Source: Cheilinus undulatus (Eukaryota; Chordata; Actinopteri; Labriformes; Labridae). From it: a stretch of DNA of 64,000 nt. This document shows positions 1 through 64,000 of the stretch, in pieces. The translations under genes were made by a program, and so were the position numbers. Location of the stretch: the NCBI RefSeq assembly GCF_018320785.1, contig NC_054885.1, positions 5,592,921 through 5,656,920 on the forward strand. The letters run 5' to 3'. The notes under the pieces are model-generated. The model was given only the letters and a program-made list of their open reading frames with translations, ran no database searches and was not told where the DNA came from. Position 1 is the first letter of the stretch. Each line of letters opens with the position of its first letter.

Positions 1-185
1 ATTTGCAAATCTATTTATGGCAGCTTCAGACCAGACCAAGACTTGCACCCCACCTAAGATCTTTGGCAGCGCTGAGCTAAAGGCAAACCATTATGAAGAC
101 CCAGACAGAGATGCTCTGCAAAGCACAGACTCGCTTCATGTTGCAGTTAATAGAGATATGAATCTTCAGAAGGAGAGAACACATA

Positions 186-237
186 TTTTACATATATATT
201 ACATATACATATATACATATATATATTACACATATAT
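186..237. repeat. (TA/CA)n microsatellite
   Basis: Run of ATATAC and TATATA units with a few interruptions inside the grb2 intron. Simple-sequence DNA with no coding content. Confidence 0.8.
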
Positions 238-549
238 TTTTTCCTTATCACTGTGCTTTACATTAATCGCACCGATGTAAATGGGTGATATTTGGCTCGT
301 TATCTGGCTGCTCTTTAGTGTTAAAGCAAAACATGCTGATGACTGACTCAGACTGAACTGCTATCTGTCAAAAATTTCGCTGCTCTAAAAGTGTTGTCTG
401 TGCACCGTGTGCACCTCAACACCGGTGAGAAAAATGTTGCATAAATCTACAAAACAATGGCAGAAATTCTACTTTTTGCGGTATTGATACCAGTTTACTG
501 CCCACCACTTATCCTAAAAACAATCAATATAATCCAACACCAACTACAG

Positions 550-830
550 TATAAACAGGCACACCAAAATTAGACTGGAGAGGATTGGAAAAAAGTTGCC
601 TGATCTGCTTAGTCTCAATATCTGCTGCCAGACCACAAACAACCATGGCAGGAAATTCTTGTAAATCATTTTCTCCCTCATTCTGATGCTTGATTTAAAC
701 TTCAGCTGATTGTCTTGACCATGTCTACATGCCTCAATGTCTTGGTTACTGCCATGTGATTGGCCAATTAGATGTTTTCATTAATGAGAAGTTAGACAGG
801 TATAGCTAATGAAGCAGTCAGTGAGTGTGT
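550..830 (+). mobile_element. decayed Tc1-like transposon fragment
   Basis: The stretch around 560-630 resembles, at DNA level, the part of a fish Tc1 transposase just before the second catalytic Asp (CACCAAAATTAGAC, then GATTGGAAAAAAGTTGCCTG). The stretch 720-815 resembles the inverted terminal repeat of the Tc1 copy at 54829-55763 (shared GTCTACATGCCT and TGTGATTGGC). Only pieces remain and no open frame survives. The superfamily call is from recall of fish Tc1 sequences; exact limits are uncertain. Confidence 0.6.
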
Positions 831-895
831 GATATCAAAAAGTGTTCTAAAAACCTTGTTCCTATGAATGATGAAGTGTTTATATTCTGTCTTAA

Positions 896-1126
<231 letters not shown>

Positions 1127-1159
1127 ACAGTCAGACCATTTAAACAACAACAACCACCA

Positions 1160-1176
1160 CAACAGCAACCATCACC

Positions 1177-1209
<33 letters not shown>
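1160..1209. repeat. (CAC/CAT)n triplet repeat in grb2 3' UTR
   Basis: About ten CAC/CAT triplets follow the stop codon of grb2. They can be read as a His run in one frame, but this is downstream of the real stop and not coding. Confidence 0.85.
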
Positions 1210-1818
1210 GTTCTTGATCTCATCAGCCCCTCATCCAACCCTCCAAAAAAAAAAAAAAATACGCCCCTCCAACCCTCCTCGCCATCCCGCAATAACAGGA
1301 GCAGACAGGAAGAAGGCAAACAACCGAAAGAGATAAAACAGGAGTAGTGCTGTCGTAGGCGTCGCTGTGTGGGTGGCAGCTGAGCAAAATCAACTTTTAC
1401 TTGCGCTGAGAACGTTCACCTCCCCAGTGAACGCCTTGGCGAGGATTGAACCGTCTTTGAGGGAAATCTAAATGCAGAGAAACTAAAGAGTAGTGCACCA
1501 ACCGTGAAGATAACCAAATGATTCTACCGCTCCCACAGCTGCTTCTGTCGTCTCCTTAACTTCTTAACATTCTGCCTTTCTTTTGTGTTTCTTTCTCTTT
1601 CTTTGCCGCATGTTGTTTTAATCACCTAAATGAAATGCCTACCGATAAATCCTAACTCTGTTTTAAAGAAAAAAATGTTAAAATATAAAAAAAAGAAGAA
1701 ATGGTTTTAAAAAATGTACAAAAAAGAAGAGAAAAAATGATGCAATCTACCGAAAAGCAAGTTTCCATGTCTGAGATCATTGGCACGTGAGCAGTGTACT
1801 TCAGCCGTTGGCTGTATA

Positions 1819-1824
1819 AATAAA
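1819..1824 (+). terminator. grb2: proximal poly(A) signal of grb2
   Basis: AATAAA hexamer within GTATAAATAAATC, about 700 bases after the stop. Confidence 0.5.
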
Positions 1825-3108
1825 TCAACTATAGAGAGAATCCATTTTTAAGAATATATATTATATATTTGTATGTGTTTGTCTGTTTTACCTCTCATCA
1901 CAAATTGTATTTTTTTCCATTTGTAAATTATGTTCAATCTTTTGTTAGTCTGGATAAGACCTAGTAGCTCTAGAATGTGCTGAATTGTCAGTCGAGTTAT
2001 TTTTTTTTCTTCTGAATCTATCTGAGGGCTCTCAGATAAACACAGCATGAAATTTAAGGGGTCATAAGTTCCATTTGAAGAGGTTTCTCTTGTCTACAAT
2101 GCAAGGAGAGTAGTTAGTTCTCTGAGAAGAAACTAAAGAAGATAAAATTGACCAGCAAGTCGAGCCATGAATGCTGCAAGAGCTGTTGTATTAAGAAGCC
2201 CTGCGTAAAGGTCAGCCACCTTTTCAAAGCCAATGTATTTATTGCAGCCATTTTCCTGGGGCAGTGAATGTAGCTGACTGAGTCCAGACATTAACATGAG
2301 GGAAGCAAGGTCGGAGAACTGAACTACATAAACCATGCAAGGGATTTTTAAAAACAGACATGCTGAAAAAAAAAGTAATGTTGTCAATATTCATTTATAA
2401 AGAGAATGATGTATGAGGACATGTACAGGTAGTTAACATGCATATTCACAAACAGTCATTACATGCATGCATACGCAGACGCTCTCCTCCTTGTTATACC
2501 TGCACGTAGCAAAGAGGCTGAGTTTGGATAATCACGTTGTGTAATCACCGGTGCAGATCAGCAGCTGGCACAGATTAACAGTTCAGAAAACTGAGAGATT
2601 GTCTTTTATGCTAAAAGTCGAGAGATCAGCGTTAATAATGTTGAGTTTTTGTTTTCCTTCTGTTTGTGTCCAACGTGGCGTGTGGTCAAGCACTTTTTTT
2701 TTGTCAGACATTTTGATTTCTGGTCCAGTCAGTCGATGTGCGTGTGTGTTTGTTTACCGTGTTTGTGTTTTTTTTTTTTTTTTTTTCCAGTTTGTGTTTT
2801 CTTGTTCTCTCTGGATAGTGCCTTTCTCTCTGGTGTTTCAGTGTCTCCGACCTGCTACTTTGAGCCCCCCTCCCTTTAACGGGGCCTGCCAGTCCTGCAG
2901 TGAGAAACAGTGTACATAATCCAACCTGTCCCATCCAACAATGCCCCCCCACCCACCCAACCAACCTCCCTACATCCACCCGCCTTCACCTTTATCCTCA
3001 CCAACATGGAACTCTTCTTATTTAAGTGTCTCTTGCCTTGTCTTACCTAATGATACTGTTTTGTTTTTGCTCTTTTTTATTTGCATTTGTTTTTTTGTTT
3101 TTTCAATT

Positions 3109-3114
3109 AATAAA
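3109..3114 (+). terminator. grb2: distal poly(A) signal of grb2
   Basis: AATAAA within CAATTAATAAAATGC, preceded by a T-rich region and followed by a GT-rich stretch (near 3148-3165), as expected for a cleavage site. Confidence 0.65.
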
Positions 3115-3442
3115 ATGCAATTATTAAAAAACGAGAATCATTTTTTTGTTGTGTGTTTTGTAGTGGAGACTTTAGCTCATTAACTTGAAATGGAATTAAA
3201 CGGGACGTCATGGAAATCCCACTTTACAGTATTTTTGCACATGAACTTGGGTATCTTGAGTATCTATTGACCCACAACATGTGAAAACAAAAAGCCAACC
3301 CAGTCCTTCAATGCCTGAAAACAAAATCCGATGGTCCATTCATAGCCTGCTCTCCTAGCAACATCGAAGTGGGAGTCATAATAATCCAGCTTCTCTCTTT
3401 TAGGATCTCCACTATTTTTTAACTTCTGCCATTTGTTTGTCT

Positions 3443-4255
3443 TAGTGGATCTGGCTGCAGACCTCTATGGAGGGTATTTGGGCTCATTTGTTGCAGATCT
3501 CTACAATGAGGTGACCTCGACTGAGAGGTGGGACATGATGTACTAACCCTTGTTAGGTTTTTCCTTAGTTTGTGGCGTTATTTCTAATTTTCTCCCCTTC
3601 CCTTAACCCTGGCCCTAACCTTTAGGGTTCAGGTGCCTAACCGTAACCTTTCTTTGGGTTTTCCTTAGTCTGTGGTGTGTTTTTTTTTTTTTTTTACTTT
3701 TAGCCCACTACCCCTTACCCTGAACCTAATCTTTAGGGTTTAGGTGCCTAACCCTAAATACCTTGGGGTTTTGTGATTGTCTGTGGTGTGTTATTTTTAT
3801 TTTTATCACCCTAACTTTTATGGTTCAGATTACTAACCCTAACCCTCATTGGGTTTTTCCTTAGTTTGTGGTGTGTTATTTTTAATTTCCCCCCCCCTTG
3901 CCCTAATGTTTATTTTTCAGATGCCTAACCATAACCCTCTTTGGGTTTCCTTGATCTGTGTTTTTTTTATTTTTATCCCCCTGACCCTAAGCTTTATGGT
4001 TCAGGTGCCTTACCCAAACCCTCTTTGGGTTTTCCGTAGTTTGTGGTCTGTTCTCAGTAAATTCTTTGATGTTTATTCATATACCATGACCTTTGACAGC
4101 ATGTGGAAAATCTACATCATTCAGTGTGTCATTCTGGTTCTGGCTTGGGTAATGTATGTCACTTCCCGCCAAATGGTCAAGGTCGCCCCATTGTAAAGGA
4201 CTGCAACAGATGAGCCCAAAACGCCCCACCATAGAGGTCTGCAGCCAGATCCCCT
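3443..4255. mobile_element. fold-back element with about 100-base inverted arms
   Basis: The sequence at about 3443-3545 (GGATCTGGCTGCAGACCTCT onward) is the inverted complement, with mismatches, of about 4140-4255 (ending AGAGGTCTGCAGCCAGATCC). The arms enclose a tandem array. This is the structure of a fold-back or MITE-like DNA transposon. No transposase is present and I cannot name the superfamily. Confidence 0.7.
3545..4060 (+). repeat. about 90-base tandem repeat with CCCTAA-like blocks
   Basis: About six degenerate units, each carrying GGGTTTTCCTTAGTTTGTGG, then a T-rich stretch, then CCTAACCCTAACC-like text. Unit starts lie near 3562, 3655, 3764, 3849, 3940 and 4022, a period of roughly 80-110 bases. 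Confidence 0.75.
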
Positions 4256-4319
4256 TCATGTTTTTCAAGGCTTCATGTTTTTCAGAAAGGATGTGTCAAA
4301 TATAATCCTAAATGTTCAA

Positions 4320-5463
4320 TATTTTAAACTTATGTTGACACACTCTGTTCAGCTAATTAACTCAACATCTGTATCTTTTAAATGGTCTCTTCGTCTAGTT
4401 CATTAGGGTACACAGTCATGGGGAAGACTGCTGACTTTTCATTTGTCCAGATGACAGTCATTGACAGCCTCTAAAGGAGGGTAAGCCACAGAAGGTCATT
4501 GCTAAAGAAGCTGGCTGTTCACAATGAGCTGTATCCAAGCATATTAATAGAAAGTTGAGTGGAAAGAAAAGATGCACAAGCAACAAGGATAACCTCTGCC
4601 TTGAGAGGATTGTCAAACAAAATGTAATTAAGAATTTAGAGAGTTTCCCAAGGAGTGGACCGAAGCTGGAGACCGTTCATGAAGTGCCACCACACAGACA
4701 TATCAAGGAACTTGGCTACAACTGTAGCATCCCTCCTGTTAAGCCACTCCTGAACCAGAGACAATGTCACCTGGACTAAGGAGAAGAAGAATGAAAATGT
4801 AACATTTCATTTTGAAATCAAGGTCCCAGTGTCTGGAGGAGGATCAGAGAGGCTCAGAATCCAGGGTGCTTGAAGTCCAGTGTTTTCAGTCTCCACAGTC
4901 AGTGGTGGTTTGGGCTGCCATGTCATCTGCTGCTGTTGGTCCACAGTGCTTTATCAAGCCCAGAGTCAACGCTTTCAGCTGTCTACCAGGAGATTTTAGA
5001 GACCTGAATGCTTCCCTCTGTTGACAAGCTTCATGGAGATGCTGATTTCAGCAGGATTTGGCACCGGCTCATATCCCCAAAAATAGATAAAGCTGGTTAA
5101 ATGCCCATGCTATTACTGTGCTCTATTGGCAAGTAAACTCACCATACCTGAACCTGGACATAGAGACTCTCTGGGACACCAGACCCAAAAACATGGATGC
5201 CATCAAAGCAACCTGGGCTTCCATTACACCTCAGCAGTGCCACAGGCCCATCACTTTGCCACATTTCTGCTAGAGATATCCATTATTTATCTGTCTCATG
5301 CAATTTTCTATTATTTTATTTTTATTTTATTTATTTATTTACTTTTTTTTGAGGCACTGACTGTAGCATTTTATTAGCAGTAAGCCATAATCATCCAAAT
5401 AAAAGGAAATAAAGCCTTAATTTTTTTCACATGGTATTCTAATTTATTGCGATGCCCCTGTAA
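4320..5463 (+). pseudogene. decayed Tc1-family transposase element
   Basis: Broken reading frames resemble a fish Tc1 transposase in order: an HTH-like segment (SGKKRCTSNKDN, near 4555-4600), a linker segment (VKPLLNQRQ, near 4737-4765), the core segment (VVVWAAMSSAAVGPQCF, near 4904-4955), and C-terminal text near 5190-5270. Stops and frameshifts separate them and the DDE triad is not intact. The right end (TATTCTAATTTATTGCGATG, then CCCCTGTA) looks like the terminal inverted repeat of this group. Confidence 0.75.
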
Positions 5464-5919
5464 AAGTATTTTTTTGTGGTTCTTTGGGCATGAAGTACAA
5501 GCTAACCACATTACTAACATCAGTAGCTGGTGGGGTCAGCAACACCTTCATGTGGGTCTGATTCAGGTTAAAACATGAACAGCTGCACCATTCTGTTTCT
5601 GCTCTCTGACAAGTTGCCATAGAAGCTACACTCCTGTCGGTACACTCTGCTGAAGAGAGGGGGACGATGAGAAGGAACCAGGCATTCTGAAAGGCTGTTG
5701 AGAGCTGGCTCAACGCTTCAGAAATCTCCTCTGGTGCTTGATCTATGTCATATTTTTGACCAGATCACAGACTTTTTGTTTTAGACCACAGGGGAAAAGA
5801 GTGAGAATATGTCACCTGTAATACTTTTTCAACCTTCTGGGGAGCTTTGATTATAATATTAGTCACTATGTGATATGATAAAAATACCATGATATGATTT
5901 TTAGGCCATATCGCCCAGG

Positions 5920-6075
5920 CCTATCCTGAGCCCATGCAATGATTTCAGTACAGAATCATGCCTGTTTTTAATGCAGTGGCCCCTGAGGGCCCCTTCAGCC
6001 TTGTCCCTTGCTCACAGAGATTTCTCCAGATTCTCTGAATCTGTTGATGATATTATGGACTGTAGATGGAGGGAG
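5920..6075 (-). mobile_element. fragment of a GTTGGGAC-ended DNA transposon
   Basis: CAGAGATTTCTCCAGATTCT and the following TCTGTTGATGATATTATGGA are the reverse complement of a segment also seen inside the copies at 31705-32640 and 40574-42495 (ATCATCAAAAGATTCAGAGA). It is only a fragment, abutting the low-complexity array to its right. Confidence 0.55.
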
Positions 6076-6600
6076 ACTCACTTTTCTTTTATTTTTGCCA
6101 CTTTCTAACCCCTTTTCATTATTTTTTTTTTTGCCCCTTTTACCCCTTTTTTGCAACTTTCTTGCTAATTATTGCCCTTGTGTACCTCTCTTTAACACCT
6201 TTTCCCTATTGTGCCAGGGTATTTAGTTAAGCCTAACTTTTGCCATTCTTTAACCCATTTTACACCACTTTGTCGGTATGTTTTATCCCCTTTGTGCTAC
6301 CCCTTTATCCATTTTGCCATTTTTTCTTATATTTTTGCCACTTTTTATCCCATTTAAATTACTCTTTTGCATTTTTTGCCACTTTTGACCATTTTTGATA
6401 CTTCTTTCCCCCTTTTCCCTCTTTTCCCTTTTTTTGGCAACATTTTAACCTCTTTTCACCACTTTTCCTGTCAATTTTTCATCCCTTTGTGTCACTCTAC
6501 GACCCATTTTGCCACTTATCACCCATTTTGCCACTCTTTAACCCCTTTTCACCACTTTATCTGTCCATTTTTGTAACATTTCAGCCATCTTTAACCCTAT
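6076..6600. repeat. degenerate TTTTGCCACTTT minisatellite array
   Basis: Irregular units of about 20-25 bases built on TTTTGCCACTTTTTACCCC. The same motif appears in reverse complement (GTGGCAAAAATGGG) inside the hAT-like element at 43571-44534, so both are probably remnants of one transposon family carrying an internal array. Confidence 0.7.
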
Positions 6601-6751
6601 TTAAATTTTTCTTACTAATAATGACTTGCAAGTAAATTTCTATAAAGAACAATCAAATGTTAAGTCATTCAAAAACAATTTCAATATTAATCATTTTTGG
6701 GATGTTTTAACAAGCCAGCAACATTTTCTCTTCCTCCTTTTATGAATTTAA

Positions 6752-6958
<207 letters not shown>

Positions 6959-9900
6959 CCTTGAGAACGACTAACTTGTAAATAGGTTATCTAGAAGTTT
7001 TAAAAGTTTTAATTAAAAAATTATCATTGCATGAAACTCAAGCTGTTTTCATTTTTCTCCACTGCCAAAGCTACAGCGTTAAAAATACAGGACTTGCTGT
7101 TTCTGGCACTGACTTCACTTTCAGAGAGTTCCTCATTTTATGCCATTTCAGTTTTTTTAATTTCAGGCCATTTTGGCCATGTTGAATGAATATAGCTCAA
7201 ATTTTCTAGAGGATATTGATTTTGATTTATTCTATTTGTTTAGGAAATAAGAATGAATTTTACTTAATTTATTTCATTTTTTGAAAATTTTAGTTGAATT
7301 TTATGTTTAACTTTTCTTTAGTTTTTAATTTAGATTAGTTTTTCTCTTATTTAGTTTTGATTTGATTTAAACAATTTAAACTTGTTTTCAGTTTTTTTAT
7401 TAATCTTTTTTTTTTCATTTTATTTTATTTGTATTTATTTTTGTTTTATTTTATTCATTTTTGATATAATTTGATTTTCGTTTTTTGAAATGTTTAAGAA
7501 AATAGGAATTTAACCATGAGTTTAAAAGGTCAAAATATGAGTTCAATCTTTAACTTGGGAGTCTAAAAGCTCAAATATGGGATTAAAAGCAAAAGTAAGG
7601 AGCTATAAAGGTCAAAACATGACATAAAATTTGAAAGAATATATCTAAAAAGTTCAAAATATGACCTACATTTTATAATTGTGAATCTTAAAGGTCAAAA
7701 ATTAGATAAAAAGTCAACATCATTAATTGAAAGTCACAATCATAAGCTTAAGTAAGATACAGAATTGAAAATATGACATGAAATATGAATTTCGTTTGCC
7801 ACATTTCTGACTTTTTCTAGTTATTTGTGCTCTTCACACTTTAAAACTTTTACAACTTAACAAGGATAGTTTGAGTCATCAGGGTAAGTTTGAAGGAAAT
7901 CTGACGCCCTTACAATGCAGGACCTTTATTTCATTTTATTTTTATTTCATTTGTTATTTAAATTGTATGTGTTTAACATTTATTTATGTATTTACATTTT
8001 TTTCTACTTCTTTGATTTAGTTTATTGTTTGTTATTTTTTATCTTTATTTTTTTAGTAGATTTTAATGGCTGCAAGTGTTTTAAGTGAAGTAACAAATAA
8101 CTATCACATTCACTGTATTAAGTTTTGAAATAGATTTAATATTTTGTTTCTTGTTAAATTAACTATTTCTATTTGCACTTGAGTTCAGAAACATAAATGT
8201 TGGTGTAATAAATGATGATGGAAGCAACTTCCTTTCACTGACTACTAGTATTCTCTGGGTTTAAATTGAGAATATCCAACAATCTGTAACAGTTCGGCCC
8301 TTTGGTACTGACAGTAAAATCAATGCGGCCCTCTTGGTAACAGAGGCTGCCTGTCCCTGTTTGAGATTATGCCTGTCTGTCTCCATATGATGACTAATAG
8401 TGCCTTAGAAAACCTGGCTTTGTATTCAATCATCTATGAGAAAGCCCAGAAAGTCTGCATACTTTAAAGCTAAACTGTTCACCCTGACACTAAGAGGACA
8501 GAAAGCAGAGCAGGGGCAGAGAGTGGGTTTTAGCTAAATGCCCACACGATACATCAGACCACATTTCATCATGAAACCTGTCCACAGCATCACTTTCTCT
8601 CTCTCTCTCTCTCGAGATGCAGATGATGTGCATGTGTCAGTCGAGCTGAGGAAGCAGTGGAGAGGAAGCTGATGATTTCATTTCTTGAAGAGCAGCCTGG
8701 GGTGCTCTTTATGCAGCGCTCGGCTGCTGCAGCTCGCCGAGATCTTTAACATCGTGTTAGCCACGGTCTGGTGCACCGTCTGCTCCACATTTTGACTTTT
8801 AGCTCTCACAGAACCACTTCTCTTTAATCTGGCGCCTCTCTGCCTCCATTTTTGTCACCGACGGCCTTAAAGCACACTCTGTTACATCAGTGTCGCTTTC
8901 TCTTCTCTGGCTCTCTCATCTGGAAGGCATTGTAGTTATGAAAGGCATCAGGCTGCTCCAGTGCTCCTTTTCATCTCTTTATATTCACTCTTAATGTAAG
9001 AAGCTTGTCACTGTTGATAACTGGTGGCAAAGGCAGCTGTTCAGATGAAATGCAGAGAAGATTTCTGATGTAGAAGATGTAAAACATATCAAATCAAAAG
9101 TCTCTTTTGATTGTGGGAAGTGATTAGATAAACTGCCTCAGGGGTTTGGCCTTTCACGCCGACTGTGAGGCTGTTTGCCATATGGTTCTTCTATAATAGC
9201 ACACAAAAGCTGGGACAGCATTAGAAGCTGCTCTCCACTTTGTTTGGACTTTTTAAGATGATTGTAGGATTTGCAGGGGAGGAGTAAATTTCAAGCAGAG
9301 TTGAGAAGATTAATATGAGGGCATGAACAAATGACCCAGTCTTTCCAGTCCAACGGCATCTCGGTTATTGTTGGATCATTTTAGAAAATATGTGTGGACA
9401 TTTATGGCTATTTATAGCCTGCTGAAATTATTTTTGTGGTAGGTGAAAACAGTACAACTAACATGAAAAATGAAGGCCTTTATTGCCTGCTTTGTGTCCT
9501 AGATATATCTGACTCCAGCTGAGGATGAAAACAACAAAGACCAATGCTGCTTCCATGGGCAGGGTCAGAGAGGTGGCCAATCAGATTCCAGGGTGTAACC
9601 GGTGCCTCCCATAGTGACCCACAATCAAGGGTGGATTATAGAGGCTCCTGAATGTAATCACTTCTGGACTGTATGTGCCTCAAAACAATGAGAGAAAAGC
9701 ATGTAAGTGGACTACAATGGCATTCAGAATGGTGTAAGGATACTAAACAACAATTACAAGTAGATGCATACAATAAGAGACAAACACAGTGATCGATAAG
9801 ATCCACAACAGCTGCAAAATAAAGCTAAAGTACAACATAAACCTGTAGATAGAGAGTGAAAGATATGAAAATATCAGCAAGGTAAATAAGCAACCCAGAA

Positions 9901-10195
9901 CAAATGAACTGAAAATGATTCCTATTTTAATGGTGCAGACACAGAATAGCCAAGGGCGCAGGCCTGGCTGGCCTGCCACAGATGCAGATCTTGGTGTTAG
10001 TATTCAAATGTTAACTTTTGAGGCTAAAGTGGAGAAAAGTTTCACGTTAACAGCAGTTGAACATGCATCAGTCAGTCCTAAGAGATGGACAAACATAGTT
10101 TGGAAAGGTGAGGTAATGGGCTAGGTGGCTCCCAGCTGACAGGTTAAGATCCCAGAATCTGGAGAGGCATAGATAGGCGCCCCAAGGCATCAAGT
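6959..10195. other. intergenic, AT-rich repeat remnants
   Basis: No gene recognised. From about 7240 to 8060 the sequence is T-rich and A-rich low complexity. Phrases such as AAGGTCAAAATATGA near 7520-7710 are the reverse complement of the interior of the hAT-like element at 57526-58499. A short (TC)n run lies at about 8595-8613. From 8620 to 10195 I see nothing I can support. Confidence 0.6.
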
Positions 10196-11306
10196 GCTAA
10201 CCTGACACGCCAGATGGATGTGTTTCACACATCCATCTGGGAAAGCTTCAGTAGGAAATATTTGAGAAAAGGCAGAGGCTTTGAAAAAAACTCTGAGTGT
10301 GATTGGATGAACGTTCTGTCTGTCATATCTCTACGGGCCAATCAGAGCAACAAAACGTGATGTAGCAGCTATCGAGCTGCACATGCACAGCTACTGAGGA
10401 ATAAGGCCAACCATGGCGACTATAGACATGTAAGTACTCAACTTTTGTTGTTTTTGAAAAGAAAACAACTCACTGCTGTTCTTTGTTCTTCTTTTAACGA
10501 AGAAATGCTGTCAAGTTCTGATAAAACTGGTGCTTTAGCAGCATCCATGCTAATCTCTTCCACCAAAACTGCACCAGCTCTTGCTGCTGCCAAGCGGCAA
10601 CCTCCGGTCCTGAAAAATGAAGCCGATGCAGACTTTCAAAAAATTGCTATACTGTGAGTGTCCACTTGAGGCTGGCAGCAGGAACACCGAAGTCCCCTCT
10701 GGACACCTGTTAAACAGCCAGTTTTGACACTAGAAATAAACTGATTTACAGCCTGGTTCAAAAACCAAACGTGTCTCATTAGCTGGTGTCTTATTGTTAT
10801 TGTTATTGTTATTATACAGGGGTGAATTTTTTTTGTACCACGATCGTTTGGATTATATTTAGGATGAAAGCTGATTGGCGCGTCTCATTTGATTGACAGA
10901 TAGCTTGGCAGGCAGAGGCCCAGTTTCTGTCAACCGGAATGCTAGATAGCAGGCTTACAGGACGTCTGCTTAGTGGGCGAGCTGTTGGGTTGATCCAAAT
11001 TTTGATTCAGACCGTGATTTCAATATTGAAGCTTCCACGGATTGACTTCAAGAGCCGTTTGAGTCCACCTATTGTAAGCAGACGACTGACATCACATGGG
11101 GTTTGTCCAATTCTTTCTACCGTCTATGGCTGCTGCTTGTTTACATCATGACTCTGCTGCACCTGAAAGTACTTCCCATCGTCGCTGATTGGTCCTGTCA
11201 CTTTCTAACCAGGCCTAAACGGTGCAGATGGGAGCTTTGCAAGATGGATTCATCAGTGAGAAACAAAGAAATGTGCGTATCCATCTGCTTTGCAAGGTTA
11301 ATCAAG
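10196..11306. mobile_element. non-autonomous DNA transposon with hairpin end
   Basis: The left end (TAACCTGACACGCCAGATGG) and the reverse complement of the right end (TAACCTTGCAAAGCAGATGG) match as inverted termini. Just inside the left end is a perfect 14-base palindrome with a 3-base loop at 10210-10240. The interior is unique-looking with several ATTGG motifs and no transposase. I recall this as a widespread fish repeat but cannot assign its superfamily with confidence. Confidence 0.65.
10210..10240. repeat. perfect 14-bp inverted repeat (hairpin)
   Basis: CCAGATGGATGTGT, loop TTC, ACACATCCATCTGG. It is part of the left end of the surrounding transposon. Confidence 0.9.
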
Positions 11307-12760
11307 TGCGGTAATTCAGAGAAGCTGGCATGTGCCCTGGCCCCCTGAAGGGCAGGATTCCCTGGAAGGGGTTCACCATGAGAGAGGGGCCCATGTCTTA
11401 GAAAGCGCTTGGTTACAAGCAGCGTCCAGTGAGCTCTTGCTTGCCCCTGAAAATCCAGAGGAGAAAGTGTAAATCTTGCATTAGGCCATGCCCGTATCTA
11501 TAGCAGGTCTCCAAAGTGAACAGCTTCTAGCCATAGCTCCTGGTTAAGGGATTGCCTCTAAGGACTGGGTCAGTCAGGTTGGAGTGTGAAGCAGGGCTGG
11601 GCACCACCTATCTGAGAGATAATTATGAAACCATTTCCAACTATTGTGTCAGATAAATCCACAAACAATGCTGCAAAGTTTTTTGTTATCTTGGCTGTGA
11701 TGATACTGCTAATGAGCAGGGAAGCTGCAGAAATGGTGCTGGATTTAAACCTCAAACCGGACTGAAGTTAAGAAACGATGGAGTGGGTCATTAGAGAATT
11801 ATTTTAACTATAATGTTTAAGTAAGTCCTGTATTTTTGCAAGACCTGACAATTTTGAAATTGGATGAAATTGCTACTTATTCCAGAAGTACTTCCACAGG
11901 ATGGTAGGGTGAATAATAGCAATCATTAAAGATGCAAAGTAGTCTGAACACGCATCTCCAGACATGCAGAAATAACTACAACTGTGTGCAAATTGTTAGA
12001 AAACTACAAAGAAAAAATGTCACCTTCACCTGCAGCTGAAGGGAAGTTTGACCCTCGCTGCCTCCAGTAACACTCCGAGTTACGTACCCAGGAAAACTGT
12101 GCCTGTGTGTAGGTGGCTGATGTGCATTAGTGTTATCAGATCACTTTGTCCCACTGCAACGAGCATGAGCATTTATCTGACATGCAAAGGTCCAGACTTT
12201 CCACTCGGCTTCCTGCTGATGCTTCCACAGTCACATTAGGAGCCAATCAGAAATCAATCAGGGGAATTAAAGGCCTAATCTCTCCTGAACAATCAAGTAT
12301 TATTTATCATATTATATAACTGGACTCAGTGTATCATGCCATGCATGTGTTAGCGCTCAGCATGTGTCTGTATGAGAGATCTTCCTTCTACAACACGGGG
12401 AGGGGACATTGGTACATCTTTCTTTACCACACGGACTCTCTTCTGATTTATATTCTCTACTGACTTAAAAAGCTTTAAACAGCTGTAATTTTACTCTCCC
12501 TTCTTCTAACTCGCTCTTTCTTTGGTGAGAGAGCTCTTAATGTTTTTGCTCCGTCATCTCTGCCTGACCTACAGGGTCGCCGTAACCTCCTGAGACCTGA
12601 GCTTTTGTTTGGAATACATTTTTAGTTTCTATCACTTATTGGTGAGCCTGATAACTGAAAGCCTAGCCTTGTCTTTGAACAGGAAGTAGTTTTGACCAAA
12701 AATGACCTCTCAAATGACTTGTTTCTGCAGAAAATACAGCACTGGACTTTTTTTTTTTTT
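11307..12760. other. intergenic, nothing recognised
   Basis: Mixed-composition DNA without a recognisable exon, RNA gene or transposon terminus. Short open frames here have no domain content. Confidence 0.5.
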
Positions 12761-12889
12761 GTTTGACAGTTGGTCAGCTGTTGGCCTCTTCAGTCAGTAA
12801 GAGATGGTGTCAGCAATTTTGATGATGAACAACAGGGACTTGTTAAGGCAAAGATTGAACACATATTTCTCAAAAAGCTACAAATTTCT

Positions 12890-13560
12890 TTGATTTGTTT
12901 TTTTCTTTTCCAAAATCCACACAAATTCCCCCAAATGTTCTGTTTACAAAACAAAAAAATACCCCGTTTAAGTACCCCATTTTTTTTTCATGACTTCACC
13001 AAATGTTTGCGTGAGACCTTATCTAAGTCTCAATATTTCATTTAATAATTCCTCCAAAAAAACTATGTATTCCTGAAAATCATCAGGGAAATTCCACAAA
13101 ATTTAGAAGCAAATTCTCCTAAAATTTCTTACATAATTCTCCCCAAAAAATTGCAAATAAAATCACCAAATTTAATTACAAATTTCAGAAAACATTCAAA
13201 CCAGTTCCCTAAAATATCAATGAAAATCCTTGAAAATATCAAGAGACACCCCACAACTCAAACAAAATCAAATTCCCAAAAATTTCCAAATAAATTTCCC
13301 AATTTCAATAAAAATAAAACTTCAATGCAAATTCCCCCCAAAATCAAATCAAATTCCCAAAAATTGCAAGACCATTTCCCACATTTTCATGAAAATGCCC
13401 CCCAAACTTCCAATGAAACCTTCTGAAATTTACAAACATATCCTCAAATGTTCCATGAATATACTTGATTTTCAAAAAATATTTTCCTAAATATCCAAAC
13501 AATCAAATAAAATTTCCATGAAAATTTCTGAGCAAATTGTCAACATTTCAGGCATACTTT
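12890..13560. repeat. A-rich low-complexity tract
   Basis: Repeated ATTCCCAAAAATT and TTCCAAATAAATTTCC-like phrases with near absence of G on the plus strand. Two open frames of about 90 codons here are products of this composition and are not genes. Confidence 0.7.
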
Positions 13561-14066
13561 TTCTTTGGCCAAAGTCTGTAACGTATGCTGCTAAATGTCT
13601 CAAAATAATAATAAGTTGTTGGAAAACAGTCACTTTATGTTTGATATAAAATTGTAGTATAATATAAATTCGAACAAGTATACCCTACATAAAAGTTTTG
13701 TTAACTTATAAGTCTCAAACGTGAGATTTGTCCGTGTTGTTGGAAAAATTCACGTCAAGAAACCACGAAGGAAAAAGGAGTTTTTAAAAAGACAACATGG
13801 ACCGAAACGTCAGCTAGAATGTAAAAAAATAAACTAAATATAGCCTACACTTACCACGCAAAATAAATGTCTGCAGAGTTTATTTTTATGCGAAATACTT
13901 GATTATTTTCACGTTTATTAATACGAAATATTTACGACTCCATTTCCAAGAACAGATCTGGTTAAAAGATTCCGAAATAAGTCCTGACTTTTCATTTACT
14001 TTCAGTTTAATATGCGGAGATGAGCGCCTGTCCCTCAGCTAATGCTGACATAACAACAGCCATCTG

Positions 14067-14356
14067 ATTGGTGAAACCAGCTTTTTGGGTGGGGCTTGAA
14101 GGTAATGCAGTTTTCTGATTGGTAATAAATTAAACAGAGGTCTCCTTTGATTGGTCAAAAAAGTCCAGTTTGGTGCAGATGGTTCGATTTGATTGGTGAG
14201 AAATTAAAGTAAGATTTTTTTTTTTTTTGATTGGTAAGAAACGACCAGTACTAACATGGTAACAGTGATCTTATTGGTCGAATCAACGGAGGCGGGATCA
14301 GCAGCTGAGGAGATACTCTGATAGGATAGAAAAAGATGGAGGTCTGTTGTGATTGG
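14067..14356 (-). promoter_or_regulatory. array of CCAAT boxes (ATTGG on plus strand)
   Basis: ATTGG occurs at 14067, 14118, 14150, 14192, 14230, 14273 and 14352, with a degenerate ATAGG at 14321. Most sit in a TGATTGGT context, which is the reverse complement of the NF-Y site ACCAATCA. Spacing is 31-51 bases, mostly near 40. It may be a degenerate tandem repeat or the remnant of a transposon regulatory region. Function as an enhancer is an inference. Confidence 0.55.
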
Positions 14357-14359
14357 ATA

Positions 14360-15230
14360 ACAATAGAAGTTGGAGCTGGCAAAGAAATATGTATTGTAGC
14401 ACATGAAAATCATGGATATTGAAGGATGTTTTTGTTGTATTGGACCTCAAGAATGATAATTAAACGGTTTTTATCCCATTCCAACACTTTCATTATAAAA
14501 AAAAACATAAAAAATAACTATTAAGGTAGTTTTAACTTGTATTTTTTCATCATGTGCACATATGAATTTATACTACCATATTCTTGCTTAATTCCTTGGT
14601 TATTCTATACTGTGCTGAATTAAATATACTTATAACTGACATTTTCACTTATTCATTCCGAGTCCGTTATCTTTACTGCCATCTCGGTTGTTTTTCTCAA
14701 TATCCTGCTCTGCTGTTAAATAATTCACAATGTTGTATTACAAACTCTTGCAGAGGAATGTTGAGACTTGAACAAATAATTTGTCACAGGCAGCTCCACC
14801 ACTTGCAATCTTCCCTATTTTCAATCCAATCCAAGTCCATGTCGGCTGACTGGACCTGTTCATCGCCTTCTGTAAGCCATTTATGGGACATTACCACCAC
14901 CTACCGGAGGATTACAACACTACCTGGAAACATGAGGTTATTTTTACGTTTACCTTCAGATGAATTTACCCAGTACCCAGAAAGCCAATGTGTAATTATT
15001 GCCATTGACATTATTCGTTGCTGGTTATAGATCTTGGTTGGTAATTGACGATGGAAATGCATGGACGTGAAAAGAAAAGTAGTGAACTGAAACGGTAGAG
15101 GGCGCTGGCTCATTACTTTAAATCGGTTAAAGGTGGTAGAACTCAGTACCACGTACGCAAATGTATGAATAGAATGGAATGGAAATAAGAAGATCAGAGA
15201 AGTGCAATATTCCAATTAACTTGTTTATCA
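14360..15230. other. intergenic, nothing recognised
   Basis: Contains a 148-codon open frame (14584-15030, plus strand) with no domain I recognise and biased composition. I see no splice or promoter support for it. Confidence 0.5.
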
Positions 15231-15233
15231 TTT

Positions 15234-15240
15234 AAAAAAA
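15234..15240 (-). terminator. RNA polymerase III terminator of the tRNA gene
   Basis: Seven A residues on the plus strand give a T7 run on the minus strand, 10 bases past the 3' end of the tRNA. Confidence 0.85.
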
Positions 15241-15249
15241 GTGATGATG

Positions 15250-15331
15250 CGTTGTCGGCAGGATTCGAACCTGCGCGGGGAGACCCCAATGGATTTCTAG
15301 TCCATCGCCTTAACCACTCGGCCACGACAAC
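15250..15331 (-). tRNA. tRNA-Ser (anticodon AGA)
   Basis: An 82-base minus-strand gene for the serine tRNA reading UCU and UCC-type codons. The acceptor stem is GTTGTCG pairing with CGACAAC plus discriminator G at 15250. The A box TGGCCGAGTGG and B box GGTTCGAATCC are perfect. The anticodon stem-loop GGACTAGAAATCC gives AGA at 15296-15298. The long variable arm (TTGGGGTCTCCCCGC) is typical of type II serine tRNAs. No intron. It is followed by a T7 terminator, so it should be transcribable. It stands alone; I see no other true tRNA in the window. Confidence 0.97.
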
Positions 15332-16801
15332 AGATGCCGTGTATACGTCGTTTTTAGTGAAATTATATGTAGACAAATATCGTACATCATACTATTAAAG
15401 TTCTTCTTTTCTCTGTACATAAAGATACCATTGCAAATTAGAGTTGACATTTTTGGCTTTCATGTTTGCTTTGAATTAATATTGATGGCGTTGTAAAACG
15501 TTGCTCCCTTAATTCAGTGAACAGCAGTATCGAATAGTCCCAAAGTAAAAGTAGAAAACTTAGGATAGCAGGACAAGTTTCAAATTGCAGAGATGAAGCC
15601 CAACACGTTACATTTCTGTAGATGATACCTGTCTGTTTGAAAGGCGGGATTTTTCATGCTCATCTTTTGTGGATCTGGTCAAAAATGTTTGTTGTAGCAT
15701 TTGAGTGCCTGGGACAAAACATTAGTCACTAACCAAGGCTACTGGTAATTTGTTTTAAGTTCAAATAGTGCTTGAAATTAAAACTTCAATTACATATTTT
15801 TTTTGAGGTAAAACTATGTAACTGTATAAGCTTCAAAAAAGCAGGCATAGTTTTGCAAAACAGTACTGCTCACTAGAAGCTAGCAAAATGCAAGGAATTA
15901 GCAAAAACCAGCCTGTCCATGAACATGGTTGTGGTAGATTAAAGGTCTGCATACATACAGAGGTCCAGAACCAATAATTAGAGAGATTTTATCAAAGCTG
16001 AACATTTTTTCAGGTGCAAATGTACAATTATACGGTGTGATGATTTAATAGGCTTTTAATTACAGTGACCCTAAGGTCTGTTGAATTAAAATTAGGGCTG
16101 TCAAACAATAAAAAAAAATAGTAATAACAATCAATCTAATGAATTATGTGGGTACTTGCAATCAATCTCCCATTTTTGTTGCATTTTAAATTCCACTATT
16201 TTGAATTTAAAACTGTTTTTGGAATTTTTGTTTTTTTCTACCTTTTTAAACTAAGGGTAATTGACCTCCTGTTTGGGCACAGACCTACAGAGTTTTTATT
16301 TTGTAAGAAAACAGGAAAAACAGAGTAGGTCAGTGGTTTTCAAATGGTGTAGAAGGTCACACTAGTGTGCCTTGAGCCAACCCCTGGTGTGTCATGGGAA
16401 TTACACAACTGTACATTATTCCTACAGTTGTATGACAACTAAAATCAGGGGTCACCAAACCTTTCAGCCGGTGACCCCTAAAATAATGGTGCCAGAAAGC
16501 AGGGACCCCACTGTACCAAGTGTGGTTGTGTCATAATTGAATACAGCCATGCACCAAGAATAGTCATGTGCAGACTTCAGGGATTTTTAAAACATTACTT
16601 TGATTACAGAATCAATCTCACCAAATGACCATGTTTTATTTTAAATGTGACTAATTCTATATATTCTCACAAAAATGGGTAAATATGCAGTTTAAAAAAT
16701 GTAAAAATATTCTTTGTTTTTTGGAAGGCCTTTTGCAAGCCCCTCTCTGTGTCTTGCAACCCCCACTGGGGGTCCTGACCTCCACTTTGGGAACGACTGA
16801 C
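15332..16801. other. intergenic, repeat remnants
   Basis: No gene seen. The stretch around 16330-16800 carries phrases typical of decayed fish hAT-like repeats (GTCAGTGGTTTTCAAATGGT; AACCCCCACTGGGGGTCCTG; TTTGGGAACGACTGACTTAA). Confidence 0.5.
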
Positions 16802-17175
16802 TTAAAGGGATATTTCAGTATTTTTGAAATTGAGTTGTATGATTTGCATAGCAGTAGTAGCTGATTAGCCTCCAGTGATTTCAGTGAGCATTGCTCTTTT
16901 AACAAGGACTCACTGATTGTACCGGCCAGGAAGCTAGGCTATACAGCGTAACACATTGAGTACAGTTTCTCCCTGGAATGTAGTGAGTTTTTGGGAAAAA
17001 ATGGGCCACAAAACAATGTTGGCTGAAACATACACACTATCAACCATTTTTGAAGCATTTTATTTCAAACCTCTGTTGTTTGTCACTATTTTGCAATTTA
17101 AGAGCACCAGTAGCCAAAGCCTGCATCGCAAGAGAAACTTTACCCAACTTCAAAAACACTGAAATATCCCTTTAA
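16802..17175. mobile_element. MITE with inverted ends TTAAAGGGATATTTCAGT
   Basis: The left terminus TTAAAGGGATATTTCAGTAT and right terminus ending CACTGAAATATCCCTTTAA are near-perfect inverted repeats about 374 bases apart. There is no coding capacity. The TTAA at both outer ends could be the target site, which would suggest a TTAA-specific family; this is inference. Confidence 0.75.
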
Positions 17176-17194
17176 GTTACTGTAACATGTTTTG

Positions 17195-17694
17195 AAGGGG
17201 ACATATGCAAAAATCACTTTTTCAGGCTTTTTTTTTTTTTTTTAAATAAAAATATGTGCCCCTGGCCTGTCCACAACCCCCTCAAGTACCAGAAAAATCC
17301 ATTCCCTCCCCCCTCTCTTTCTCCACCTTTCAGAAAATGTGTGCTGAAACAAGCCGTTCTCAGATTTTCCCCTCATGATGTCATGTGTGAAGTCAGCCCT
17401 GCCCCCAGATTGGGTTGGCCCTTCCCTCTTGGAAGAAGGATCCGCCCTCCTCTGAGAGGAGGATAAGGAGAGCCGCATCCATTTCCTTAAGGGGCGGAGT
17501 CAGACAACTCAGTAACATTTAAAGCCACAGACACAGAAACAGCTGTTCTGAGACGGCCAAAACAGATGAGGTTTTAGACATGCAAAAATCCAATACTGGA
17601 GTGTTTTTTCAGCAACAAACATCACAGGCATGTTTTGGGGACCTCTGAGACCAATATAAACTTATCTTAAAAGAGTAAAATATGTCCCCTTTAA
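17195..17694. mobile_element. MITE family with AAGGGGACATAT termini, copy 1
   Basis: The left end AAGGGGACATATGC and right end TAAAATATGTCCCCTTT are inverted repeats. Copies of the same family are recognisable at 50478-50610 (left part only) and 55200-55553 (right part), sharing ATGTGCCCCTGGCCTGTCCA and ACAGGCATGTTTTG. Non-autonomous; superfamily not assigned. Confidence 0.75.
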
Positions 17695-18007
17695 AGAGCC
17701 TATTTTGTATAGATATGAATAAGATGTGCCTTAAATTTTCAGGTATGCCTCGGGCAGTTAAAGCTTGAAAACCACTGGTGTAGCTCAAAGATTATGCCAT
17801 GAATTTTACCACGAACAAAAGGACTTGTTTTGAATTATAAAGGAAATAAGGGAACAATGAAAAAGGTGTAGATGACTTGACTTGCCCCCTGAGCTGTCTT
17901 TGAGGGCTTTTTAAGTGAAATGAGACATTTAGGAGCAGTGGTGGACTTATTTTGCATCATTGTGTCTACAGGGATATGCAGACGTGCCCTAAGTAAAGTG
18001 TGAAAGG

Positions 18008-18010
<3 letters not shown>

Positions 18011-18041
<31 letters not shown>
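18011..18041. repeat. poly(A) tract
   Basis: About 31 consecutive A on the plus strand, possibly the tail of an old retroposed insert. Confidence 0.9.
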
Positions 18042-18042
<1 letters not shown>

Positions 18043-18379
18043 ATATGATTACAAAACAGTTAATGCCATAATTATGGCCAATGAATAGATGCAATTAATT
18101 CACTTTGCAAAAATATGTAATAAATTGTAAGAAAAATTTCATTTAACTGCATTAAAGGTTAACACTCTGCAAAGTAGTTTACCTTCTTTTGCAGAATATA
18201 ATTTTTTTCTGTATTTCATGAAATATGTTTGATTTAGTTAAATTATTTCTGCGTCTGGTTTAATTTTTTTGCCATTATAAAATATTTGTACGGTTGACCT
18301 CCAGGGCCACCGTAATTAATTGAATTTACAGGGTTTGTGAGTAATATTTCACTCATTGTTGCCCTCGAGCTGGAAACAG

Positions 18380-18649
18380 TGTAACCACGTGACCTGTGTA
18401 GTGCGAGCCTGCTGTTTGTTCAGACAGAGGCAGAGGAGAAGAAAAATGGCGGCTCTAGGCGAACCTAAACGGGACGCCGGGCTAACGTTTTGAGCTCTCC
18501 TGGCCGAGAAGACAGCAGGGCTTCCAGGGGATAGTACACCGTATGAATCCCTACCGACCCCATTTTTCTGGATTGCAATTTTCGCTCGCGTTAGTGTATG
18601 CTTTATAAACGCAAAAATTGGGACAGTAAAATAATCGCTTTCGCTTATC
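18380..18649 (+). promoter_or_regulatory. bptf: bptf promoter and 5' UTR
   Basis: A GC-richer stretch directly before the bptf start codon. It holds a CACGTG E-box at 18386-18391 and a YY1-like AAAATGGCGGC at 18443-18453, a motif usually found just downstream of transcription starts of housekeeping genes. There is no TATA box. The exact start site is not determined. Confidence 0.6.
18446..18493 (+). other. upstream ORF in the bptf leader
   Basis: An ATG inside the YY1-like motif opens a 15-codon frame (MAALGEPKRDAGLTF) that ends with TGA at 18491-18493, about 156 bases before the main ATG. It would matter only if transcription starts upstream of 18446, which is likely but unproven. Confidence 0.45.
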
Positions 18650-19160
18650 ATGAGAGGGAAGAGAGGCAGGCCGCCCAAACCGCTACAAGCCGAGGAACCG
18701 TCCCCTGCTACGGCCAGGGGCTTACGACCGAGGCGGAATCTCAAGCCCAGGCTTCGGGACAGCGAAGATGAGGACGCAGATAGCCCCACTAGAGAGACCA
18801 CCAAGACCCACAGAAAGAAGAAGCGGGGATCCGTCACGTCAACACGGGGAAGGGGACGAGGCAGAGGCGGCGGTGGCAGAGGAGGCAGAGGGGGACGTGG
18901 AGGAAGGCGGACGGCTGTGTCCAAAACAGTGGTGTACGACGACCATGAGAGTGACGAGGAGGACGATGCTGTCAGTTTAAGGTCTGAGGAGGATGAGTTT
19001 ATAGAGGAAGAGCCTCAGTCCGAGGAGGATGAGGCCCTCAAAGAGGACTCGGATTGCCTGGAAGATGATGTGCTGGACGGGGAGGAGGAGGATGATGATG
19101 ATGGGAGCTACTGTACAGAGAGTAGCTTTAGGAGTCAGAGCACACACGCCAGCACCCCCG
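18650..19160 (+). CDS. bptf: bptf coding exon 1
   Basis: Residues 1-170, starting [11 protein letters not shown], which matches the MRGRRGRPPK start of human BPTF and fixes the start codon. It contains a Gly-Arg-rich basic stretch, the [12 protein letters not shown] acidic switch, long Asp/Glu runs, and [13 protein letters not shown]. It ends in phase 1 before GTAAAT. Confidence 0.96.
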
Positions 19161-22100
19161 GTAAATTAACACTCATCCAGCTGCTCCCTCAGTCCTATTA
19201 GACACTACATAAGGTAGCCAATGCACCAAGAAATGCTGCTGATGCTGCAGGTTATGGTTTTTGTTCAGCACAGGAAGCAGTAAGGTTATTGTTCAAAATG
19301 GAGAATGCACACTGTATGAACACAGGCCGCAGTCATTAAGGCTGCTGCAGGTGGATTCAAACGACAGCTGAACCGCTGGGTCACCTCACTAACATCACCA
19401 TATTTTACATAGAAGCCTAACGAAATAATTTAGAAATACTTTAATGTCACAGCTTACGCATTTAATTCAACATAAGCAGTGTTATGGATGTCAATAGCAG
19501 CTGTTAGCGTGCTAACGTTAGCATGAACATTTAGCATGCTGCTTCTGTCATGCTTTAATTAATATTAGTAAAAAACGGCACATTAGAAGTACGCATTTAA
19601 GCTAATTTTATATCATTTGCCTTCTTGTAGACACAAATTATGAGTTTTTAATGAGCGAAGCTGATTGAAAACGTAGCTAACGTGTTTAGCTTCGCTAGCA
19701 CGCCTGTCATTCTGTCCCTGAAAGCCTCCTAATTTAGCTAATCCAACAGTTAAAGGGTTGTAAAGCATAACAGAAACGAGGGTGTTTGTTTCTTAACGTG
19801 CACCTGAAAAGGCAGGTGTATTAATGTGTCTCCTAAGTTAATATTTCCAGTATTAGCCAGCTTGACAGCTAATGTTTTCCTCCATGCAGGAGGATGCAGC
19901 AGCCTCATTTAGCTAATGACAGTAGCCATGTGTTCAGCCGGCACAGTCAGAGGCTGCACACCCACAAGTTAGCAACTAGTTATAATACAGTCTTCACTAC
20001 TACTACTGAGAGACAGGGACCATAAGTCAGACCTCAGTAGTTTTAGCTGAATGGTGTTACATGATTGATATCTAAATGTAATTTCTGTAAAGAGAGAACA
20101 AAAACAAAGTTGGTTGTTCAGTCAAATGCATAAAACCAGAAGTCAAGTCACAGACAGCTGACAGCATGTGCATGAAAAATGATACAAAATTGAGCTTCCC
20201 ATTTAAATTAGAAAAAATAAAAGGATAATTCCCTATTTCAGCTAAACATTTTACTGAGCATTCAGCCTGGCATCTAACTAAAAAGAGTTATACTGACATA
20301 AAACATACAAAAAAAGGTGAATGGAAATCATATTTAGACGTTTTCAACGATGTAACAGCTGAATGTAAAAGGCATTTTTGTACAAAAGTGTCTCTTTTGC
20401 AAACTCCCGAACATAATAATAATTTTGTCATATTATACAGAAATTTGTATGATATTTTTGTCTAATTTTCAGCATTTGATACCTTTGTCAATACAACAGC
20501 ATCAAATGCAAGTATGATGCACCCAACATTGACTAACTAGTATGAATGCAGGGCATAATATCACTAGTGGTAGATATACACACCAAATAGGAATCAACTG
20601 TGTTTGCATATATGAACATTTCTGCCAATATTTACAACCGATATTCTGGTTGTAAAACTGCCTGTATCTGCTGTGAATATCATCCATACAAACAAATAAG
20701 TTATGGGATTTTCAGGCTGGACTGACAAACCTAGGTCAGCTCAACTCTTTTCTTGGTTTATCCTCATTCCTGACACTTCAGAATTTGTTTTAAGGCTTGA
20801 AATTGGTTAATTTGTTCATCCTTAAACTTCAAACTTTGTTTTTAAAGGATAGAAGTTTTAAGGTCTGAACTACGTTGAGATATTGGAATACATATAGGCT
20901 AAAATCAATTCTTAAATACTAGTATATTGGATGTTGTCAAAACTCCTTTAACATGTGTCCTTTCTTTTTATTTTAAGGTATTAAAAGATGGCATTTGTCT
21001 GCTATTTTGTCTTGAAAAATAATTGCATCTGCAGGTTTGAAAAGTTTAAATTAAACCCATATTTAGATTTTTTTAGCAAAGTAAGCAGCTTAATTTAGAC
21101 GTCTTTTTTAATACAAAAAGTGTCATCAATATGATATTGGTATCAGCAGTTATTAGTTAAAAAAAGTTTTTGGCAGATTTGAAAATTTCTCCATCTCTAT
21201 CTGTTGGTATAATACACATATATCAACCTATTTTCTTTGGCTTTTGCCTATGTAACAATTAAAATTGGTGTTGATTTTCTACAGTAATTGATCACTTTTT
21301 AGTTTGTGTGGGTCTTGGGATCCCTCAGCTTCTCTTAGATATAAGTGGGGGGGCTCCAAGAAACGGTTGAGAACCACATCTGTAAATAAATGCCACATTT
21401 ATAAGTTTGTCATGCATCCCTAATCAGAATACTTTCATTGTTATTGTATTCATCAGTGAAAGGGGCAGTTGTTTTTCTCATTCGCTGTATCATGCCATGT
21501 TGTCAAGATGCCATAAAAAAATCATAGTAAAAAATCTAACAGTATTGATAACTTTATCAGTAACACAGCAACAAAAATACAAGCCTTATGCACTCAATAT
21601 TGGTTCGTTTCCTCTTTCAAATTATAAAAAATTTGCAGCAAACTCCTGCACACCAATATGTGGCAATGTTTTTGTGAAATTTAGACAATGACACACATTA
21701 GAAGTACACATTTAAGCTATTTTTGTATCATTTGTGAAATTTAGACAATGTACAGACATTTGGCTGCTTATTAGAAGCAAGGAACTTTCTGTTTATTAGT
21801 GCTTACTACTTCTGTTTTTATATCAGACATTTTGTATTTAATGTGTAATTTTTGCAATGTAAAATACCTGAAAATATTTGATAGCATTTTTATTCCAATG
21901 TTTTCCTATTTGTTTCCTAGTTAATTTTTTTGTTACATAAAATTGCAGGCATTCCTGCAATTTGTGCAATTCAGACAGTACTCCTAATGTTGTTTATTAG
22001 CATTTTGTCAAAAATATTACTAAAGATAGTCTGATGCATTCTATACTTTTTGAATATTAAAGTGTCAAAGATTGTTTCATTGCAAAACACGTGGAATCAA

Positions 22101-25100
22101 AGTCTGTGGCATGTGGCCCATTGTTACAGTCCATTAATATGATTTTTGTGTGTCTTACAGGAAAGAAGAAAGTACGACCCCGACCTCGCACTCCCATCCT
22201 GGAGGAGAAGGAGATCCCTCCTCTTTTCCTTCCCGACTCCTCGGAGGACCTCCTGGTGCCTAACGAGGAGATGCTGAACGCCACCTCCATCTATGAGGTT
22301 GTAAGGAACTTCAGCACTGTTCTGCGTCTGTCCCCCTTCCGTTTCGAGGACTTCTGTGCAGCACTTGTCGGCCAGGAGCAGTGCACTTTAATAGCAGAGA
22401 CCCATATTTCCCTCTTAAAGGTCATCCTGCGTGAGGAGGACTCCTCCAACACTACCTTTGGCCCCGCAGACCTCAAAGACAGCGTCAACTCCACTTTGTA
22501 CTTTATAGACGGCATGACGTGGCCCGAGGTGCTGCGAGCGTACTGTGAAAGCGACCATGAGTACCACCACGTACTGCCCTACCTGGAGACGGACGAGTAT
22601 CCGTACAGTCCGCTTGAAAGTAAAATCAAGGTGCTACAGTTTTTGGTGGACCAGTTTCTTACTACCAACATCGCCCGTGAAGAGCTGATGTCTGACGGGA
22701 GTATGCAGTACGACGATCACTGCCGCGTGTGTCACCGTCTGGGGGACCTGCTGTGCTGCGAGACCTGCTCAGCGGTTTACCACCTGGAGTGCGTGAAGCC
22801 TCCCCTGGAGCAGGTTCCAGAGGACGAGTGGCAGTGTGAGATTTGTGTGGCACACAAGGTGCCCGGTGTCACGGATTGTGTGTCAGAGGCACAGAAGACC
22901 AGGCCCTACATCCGGCAGGAGCCCATCGGATACGACCGCCACCAGAGGAAATACTGGTTCATAAACAGAAGGATTATTGTGTAAGTTAAAAACCAAGGTT
23001 GTCATGATGACAGCAGCCTGTTGCACCAGTTATGTGGAAGTTCTGTCTTAAATTATGTCATTGTTGTAGTTGCACCATGCGGATGTAACATTCATCTTTA
23101 CTAGTAGAGCTTAACGTCCAAACAAACTGAAATATTGTTGCAGATGTGACATTTTCACTGAAGTTGATCAATCAGAGAAAAGCATTTTTAACACAGGGTT
23201 TGTTCCAGCGCTGCAGCGTGATGTATAGTCTTTAAACAGGCTAAAGGCTGAAAATAACAGCTTACTGCTGTTAATTTTCAGTAAAGGCCAAAAGTGCATG
23301 CAAAATATTATAAAGCATTTTACTGCCTAAACCTAGAGCCAATATAAAATAACACAGACAGTGGTAAATAATCAGTAACTCTTGTAACTCTAACTTGTGG
23401 AAAAGGACAGTGCAGTCGACCAAAGAGAGCACACTGTTAACACAAAACAGCCAGTAAAATTCGAAACCCCCTTACGTCCTCAGAGTTATCCCACTTTTTA
23501 AAACTGTCTCCATGACGATCAGATTTTGCAGAGGACTTTGTGTAGGTGGTAGGTGTAATATTTAAGTTATAGCTTAAGCCTGGGTTGAAACTATTTCAGC
23601 ACGTGCAACACCTTAAATGCTAGGAGATTGTAAACTCTTGCATAGCTGGTGCAACCCATAGCAGGGTTTTAAACTTTGGTTTGATCTTAGGGGATAAATA
23701 TAAGTCCTAAACACCCATTATTGGGCAGTTTGTTCTATGATTGATCAGTAATTGCAGACACTTTCCACATGACACAAATGTATAAGCACACTGACACCAT
23801 TTCCATCTACTAAGGTTGTAAGAATTTTTTTCTGCAATGTTAAGATCCTAAGTCATGTTTTTAACTAAAAGAGACAGGGCACCTTCAAAATTGCGCAAAT
23901 GCATTGGAAACTTTAGGAGATAAGGGTGAAACTTGCAAGGAGTGAGCCCTTTTTTAGCCACTTTTCCAGATGTTTATAACATATTTGTGCAATTTAGCCA
24001 ATGTGCAAGAGTTTGCCTGCTATTTTTTGATAATAAGAAATAATAAAATGGCAAATATTGGGTGTTTAGCAGGGCTGAACAATTTGTAAAAATAATCTAA
24101 TTGCAATTTTTCCCCCAGTATTGCGATTAAATATGCTATTATTTTTAGGTTCCTCATCTTATGTGTTCAACAAACATAAGTAATAAATCCTTTTTTATCA
24201 TATGATATTTGCGACTTTGGCTCATTGAGCAGATTTGATATCAATTGCTATCTTGAAGGGGATGATCATTTTTCACATTGTTCTCATTCTGATGAAGAAA
24301 AACACATGAACAAGAAAAGTAGTACAAAAAATAAAAAGCATTTGAATTTTTGCATAAAACAAGATAGAATAAAACTGGTATTATGACACATTTCAGGTTA
24401 AAGAAATATTGCACTGTCTGCGATTTGAAAATTACAGCATGCCATATTGTGATTTAATCTTCCCAGCCCTAGTGTTTTGAACTTCTGATTTTGTTGCTGT
24501 CATATCACAGACACCACTGCTACTAAAACAAATATTACTGGTCATATCTCGCCCTCTGCTTCACCTGTATTTGTTACTGATCATGTGTACGGTGAGGGCT
24601 GGGGAAAAGATTTTCATCTGCTAAAGGTGGGGATGTCACAAAAAGTTAAGGAATCAATGCTGTAATCATTTTTACTGAGTGTTAGGCCTGACATCTGTTT
24701 TAATCACCTTGAATTATATTGAAGTATTTTAATACTTAAATCACATCTGAAAATACACTGATGCATCTTAAAAACTTTATGTGTTGCCCAACCTGAAGGG
24801 ATGCCTTTTTCTGCAACCAGATTTAAAGACCTCGACTCCCCATATCAGGTCATTTCATTATTTTATCACCAAAAACTGCTGGGGACTCCTCCTTTACTGT
24901 CTAAAAAAACTCCTGAAAGTATTGAGCTTCAATAACAGATGTTAACTTTGCTGTTACTCCAGTATGCACACAAACTATAGAAAGTTTTTAAAGATGCATC
25001 CCAAAACATTGGCAATATTTATTTCTGACAAGGTAATTTCACTGTTGCTCCATTTATCTATCATGAATTGCTTTATGTTGCTATGAAAGAGCCAGGTGAG

Positions 25101-28100
25101 CCCTTTTGTTGTGCAGGAATGTCCTCATCTGCACAAGGGTTGTTATTAGTGCTGCATGGTTTTGTTGCACTGTGCAGTTGCAATTATACTGGACAATACT
25201 AACTGTGTAAAATTTGATATAATGCATAAATGGTATCATGAGTCAACTTGTATAATGATAGTTTTGAGTGTGATCTCTCAACTCAAAAATACAACTATAA
25301 GATAATACAAAACCAGAAGTTTTTACAGTACTACTTTCAAATTAACTTATTTTCCAAAAAAGAAAACTCTTTTTTACAGTGTCACTACTGTAAACTTAAA
25401 GATCTTTCTGCAGGCATTTTTGTTAACCTTTTAGCTACTAAATACAAAAATAATTGCAGCTTTTTTGCAATTATGCAATTGCACCACCTGACATTGTGAT
25501 TGCAGTTAGATGAACTGTGCAGCACCAGTTGTTGTAATACCATAATTTTAACCTAGATGTGATAGCAGTAAAATCCAAACATAATAATAACTGCTTTTGT
25601 TGTACAGCAACAAAAGCAGTTATTGTTAACTGCCTAAATTGTTCAAAAGCATCGACTAAAAGTTCCTGTCCTCTCTATTTCTCTCTCTGCAGCTCATGGC
25701 TTGAGGCTTTGGTACTTCTTATTTCTAGTACTATTAATTGATATTACATTTTAATGATATTTTCTATTTTTAAGATTTGCTTTTGGGACTTTTAAGCCTT
25801 TATTGAAAGAGGTGGGATGGTGGATAGAAACTAAGAAACTGGGATTAGAGAGAGGGAAAGGTAATGCAGGAAAGGAGCCACAGGACTGGCTGAGGTAGGG
25901 CATGTGATATAGAGGTGGAAATGTGAATGGAGCATTATTTGACAAAGTCAGAAGCTGCTGTTTGACAAATTACCCGTTGGAGGAAAAACAAAGCAAATTC
26001 ATGGTATAAATGTATCGTCTTCTAAATTTGATACCCCTGGCTGTCACTTGCAGTGAAGCAACAAATTGCACCAAAATTCTCTTCAGAATCCTCATCAAAA
26101 ATTGCTTCCAGTTTGATACAGTTCACTGACAGCTGGTTTCACATTTCCCAGGCTTCTATACTCTGCATGTATTTTATTTGGCGCTTCAATCTGAAACAGC
26201 TGGAGAATGAAACTCTAAGTAAAGGAGAAAATCACATGGCATTTATTTGACTGGAGATGAAGATCCATGCAATCCACATCTCCTGTCTTTATCCTCAGCT
26301 GGTGAGGCCTTTTCCTCATTACCACAGCGCTGATTTAACAATTAAAAGGGTTACATTTATGCCAGTTTTCTATGAAGTCTTTTGATTTTTTTATTGAATG
26401 CATTTGAATGTGAAGCTGCAAGAGTGTAATGATTAATTGATCTCATTTAAAAGCATAGTCAAACCTGTCCTTGATACACCCAATTATCTTAATTTCTCCA
26501 CAAATGGCTGATTTGATTCTCAATGAGGTCTCACTTTTTAAAAACACTTCCATGCAAGCCTGATTTATTCAGCTGCCTTGTCAAGTGTTTAATCCTCTCA
26601 TCCGGTTTTGAAATTCAACCAGAAAGTCTGACAAAAAGTCCCCAAACCCATCAATGAATTAGTCACTCGTATAGGCTTATTTTCGACCATATTCTGCTTT
26701 GTTTCATTTCCAGCCTGTTTATATTAACTCGGTGCTACTACTCTGTAAGCATACCTAAAAATACATGTTTTATCTTCCTCCCCTCAGTGAGGAGGATGGG
26801 GAGCAGGAGAAGAAGAAGATCTGGTATTACAGCACTAAGGTGCAGCTGGAGGAGCTGATGGAGTGTCTGGATAAGGAGTACTGGGAGATGGACCTCTACA
26901 TCACCCTGCAGGAGATGAAGGAGGAGGTGCAAGCTCACATGGACATCACTGAGGAGCTGACCAACAAAGCCAGAGCAAACAACAAAGCCTACCTCACTGC
27001 TGTCAACGGTACAGGTTTCATTTCTGTCTGAATTCACTGGCATAGAAATACGTCTGCAGTCAGGCAGCTCTTCTTAGGTACTATTTTAGTGCATTCATTT
27101 ATTCATGAACGTTAGACAGTGTGTGATATTAATGCCTATGCCTCAAAAGAAGAAGTCCTTGGTAACCAAAACTGGGTTAAATCTTGTTTTTGATCACCAA
27201 AAATCTGCAGACAAACTCCTGCAAATTGTCTAAAACAGGGGTGTCAAACGCAAGGCCCGGGGGCCAAATCCACCCTGCAAGATCACATGATATTTATATT
27301 ATAACTGGCCCACTGGTAAGAGGTCTGCAGATTCACTCCACAATAAAAATGTAAATTTAACCCTGATGGTTTAAAATATTCTTGTTAAGTCATAGAAAAA
27401 AAGTGTTTTCATTTCATACTTTCAATTTTGCATCTCAGAATTAAGACATAAACTAGGGCTGGGTATTGGGGTATTTTAGTAAAAAATCCTATGATGCTTC
27501 TACATTTAAGAGATTCTAAGAAAAATTAAGTTGGAAACAAAAAATGTTCAAACCAGGCACATTATTCAAAATTTCAGGGCTAGTATTAAAAATGGACCCT
27601 AAACTAGTAGTATTTACATCACTATTTTACCTCCATGTGGCACATCCTGGCTATGGTCTTTTTAGTTCAGTTTGCCTCTGTCTTTGTAATGTTTAAATCC
27701 AAAATGAATCCAAACTCGGCCTCTGCTTTGACTAAGTTTGACATCCCTGGTCTTAGATGTCAAAATATTTTGTCAGCATTTGTGCTGAAACAATGCAAAT
27801 GAATTCTTGTGATTCGGACGGTGAGCTGTAGTTAGCCTGCACTTTCTTTGCCATTATTAATGATGAAAATAGAGCCAATATCAGGCTCCTAGGAGTGCTA
27901 CATTTGCTTCTGTCATATCAAAAAATTATTGATATTGTTTGATTTTTCCCAATAAACTATCAAACCTTAAAATTCAGATTCTGTGACAACCCTGGTAACC
28001 CTGTTTTCTTACTTGTGAGTTCTGCGGGGTTTCACTCTGATAGAATATAGTTCCTCCCATCAGGCAGTGCGGCTCTGACAGTTGACACATGAATGTAAAC

Positions 28101-31100
28101 AGTCGCCTTTTCTTCCTGTTTCAAGCTCTCTTAGACAACAAGAGGCCCCCCCCGTTCCCTCCTCTGAGAGGACAGTTTCTGTGTCTGTTTGACCTGCAGC
28201 TGCAAATATATAACATCTCCTGTGTTTGTCACCAAACTGCCTGATAACACTCCAGACAGACAGCAGGGTTCTGTCTGTGTTTTATAGTTGATGTGTCTCT
28301 GATAGTCCGTCAGAAAGTAGAGGCTGAATCATTATTTTTCAGCTCAGAATGAAACGAGATGTTCTTTAAAGCTGCAGTGCTTCTTTCCTCCATTATCAGA
28401 GGTTTATGGGTGCTGTTGCCATTTTTTTATCTGTTTCAGCCCACTGCTGCAGTTCAGCTCCTCTGGACCGCTCTCTTTTCTTCCTGTGGGCTGCTTTTAA
28501 CACGTCTGTCTTTGAAAACTGGAGTTATGAAACATGGTCCTCCAGAGTATTCAGGCCTTAGAGGGACCAAAATCGGCCCTGTCTTTGGGTCTGTGTGGCT
28601 GCTTTTGAATTTAATGACTTACAATATCCTCACATCTAAAGCAGGTCAAAGCAACTTGGAGACTGCAACGTTCTAATAGCCTGACGTTTCACAACGCTGC
28701 AACCGGTGGAGGCAATATATTGTTTCTAGCTCAAGTTTCTACTTAGCTTTTCATGCCTGTCTTCTACTTTTGGAAAAAAAAGGCAAAATCATAATACATG
28801 AGAAGATCCAGACTTTGGTGCCGTCTGTGGGTGCTTCACCCGAATACCCAGGGGGCTAATGCCAGTTTATGTTGTGTGCTTGATGCCTGAGATATCCCAT
28901 CTTTTGTCAATTTTCTTTAATTTATTCCCAGAGCACTTTCATCATTTACAAGAAATGGTGTCATCTCTAATATATAGTATAAAATACTACTTAGACTGTA
29001 TTTCACCAGGGTATGGCTGACAATAACGCTGCTCTGCTTGACTGTAGCCCTGTCTTTCCCTGACTAACGTACGCCACAGCCCACTATGAAGCCGAAAATC
29101 TTCAGGGACCCAGCAGAGCTGTCATACAACCATTAAACTCAAAGTCTTAACATCCATATTTTTATTTCATAAAAAAAAATACCAATGTGCTTGCAGAATC
29201 ATGCTTAACAGGCTACCATCCTTTTTAATTTTATTCAGGCATCAGCAGTCTCCTTTTCTAATAATCTCTTCTCATTGATTTTGTGACTCCACAAACTCTT
29301 TCCTAGTAACATTAATGTCTCAGAAGGCGTTGATGAATTTTTACTATCTAGCACCACAGTGAAATGTATTACTACGTCTCACCAGTTAATTCAGCACCAG
29401 CTAAACTGAAACACTGGTCTTGTACTGTGACTTTGTGGCTGTGTTTTTTTGTAGTTATGGGTGAGGATTCACGTATTATCAGCATGATATCAGTATTGGC
29501 AGATATTAAAATTCAGCTAATATTTACAACTGTTATATTAGCTGTTTATATTGTCTGAAATCACTGAATACGTTTTTTTTGGTTTTAGTCTAAACCAGTG
29601 TTTTCCAACCATTTTTCTTGGAGCCCCCCCCTACATGTATCTAAGAAAAGCGGAGCTCCCCCGAGGGCCCAAGAGAGGAGAAAAAATGACACACTGCTGC
29701 CAAAAATCGACACAGATTTTAATTGTTTCACCGATAATACCCCAAAAAAGACTTATGCATGCTTTTCCTATCTAAAGACATGTTATAGCAGACAAAGCCA
29801 CACTCTCCCCCTAAGGTCTTTGTCCCCCCCGGTTGTCCTGGACCCAAGGTTGGGAACCAATGGTCTGAACCAGGGGTGTCAAATAGATAATTTCCACCAA
29901 GCGGTGCGGCTCAGTTTAAATACATTTATCACTCAGTTATAGCCATCTATTTCTTAATTAAAGCCAATTAAAGCCTCAGTATTTGAATATTTCTGCCTTG
30001 ATAAATGATGAGATGCTGCAATGGGACAACATAAATACTTAGTCTGAAATTGTCTTTTCTTTTTCCACAACAAATAAAATATTATTTTCTTTTTCATAAT
30101 CACAGTGCTGTCACATCTGAGCAGTTGCACCAATTTAAAGATATGCTTCCTTTTTGTTTGTAGAGCTCATCACAGAGCGTCTGAAGGTTCGGCGGGAAGC
30201 GCAGGAAGCAAAAAGACGAGCAGAGGAGGCGAAGCGAGAGGCAGAAACGACCTCTGCTAAGACGGAGGGGAACGGGGAGGTGCTCGAAAACAAAGAGTCG
30301 AAAAACACAGAGTCTGCAGATGATACTAACTCACAAGGTAAGGGTTACTAAAGAGACTTTTTTTGCGGACAGAATTCAAGTTCCATCCATTTTATTGCAC
30401 ATGTGCTAAGAGAATCAATGGTCTCCAAATATAAAGACTTCAAGTTAAAGTAGTCTTACGGTTGTAGTGACTTCAGCGGTGCTGTTTGGCATGTATATGT
30501 ATGTCTACAGCAGCTGCAGCTCCCCCTGCTGCGGAGGAGAACTCTGTGTCTGACCCAAACCCCAGCTCAGCCAACCAGGACGCATCCTCACCTACAACCG
30601 AGAACACTGAAGCAAACAAAGAAACCCAGCCGGCGCAGTCTGGGACCCTGGAGAGCTCTGGGAGCCCTCTGTTGGGGGGGCAGGGAAAAACAGGTACATG
30701 AAGGACAAGTCCAACCACAACAGCTAAGTTTTCAACAATCCTTAACAATAATGAAAGGGCTAATCCTTTCAATTTTCCTTTTACTGCACATCTTTGTATC
30801 TTCAGTTAACATCTTATCAGACAGAAAAGAGTTTTCTTCATTTAAGTGTTGCAGGTCGTTCTCAGCCTGCTTGAATCTAAATCTGCAGCACTGAGCTCTT
30901 TCTCTGGAAGCTGAATGCTCCTCTGTATCTGTGTGCTGCATTTCTTTCTTGTGTTTTATGTCGTCTCCTGCTTTTCTCTCCTGGTCATAAAAAAGCACGT
31001 TTTTGGCTCAGCAATAGACGGCGTCCCTGGCAGCAGTGAGCACGCCACGTCTGTCACAGTCAGCTCCTTTTTCTCATTCCAATTTGTGCACATTTGGGTG

Positions 31101-34100
31101 GGTTCCTGTTGCTCAGACAAAAGGCTCTCAGCCTGGAAGCTCCACCTGCTACCTCGTCAACAAAGAGCCGCATATATATGCAGGACTTTCCCCTTTGATG
31201 ACTCAAAGACGGAGTTGCTGTCTTTACTTGGCCGGCAGAAAATGCACAGCTTGTTTTGAATTTCTGCAGCCAGGATGGGTCTGGGTTTATAGGACGAAGA
31301 TTTTTTCCCTAAACTCTTTGTGGGTCAGATGCAAATGAGTTTAAAGACCTGGTTTTCCTTTCAACAAAGTCTGATTAAAAGCTTTGTTTTTTTTAGTTTT
31401 TCTTCATGAAATTTGCAGGTGTTAATCAAAGAGTAGCCCTTGTTAATAGCAGTGAATGCAGCCATACTATATAACACAAATGTTAGGTTGATCAAAGTCC
31501 ACAATGCAGCGATAATTAACTCCATAACTGCCAGTCAGATGACATTTGAATGTCTGAAAGCACTTTTAGCTCTTTTTTGGTCCATTATCTCTATGAAAAA
31601 TCTAATAGCATTGACCTCCAGTGTCATCTAACCTTAGCCAAACCCTTCCCAGTGAATGTTTCCTTTTAGATTTACATTACAAGCAGATACTGTTTACAAC
31701 TCGCATTCAAAAAAAGTTGGGACACTGTGTAAAATGTAAATAAAACCAGAATGCAATGATTGTTAAATTGCATAAACTCAAATTTTATTCATAAACGTCA
31801 TATCAGATGTTTAAACTGAGACATTTTACTATGTCATGAAGCTCATTTTGAGTTTGATGGCAGCAAAACATCTCGAAAAAGTAAGGACGGGGCATCAGAA
31901 GGCTGGAAAAGTAAACGGTGTTAATAAAAAACTGCTTTAGGAGCACTTGGCAACCAATAAGATTAACTCTCAATAGGTCAGTAATATGACTGGGTGTAAA
32001 GAGAGCATTTTAGAGATGTAGAGATGGGCAGAGGATATGCAATAAAAGAGTCTAAAAATGTGCAATAATTAAAAAAAAAATGTATCTCGATGTAAAGTTG
32101 CAAAAACTTTTAGTCTCCCACCATCTACAGTCCATAATATCATCAAAAGATTCAGAGAATCTGGAGAAATCGATGACACAAATGACAGTTAAAGCTGTAC
32201 CACGCCAAGAAGAAGCCATGTGTGAACACAATCCAGAAATGTTACTGTCTTCTCTGGGCCAAAGCTCATTTAAAAATGGGCCAAGGCAAAATGGAAAACT
32301 GTTCTGTGGTCAGTCAAAATTTTAATTTGTTTTTGGAAACCAAAGACACCGTGTCCTGTGAACTTAAGAGGAGAGGGAGCATCCAGCTTGTTATCCTGGC
32401 TCAGTTCTAAAGCCTTCACCTCTGATGGTATGGGGTTGCATCAGTGTCTGTGGCGTGGGCAGCTTCCACATCTGGAAAGGAACTATCAGTGCTGAAAAAT
32501 AGAAAGCAACACATGCTTCCATCCACATCCCTTTCTGGCAAGGTTTTGCGATTGTCAGGCGTAACAGTTAATATGAGACTAAATCAGGGTAAAATTATTG
32601 TGAAGAAAACAATACAATCGTCTGGTTGAGCTATGTTAAGAGCTTTTTAATTGCATGATTAAATTCTAGTTAGTTCAACTATACTTATTGAATTATTTGT
32701 TGTTTAGCTTCCATTTTTGATTCAATACATGCCGTGTACAACAGTGATTCAGCTCTATGAATATTTCCCTGTAAAGTTGAACTCAGTTTTTCTTTTTCTG
32801 TTGTTTTTTCAGATGAGGGTGCAAAATCAGAATCCAGTAATGAAGACAAACAGCCTGACAAGTCACAGACACAAACTGCAGATCAGCCACAGCAGCGGTC
32901 GTCTCAAACAGCGAGCAGCAGCAGTAGCAGTCAGGCGTCTGGATCTGGGAACGTCTTGAAGCCTGAACAGCCGGACGTGACCGATCCGTCATCTCGGTCC
33001 TCCTTTACAAGCCAGGATGGGACAGGTAAACATGAGCGGAAGGGACAAAAACATACAACCGTGAATGAAATCAGTCGTTTTAATCATGTGAATGGTGTCT
33101 GCTTTACAGATGAGTATAATGAAAGGATGAAGAATGAAAGAGGAAGAGTGGTAGGTCAAGGATCCAATCATCAAACACCCAGAGGCAGCAAAGAGGTGAG
33201 TGGCGCCCTACAGATTACCACAAACCCCTTTCATGTTGAGTAAACCAGTTTCTTCCAGTCTTTTAGTATAAAAAAGAGGTACCAAAGAACTAATAAAAGA
33301 ACCAATTCTGGATGTTGTGTTCCTTTTACTCTTTCAGTCCTCTCCCGTGCCTTTTGATGGTGAAAATTCACGCCTCAGCTTCCTCAAAAGAGACCTGGTA
33401 GTGAACCTGAACAACCTGTTCAAACTGGGACAGGAAGGTAAATACCGAGTCTACCACAACCAGTTCAGCTCCAACGTTCTGGCCCTGAACAAGCACCAGC
33501 ACCGCGAGGACCACGACAAGAGACGCCACCTCTCCCACAAGTTCAGCCTCACCACTGCCGCTGAGTTTAAGTGGAACGGCTCGATTTATGGCTCCAGGAA
33601 TCTGACCGTCTCTACACTGCGTCTCACCATCATCCAGCTGGAGACGAACGTGCCCGGACCGTTCATGCATCCTAACTGGGCTTCACACAGGTAAGACGCA
33701 AGACTTTATGTGAAACACTTCGACATAGTAAAGAAGAGAAGTATTCACCTCAGACAAACATGCACTAAACCACATAAATGCAGCGCTTTATCTGTTGTGT
33801 TAAACAGCGCCATCTCTGTTTTTTATCATAGAACCAACTGGAATAAAGCGGTGCAAATGTGCAGCAAAGCCAGAGAGTTTGCGTTGGCTTTGGCCATCCT
33901 GGAGTGTGCCATCAAACCCGTGGTCATGCTGCCTGTGTGGAAAGATTCTCTCGGACATACAAGGTAAAGAACGAACAAAACTAGCTACTGGAACATCTGT
34001 TTTCTGCACACTAATGAAATATTCAGATGAAGTTTTGTTTGAGGAGCTTTCCCGGTGTCAGAGCAGGGCTTTTCAGTGCTCTACTTGAAGGCTGAATCTC

Positions 34101-37100
34101 TGTAACATGTTCTGGGTTTGCGCTTCAGGCTGCTTCGTATGACCTCCATGGAGCGGGAGGAGAAAGAGAAGGTGAAGAAACGAGAGAAAAAGCTGGAGGA
34201 TGAGGAGACGCTGCAGCAGGCCACCTGGGTCAAATACACCATCCCCATCAAGCACCAGGTATAACTAGAGCGTCTCTCACTTAGTGTCAGGGCTGGAACG
34301 ATTCCTCGAGTAATTCAAGTAACTCGACAAAAAATCTTGGAGGAAAATTATCTGCCTTGAGGCTTTGTTTAAGTCAGGGGTGTCCAAACTTAGGCCACAT
34401 ACAGAAGTATATGAGGATGTTTGGGCAAATTTGATATCTTCAAGGTGAGGTATAACTACGTTTTTAAAACCAGTATAATGAAGGTTAGGTTTGCTTAGTG
34501 ACTGATTCCTGAATGGCTAGTTCATTCAGGACTAGGGCTGAACGATTTGGGAAAATAACCTAATAGCAATTTTTTTACCTAATATTGCAATTACGATTTA
34601 ATATGCAAGTCTTTCTTAAGTTCCTCGTCTCATGTATTTTCCACCAAAAACAAGCAATAATTCGTTCTATACTATAACTAACACAATATTAGATTAAACT
34701 ATGGCTGGACAATTTAAAACAATATCTAATTGTGATGATTTGAACTCATTGTGCAAATTGGATATAAACTGTTGTATTAAAGGGAGTCATAGTTTTAATA
34801 TAATTCTCGTATTTAACAAGGAAAAACATACAAAAATGAAGAAAACATCATTTTTTTGTACACTATTCTAAAAGTATGCCACTAAAATAATTGCATGATA
34901 TGTAACGCATAATGTCTCTGCTGCAAAAAAAAAAAACGTTTTAACTGGTATTTTGTCACAAATTTCAGGTTAAAGAAATATTGCACCTCCTGCAATTTGA
35001 AAATTGTAGCAGGCAATAGTGCGATTTTATCTCATTTGCGATTAATTGCCAAGCCCTATTCAGGAGGCAGCAAAAACCCAGAGAAGAGCATTGAGTGAGT
35101 CAGAAGTAGAATAAAGGAGGAGCTGGGGTGGAGGAGGGTTGCAAGAGCAGGTTGCAGAGAGAGCAACAGAGCAGTTTGGATAAGGCAACATGAGAGCGAT
35201 TAGCTAAGAGCAGGCTTAAAGAAAATTAGCTGGCCGTCAACCAATGAGGGCAGTGCTTTTTGAGATCTTGTAGCCTACTTCACTTTGTTGGACAGTTTCT
35301 ATTCAAGTGATTTCTTGATTCAACAGATCCGGGGGTTATCAGGCCTGGGTTTGGCCATGAAATTGAACTCAGCATGTGATGAATATGCAAAAAAAAATCA
35401 GGAATCAGAAATGGTGGTGGTGCAGTCCTTAGAAGTTTAAAAAAGAAAATAAGTTTCCCACAGAGAGTAGTGAGACTGCACAGGTGGTTCTTTGCAGATC
35501 TCCAGGATTTATGTACACATAGCCTGCAGGACTCCACCAATTTACTTGACATTTATACAGAGCATTGACAGGCACAAGCACATAGGAATAGGTGTGACAT
35601 GTGACCTCACTGCTAGTTTCATGTGTTTTTCTCTCTAGGTGTGGAAGCAGAAGGGTGAGGAGTACAGAGTGACGGGGTACGGTGGTTGGAGCTGGGTCAG
35701 TAGGACTCGTGTGCCACGTTTTGTCCCAAAGCTTCCAGGGAACACAAATGTAAACTACCGCAAAGAACTCGAGGGTAAGGGCTTATTTAAATAAATCTCA
35801 TCAATATCAGTCTCTTAGTTCTGGCTGTTTCCTCATGCTGTGTTTTCTTTCTAGCAGCTAAACTGAGGAAAGAAAACGCAGCAGCTTGCACAAATACGCA
35901 GGAAAATTCAGAAGAAACAGAGACAACTAAGAACACCTCAGATGAAGACAAAGAAGCAGCTTCTACTACGAGTGCGTCTTCACAGAGCACGACACCGGAG
36001 GAACCTCAGACCGCCATGGATGCTGAAAAATCTACAGGAGAGAAGGAACAGGGAGGGAATGTAGAGGAAACGAGAGGGGAAGAAAAAATGGAGGTGGATC
36101 CCAGCCCAGACACTACTTCTCCCAGTAACGAGAAAGGTAAAGCTGTTGAATATTTTTCCTCTTTTTTTCGCTTGTCTATTTAGGTAGATGTTTGGTTTGC
36201 TTCCTGGTTAAGGCCTTTCTGAGCATCATATCAGATTGCATAATTCTGTTCTCATAATAATCTCATTATTTACATTATCCACTGACCCTTATTTTCCAGA
36301 TAAAGCTGGAAACCCAGATCCTTCCTCTACATCTGTGCAGGCTGCTAGCCAAGAACCAACCCTTAAAGTGGGACAGTCCACAAATGAGGAGACCGCCCCA
36401 GCTAAACCGTACTACGACGTTGTGAATGTCAGTGAGGGCTTCCAGCTGCGGACGGCGTATAAGAAGAAGGTGAAACCCTCCCGGCTGGACGGGCTTTTGG
36501 AGCGCCGGGTGAAGCAGTTCACTCTGGAGGAGAAGCAGAGGCTGGAGAGGATGAAACAGGCAGCGCTTCTGAACAAAATGGCAGCATCAAAGTCAGCGGT
36601 TAAGACCGAAGGATTGACGTCAGGAAAACAGCAGCCCACTGTCACCCCGAGTGTGAAAGAGGAGAAGGAGGAGAATGTCCAGGATGGCGTGGTGAAGAAG
36701 CTGAACTTTGAGGAGGCACAGACGGAGATAAAAGAAGACAACTCAGACAGCAACCACAGCAAACAGACGGAGTTGAATGCTGGGAACGGAGAGGCCTTAA
36801 CTCACCAAGAGATGAATGGAGAAATGCTAACAAGCACTGAGCTAAACAACAAGAGCAACAGTGTACAAGATGGAGTAGACAGCAAAGAAAAAACACAGAA
36901 TTTAAAGAAGCGCACGTTTGAGGAAATTGAGCGAGGTACGGAGAGCGTGGAGGCGGAGCAGAGCAGGAGCAGTCCTCTGCAGGTGAACGGACAAGCCGGG
37001 GTTAGCAACTCTGAAAGCCACGATGGTGTTAAAGAGCCAGTCAAGTCTCTCATGAATGGAAACCTCACACAGAATAATGTACCTGATGAATGTCACCAAC

Positions 37101-40100
37101 CTCCCATGAAAATCCCCAAACTGGAGAACCACGTTTCAGAGCGAGGAGACGATAAGAACGAGGATGGAGTGATGAAGAGCGAGGCTGTGGCGCCTGCTTC
37201 CTGTCTGAATAGCAACACCACAGATAATAACAACAGCAGTGACGATGTGAAGAACTCGGCCACCGCTAACAGCACAGCAGAGTCCCACAATGCACTGCAG
37301 GCTGAAGGGAAGTCTCAAGCAGTAGGTACCACAGTCTCCACTGTTCCTGCTCCCGTCCCTCTAAAGGCCAAACCTGCAGACACCAAGATGGTCACATCTG
37401 GATCGGCGAATAGCACCTCGATGACGATCAGTAAAGAATACTCCACCAGAGACCGAGTCAGCCTCCTCAGGTTCTCCAAAGCTAGGAAGGCACGTTCGGG
37501 AACAGCCCTTCCGTCGTACAGGAAGTTTGTCACCAAGAGCAGCAAGAAGAGCATCTTCATCCTGCCCAATGATGACCTGAAGAGGCTGGCGAGGAGATCG
37601 GGCATCAGAGAGGTGCCGATCTTCAACTACAATGCCAAACCAGCCCCTGATATCTGGCCCTACCCTTCACCTCGACCCACCTTTGGGATCACGTGGAGGT
37701 TCGTCCTTTAACATGTGGACATATAACAGAAATATGTTATGAAGTAGTAGTAATATAATTGTCCCTTCTGTTTAGGTACCGTCTGCAGACTGTGAGGTCT
37801 TTGGCGGGGGTCAGCCTGATGCTGCGGCTGCTGTGGGCGTGTCTGAGGTGGGACGACATGGCTGTGAAGCCGTCTGCTGCTGTGGGGACGACGAGGAAAG
37901 GTAAACCATGCCTCTTCCTTTATTTCCACTTGTCCTGAAATGAGATACATCCCCTTTCTTCTCTGTGGAAGCCTTCTTCCTTTAGTCCAGCTTCCTTTAG
38001 TCCAGCTTGCAAGGTTAACATATTCTAACAGATCTTAAAATAAATCTAGTAGGACTACAGATGCAGAACTATTTTTTATTTTTGTCATAATGCACAGCTT
38101 TCCCCTCCTTAAATCAATCACTTTTCATTCACTTCTGTTGTTCTTAACCCTTAGAGGTCCACGGGTTAGTTTGCTATTTCCCTTTCTTTTCTTTTCTCTT
38201 TTCTTTTCTTTTCTTTTCTTTTCTGCTCTTTTCTTTTCCTTTAATTTCTTTTCTTTTCCATTCCTTTCTTTTCTTTACTTTTCTTTTCATGTTTCTGTTC
38301 TTTTTTCTCTTTCTACAATATAAACCACTCTGAAAATATATACCATGCTCATGTTTACCTTGTCTACCTCAACTTTATGTAATAAAAATGATATGTATTT
38401 TTCATCTGTAATTATCAGCCGATATTAGCTACACAAATGAAGTTTGTGAAGATTCATGTTGGACCAACAGACCTTCATCAGTCTTTCTCTTTGTTCATTC
38501 TTATTCCTTAAACTTTAATGTGTGTTTTAAGGTCTGAAGTTGTGGGTCTTAACTACATTTATATCAATGTCAATACTGGCTAAAAATAAATTTGCAAATA
38601 CAGATATATTGGATATCAGCAATCCTCAATAACTACTGATAAAATAAAACACAGATGCAGCTAATCATCCAAAAGTTGACCCCATAGAGTATATAGTTGC
38701 TTATGTTATACCTTCTTCTGATTATGCTTTTTTGTTTTGCTGCTGTTTTCACCTTCCAAGTTATTTCTTGCATTAACGTCTATGAGGAAAAAGCATTTAA
38801 GAAAGTAATGATGTATGTTTGTCACCACAGAAACCACGGACACAGACATTATCACAACAGAGATTATAAAACGACGAGACGTGGGACCTTACGGCCTCCG
38901 CTCTGAATACTGCATCAGAAAGATCATCTGTCCGATTGGAAACAGAGACACTCCCAAAGGTAACATCAGGATATTCCTCTATTAATAGTTTGACACTAGG
39001 AAGTGTATTTCCTGTTTAAAGATGGTATTTGTGTCAGAATCATGGGTAGGGTTGGTAGGGAATATTTACATCTATTTTCTCTTTTGCGATGAGTAGAAAC
39101 CCCCACTCCACAGAGAAAAGGCCTGCGCTCAAGTGCCCTGAGACCCAAGAAGCCGGAGCCGGCTAAGCTGACCGGGCCTGTTGCCGTGGAGACGTGGGTG
39201 GCTGAGGAGGAGCTGGAGCTGTGGGAGATCAGGGCCTTTGCAGAAAAGTGAGATATGCACTGATTTAACTCAGATTTCTTCACAGCCATCTTTTATACAA
39301 ACATTGAGCCTAACATGTTTTAAATCTTTGATTCCAAGCTGGCTGGTTGTGACCCAAAGCTATTCAGTGAGTTGCAGACGTGTATTTAGTGAAAAGTTTG
39401 TTGCAAATAGTCTATGATGTGCTTTTATTTTGAAGGATATGTCTCCATCTCTTAATGCTAATCACTGATTTAATAAACAAGCTGGAAATAAGAACAAGAG
39501 AAGACAATTGATGCAATTTTGCAAGGCTCCAATGTCTCCAACAAAAGTAGCAGCAGTAACATGTCTTAAATGGCTTTAACTTTACTCCAAGCCAACATTT
39601 CCTCCTTTTTTCCTGTAACAGAGTGGAGAGGGAGAAGTCCCAGGGGATTGATCCCTCTAAGAGCGGCAGCGCCCTGAAGACTGCTGAGGACGTGAAGGCT
39701 CACCTGGAGAATCAGCTGAGACAGGCCAGACTGGCAGCACAGCAGGTAAGAGCAATGACACAGCAGCTTTTTAAATGTCAAAGTAATCTTTATCACCCCT
39801 AGATGGATGTTTGTAGGGCCGACTACAGTGCCCACATCACTTCAAGGCACAGAATGAAGAACAATGCAATCTGGACAAATGAGTGGTGCCCCTATTCAGC
39901 TTTTATTTATGCCTTTAAAGCAATATTTTTGCATGAGTGTACCTCAGAATCTGGTCTCTTCTCTTAACTAGTAAGAAACAATAAGAAATGAAAGGAAAAG
40001 AAAGTCAAAGCTATCTGTATCTATGTTTAAGAAACGTCTGGAAACGCCAAGACCGAGCACACCCGGCTCCACTTTCCCAACAACAACCAGCACCTCCTCG

Positions 40101-43100
40101 CCCTCCACACCCAGCACGCCGGTGTCCACAGGTCAGAGACTGGGTCAGGTCACACCTGGAACAAAGATGGTCCTGGCCTCCAAACTGGCCTCTCCGGTTC
40201 CCTTCCAGCAAGGCAAAAACTTCCACCAATCGTTCGCTTCCTGGGTCAAGCAGGGTCAGAACAACAACGGCAGCAGTAGCAGCAACAACTCTGGTGAGTC
40301 AGGCAATGATGAGAATTCATGTCATCTTTTAAAATCCTCAATATGATTTGACTTACACTTAATGGGTCATTACTCATGTCTAAATTTAAAGAATTACTAG
40401 AAGCATAGATGGTTTTCCAGTAAGTTCAGCAAAGAGCAAAATGTCTGCGTGTTTAAAATACCCTATAGTTGTTTTACTTCTCATCCACCATAAAAGAGGC
40501 AAACTGTTAAGTTACAGTAGTCCTTTTTGTCCCTTTCACCAGTTTTACTTTTTTCCATTGCAATTATAAATCACAGTTCCAGAAAAGCTGGGACATTGTT
40601 TAAAATGTAAACAAAAACCAAACTGAGATCTGCAGATCCTTTTCAGCCTGTCAATTGCAGCTCAAAGAGAAAATATTTCATTTTCAAAACGATGCATTTA
40701 ATTGCTTTTTGGGAAATAAACACATCCTCTGAATATGATGCCTGTCTCATGTTCGAAAAAAGTTGGGACAGGAGCAAGAAAACACTAGGACAATTGTTAA
40801 ATGCACAAAAAACACCTGGAAAATTCCACAGGTGAGTAGGTTGATTGGTTACAGGTGATAGTACCATTACTGGATATTAAAGGAGCACTCCTGAAATGCT
40901 CAGGTGTTCAAAGTCAATGATGGTGCAAGGATTTCATTTTAGAACAAGAATGCATGGGCATAAAGTCTAACTGTTTATGATAATGTTCCTCATCTTGCAA
41001 GTTCATAACAGTTAGCTATAAACACTTACAGCAGTGAATTTGGGACATGTGCATGACTAAATGTCAAAACCCCAATGAGACTGTGTTGCCATGTTAGATG
41101 ACTGTTAAGTAAATGTATAAATAAAGCCTGAAACACACTGGTGCTGCTGTGGCACATTGTCTCAGTTGCCACCCATAGCACACGTCAGCAGCAGAGCGTC
41201 TTGCTGGGCTAGGTGCTTGATATCAGAGTTGAGAGCCTCCTCCCGGCTCATCTCTCGCTTCACCAGTTAAGAGAAAAAAATAACAAGAGCGGTGGTATTT
41301 CACCAGCAGCTAAAGACACCCACTTATTCTACACGATGAAGGGAAGACATGCTACATTTCTTCTTCTGTGCTCTTATTTAGAGCTGCTACTGAAACGGAC
41401 AAAACAGCTGTTCTCTCAGGAAAACACTTCCCCTTTCATACTGGAAATAGAGCAGTGGCATAAATTGCAGCGGTGCGTGTGACGGCTGCTGGTGTTGGTT
41501 TGTTCATAACAAAATAACGGGAGTGATCGTTTTGACATGTGTCAGATGGCACTGGTATGTTTTGGGCTCAAGGAATTTAGACATTTCACCATCTACAGTC
41601 CAGAACATCATGAAAAGATTCAGAGAACCTGCAGAGATCTGCGCATGTAAGGGGTAAAGCCGAAAACCAACATTTCATGACTGTGACACAGTACGTCACT
41701 GCGTCTACAAATTTAAGTTGAGACTCTACCATGCAAAGTGAAAGCCATATCAACAACATGAAGCACACACCACTTCTCTGGGTCCTAGCTTAACTCAAAA
41801 GGACTGGCCTTAAGCTGAAAAGTGTTCTGTGGTCTGACGAGTCCACAGTTCAGATTGTTTGTAGAAATAATGGCCCATTAGTCCTCCAGGCCAAAGAGGA
41901 AAGAACCATCCTGATTGTTATCAAAAGCCAACATCTGTGATGATGTGGGGGTGTTTTTAGTGCCTACAGCATGGATTACCATTAACACATAGAGAGATAC
42001 ATACAGGCTTTGGAGCAGCATATGCCTGTCTTTTTCAGTTGCGTCCCTGCTTATTTCAGCGGGACAGTGCCGAGCCACATTCTGCAAGAGTTACAACAGC
42101 ATGGCTTCGCTATAAAAGAGGGCAGGTATTGGACTGGTCTGCATGCAGTCCAGAGCGGTCTCCTTTTGATATGTATGAAGCATTATGAATCACAGTGGAA
42201 ACTCAATACTGTTAAGTAACTAATGATGTATATCAGGAAGAATTCCCCTTACAGTACTTAAACAATCAGTGTCTTTGGTCCCAAGATGATTAAAGAGTGT
42301 TGGAAGAGGAATAGGTGATGGAACACAGTGGTACACATACTCCTGTCCCAACTTTTCTGGAACAATTTGAAGACATACAATTCAAAATGTGTGCATATTT
42401 CTCAAAAACAATAAATGTCAGGTAAAAGCATTTGCAAACCATTGTGTTCTGTTCTTACAGACTTTATACACAACGTCCTAACTTTTTTGAAATTGTTTTT
42501 GTATTTTTTTGAGTGTCATATCAGATTATGAGAAGATAATCATCACAAAAATCTTACAAAAATTATTTTGTACATCCTTTTTCCACAATATGACTTTAAA
42601 ATTTAAGCTATGACTTGTGGTGTCCACTTCATCTCTCAATAAAAAGACACTTTTTTAGACTTTTATAGGCTAAATGAGGTTGAATCAAGCTGATTTCAAA
42701 CAGAAGAAACATCATATTTTTAAAATACTGAAAATAAAACCGTCCAGTGGACACCACAGTCATACACCGGCTGTCGTGGTTGGCCTTGTGGGTGTGTGTG
42801 ACTGCAGGTGGCATGGTATGTCTTGCAGCCTCCACTGTTGCTAGCAGCGTCACCACCTCAGAGCAAACCTTCCAGATCGCCGGCAGCTCGGTGACTGTGG
42901 CGGGCCAGGTCCTCACCGCCAAACTCCCCCTGCCCGCTAACAGCAAGATTGTAACACTCAACATGCCCACCACTTCAGGAGGTAGGCCGCACGCGTGTCA
43001 TCCATTTCTGCCCGCTCGGGCCAACGTGTAACCAAATGGATGCCTCAGTTGAGAAGCAAAAATCGCTTAGCATGGATGACCCACCGTGTTTCTTTAAATT

Positions 43101-46100
43101 TATTTGTTTTACTTTTGGTGGATGAGCTTCTGTGAAAAAAGACCTGGATGGCTTTTATGTCTCTACATTTCTCAAATTGTGTCAAATTGCTGTCACCTTG
43201 TGATCTAAAGCTTTTTTTAGTTGCTTTGCAAATAATTTATTTTATTTAAAAAAATCAGAGACATTCTTCTGACTCTCACACACTCAGCATGCCTCGATAC
43301 ATCCTTGACCCACATCAGTGCATGTGTCCCATACATTTATGTCTGCATATTTGGCTTTTTCTTGATGTAACTGTGTTTCCCAACAGGTGTAGTGCAGCAG
43401 AAAGTCCTGGGCATATTCCCCTCCGGACCCCCTGCAAACCTGAGGACCTACAGCACACTGCATCCTACAACCGGCAACATCAACCTCAGAGCGTCCACGT
43501 CTGCCTCCAGCACTCAGCAGCAGGTACTTCAACAGGATGGTTCCTACCTAAAGCTTAAGAATATCTAAAGCAGTGTTACTCAACCCTGCTCAACCAAAGA
43601 GCAAAATTGTTGAAAAATTCATTTGCAAGAGCCACAATCTAAGTGGTGAAAAGTGGCAATTAAAATAAGTTGAAGGTGGCATAATGGTCGAAAAGTGGCA
43701 AAAATGGGTGGGAAGGGACTAAATAATGAGTTAAAAGAGGCAAAAACATTGCAAAGAATGAGTTAAAAGTGACTAAAATGGGCAAAATCAGAATAAAGGT
43801 GGTAATATGGGCAAAAAGTAGCATTTAAATGCAAAAGGCACCTTAAATGGGCAAGAAGTGGCAAAAAGGGGAAAAAATTGTAAAAAGCAGGATAAAAGTG
43901 TCAAAAAGGGAGAAAGTGACAAAAAGAAGTGGCAAGAATGGGATTGAAGCAGCAAACACTGGAAGAAAAGTAGCAAAAAAAGGCAGAAAGTGACAAAAAT
44001 GGGTGAAAAGTGGCAGAAAAATTAGTTACAGGTGGCAAAAATGGTCCAAAAGTGACAAAAACGTGGAGAAAATTAAGTGAAAAGAGACTCAATTGGCCAA
44101 ACATCAGGGAAAAAAGGTGGGAAAAATGGGCAAAAAGCATCAAATGTTGGCAAAATTTGAAATCAGTGGCATTTAATTGCAAAAGGCAGTTTAAATGGGT
44201 GACAAGTGGCAAAAAGGGGCAAAAAAATGCAAAAAAAGCTGGATAAAAGTATCAAAAATGGGCTAAAAGCACTAAAAATTTAATAGTAGTAGCAAAAAGT
44301 TGCAAATAAGGGCAATGGAAATATGCAGACAAAAAAAATAGAGAATGACAATTAAGTTTAACAATTAAAGTCTACTGTGTAAGTGTGGGAAACAAACTAA
44401 TTGATGGTACTTGCAATGGATAATTTCTGATGTAAAATTTTCATTTTTAATGTTATCTGGGGGAATAATATTTCAAATTAAGACATCAAAGAGCCACAAA
44501 TCATCACCAATGAGCCACACGCTGAGTATCACTGCTCTAAAGCATCGGTAAGGGTGGTTTTACCTCTGGATTTCTGTTCTAGGTCATCAAAGCAGGAGGT
44601 CAAACACAGCCTGGCACCACGATGAGCCCATCACCTTCAACATCTACCTCTGTGAGCACAGGGATGGTCAGAAGTCAGGCTCAACAAGGTAAAAGCAGTT
44701 TGATACTTTTAAAGCCAGTACATCTCTGTTATTTTAAGGGTTAATAGTATGAAAGCTTACCAGAACTTAGGAAAAAAGTCAGATCTTGAGTCACATTTTC
44801 AATGAAAAACTGCTGAAACAAGAGAGAGAGAGGTTGCCAGAGCTAAAGAACAGAGATGTTGCCTGCCTGACAGTCAGCATGCTTAGTAGAACATGGTTTC
44901 TTTTTACTGATTATTCATATGTAACCATAATTTCCTTTTAAATTTTCACCCTTCACAGCTGCACCTCAGCAGGCTGTAGCCCCGATGGGCCCGGCTCAGC
45001 CAGGATCTACACCTGTGAGCGGTTCTACCCCTGCAGCTCAGAAAACAGCAGGTCCTGCACCAGCACCAACAGCACCTGGACAGACACCTGCAGCTGCCCC
45101 CCAGACCCCCAGACCACAGCAGGGTCAAGTTAAACTCACCATGGCGCAGCTGATGCAGCTCACACAGGGGGCTCAGGTGAGAGCATAGTCTTCTGCTGTC
45201 TTTAAAACCTTACTTAAGAAATTACTTATGCCTTCAGTGATGTCACTAAACTCAAGTCGAGTTCCCCTTTTCTTTGCAGGGTGGAAATCCAGGTCTGACG
45301 GTGGTGATCCAGGGTCAGGGTCAGACACAGGGCCAGCTGCAGATCATCCCACAGGGTGTCACAGTCATCCCCGGTCCTGGGCAGCAGCTCATGCAGGCAG
45401 CTATGCCAAACGGTCAAGTCCAGCGCTTCCTCTTCACCCCAATGCCTCCATCCTCATCTGCTTCAACCTCAGCATCCACCACTGCTACCCCAACAAAACC
45501 CGCCCCAGCCCAGACCCCTCCGACCCCAGTAACACCACCAGCTCAAGTCAGAGCCCCTGCACAGGTCCAAACAACTCCTTCAGCCCTCTCCCAGGCACAA
45601 ATGTCTGCCCCTGTACCCACCCCAACACAAATGCCGAGTTTGGCTCCGACTCCGGCCTCGGTCCCTTCTACGGCCCGTGCTCCAGTTACCCATATCCCGA
45701 TGCAAACACAAGTTTCAGCCCCTGCCCCGTTACCAGTCCCTGCACAGCCTCAGATATCCGCTCCTGTCCCTGCTCTGCCGCACATCACGCCACAGACCTC
45801 TTCACAGGTCTTATCCTCCACCCCGGCCTCTTTACCCACGCAACCCCCAGTGGCGAGACCTGTCTTCTCCCCAGCCCCAAACACGGTGTCAGCCATGCCA
45901 CAACCACAAATTTCCATGTCTCCCCCTGGCTCATATCCCTCACAAACCCAAACTACAGCATCACCTCCTGCCCCCAGATCAACTGCACCTCAACACCACC
46001 TCCAGACCTTCAGCCCCGCCCCTTCCTTCACGTCAGCCCAGCCCCAAATACACGTCTCTGCTCCAGCCCCGACTCCTGCACCCTCTTACTCCGCTCCCAT

Positions 46101-49100
46101 GCCCGTGTCCGCCTCTCTTCCCTCACATGTCCATGTCCCAACCCCTGCTCTGGCTCCTGTCTCCGCTCCTGTCATAGCTGTGGTGTCCACCCAGATCCCT
46201 GTCCCCTCGCCGGGCAGAGCTTTGACCCATATACAGACCACCGCTCCTGTTCCTCTTCACGCCGCTGTGGCTAATGCTGTCGTCACACCGGTCACGGCCA
46301 CCTCTACAACACCTTCAGTGCCAGGTAAACAACTCACCACTTTTCCATCAATCATCATTAATAAAAGATTTATTTTTATTGAAGTTGGGCCAAATAAATT
46401 TCCAATTTATGAGAATTATGGCCTCATACTTGAATGTTCTTACCTGCAACCACAATGCTATTGGCTTCAATCCATCCCCAATGCCCATGGGAAGTCCCAG
46501 TGAGAAGAAACCAAGAGAACAAGCTAGATTTGTGGCCAAGGGTTAACGATAAGTTTACTTTCCAGCACCCTGAAATGGGTTCTTTGCAGGTAAAGTCAAA
46601 TCACAGGAGAGAACTCCAGATGGGGGGCAGGAAGCACTATCAGAATTCCAAAGTTTTGTTTATGTTATGGCCGTGCCAACTGTTCAGATTGCAAATGAAT
46701 AATACAAAGCTTATTCTGAATGCCAACACTAGTGACAAAAAGCTAAAGGAGAAACAGCTGCAGGCACAAATAAAAGCCTCCGTCTAAAGCCTGGACGAGC
46801 AGAGTCAGACAACGCACCCCCATTTTTTCCACAGCTGATGCTTTCAAGCCTTGCTCATTGAGATGTAAAAGCTGTCTTTTTGCAGAGATCTGGATAATTT
46901 GGCTCTGCTCAGTTATAAGAGCTGGTCCTTTGGCTCCCAAATGGCTTTTCATGTGGTACTGGTTTGGCTTTTTAAATGTAGATTAAATAACAAAAATTAA
47001 GGGGAAAAATGGCACTCTAATGGAAGTTAGCTTCTGTAGCTAACATTAAAGAGCCGTTTGGAGACCTGGCTCATTTGTAAATGTCATGGAGCTTGGACTC
47101 TTACTCCACAAGGTCCATCCATCCATCTTTTGTTTATCCGGGGCTGGGTCACGGTGGCAGCAGGCTAAGCAAGTCCATCCAGACATCCCTCTCCCAGCAA
47201 CATTTTTAAACTCTTCCTGGAGGATACTGATGCATTCCCAGGCCAGATGAGATGTATAATCCCTCCAGCAAGTCTTATGTCTACCCTGGGGTCTCCTTTC
47301 AGTTGGGTGCACCTGGAAGACCTCCACAGGGAGGGGACTAGGAGGCATTCTGATCAGATGCCCGAACCACCTCAAGAACTGACTCCTTTACTTCGAGATC
47401 TTCAGATGTCCGAGCTCCTCACCCTATCTTTTAGGCTGAACCCAGCCACCCTTCTCAATCCTTTGGTTCCTACCCAGAGTTCATGACCATAAGTGAGGGT
47501 TGGGATGAAGATCGATTGGTAGATTGAGAGTTTCCCTCTTTACCACAAAGGTCCGATACAATGTCTGCAAAACTGCCGATGCTGCACCAATCTGCCTGGC
47601 GTTCTCTCGGTTTATTCTGCCCTCACTCGTGAACAAGACCCCGAGATACTTAAAGTCCTTCACTTGGGCTGAAAACATCTTCCTCTCCTTGAGGGATGGC
47701 CTCAGACTTGAAGGAGCTGACCCTCATCCCGACAGTTTCGTACTCAGCCACAAACCAAACCAGAACAGAACCACATCATCTGCAAAAAGCAGGGACTGGA
47801 ATCCTGAGGTCACCCAAATGAACACCCTTCTTTCCTTGACTGCTCCTAGAGATCCTGTGCTTGAAAATCACAAACAGAGTCGGAGATGAGAGGCAGCCCC
47901 ACAAGGTTTCTGTGATAAATAGTTCCTCTGTGTTTCCATTAAAAGAATGAGAGTGACAAAATGAGGGTGACAAACTTTTAATGTGGCTCAACTAGCCTCT
48001 TAGCTCAGTGCTAGACTCGTCAAGAGTCTACTAGCCAGTCCCTTCTGGTCTGGCTAGTTGCTAGTTGCTTTGGACAAAAGTGTCTGATTAATGTTAGAAA
48101 CATGACCTTTACCTCAGTCAGTCATTAAGGGGAGTTCCAAATGTTTTGACTTCACTTTAGGGTAGCTGTGATGTCATCCATCTTTATATACAGTCTACCT
48201 GAACCCTGTTTTACCATCCTGTTTGTTATTTGTAGACTCATTTTTAAATCATCTCGTCTCTGTCTCTCTTCCTGTTGCAGTTCTTGCCGAGCAGAGAGCC
48301 GCTCAGCCTCAAACCTGGACTTCAGTCCCGTCTCAGGCTCCCAGTCCAGCTCAGCAGGCTGCAGCCCCAGTGCAGACCCCCATCCAGGCTCCCATTTCTG
48401 CCCCTACACCAGTTTCTACACATCCACCCGCACCCCCTCTGCCTCCAGCCCAAGTCCAAGTCCAGCACCCAACCATGGTGTCCATGCAGCAGGTGTCTCA
48501 GAGCCCGGTCTCAACGGTGCAGGTTCACATGAAGGGAGTACCGGTCTCTACAGTGAGACCTCCCCAACCTCTGATCCAAACCCAAACCCAGCGTCAGGCC
48601 CAGATCTGTGCTCAGATTCAGGTCCAGCCCTTCAGCCAAGTCCAGCAGATTCAGGCCCAAGCACAAACCCCAAACCAGCCCCAGGTCAGGGTTCAGTTTT
48701 CACCTCAAACCCAACTACAGCCCCCCATTCAAAAACCACCTCAGGCACAGTTTCAGCCCCAAAACCAAACCATGCCCCAGGTCCAGGTTTCTGCCCAGTC
48801 CCAGCTCCAGGTCCAGTCAAGGGTCCAACCTCAACCCCAGGTTCAGTCTCAGGTCCAGACCCAGCTCCATCCCCAGGTTCAGGTCCAGTTCCAGCAGCAG
48901 AGCCAGACTCACCCCCAGACTCAGGCTCTGCAGCAAACCCAGGTCCAAACCCAGACCCAGGTCCACCCTCAACCTCAGTTTCAGGTCCAGTCACCACAGC
49001 AGACCCAGGTCCAGCAGCAGCAACCCCAGGTCCCACCCCAACCCCAGTTTCAGGTCCAGTCCCCACAACAGACCCAGCTCCAGCAACAGCAGCAACCCCA

Positions 49101-52100
49101 TGTCCACACCCAGGTCCACCCCCAGTCACAATTTCAAGTCCAGTCCCCAACGCAGATGCAGGTCCAACAGCAGCAGCTTAAGGTCCAAGCCCAAACCCAG
49201 GTCCACCCTCAGTCCCAGGTCCAAGCCCAGCCCCAGTTTCAGGTCACGTCACCTCAGCAGCTTCAGGTCCAAGCCCAACCCCAGGTCCAGGCCAAACTCC
49301 AGGTCCAGTTCACACCTCAGAACCAAACCCAGGTCCAAACTCAGCCTCAGATTCAGGTTCAGTCCCCCATCAGGCACCAGCTCATCACTGTTCCGGGTCT
49401 CCAGCAGCCGGTCCAGCTCCTCTCAGCCCTGCCTCCCCATGTTGCTGCCCAGATCCAAGCCCAGATCCAGGCGCAGGCACAGCAAGGGGGCGCCATCCCT
49501 CAGCAGATCAAACTGCAGCTGCCGATCCAGATCCAGCAAGCAGGGGGGCAGATCCAGACCCATCAAATCCAGAATATGGTCACCATACAGGCACCGGCGA
49601 GCGTCCAGGAGCAGCTGCAGAGGATGCAACAACAACAACAACAGCAGCAGCAACACCAACAACAACAGCAGCAGCAGCAGCCACAACAGCAACCAAAACC
49701 AAAGAAGAAGAAACACCCGGAGGCTAAAAGGGAACCGAAGGAGCAGAACCTGCAGTCAGTCAGTCCTGGAGACGGCATCCAAAAGCCTGTAAGACTCCAA
49801 ACAGTTTATACAAAGTGATTTATTTCAGGCTGACTCTTGATATTGGAGATTTTAACTCAGGTTTTTATATTTTTAAGGTGTTTGTGAAGCAGAATGTTAC
49901 AGCAGAGCAGCTGAAACAGAGGAAGAGTCTGGCTGCTGCAGAGCGAGAGGAGAACCAGAGGTTTGGAAAATGTCCATTACAAAATTTTGTTGAGTTTATA
50001 TCACGGCTGGGATTTTACAGTATTGCCATTAACTTGAATACTTGCATGGTCATTCATAAAACTGAACAAATTTGTCACATACAGTGGCCCCATGTGTTTC
50101 TTTAGGGGTCCTGCTAATCAGCCAGTTGTGAATGAGATTACAAAAGATGATAATACATTATTATTTGTCCCTAAACTGTATAAAATAACACTTTGATTTA
50201 GATTAATTGATCACACAAGCATAATACTTTTTCAGTTCACTTCAGTTTAACAACTTTATTTATCCCTCAAGGGGCAATTGGTTCAGAGCAGCTTGTACAT
50301 AAAAACATGGATAAAATGCAGTGACACAGACGGCAGTAATATGTGTCAGCTTAAATACACACCAAGACCTAAAAAAGAATGCTGGTATAAATAAGGCTGA
50401 AAAATTAGTAAACGGGCTAAAAAATAATGACGAATAGTGTACTGAAAGGGTTGACTACGTTCACGCTGCAGGCCTTAAAGGTCACATACTATGCAAAATG
50501 CACTTGTTCAGGCTTTTCTAGCAAAAATATGTGCCCCTGGCCTGTCCACAATCCCCCCCAAGAATTGCCTTTTGTGCTCTTTCTCTCATTCCCAAACACA
50601 CATCTACGGCCCACTAAAAATGGCTGATCATCTGAGAACTACGGCTTTCCCTGATAGCAGCTCATTTCCCTTTATTCCAGAATGATTGTCTGCAACCAGG
50701 TGATGAAGTTCATACTTGACAAGATCGAGAAGGACGAGAAGCAGGCGGCAAAGAAGAGGAAGAAGGAGGAGGTGGTGGAGCAGAAACGCTCCAAACAGAA
50801 CGCCACCAAGCTGACGGCGCTGCTGTACAAGCACAAAGAGCAACTGAAGGCCGAGATCCTGAAGAAGAGGGCGCTGCTGGACAAGGAGCTGCAGCTGCAA
50901 GTACAGGTAAGCCTACGCATTTCTTTCACCAAGAGTGCTTTCATTGATGGAAAATGAATTATCAAGGAATTATTTTCTATCAACATTCATCCCCCAGTAA
51001 CATCGCTGCTGGTTTGGGATGCTGATGCTACTTGAATTAGACGAGTTTAAGGTTAATTTCCCCTAATTTGATACTTTTCTGCTGTGGTGTATAAAAATAT
51101 TTCAGTTTTATTGCTTTTCATGTCATTTCAAACTCATGTGATGCATGCTTTAGAGCTTGATGTGCATGAAAACAGGAGAAAATAACTCTGTATGTCTTGT
51201 GTCTCTTAGGAGGAGCTGAGGCGAGACATAGCCAGACTTCAGAGAGAGAAGGAAAAAGCCCGCGCTGCTATCGCTCAGGCCGCCGCTGCAACCGTCAAAG
51301 CCGCTGCCGCCTCCCACTCCTCCTCCCACCCTTCCCACTCCTCACATTCCTCTCACAGCAGCCACACCTCATCTTCCTCGTCCCACAAACGAAAGAGGGA
51401 GGAGGAGCGAGACAGAGACCGGAACAGAGACAGGGACCGACATCACGACAAGGACAAGAAGAGGGACCGGGAAAAGGAACGAGACCGATACAGAGACAGG
51501 GAGAGAGAACGGGACGGGGAGAGAGAGAGGGAGAGGGACAGAGACAGAGAGCGGGACAGACATCGAGACAGAGACCGAGACAAAGACAGAGACAGGGACA
51601 GAGACAAGGACCGGGACTCAAACTCATCAAAACACAAGAAGAAGAAGAAGCTCTCTTCTACCTCAAAGGACCACAAGAAAGACAGCAAACTGTACTGTAT
51701 CTGCAAAACGCCGTACGACGAGTCAAAGTAAGCATCCATGATGATATTAATTGCTCTGCTGTGATGCTCATGTGGCAGGAATTAAATAATCTCTCTCTGT
51801 GCCAGGTTTTATATCGGATGCGACCTGTGCTCCAACTGGTTCCATGGTGCTTGCGTGGGCATCACAGAGAAAGAGGCGAAGAAGCTGGAGGACTTTGTAT
51901 GTAACGACTGCAAACGAGGACAGGAAGGAGGAAGCAATGAGGAGTTATACTGCATCTGTCGGACGCCATACGACGAATCACAGTACTCAACCGCATGATT
52001 TACAAATGCATTCCTTATTAAATAAAATCCTCTGTTTCCTGACAGATTTTTCCATATTTCGCCTTCAGATTTTACATCGGCTGCGACCGCTGTCAAAACT

Positions 52101-55100
52101 GGTACCACGGGCGCTGTGTGGGCATCCTGCAGAGCGAGGCCAATCACATCGACGTGTATGTCTGCCCGCAGTGTCAGTCGACAGAAGACGCCATGACGGT
52201 CCTCACGCCGCTCACTGACAAAGACTACGATGGGTTAAAAAGAATATTACGCTCGTTACAGGTGCAAATACTTATCTGTCCTCTTTAGTTTTTACAAACG
52301 TATCTAATCTTAGAAATCACTAAGCATCTCCAGGGAGCAAGCTCAGAGTTTAGCGGTGCTCATAGGCTCCAGACTTCTGTCACTGATTATTCAAAACTGT
52401 GGTTTTATTTCCTATTATGTAAGTTCATCCAAATACCTATAAGCTCCTGATAGTTGAGGTAAATGCCATATTTTTGTGAGCAGCTGTACATTAAACAAAT
52501 AAAAACACACACAGACAGAGACAGAAACATTATGTAAGCCAAAAATCAAAACAAGACCTGAACAAACACAGATATAAATTAGGCTGGCAAATGAATAAAT
52601 AGACTAAGAACAAAAGGGATTAGTCTTTAAGGATCTGAGAGAATTTAAAGATAAAGGTATACAAGAAAAAAAAATTAGAAGTATTTAATAATCTGATTGC
52701 AGAAGAAATGAACGATTAAGAATAGGAGTTATTTTTACAGATAGGTAAAATATAATGCCTGAGAAAATTCACTCAAACCCAGAAGAACCCAGAATACACT
52801 TACCCTGCCAAAGGAATTTGATTATTTTATTTTTAATTTATTGTGGAGGCAAATAACAAGAAAAAAACATTTTGTTTCTGTCCAAATAGTTCTCTGTTTA
52901 CAGGCGCATCTAAAAAAATTAGAATATCAGGAAAAAGGTCATTTTTTTCCTTTGATTTCTATCAAGAAGTAAAATTTCCAAATGTTCTAGATTCATCTTA
53001 TACAAAGTGAAACATTTCTAGACTTTTTTTGTTTCAATGTTGATGGTTACAGCTCACAATTGTCCACTCTCAAAATATTAGAATATATCACAAAAAACAG
53101 TCCAAAAAGGATTTTTAAAATATATTATTTTATTTTCATTTTTCAACCAAAAAGGAATTATAATACAGAAATATTGACCTGGAAAATTATGCTTAGTTAT
53201 GCACTCCTTTTGCACAAATTTGTGCATCTATAGGACAAGGCATGAAGTCCGTGGCCCTGCTGGGATTTTATGAAACCCAGGTTGCTCTGATAGCAACCTT
53301 GAGTCTGGTGTCTCTAATCTCTCTCTTGACATTTCCCCAGAGATTCTCTACAGGGTTCAGGTCAGACCAGTTGGCTGGCCAATGAAGTACGGTAACAACA
53401 TGGTCAGAAAACCAGTTTCTAGTTTTGGCTTCACTGTGGACAGGTGCGCAGGAAATCAGAACTGAACCAGAGCAAGAGAATGAAGACTCAGGAAACCTTT
53501 GCAAATTAGACTTTTCCACCATATTCTAACATTTTCAGATAGTGGATTTTTGTGAGCTTTAAGTTTGTCTTTCTTGGTTTTGCTTCAGTGTTTTAATATA
53601 TTATAACAGAACATCAAATCATGTCTTTTCTTTCTATTTCACAGTCTCATAAAATGGCGTGGCCCTTCCTTGAACCAGTGGATCCCCACGATGCACCGGA
53701 TTATTATCGCGTCATCAAGGAGCCGATGGGTAAGAGAAAAAGTGTCAAAGGTCTTGCTCGTCCAACCAGGCCAAAAGATTTGGGACTTGAGGTGCAGAAT
53801 TGTGTTTATTTGTGTATGAAAAGGCAAATTTCCTGTCATAATGATATTAATAGTCATAATATTGGCAAAAAAGATTATAATGTTGTTTTTTTACTTATTT
53901 CACACATTTCTTTGCCCTTTCGCAGACTTTTCTACGATGGAAACCCGTCTGCAGAAGCGACATTACCACAAGCTCACAGAGTTCGTGGCCGACGTGACCA
54001 AAATCTTCGACAACTGCCGCTATTACAACCCCAACGACACGCCCTTCTTTCAGTGCGCCGAGGTGCTGGAAGCCTTCTTTGTACAGAAGCTGAAAGGTTT
54101 CAAAGCGAGCAGGTGAGCTGAGGGTGCCACTCTTCTTTTTTTTTACAACAGACCTTTTCTCAGTTTCTGACTTCCTGTCTGCTTTGGCTGTCATGTCAGG
54201 CTCATTTTCTCCTAAGTTATGCATTTATTCCTGTCACTCACGGTGTATCCCTCATGCATGTGTAGTGTCGAATACTCTTCACTGTAGACTAGATTGCTCT
54301 GAATATGTCATGGTTTCAGTGGATGCTCGTTTGCACTAAATTCAACATGGCTGCCAGATGTTGAGACATTCCGGCCGTTGTCCTAACAGAACTTTGTGCC
54401 GTGTTACATCAGTTTCATCTTGCATTTGTGTGTGTTCATCTTTGCTGCATGCCTTTTTGATTTATTCCATCCCATTCTCTTCTTTCTTGCAGATTGTCAG
54501 ATTCTTAAAGGGGCCAGTCTAGCAGGAGTCTGGACTGGAAGCTGGGGTCTCTTATAATAATGTCTCGACAACTTTCTTATGTCCAAAAACAGCAGAAAGA
54601 CTAAAGACAGGAGTCAGAAACACTCACACCAAATGTGCTTTCATGTAAACGCCAAACATTTGGCCTTCATGGTAACCGTTTTGATTTCCAGCTAAAGACA
54701 GCAGCCATGTTGATGTGGTCATCGGTTTCTGGTCCGATCCTTTCCATCACAGCGTTGCAGATGTTTTAATGCATTTTAGTCCCTTAGTGTCTCTTCAACT
54801 CCTCATAGTTTATTATTAAATGAGAAGACACTCGCTGATCACTTTATTAGATACACAGCCAACTGCTTTTTAATGCAAACATCTAATCAGCCAGTCACAT
54901 AGCAGCGGCCGGTGCATTTAGGCACACAGGCTGGTTAAGACGATGTGCTGGAGTTCAAACCGAGTATCAGCATGGGAAGGAAAGGTAATTTTAAAGACCT
55001 GCATGGTTGTTGGTTGTCTTGCAGGCTTGCTTCATCAAAGTCCAAATTTTTCATGAGATTATTAATAGTGGTTGAAATATTTAAGACATTTGGGTTGCTG

Positions 55101-56572
55101 TTTAGAAAGTGGTGGTGGTGGTGTCTTATGATGACCAGCTGACAACCACTGCAGTAAGCTATTTAAATGCAGAGTGTGCAGACACAACTACCAGGCCACT
55201 GGCATCCTTAAGGGGGAGTAAGCTCCGCCCCCAGGTTTGGTTGGCACTCCCTGCTCAGAAGAAAATTCAGCCATCCTCTCCTGATCGTTTCCTCAGCTAC
55301 CAGCAGAGAGGAGGATCAGGAGAGCCACATCCATTCCCTGACAGGGGTGGAGTCAGACAGCTTATTAAGATTTAAAGCCACAGAAACAGCTCGTTCTGAG
55401 CAGGGCTGGAACAGAGGGATTTTTTAGACATACAAAAATCCAATACTGTAGTGTTTTTTTAGCAACAAACTTCACAGGCATGTTTTGTGGACCGCTAAGA
55501 CTGATATAAACTTGTCTTGAAAGGGTAAAATATGTCCCCTTTAACTGGCTCACAGTTTCTTATTTCTGAGTCGGAGGTGCATCCTGGGGCTGGACCAGTT
55601 GACCTAAACCACCTTTCTTCGTCGTACTGATGCTCTGTTTGGACTTAGATTGTCTTTACCAAGTCTACATGCCTAAATGCATTGGTTGCTGCCCTGTGAT
55701 TGGCTGATTGGAGATTTGCATTAAAAAGCAGCTGACTGTGTCCCTAATAAAGTGATTGAGTGCATATAAAACAGCATATTTTATTATTATAGCAGTATTT
55801 ATAATAGGTTTTGAGTGTTACCTCCGTTTGAATTCGACTTAGCTGGTTGCTCCCTCGAATGTACATACTTTTTAACATGTTCAGTGGTTGTAAGATTTTT
55901 CTAAATCTTTATTTGAATGTTTTAAATGATTATGAAGCAGATAATTTTAGATAGAATTATATTATGAGACTGAACTGTCAGCAAAGAGGGAAGGATTTGA
56001 CCTCATTCTGCTCCTCTAGTCACTTCAGTTTGCAATAAGTAAGGTTGTCGAAACGTTTGACCTTTTCTGTACCACATTTTAAAACAATTCTATCTGATTT
56101 TTAATGACTCATAGTATGGAAAAGAATACAGCTTTAGAAAAGTGCAGCTATTTCATGAGATAGGTGCGTTGGAGAGGAATGAAACAAGTAAAATTGCAAG
56201 AAAATTCCTGAATAATGTTGAAATGTTGCAGCTCTTGCTTGCATTTCTTGGTGAATGTAAGATGAGCAAAGCTGTGCTGATATTCAGTACAACAGAAGTG
56301 GGATAAGGCACTTACAGATTTGACCAATAAAATTATCAGTACTTGATTTTTACTATCAAAGTCTTGATTGTAGTTTCATGACAACCCTTATAACTAAAGC
56401 ATTCCCTGTTAATGACATCAACATGGCTGCAGGATCCTCCGCTGTCTCCTTTGCATCCTTTCTTCTCTGTCTGAGATTTCACATCCAAAATGCGTAAAGC
56501 TCTCAACTTTCCCCTCTCTCCGCACTCTGTAGGTCTCATAACAACAAGCTACAGTGTTCCTCGGCCTCTTAA
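18650..56572 (+). CDS. bptf: BPTF, bromodomain PHD finger transcription factor (whole gene, 32 coding exons)
   Basis: Largest subunit of the NURF remodelling complex, which recruits the ISWI ATPase to nucleosomes marked by H3K4me3 and acetylated H4. I traced 32 coding exons; their lengths sum to 10,107 bases and the frame holds across every GT-AG junction, giving about 3,368 residues (human BPTF is about 3,046). Order: basic Gly-Arg-rich and acidic N-terminus (1-170), DDT domain (about 200-265), PHD finger 1 (about 354-405), conserved blocks (about 737-990 and 1,110-1,170), a further conserved block ending in GITWRYRLQTV (about 1,480-1,560), Pro/Ser/Thr-rich (2,016-2,363), Gln-rich (2,364-2,866), charged coiled region (2,867-3,130), two PHD fingers (about 3,130-3,245) and bromodomain (3,266-3,355). 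Each PHD keeps the Tyr/Tyr/Tyr/Trp cage residues that bind H3K4me3. Introns are loaded with transposons. Uncertain points: the acceptor of exon 19, two NAGNAG acceptors, and which last exon is used. Confidence 0.97.
19161..22160 (+). other. bptf intron 1
   Basis: 3 kb intron. It contains TTAGC/GCTAA-rich fish repeat text near 19500-19740 and a phrase (CATTAGAAGTACGCATTTAA, near 19583) that recurs near 21697. No exon seen inside. Confidence 0.7.
22161..22980 (+). CDS. bptf: bptf coding exon 2 (DDT domain and PHD finger 1)
   Basis: Residues 171-443. The DDT region runs from [19 protein letters not shown] through [18 protein letters not shown] domains are helical modules found in ISWI partner subunits. 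The first PHD finger starts at [17 protein letters not shown] and continues [15 protein letters not shown] to [13 protein letters not shown], with the C4HC3 zinc ligands visible. It ends with the conserved [11 protein letters not shown], in phase 2. Confidence 0.97.
24070..24471. mobile_element. hAT-like MITE, AGGGCTG...CAGCCCT
   Basis: Inverted ends CAGGGCTGAAC and CCCAGCCCTA flanked by near-identical 8-base direct repeats, GTGTTTAG at 24062-24069 and GTGTTTTG at 24472-24479. An 8-base target duplication points to a hAT-type transposase. A second copy lies at 34532-35057. Confidence 0.75.
25766..25905 (-). mobile_element. tRNA-derived SINE, decayed copy
   Basis: TTTTTAAGATTTGCTTTTGGG then CCTTTATTGAAAGAGG and GATGGTGGATAGAAACTAAG match the order of the better preserved SINE at 62405-62603. 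The tRNA-like head is lost or unrecognisable. Confidence 0.55.
26788..27008 (+). CDS. bptf: bptf coding exon 3
   Basis: Residues to about 517. [20 protein letters not shown] and [12 protein letters not shown] are close to human BPTF. Acceptor CCCTCAG, donor GGTACAG, ends in phase 1. Confidence 0.96.
27236..27749. mobile_element. hAT-like element, CAGGGGTGTCAAAC family
   Basis: Left end CAGGGGTGTCAAACGCAAGG, right end AAGTTTGACATCCCTG, with imperfect 8-base direct repeats outside (GTCTAAAA at 27228 and GTCTTAGA at 27750). Same family as 57526-58499. Confidence 0.75.
29596..29862. mobile_element. hAT-like MITE, CAGTGTTTTCCAACC family
   Basis: Left end CAGTGTTTTCCAACCATTTT, right end AAGGTTGGGAACCAATG, with 8-base direct repeats GTCTAAAC (29588-29595) and GTCTGAAC (29863-29870), differing at one position. 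Confidence 0.75.
30164..30337 (+). CDS. bptf: bptf coding exon 4
   Basis: Encodes [19 protein letters not shown], then an Ala/Glu/Lys-rich helix and a Ser/Asn/Glu-rich tail ending DDTNSQG. Poorly conserved with mammals. Phase 1 at both ends, so it could be skipped without shifting the frame. Confidence 0.9.
30511..30693 (+). CDS. bptf: bptf coding exon 5
   Basis: [20 protein letters not shown] and a Ser/Thr/Glu-rich stretch, ending GGQGKTG. The acceptor is CTACAGCAG, a NAGNAG tandem, so the start may be 30511 or 30514. Phase 1 to phase 1. Confidence 0.88.
30694..32812 (+). other. bptf intron 5
   Basis: 2.1 kb intron. The right half (about 31705-32640) is a degraded GTTGGGAC-ended transposon. 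The left part (30694-31700) shows no exon. Confidence 0.65.
31705..32640 (+). mobile_element. GTTGGGAC-ended DNA transposon, copy 1
   Basis: Begins CATTCAAAAAAAGTTGGGAC then ACTGTGTAAAATGTAAATAA, a phrase I recall as a widespread fish repeat start. The interior has CCACCATCTACAGTCCATAA and ATGGTATGGGGTTGCATCAG, remnants of a transposase gene. The right end is unclear. Related to 40574-42495. Confidence 0.65.
32813..33025 (+). CDS. bptf: bptf coding exon 6
   Basis: Encodes [19 protein letters not shown], a Gln/Ser-rich stretch ([15 protein letters not shown]) and [19 protein letters not shown]. Low-complexity linker, phase 1 to phase 1, skippable in frame. Confidence 0.9.
33110..33195 (+). 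CDS. bptf: bptf coding exon 7
   Basis: Short exon encoding [18 protein letters not shown] and [11 protein letters not shown]. Phase 1 in, phase 0 out. The intron before it is only 84 bases. Confidence 0.88.
33338..33690 (+). CDS. bptf: bptf coding exon 8
   Basis: Start of a strongly conserved BPTF/NURF301 block: [60 protein letters not shown] and HPNWASHR. Ends in phase 2. Confidence 0.97.
33832..33963 (+). CDS. bptf: bptf coding exon 9
   Basis: [20 protein letters not shown] and [20 protein letters not shown] match human BPTF closely. Phase 2 to phase 2. Confidence 0.97.
34129..34258 (+). CDS. bptf: bptf coding exon 10
   Basis: [38 protein letters not shown]: conserved block continuing to exon 11. 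Ends in phase 0. Confidence 0.97.
34532..35057. mobile_element. hAT-like MITE, AGGGCTG...AGCCCT, copy 2
   Basis: Ends CTAGGGCTGAACGATTTGGG and GATTAATTGCCAAGCCCT, flanked by a perfect 8-base duplication ATTCAGGA (34524-34531 and 35058-35065). Same family as 24070-24471; lies inside bptf intron 10. A truncated CAGGGGTGTCCAAAC fragment precedes it near 34376. Confidence 0.85.
35639..35774 (+). CDS. bptf: bptf coding exon 11
   Basis: [20 protein letters not shown] and [18 protein letters not shown]: highly conserved. Ends in phase 1. Confidence 0.97.
35855..36136 (+). CDS. bptf: bptf coding exon 12
   Basis: Acidic and Ser/Thr-rich linker ([19 protein letters not shown] to [13 protein letters not shown]), including EEKMEVDP that parallels EEPMEVDD in human. 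The acceptor is CTAGCAG, a second NAGNAG, so the start may be 35855 or 35858. Phase 1 to phase 1. Confidence 0.93.
36300..37698 (+). CDS. bptf: bptf coding exon 13 (large)
   Basis: About 466 residues. The start holds [20 protein letters not shown] and [20 protein letters not shown], both conserved. A long Asn/Ser/Glu-rich, poorly conserved middle follows. The end returns to strong conservation: [55 protein letters not shown]. It is shorter than the matching human region. Ends in phase 2. Confidence 0.97.
37776..37900 (+). CDS. bptf: bptf coding exon 14
   Basis: [20 protein letters not shown] and [11 protein letters not shown]. Highly conserved; the intron before it is only 77 bases. Ends in phase 1. 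Confidence 0.97.
38170..38310. repeat. (TTTTC)n pyrimidine-rich microsatellite
   Basis: Run of CTTTT units, interrupted, in bptf intron 14. Confidence 0.85.
38831..38959 (+). CDS. bptf: bptf coding exon 15
   Basis: [20 protein letters not shown] and [19 protein letters not shown]. Conserved with human. Phase 1 to phase 1. Confidence 0.97.
39097..39247 (+). CDS. bptf: bptf coding exon 16
   Basis: [20 protein letters not shown] and [20 protein letters not shown]. Conserved. Ends in phase 2. Confidence 0.97.
39622..39745 (+). CDS. bptf: bptf coding exon 17
   Basis: Predicted coiled segment: [19 protein letters not shown], then [18 protein letters not shown]. It has more sequence between these points than the human protein I recall. 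Ends in phase 0. Confidence 0.93.
40032..40293 (+). CDS. bptf: bptf coding exon 18
   Basis: [13 protein letters not shown], Thr/Ser/Pro-rich linker, then [20 protein letters not shown] and [14 protein letters not shown], matching human FHQTFATWVKQGQ. The acceptor (TATGTTTAAG) is modest but keeps the frame. Ends in phase 1. Confidence 0.94.
40574..42495. mobile_element. GTTGGGAC-ended DNA transposon, copy 2 (nested pair)
   Basis: Outer ends CAGTTCCAGAAAAGCTGGGA and the inverted GTCCTAACTTTTTTGAAATTG. A second inverted pair lies inside: TTCGAAAAAAGTTGGGACAG near 40752 and CTGTCCCAACTTTTCTGGAA near 42344. Transposase remnants are present (for example a stretch near 41945 reading TGATGTGGGGGTGTTTTTAG) but every frame is broken. 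It fills most of bptf intron 18. Confidence 0.7.
42829..42981 (+). CDS. bptf: bptf coding exon 19
   Basis: [39 protein letters not shown]. Two in-frame acceptors exist 21 bases apart, giving a start at 42808 (adds GGMVCLA) or 42829; the second has the better pyrimidine tract. Phase 1 to phase 1, so the exon can be skipped in frame, and I recall human isoforms lacking the equivalent segment. Confidence 0.88.
43387..43523 (+). CDS. bptf: bptf coding exon 20
   Basis: [20 protein letters not shown] then [19 protein letters not shown]; human has [17 protein letters not shown]. Ends in phase 0. Confidence 0.95.
43571..44534. mobile_element. hAT-like element with internal GTGGCAAAA array
   Basis: Left end CAGTGTTACTCAACCCTGCT, right end GAGTATCACTG, flanked by 8-base repeats ATCTAAAG (43563-43570) and CTCTAAAG (44535-44542). 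The interior 43650-44300 is a degenerate array of GTGGCAAAAATGGG units. The conserved phrase GCAAGAGCCACAATCT is shared with 61741-62614. It occupies almost the whole of bptf intron 20. Confidence 0.8.
44583..44688 (+). CDS. bptf: bptf coding exon 21
   Basis: [20 protein letters not shown] to MVRSQAQQ. Compared with human, a segment around IRTPLQQSTLGKAIIRTP is missing. Ends in phase 1. Confidence 0.92.
44959..45176 (+). CDS. bptf: bptf coding exon 22
   Basis: Pro/Ala/Thr-rich, ending in [20 protein letters not shown], near identical to human [15 protein letters not shown]. Ends in phase 0. Confidence 0.96.
45280..46324 (+). CDS. bptf: bptf coding exon 23 (Pro/Ser/Thr-rich)
   Basis: Begins [20 protein letters not shown] and [20 protein letters not shown], conserved to QRFLFTPM. 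About 290 residues of Pro/Ser/Thr/Ala repeats follow ([26 protein letters not shown]). Ends in phase 1 at VPG. The frame was chosen from the conserved start; other frames are also open over parts of the exon. Confidence 0.95.
46325..48280 (+). other. bptf intron 23
   Basis: 2 kb intron carrying a minus-strand non-LTR retrotransposon fragment (47095-47890). Remaining parts show no exon. Confidence 0.7.
47095..47890 (-). mobile_element. non-LTR retrotransposon, 3' part of reverse transcriptase ORF
   Basis: On the minus strand, broken frames give [38 protein letters not shown] and, further on, [19 protein letters not shown] with [17 protein letters not shown]. These are typical C-terminal segments of a fish LINE reverse transcriptase of the Rex1-like type, as I recall. 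Frameshifts and stops show it is dead. Its left end is CCATCCATCC-rich. Confidence 0.8.
48281..49788 (+). CDS. bptf: bptf coding exon 24 (Gln-rich)
   Basis: About 503 residues built from short PQVQVQ, QTQVHPQ and [10 protein letters not shown] repeats, then conserved text: [59 protein letters not shown], and a polyQ tract. The frame is fixed by these conserved parts and by the splice phases (1 in, 0 out). Human has a shorter Gln/Pro-rich segment here. Confidence 0.96.
49878..49960 (+). CDS. bptf: bptf coding exon 25
   Basis: [20 protein letters not shown] and AEREENQR; human has [18 protein letters not shown]. Ends in phase 2. Confidence 0.96.
50215..50300 (-). mobile_element. short retroposon 3' end in intron 25
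   Basis: AACTTTATTTATCCCTCAAG then GGGCAATTGGTT resembles the common 3' end of fish LINE/SINE elements in reverse orientation. Only a tail is seen. Confidence 0.45.
50478..50610. mobile_element. MITE AAGGGGACATAT family, copy 2 (truncated)
   Basis: AAAGGTCACATACTATGC and ATGTGCCCCTGGCCTGTCCA match the left part of the copy at 17195-17694. The right part is missing, ending about 70 bases before bptf exon 26. Confidence 0.65.
50681..50906 (+). CDS. bptf: bptf coding exon 26
   Basis: [58 protein letters not shown]: near identical to human, a predicted long basic helix. Ends in phase 0. Confidence 0.97.
51210..51727 (+). CDS. bptf: bptf coding exon 27 (RD/RE repeat, first half of PHD finger A)
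   Basis: [20 protein letters not shown] helix, an Ala-rich stretch, a Ser/His run, KRKREEE, about 70 residues dominated by Arg-Asp and Arg-Glu dipeptides, a Lys run, and [16 protein letters not shown], the first half of a PHD finger. Human BPTF has a proline-rich stretch and short Lys/Ser text here instead. Ends in phase 2. Confidence 0.96.
51806..51982 (+). CDS. bptf: bptf coding exon 28 (PHD cassette exon)
   Basis: 177 bases, phase 2 at both ends. Encodes the second half of PHD finger A ([18 protein letters not shown] to [10 protein letters not shown]) and the first half of PHD finger B ([14 protein letters not shown]). Skipping it joins the first half of A to the second half of B and recreates [14 protein letters not shown] joined to [11 protein letters not shown], the human canonical sequence. 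Both flanking introns are under 90 bases. Confidence 0.96.
52069..52261 (+). CDS. bptf: bptf coding exon 29 (second half of PHD finger B)
   Basis: [40 protein letters not shown], then the linker helix [10 protein letters not shown] that joins PHD and bromodomain. Ends in phase 0. Confidence 0.97.
52901..53545 (-). mobile_element. Tc1/mariner element with transposase remnant
   Basis: Left end CAGGCGCATCTAAAAAAATTAGAATATC, right end near ATATTCTAACATTTTCAGAT. On the minus strand a frame at 53268-53522 contains [20 protein letters not shown], the region of the third catalytic Glu of Tc1 transposases. Only this C-terminal part is left. It lies in bptf intron 29. Confidence 0.8.
53645..53729 (+). 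CDS. bptf: bptf coding exon 30 (bromodomain, first part)
   Basis: [20 protein letters not shown] and YRVIKEPM: helix Z and the ZA loop with the WPF shelf. Ends in phase 1. Confidence 0.97.
53926..54112 (+). CDS. bptf: bptf coding exon 31 (bromodomain, second part)
   Basis: [40 protein letters not shown], and [12 protein letters not shown]. The Asn of YYNP is the expected acetyl-lysine anchor. Ends in phase 2 before GTGAGC, and can join 54493 or 56533. Confidence 0.97.
54493..54508 (+). CDS. bptf: possible alternative last coding exon of bptf
   Basis: A strong acceptor (TCTTCTTTCTTGCAG, ending 54492) is followed in the right phase by codons for (R)LSDS and TAA at 54506-54508. Using it would end the protein KASRLSDS instead of [11 protein letters not shown]. 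Only 380 bases from exon 31. Not known from the mammalian protein as I recall, so unproven. Confidence 0.4.
54829..55763. mobile_element. Tc1-like element, internally deleted
   Basis: Left end CACTCGCTGATCACTTTATTAG; the right end is its inverted copy (CTAATAAAGTGATTGAGTG). Next to them ATGCAAACATCTAATCAGCC and its inverted partner GGCTGATTGGAGATTTGCAT extend the terminal repeat to about 100 bases. The left side continues into Tc1 text (GTTCAAACCGAGTATCAGCA). The right interior is replaced by a nested MITE. Confidence 0.75.
55200..55553. mobile_element. MITE AAGGGGACATAT family, copy 3, nested
   Basis: Matches the right two thirds of 17195-17694 (TTTAAAGCCACAGAAACAGC, TACAAAAATCCAATACTG, AATATGTCCCCTTTAA). 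Nested within the Tc1-like element at 54829-55763. Confidence 0.7.
56533..56572 (+). CDS. bptf: bptf coding exon 32 (main last exon)
   Basis: After CTCTGTAG the text completes (R)[12 protein letters not shown] and TAA at 56570-56572. Human BPTF ends SHNNKLQSTAS, so this is the conserved C-terminus even though it lies 2.4 kb beyond exon 31. Confidence 0.96.
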
Positions 56573-57320
56573 AGCTCTGCACATTGCTCAAACAAAACGC
56601 ACTTGCCAAGAAAAAAAAAAAAAAGGCTTTTCTGAACTGACGGACTCTGCCTCGTCCCACGTTGTTTTCGGGGGATCCGCTCCTCTGCCTGTCGGTGCAG
56701 CCGGCTCTGCTGCTTTCACACAAACCGTCGGGGCAGAGCCGCCGTGTGAGGGACCTTTTTATGGGCCCGTCTTCATCAGCGGGACTGTACTGAGAAGCGC
56801 GAACAAGAGAAGAAAGTTTACCTCGGAGAAAAGACTCTTAGGAGCTCTCATAATTCCACTTTCTTTAAAGCTCAGTCTTTCTATTTTTGTTTCTTTCTTC
56901 AAACTTCCCTCAGGCCTCGCTGTGGTCATCATGTCCAATGAGGAATAGGAAAACTGACAAATAACGTCTGAGTTTTACTGAGCATCATGCATCAAGGATC
57001 TAAACTTTTTTATTTCTTCCATTTCCACTCATTGTTTAGTCTGAAGTGGCATGAAAGACACTTGTACTAAATCTGTGGACATCGGTAGTCTGCTTGGTTC
57101 CACTCGTATAACCTCCTGAAAGGACAGTAATAAGCTATTGTAAATGATTTGCTCTGCAGTAGTGACTGACTGAGAAGGATAAAACGATGTATTTGAAGGT
57201 TCCTGCCCTGTTTGTAAAAATTTGTCAGATTTTGACTGGATTTCTTTTTCTTTTTTTTGTATTACATCTGAAGAAATATTGATGTATATGGAACTTAATA
57301 AAATGCAAAAGACTGATTAC
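56573..57320 (+). other. bptf: bptf 3' UTR
   Basis: Non-coding sequence after the stop up to about 20 bases past the AATAAA at 57297-57302. Contains a short A tract near 56610-56625. Confidence 0.75.
57297..57302 (+). terminator. bptf: poly(A) signal of bptf
   Basis: AATAAA within GGAACTTAATAAAATGC, followed by a T/G-rich stretch. Confidence 0.75.
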
Positions 57321-57525
57321 TGTTCTCTGTTTTTATGTGTGATGGTGAGTCAAATATGTGGGCCAGATTATTGTTTTAATCTTGATGATTACAGCTCAAA
57401 ATTTAAAAGTCCACTATCTCAGAATATTATAATATGGTGGACTTTGGCTTCACAGTGGGCAGGTTTCCAGTGTTTACTGAACATGGTGTTGACCAGCCAA
57501 CTGATCTGACCTGAACCCCATGGAG

Positions 57526-58499
57526 CAGGGGTGTCAAACTGAAGGCCCTCCGGCTCTCGTAACAATTATATCCGGCCCGCAAGATCATATCATATTTGTA
57601 TTATAACTGGCCCACCAGTGTGAGGTCTGCAGATTTCCTCCAGTAGAAGTTGTTAAGCCATAATAATCTGAAAAAGTAAAGAGTCAGAAAGATTTCATAA
57701 AAAGTCAAGAATGTGGGGAAAGAAACTACTTTGTGTTTTATTTCATATTTTCGATTTTGCATCTCAAGATTAGGACTCAAACTTAGGATCTGGGCTTCTC
57801 ATTTCTTACTTTGACCTTTTCAACTCATAATATGGACTTTATTTGTCACATTTTTATCTTGTAGATTCCCAATTTTAGATTTTAAGTTTTATTTTGACCT
57901 TTTCAACTCCTAACTTTGTTTTTTTAATCCCATGTTTTAACTTTCAAACTCATGATTTCAAGTTTTCTAATATTTTGGCATTTTAAATCAATAATTTTTA
58001 CTTTTTAATATCATATTTTGACCTTTTAGAGTCCCAATTTAAAATTTAAATTATATTTTTAACTTTTTAAGTCATCATTTTGAATTGTAGCTCATATTTT
58101 AACATTTAACTGCTAATTTTGGCTTTTAAATACCATATTTTAACCTATTACACCCACAAATTTAAAATTTTAAGTCACGTTTTGCCTTTTAAACTCATGA
58201 TTTAAAATTTGATCTCCTATTTTGACCTGTCAAACTTATAATTTCAACTTTCTCCTCATATATTTGCTCTTTGAAAACATTTTTCTATTTATTTATATAG
58301 TTTTCTAATCTTTTGAACTGATTAGTTCATTTTTACTTTTTGAATTTCTAAATGATTTTTTATCAGTGTTGTTTTTTCATATTTTATTACTGATGAAAAT
58401 GAGATTGACAGTTGTGGTTAAATGTTGACCCTGTTAGGCTCTCAGGTTAGACCTAGATCCAGAATCTGGCCCCTGCTGTGATTGAGTTTGACACCCCTG
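57526..58499. mobile_element. hAT-like element, CAGGGGTGTCAAAC family
   Basis: Left end CAGGGGTGTCAAACTGAAGG, right end GAGTTTGACACCCCTG. The interior has repeated CATATTTTGACCTTTT-like phrases. The flanking 8-mers (CCATGGAG, CTAGGGAA) agree at five positions. No transposase. Confidence 0.8.
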
Positions 58500-58549
58500 C
58501 TAGGGAATTTACAGAGAAATGTCAAGAGATCAATGAGATACATCAATAC

Positions 58550-58770
58550 AATCCAGATTCATTTATGTCTACTGCTATTGCTAGTCTTTTATGTCCATTT
58601 CATTCTGTTGTATCATATGTGTTAATTCTCAAAAGCCTAACCAGGGACAAGGACCGCAAATTAGCCATGGCTAGATGTCTTTTATACATTGCATTGGTTA
58701 CACTGTAATTAAATGCAGAATTGCTTATGTATGGTCCCTGATAAATAAATGGATAAATAATAAATAAATA
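58550..58770 (+). mobile_element. retroposon 3' end with (ATAAATA)n tail
   Basis: ATTCTCAAAAGCCTAACCAG, GGACAAGGACCGCAAATTAG and TATGGTCCCTGATAAATAAA, then a tail of ATAAATA units. AATGAG occurs before and after it, a possible target duplication. I recall this as a 3' end shared by fish LINE/SINE families. Confidence 0.6.
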
Positions 58771-58959
58771 AAATGAGCTGAAGGTTGCTATCAGAGCAAC
58801 CTGGGCTGCATAACACCCCAGCAGTACCACAGGCTGATCGCCTCCATGCCACGTCCCCTAGATGCACTAGTTTGTGCAAAAGGACTGCATAAAGAAGCAT
58901 CATTTTCAACATTTCTGTATTATAAATCCTTTCTGGACTGGTGTTTTGGAATGTTTTTG

Positions 58960-60000
58960 ATTTTCATGAACATTAAGCTGTAACCATCAAGATTAAATTA
59001 AGACATAAAAGCCTTGAAATATTTTACTCTGTCGTGATGAGTCTAGAATACATGAAAGTTTTAGGTCTTAATGGGAAAAATGACACACCTGCAGGCTATG
59101 TCTAGTTTTTTTCTACCAAATTATGGAAGCAATTTGATGACATTCATACGTATATTTTATTTAATCATGTTTCCCCCTAATACGTCACTTTTGAGAATTT
59201 TCTTTATTTTATTGCTAATTTATGTTGTTACTTCAGGATAACACTTCTGGTTTATGTGATGGCAACTTTTTTTTTTAATTGACTTAAGAATACGACTCAT
59301 AATAATGTGAAAAACTGTAGGCATAGTGGCAAAAAAGAGACAAATCTCTAAAACCGGACAACTTATCATGGGAAAACAAACTAAAATTAAATACAGCCTG
59401 TTGACTGAGGTCTGCTTAGAGCTTCCCTACTTAACAATCACATTAATCTGAATGACCTTTGAGTTGCAGCAGTTAAAAATGGTTGTAAATAAACTAAACT
59501 GACATAAAGAGCCTAAAAATATCTGTATTAACACAGAGGTTAATGATTGAGCCTGATTACACACATGCTGGCACAAGTTTCCCAACAGAACAATCATTTA
59601 TAAACACAAAAACATCCCAGAATGATGTTCTGATAAGTAAGTACTTAGCAAGTACTAATAACTAATTTGATTAAATTTAATTTAAAACTTTAAGTTTTAA
59701 AGTTTATTTTAAAATCTATAAGTCTAATTTCTATGTACTTACCCTGCCTGTTATTTAAACACAAACTTTTAGGCAGGGGTTTTTAAAAATGGTTGGATAA
59801 AGTTTATTATCAACCAAAAGCCAATATATATGTATATTTTTATATACTGTATAGTTTAAGTAGCTTTAACAACCGATAATAATTCTCTGACCGCAAAAAT
59901 GATTCCGCAACACTATATTCCACATGCAAATCAAAAAAATAACCATAAATCAAACTTAAAGCGAAGGAAAGCTGACTTGGCATCAGATTCAAACTAGCAC
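58960..60000. other. intergenic, nothing recognised
   Basis: AT-rich DNA between the nested transposons and the kpna2 promoter. No exon or RNA gene seen. Confidence 0.55.
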
Positions 60001-60150
60001 CACTCTCGCGATACTTCCGGACTGCTGCGTCACTTCCTGTGCGTGGTGACTCTTTTTAAACGGCCCAATGAACGCCTGCGTATGGATGCGCGCTGCTCGA
60101 ACTGACCAATCAAGAGGCTTTGTTGCAGAAATTTAAAGGTCTGTACGGCG
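60000..60150 (+). promoter_or_regulatory. kpna2: kpna2 promoter
   Basis: TCTCGCGA (60004-60011), two ETS-type sites ACTTCCGG (60013-60020) and ACTTCCTG (60032-60039), and two CCAAT boxes at 60065-60069 and 60106-60110, 41 bases apart. There is no TATA box at the expected place. Paired CCAAT boxes are typical of cell-cycle-regulated promoters; regulation here is inferred. Confidence 0.65.
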
Positions 60151-60185
60151 CTTTTCGAGAACCACAACCACTGAGCCACTATCAG
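60150..60185 (+). other. kpna2: kpna2 non-coding exon 1
   Basis: 5' UTR exon inferred from the donor CAG/GTAAGC at 60185/60186. The 5' limit is a guess from the promoter position. Confidence 0.5.
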
Positions 60186-60479
60186 GTAAGCATGTGTAGT
60201 CTTCTCCTGCACTTTTGATTTAGGAATTTCGATAAGCTGCTCGAGAAGTAATAGAGTTTTTATGCTTATCCGTGTTAGCTTAGCCTGCCTAATGCTAGTG
60301 CCAGCCGAAAATAACGATAACTTGACGTCTTGGTTTGACGTGTACGTCATTCCTCCTGCCGAAGTGTCACGAGGCGGTGAAAAAAGGAGGCTTATCCGGA
60401 TAATTTTATAATTTCTTTTTCAGGAAAACATCTCAGAATCTCCTCTCTACTACTGCTAAACTTCCCTTCTTGTGTGAAA

Positions 60480-60536
60480 ATGTCGGAGAACTCTGCTCGC
60501 CTGAACCAATTCAAGAACAAAGGCAAAGACGTTAAT
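60480..60536 (+). CDS. kpna2: kpna2 coding exon 1 (transcript exon 2)
   Basis: [19 protein letters not shown], start of the importin-beta-binding domain. The exon begins at 60424 with 56 bases of 5' UTR. Donor AAT/GTGAGT. Confidence 0.96.
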
Positions 60537-63500
60537 GTGAGTTTTACGGACAAGCCTGGACAAGTTATGTTCAAGATCAAAAATCTGTGTCGGTTTCCTT
60601 GTTAAACATATTTGACTCAATAATGTTTGCCTGTTAAATAATCAGGAGCTCCGTCGGAGGAGGGTGGAGGTGAATGTGGAGCTCCGAAAAGCGAAGAAAG
60701 ATGATCAGATCTTCAAGAGGAGGAATGTGTCTGCACTTCCTGATGAGGCGACTTCTCCTCTGCAGGAAAGAACACAAAACTGCCAGGTACGGCTAAAAAA
60801 ACACTAAATATTAACACAAAGGGTGATATTTTAAATGTTTAAGTATGAAGTGGTGAAGGATCATATTAGTATAATATATATGAAGATATCAGTAAGAGGT
60901 AGGGATGCATATGATCAGCATGATCATGTCAGTATCAGCAAATGGTAGCTCTAAAAGTTGTTTATCTGTATCCACAGATAGGAAAATTTCTGCTGGTACT
61001 TCAGCTGTCAATATCAGCCTTTTTTCCCCTGGAGCTCCTCCTACTAAGCTCTAAGAAAAGCCAAAACTCACACAAATTAAAAAGTGATATGTTGCTGTAA
61101 TTATCTCATGGACAAAACCCAAACCCCCAAAAATGTGTTGGTATATGTTCATCGTATAAAATTAGGCTATATATGATTTGTGTAAGTAAAGTTTTGCCAT
61201 GATCTTATTCAACACATGCCAATATAATGATGTGATTACCTCAGAGCAGACAAAGCCTTGCACTCCCCGGCATCTTTGGCATTTCCCCTGGATTGGGAAC
61301 TGGTGCGCTATGGGAGTAAATATTGGTCATGTGTATGAAAAGGTTTTTGGGGATTAAGGCTACACAAACAAACTGAAGTTCTTTTATTCCCCAGATATTT
61401 TGCAGGGATTTTTATGCCTATTAATCTTAGAGAAGGACAGTGGATGGAGTTGGAAACAGAGTGTGGGGGAGATCTGTGGAAAAGGAGTCACGGCCGGACT
61501 TCAACCCAGGCCGCGCCCCTTAAGTCCTTTTTTTTCTTCGTTCATTCTCATTCCTGAAGTTTTAATTTGTGCTTAAAGGACTGGAGTTTGTTTCATCCTT
61601 TAAAGGTTTTTCAAGGAGTGAAGTTTTAGGTCTGAACTACATTTAAATATCAATTTTAAAAACAGTTATCAGAAAGATGATGTTGTAGATATCCACCAAA
61701 ATCCAATTTTGTTAATCCCTTATATGAGATGTTTTAAGACCAGTGATTCTCAACTAAAGAGCCAAATTGTTAATAAATACCTTTGCAAGAGCCACAATCT
61801 GACCTGAGGCTGTGAACCCAATCATTTCTAAAATATATCTATTAATGAGACCATGCAGAGATCCTGGTTTAACCTTTCATTTTCATCAGTTTTCTTTATA
61901 TACAGTCATTTAAGAATTATTTGGGTTAAAAAGCTAGTTTAAGATGATGGTTTTGTTCATTATACAAAAAATCCTTTATCATCTCTTCATTTTATTTAAC
62001 TTATTAAAATACCTGTTACTCTGCAATTACTAATTCATTTAGAAAGATTAGTTTAATATGGTTAATTTTGGAGATTAAGTTAGAAAATCATGAGATTCTT
62101 CAGATAAGTGGAAAAAATGAGTGAAAATAATTCATTTTATTTCTACTTCACACAACTGCTACTTGACACCTCGACCTAGACCACGTCCACTTTAAATTAC
62201 TGTAAAACCGAAGTGGAAGGTCAAGTTTGGAACCTGTTTCGTTCCTTTTCTCAAGAATCTGTGATTTATTTTGCATGTTCTCTCTTGCACACATCCAGTG
62301 GAAATATTCAGACAGGAAGATAAAAGTTTAAAAATAAATTTACCTTTTAAGGGCTTCTGGAGTCACAAGTCGTCAGTAAAGAGCCACTCGTTGAGCATCA
62401 CTGTCTTTTTTTTTTTTTTTTTTTTAAGATTTATTTTTGGGCATTTTTGTGCCTTTATTAGATAGAGGAGGACAGTGGATAGAGTCAGAAACAGGGTCAA
62501 GAGTGGGGGAGAGGGATGTGGTGAAGGGCCTCAGGTCAGATTCGAACCCCGGGCTGCCCGCATACATGGGGAGTGCCTTTAACCACTAGGCCACCTGCTC
62601 CTCGAGTATCACTGTTTTAAACAATACAGTGTATGCATTTTTATAATAGTATTGGAAGGACTGAAGTTTGCAAAAAAAAAAAAAAAAACTAATGCACAGG
62701 GAAGGTTAAAAACTGTACAATTTATACAGTGTTTGGAATTTTCCTTCAAATTTGGAAATTAAAAAACAATACGCAGTACAACTCTGACTTATATTTTTAG
62801 TGCTGGGGTATCAAACAAGTTCATTTTTTATGTGTTGCTTCCAGGAAAAATTAAACTTCCTTGACTGACATCTCTTTTGGATGGAGTTACACAAGAGTTT
62901 ATAACTTGCTTGCTGACAAAACCTCTTCATTTCAACACATTTGTCACAACACAGATGCAGTCTGTCTGTCTTTGAGACTTATAAAAAGTTATACAACTTA
63001 TGAACTTTTCAGGCTGCCAGACAGTGGACAGTTGAAGAAATTCTTACTGGAGTGAACAGCGGCAATCCCGAGTCCCAGCTCCAGGCCACACAGGCTGCAA
63101 GGTACTTCACATTTCCCTTCTAAGCTTTAAACTATTGGAGATATGGTGTTTCCCTATACCAGTGTCAGTTTTAGATGTAGTCTTGCTAAGTATGCCATAT
63201 TAAAGCATATATTTAAATTTCTTTGATGGATGAAATGATGGCATGCGAAACTTTACAGCCATGATAACTGCCTTTTACCGCTCTTTCTGATTTCAGGAAG
63301 CTGCTGTCTCGTGACAAACACCCTCCCATTGACCAGTTGATAAGTGTCGGACTGATCCCCAAGTTTGTGGCCTTCCTGGGGCTCCATGACTGTCCTCCCA
63401 TCCAGTTCGAGGCATCCTGGGCTCTGACCAACATCGCCTCAGGGACGTCCGATCAGACCGCCGCTGTGGTCGAGGGTGGGGCCATCCCTGCGTTCATCAG

Positions 63501-63747
63501 CCTGGTCACATCCCCCCACCAGCACATCAGCGAGCAGGCCATCTGGGCCCTCGGAAACATCGCTGGTAACTCACTAAATATTTGCTTCTTGGGATGCAGT
63601 CGTCAGGAATTAAAGATCATGTTTTTAATGTTTATGTATTTCTTTAATGTAGGTGATGGATCAGCTCTAAGAGATCGGGTCATCAAGCATGGAGCTGTGG
63701 CCCCTCTACTCAGCCTGCTGGCCGTCCCTGAACTCTCCGTTTTTAAT
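60480..63747 (+). CDS. kpna2: KPNA2, importin alpha (5' part, five coding exons)
   Basis: Karyopherin alpha 2 binds classical nuclear localisation signals and, with importin beta, carries cargo through the nuclear pore. Coding exons in the window are 60480-60536, 60646-60786, 63013-63101, 63297-63565 and 63653-63747, with phases 0, 0, 2, 1 and 0 at their ends. They give about 217 residues: the importin-beta-binding domain ([40 protein letters not shown]), then armadillo repeats with [30 protein letters not shown] and [20 protein letters not shown]. The WALTN and WALGN motifs are the Trp/Asn pairs that grip the signal peptide. The start codon is chosen because it follows the acceptor at 60423 and matches the family N-terminus. 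The gene continues past the right edge, so roughly 300 residues are missing. Confidence 0.96.
60646..60786 (+). CDS. kpna2: kpna2 coding exon 2
   Basis: [20 protein letters not shown] and [19 protein letters not shown]: basic IBB segment with the auto-inhibitory KRRNV motif. Phase 0 to phase 0. Confidence 0.96.
61393..61520 (-). mobile_element. tRNA-derived SINE, degraded
   Basis: GGGATTTTTATGCCTATTAA, AAGGACAGTGGATGGAGTTG and CGGCCGGACTTCAACCCAGG follow the order of the SINE at 62405-62603. Confidence 0.6.
61741..62614. mobile_element. hAT-like element split by a SINE
   Basis: Left end CAGTGATTCTCAACTAAAGA, right end GAGTATCACTG, with GCAAGAGCCACAATCTGACC inside as in 43571-44534. Flanking 8-mers TTTAAGAC and TTTTAAAC agree at six positions. 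It lacks the GTGGCAAAA array. Confidence 0.7.
62405..62603 (-). mobile_element. tRNA-derived SINE with target duplication
   Basis: On the minus strand the tRNA-like head has an A box (TGGCCTAGTGGTTAAAGG) and a B box (GGGTTCGAATCTGACC), followed by a unique body and an A-rich tail (T run at 62406-62426 on plus). Flanked by GAGCATCACTGT (62393-62404) and GAGTATCACTGT (62604-62615). Confidence 0.8.
63013..63101 (+). CDS. kpna2: kpna2 coding exon 3
   Basis: [30 protein letters not shown]: linker into the first armadillo repeat. Ends in phase 2. Confidence 0.95.
63297..63565 (+). CDS. kpna2: kpna2 coding exon 4
   Basis: [20 protein letters not shown] to [15 protein letters not shown]: armadillo repeats 1 and 2. 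Phase 2 in, phase 1 out. Confidence 0.97.
63653..63747 (+). CDS. kpna2: kpna2 coding exon 5
   Basis: [31 protein letters not shown]. The donor AAT/GTAAAG keeps phase 0. Text after 63747 no longer resembles importin alpha, supporting this end. Confidence 0.9.
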
Positions 63748-64000
63748 GTAAAGATTTATTTTCAGTCTGAATATTTTCCTAATACTCTAGTCGGAATTAG
63801 CGGTGTGTTCTCCTTTTAATCCACAAGGGGGCACCCTCACTCAACCATATGCTTCCCTACATTTAACTTAAGTCTTGTGTATTTGTTTCTAAAACTTCTA
63901 AATTTAAAAGTGACCATAGGATGAAAACACTCAGGCCTAATCTGGAGTATTGTTTTTATTTTAACTTGTTATTTAACATGTTTTGTATTTAAATGTCTTG
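63748..64000 (+). other. kpna2 intron, cut by window edge
   Basis: AT-rich intron start; no further exon before the window ends. Confidence 0.7.

Follow-up and report, generated by a model that had tools for sequence, protein, structure and literature searches.

What happens to a pair of adjacent PHD fingers when the exon lying between their cut points is left out of the message? The question arises at the bptf locus of Cheilinus undulatus, where the two C-terminal PHD fingers, here called A and B, are each interrupted by an intron and the exon between the introns carries the second half of finger A (A2) and the first half of finger B (B1). We analyzed a window of 64,000 nucleotides containing this locus (contig NC_054885.1, positions 5,592,921 to 5,656,920), and all positions below are those of the window. 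The original prediction, made from the sequence, held that splicing of this exon swaps half-fingers; the observation is confirmed here, and the interpretation first placed on it is partly supported.

The window contains a fish bptf gene

On the plus strand, most if not all of a fish bptf gene fits within the window: the reading frame that encodes the DDT and PHD domains comes first, then a stretch rich in glutamine, an exon rich in Arg and Asp, and finally the C-terminal PHD region and the bromodomain. Near the N-terminal end, positions 22061-22984 match the Pfam profiles for DDT (67.3 bits) and PHD (37.9 bits), together with a partial WSD match of 20.4 bits, below its cut-off of 25.4. The C-terminal PHD region leads to two bromodomain exons, located by tblastn with a human sequence as the query:

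53645..53729, + strand, bromodomain exon 1 (tblastn 90% identity; Pfam bromodomain 24.9 bits, cut-off 21.7)
53926..54112, + strand, bromodomain exon 2 (tblastn 81% identity; acceptor and donor called)

The protein form lacking the exon in question scored 170.2 bits against human BPTF in phmmer, and its single PHD finger is followed directly by the bromodomain exons. With both an N-terminal DDT and PHD and a C-terminal PHD-bromodomain, the gene is bptf. Downstream, at 63268-63819, lies an armadillo-repeat gene that we take to be kpna2, the neighbor of human BPTF. The N-terminal PHD finger is uninterrupted inside one open frame (ORF residues 221-262, profile positions 1-47), and thus the split finger is a trait of the C-terminal pair and not of every bptf PHD.

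Skipping of a 177-base exon would join two half-fingers in register

The C-terminal PHD region is arranged as follows:

51210..51727, + strand, exon A: Arg/Asp-rich linker, then A1, the first half of finger A (open frame, AG before, GT after)
51728..51805, + strand, intron 1: phase 2, 78 bases, GT-AG (retention gives a stop directly past the junction codon)
51806..51982, + strand, cassette exon: 177 bases, A2 and B1 (0 mod 3, phase 2 at both ends)
51983..52068, + strand, intron 2: phase 2, 86 bases, GT-AG (retention gives in-frame stops)
52069..52261, + strand, exon C: B2, the second half of finger B, and the linker toward the bromodomain, common to both forms (aligned to human BPTF 2f6j_A)

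Both C-terminal fingers are split within codon 21, between its second and third bases (residues are numbered according to PMC2705796 for Trp32 and PMC13191287 for K21/R36/E46), and the two finger starts are 59 residues apart. Inclusion of the cassette gives two fingers, A1A2 and B1B2, with the junction codons AA/G (Lys, finger A) and CA/A (Gln, finger B), and skipping gives the single finger A1B2 with the junction codon AA/A (Lys); both forms are open across exons A-C. The junctions, intron lengths, exon length and phase originally predicted are correct to the base, and the frames and junction codons bear out the fusion of half-fingers in register upon skipping.

The swap itself was presented as the noteworthy feature, and in this respect the locus is less special. 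In tandem-repeat domains, introns at the same site and in the same phase make the exon between them symmetric and removable in frame and in register. Skipping between same-codon introns of tandem copies always restores a whole copy, so that preservation of the fold is automatic when such copies share an intron site, and the mechanism itself is ordinary.

The short introns admit a different use, in which they serve mainly for retention and transcripts end within finger A or after B1, giving a form lacking the bromodomain or a degraded message. We consider this very improbable: the in-frame stops of the two short introns and the existence in the fly of NURF301-C, a form without reader domains (PMC2705796 and PMC13191287, available text), are compatible with it, but they speak to its possibility only.

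Each finger is completed across the splice junction

The first half of each finger holds Cys11, Cys13, Tyr10 and Tyr17, and the second half holds Cys26, Cys29, His34, Cys37, Cys53, Cys56, Tyr23 and Trp32. Of the eight Cys/His positions and the four cage residues, A1 contributes two each, and the remainder can come from either second half; A1A2, B1B2 and A1B2 each retain all eight positions and the Tyr-Tyr-Tyr-Trp cage, as had been anticipated. The usual zinc arrangement of PHD fingers is a cross-brace, and therefore residues from both sides of the splice junction make up zinc site 1 as well as the methyl-lysine cage. We take Tyr10, Tyr17 and Tyr23 to be the H3K4me3 cage positions. W32 is named as a cage residue in PMC2705796 (available text).

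Against the Pfam PHD profile (cut-off 24 bits), A1A2 scores 41.9, B1B2 39.5 and A1B2 39.6 bits, and B1A2, a combination found in neither form, scores 41.7. Since all four combinations fall between 39.5 and 41.9 bits, the profile cannot pick out the natural forms, and at this level the halves look interchangeable. A1 and B1 differ at residues 8, 14 and 21 only; the second halves differ at 16 of 36 residues, and the whole fingers at 19 of 50. Among codons for identical amino acids, the first halves of A and B show silent changes at 5 of 11 and the second halves at 10 of 20; at four-fold sites the counts are 1 of 3 and 4 of 6, respectively. This divergence suggests that the finger pair is old, yet the counts are too few for dating.

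Human BPTF has the layout of the skipped form

The best matches in the PDB to the fish finger region are human BPTF chains. Of 50 residues in the human finger, 47 are identical in A1B2, compared with 44 in B1B2 and 34 in A1A2. Before the junction, the human protein has the A-type residue at all three sites that discriminate fish A from fish B; after the junction, it is B-type at 13 of 16 such sites, A-type at none and neither at three. The change from A to B in the human finger coincides with the intron position, as it does in 1 of the 560 possible arrangements of the 16 decisive sites (3 A, 13 B), a figure that comes from one species and from only three A-type sites. The original prediction already likened the skipped form to human BPTF, and the resemblance turns out to be closer than it could show.

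Judged by these residues, the human BPTF finger is of the A1B2 layout, as would be produced by skipping the fish exon. This match is new here and is the strongest point of the analysis. The human gene may, however, have lost the cassette instead of skipping it.

The cassette exon has a very weak donor

Three elements in and at intron 2 bear on how the cassette might be spliced:

51983..51988, + strand, cassette donor ACA/GTACTC, very weak (score -1.18)
51993..51997, + strand, GCATG, starting at base 11 of intron 2 (about 0.08 such motifs expected per 86 bases at the window frequency)
52038..52043, + strand, branch-point-like CCTGAC with its A at 52042 (top branch-point score in intron 2, 6.41)

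With an approximate donor matrix, the cassette donor scored lowest among 13 hand-called bptf donors, all belonging to introns of the C-terminal part of bptf (second lowest 4.22; exon A donor AAA/GTAAGC, 7.33), and it matches the consensus at four of nine positions, compared with five of nine for the next lowest. Of the 3407 GTs on the plus strand of the window, 1797 equal or exceed this score, so that the donor ranks no higher than a random GT, and its weakness makes skipping of the cassette plausible. The cassette acceptor, at 3.93, is the best of the four acceptors scored and is not weak. At the far end of intron 2, use of a decoy AG whose last base is 52045 would break the frame, and this decoy ties with 52068 (3.63 each by a crude acceptor score); since the decoy lies only 3 bases past the best branch-point-like site, which is itself 26 bases upstream of the intron 2 acceptor, 52068 is the likelier acceptor. 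A suboptimal splice site, a length that is a multiple of three and equal phases at both ends are traits that the cassette shares with alternatively spliced exons.

The GCATG is presumably an Rbfox-type motif, and CT repeats precede the cassette acceptor. About a dozen splicing-factor motifs were tried over three stretches, uncorrected, and these two elements are weak evidence, a lead only. The idea that the donor is masked by RNA structure was rejected (z of -0.38; 64 of 200 shuffled sequences fold equally well). Pattern searches for the cassette in viral_contigs (21 matches) and for the tandem pair in genome_contigs (17 matches) left none confirmed in these viral and prokaryotic collections, which are uninformative on animal conservation.

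A weak donor fits a skippable or regulated exon, and it also fits a decaying one. If the exon were a relic that is mostly skipped, with its donor decaying, the fish protein would essentially be the one-finger human form, and the single finger of human BPTF at this place would agree with that. We nevertheless regard a relic as improbable, because the 177 bases remain open and the cage and all eight Cys/His positions are preserved despite the 19 residue differences between A and B. Conversely, the exon might be constitutive in this fish, which would then make the two-finger form only, as in the fly, where NURF301 is reported with two fingers (PMC2705796, available text); the compatibility with skipping would simply follow from the tandem duplication of a domain that contained an intron. 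The geometry indeed requires no selection for skipping, the cassette acceptor is good and the short flanking introns favor intron recognition. However, a donor at the level of a random GT and the skipped layout of the human protein argue against constitutive use, which we judge unlikely while taking it seriously.

On balance, we favor the reading in which the cassette is one repeat unit of an old tandem PHD pair that this fish uses both ways. Each finger copy carries an intron at the same codon, so that the cuts fall inside the fingers and not at the boundary between them; inclusion would give A1A2-B1B2-bromodomain and skipping A1B2-bromodomain. This fish would produce both forms, with skipping favored by the very weak cassette donor and inclusion requiring activators. 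The joint between the distal finger and the bromodomain would be identical in the two forms, and H3K4me3 reading next to the bromodomain would thereby be retained. Inclusion would add finger A, whose ligand is probably not H3K4me3, and would put Gln in place of Lys at residue 21 of the distal finger. The coding sequence of the cassette is intact, with every zinc and cage position retained. In the open-access literature we found no description of transcript-level skipping of the cassette in this fish or other species.

If both forms are made, one exon alters the number of readers in NURF while leaving the H3K4me3 finger adjoining the bromodomain undisturbed, and the structurally studied human finger represents one of the two products that splicing makes from an older finger pair.

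The added finger need not read H3K4me3

Splicing had also been proposed to switch NURF between one and two methyl-lysine readers. This proposal is unsupported: the cage is present in all forms, but a caged fly finger beside PHD2 is without pull-down binding (PMC2705796; PMC13191287). In the available text of these papers, the fly finger adjoining PHD2 possesses the cage and had been regarded as a suspected methyl-lysine binder (PMC2705796), and in a 2026 study the fly PHD and PHD1 fingers gave weak array signals at H3K36 marks, unconfirmed by pull-down, and fly and human PHD2 bound H3K4me3 (PMC13191287). We infer that fly PHD1 is the counterpart of finger A. Because a caged fly finger showed no detected binding, cage residues are insufficient as evidence of H3K4me3 binding.

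The junction residue itself may matter in another way. Residue 21 belongs to the group K21/R36/E46 that contacts H3K9acS10p, and Arg36 and Glu46 are needed for enhanced binding to H3K4me3K9acS10p (PMC13191287, available text). Finger A lacks both, having Ala36 and Lys46 instead. The hybrid A1B2 has Lys21, Arg36 and Asn46; when the cassette is included, the distal finger carries Gln21 with the same Arg36 and Asn46. Residue 46 is thus Asn in the fish where human BPTF has Glu, and the H3K9acS10p pocket may therefore work differently. On these residues, inclusion may have a subtler effect, exerted through residue 21 of the distal finger. Residue 21 of fly PHD2 is, we assume, Gln. Since the triply modified peptide is still the one that fly PHD2 prefers (PMC13191287, available text), Lys21 may matter little, which argues against a large effect. 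An added finger together with a Lys/Gln change at residue 21 is likelier than a switch between one and two methyl-lysine readers.

A bolder proposal is that the human BPTF finger is itself a chimera, made by splicing from two ancestral fingers that meet at residue 21 of the H3K9acS10p-contacting group, and that vertebrates regulate inclusion of the cassette, trading Lys21 for Gln21 and adding finger A, and so tune the H3-tail combinations that NURF recognizes. We offer this as a speculation that is probably wrong in this full form.

Comparison with known systems

The papers that mention Bptf splicing do not describe this cassette in their available text. Mouse Bptf has alternatively spliced exons (PMC2570622), and its coding isoforms change in mouse striatum (PMC10048575), the exons being unspecified in either case. 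A mouse Bptf "extension" event (PMC6440020, available text) was rejected as the equivalent of the fish cassette, because its 863 bases do not match in size. In the text available for PMC6138936 and PMC9924231, BPTF occurs in the reference list only. In the main text of open-access papers we found no description of the cassette or of the half-finger swap, which may well be annotated already, and no confirmation of two-finger mammalian isoforms.

The two fingers ascribed to fly NURF301 in the original prediction are reported (PMC2705796): Drosophila NURF301 has two C-terminal fingers adjoining the bromodomain, the extra one with a cage, like the fish included form. Variation of NURF301 reader content by splicing is established in that paper; the splicing described there, however, yields isoforms lacking the C-terminal readers, and no half-finger swap is seen in its available text. 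In male meiosis, splicing of the same gene is regulated in the mouse, and a Bptf minigene responds to PTBP1 (PMC3905889); that event uses an alternative 5' splice site and, in the available text, apparently no cassette in the PHD region. Human BPTF (PDB 2f6j, 2f6n, 2fsa, 3qzv, 2fui, 2fuu, 2ri7 and 6aze) has Lys at residues 8, 14 and 21, like fish A1B2, and these constructs contain a single finger, whereas the fish protein would have two if the cassette were included. Compared with ordinary symmetric exons of tandem repeats, the fish unit differs in being a zinc finger, with zinc site 1 and the cage spanning the junction.

Both introns that flank the 177-base cassette exon of bptf (51806-51982) are short, and a reading of the sequence indicates that, if either intron 1 (51728-51805) or intron 2 (51983-52068) were retained, the protein would stop ahead of the bromodomain. 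Use of a decoy AG at 52045 in place of the intron 2 acceptor would add 23 bases (52046-52068) and shift the frame.

Repeats were observed elsewhere in the window. The Arg/Asp-rich linker preceding finger A, one of the tandem C-terminal PHD fingers, is built of 6-, 12-, 18- and 66-base repeats (51393-51611), a construction that would make it prone to length change. The glutamine-rich bptf exon (48951-49693) contains 69- and 153-base imperfect repeats together with a CAA/CAG run, and the overlapping long open frames there are probably a consequence of these repeats. Degenerate arrays with a AAAGTGGCAAAAATGGG-like unit of ∼20 bases were seen in a bptf intron (43600-44540), and a similar unit occurs in reversed orientation at 6281-6549.

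An armadillo-repeat reading frame (Arm, 86.3 bits) at 63268-63819 is probably the next gene, kpna2-like judging by synteny.

A Nile tilapia paper names bptfl as well as bptf (PMC9454494), suggesting that some fishes may have two bptf copies. If so, the copies could differ in the cassette exon.
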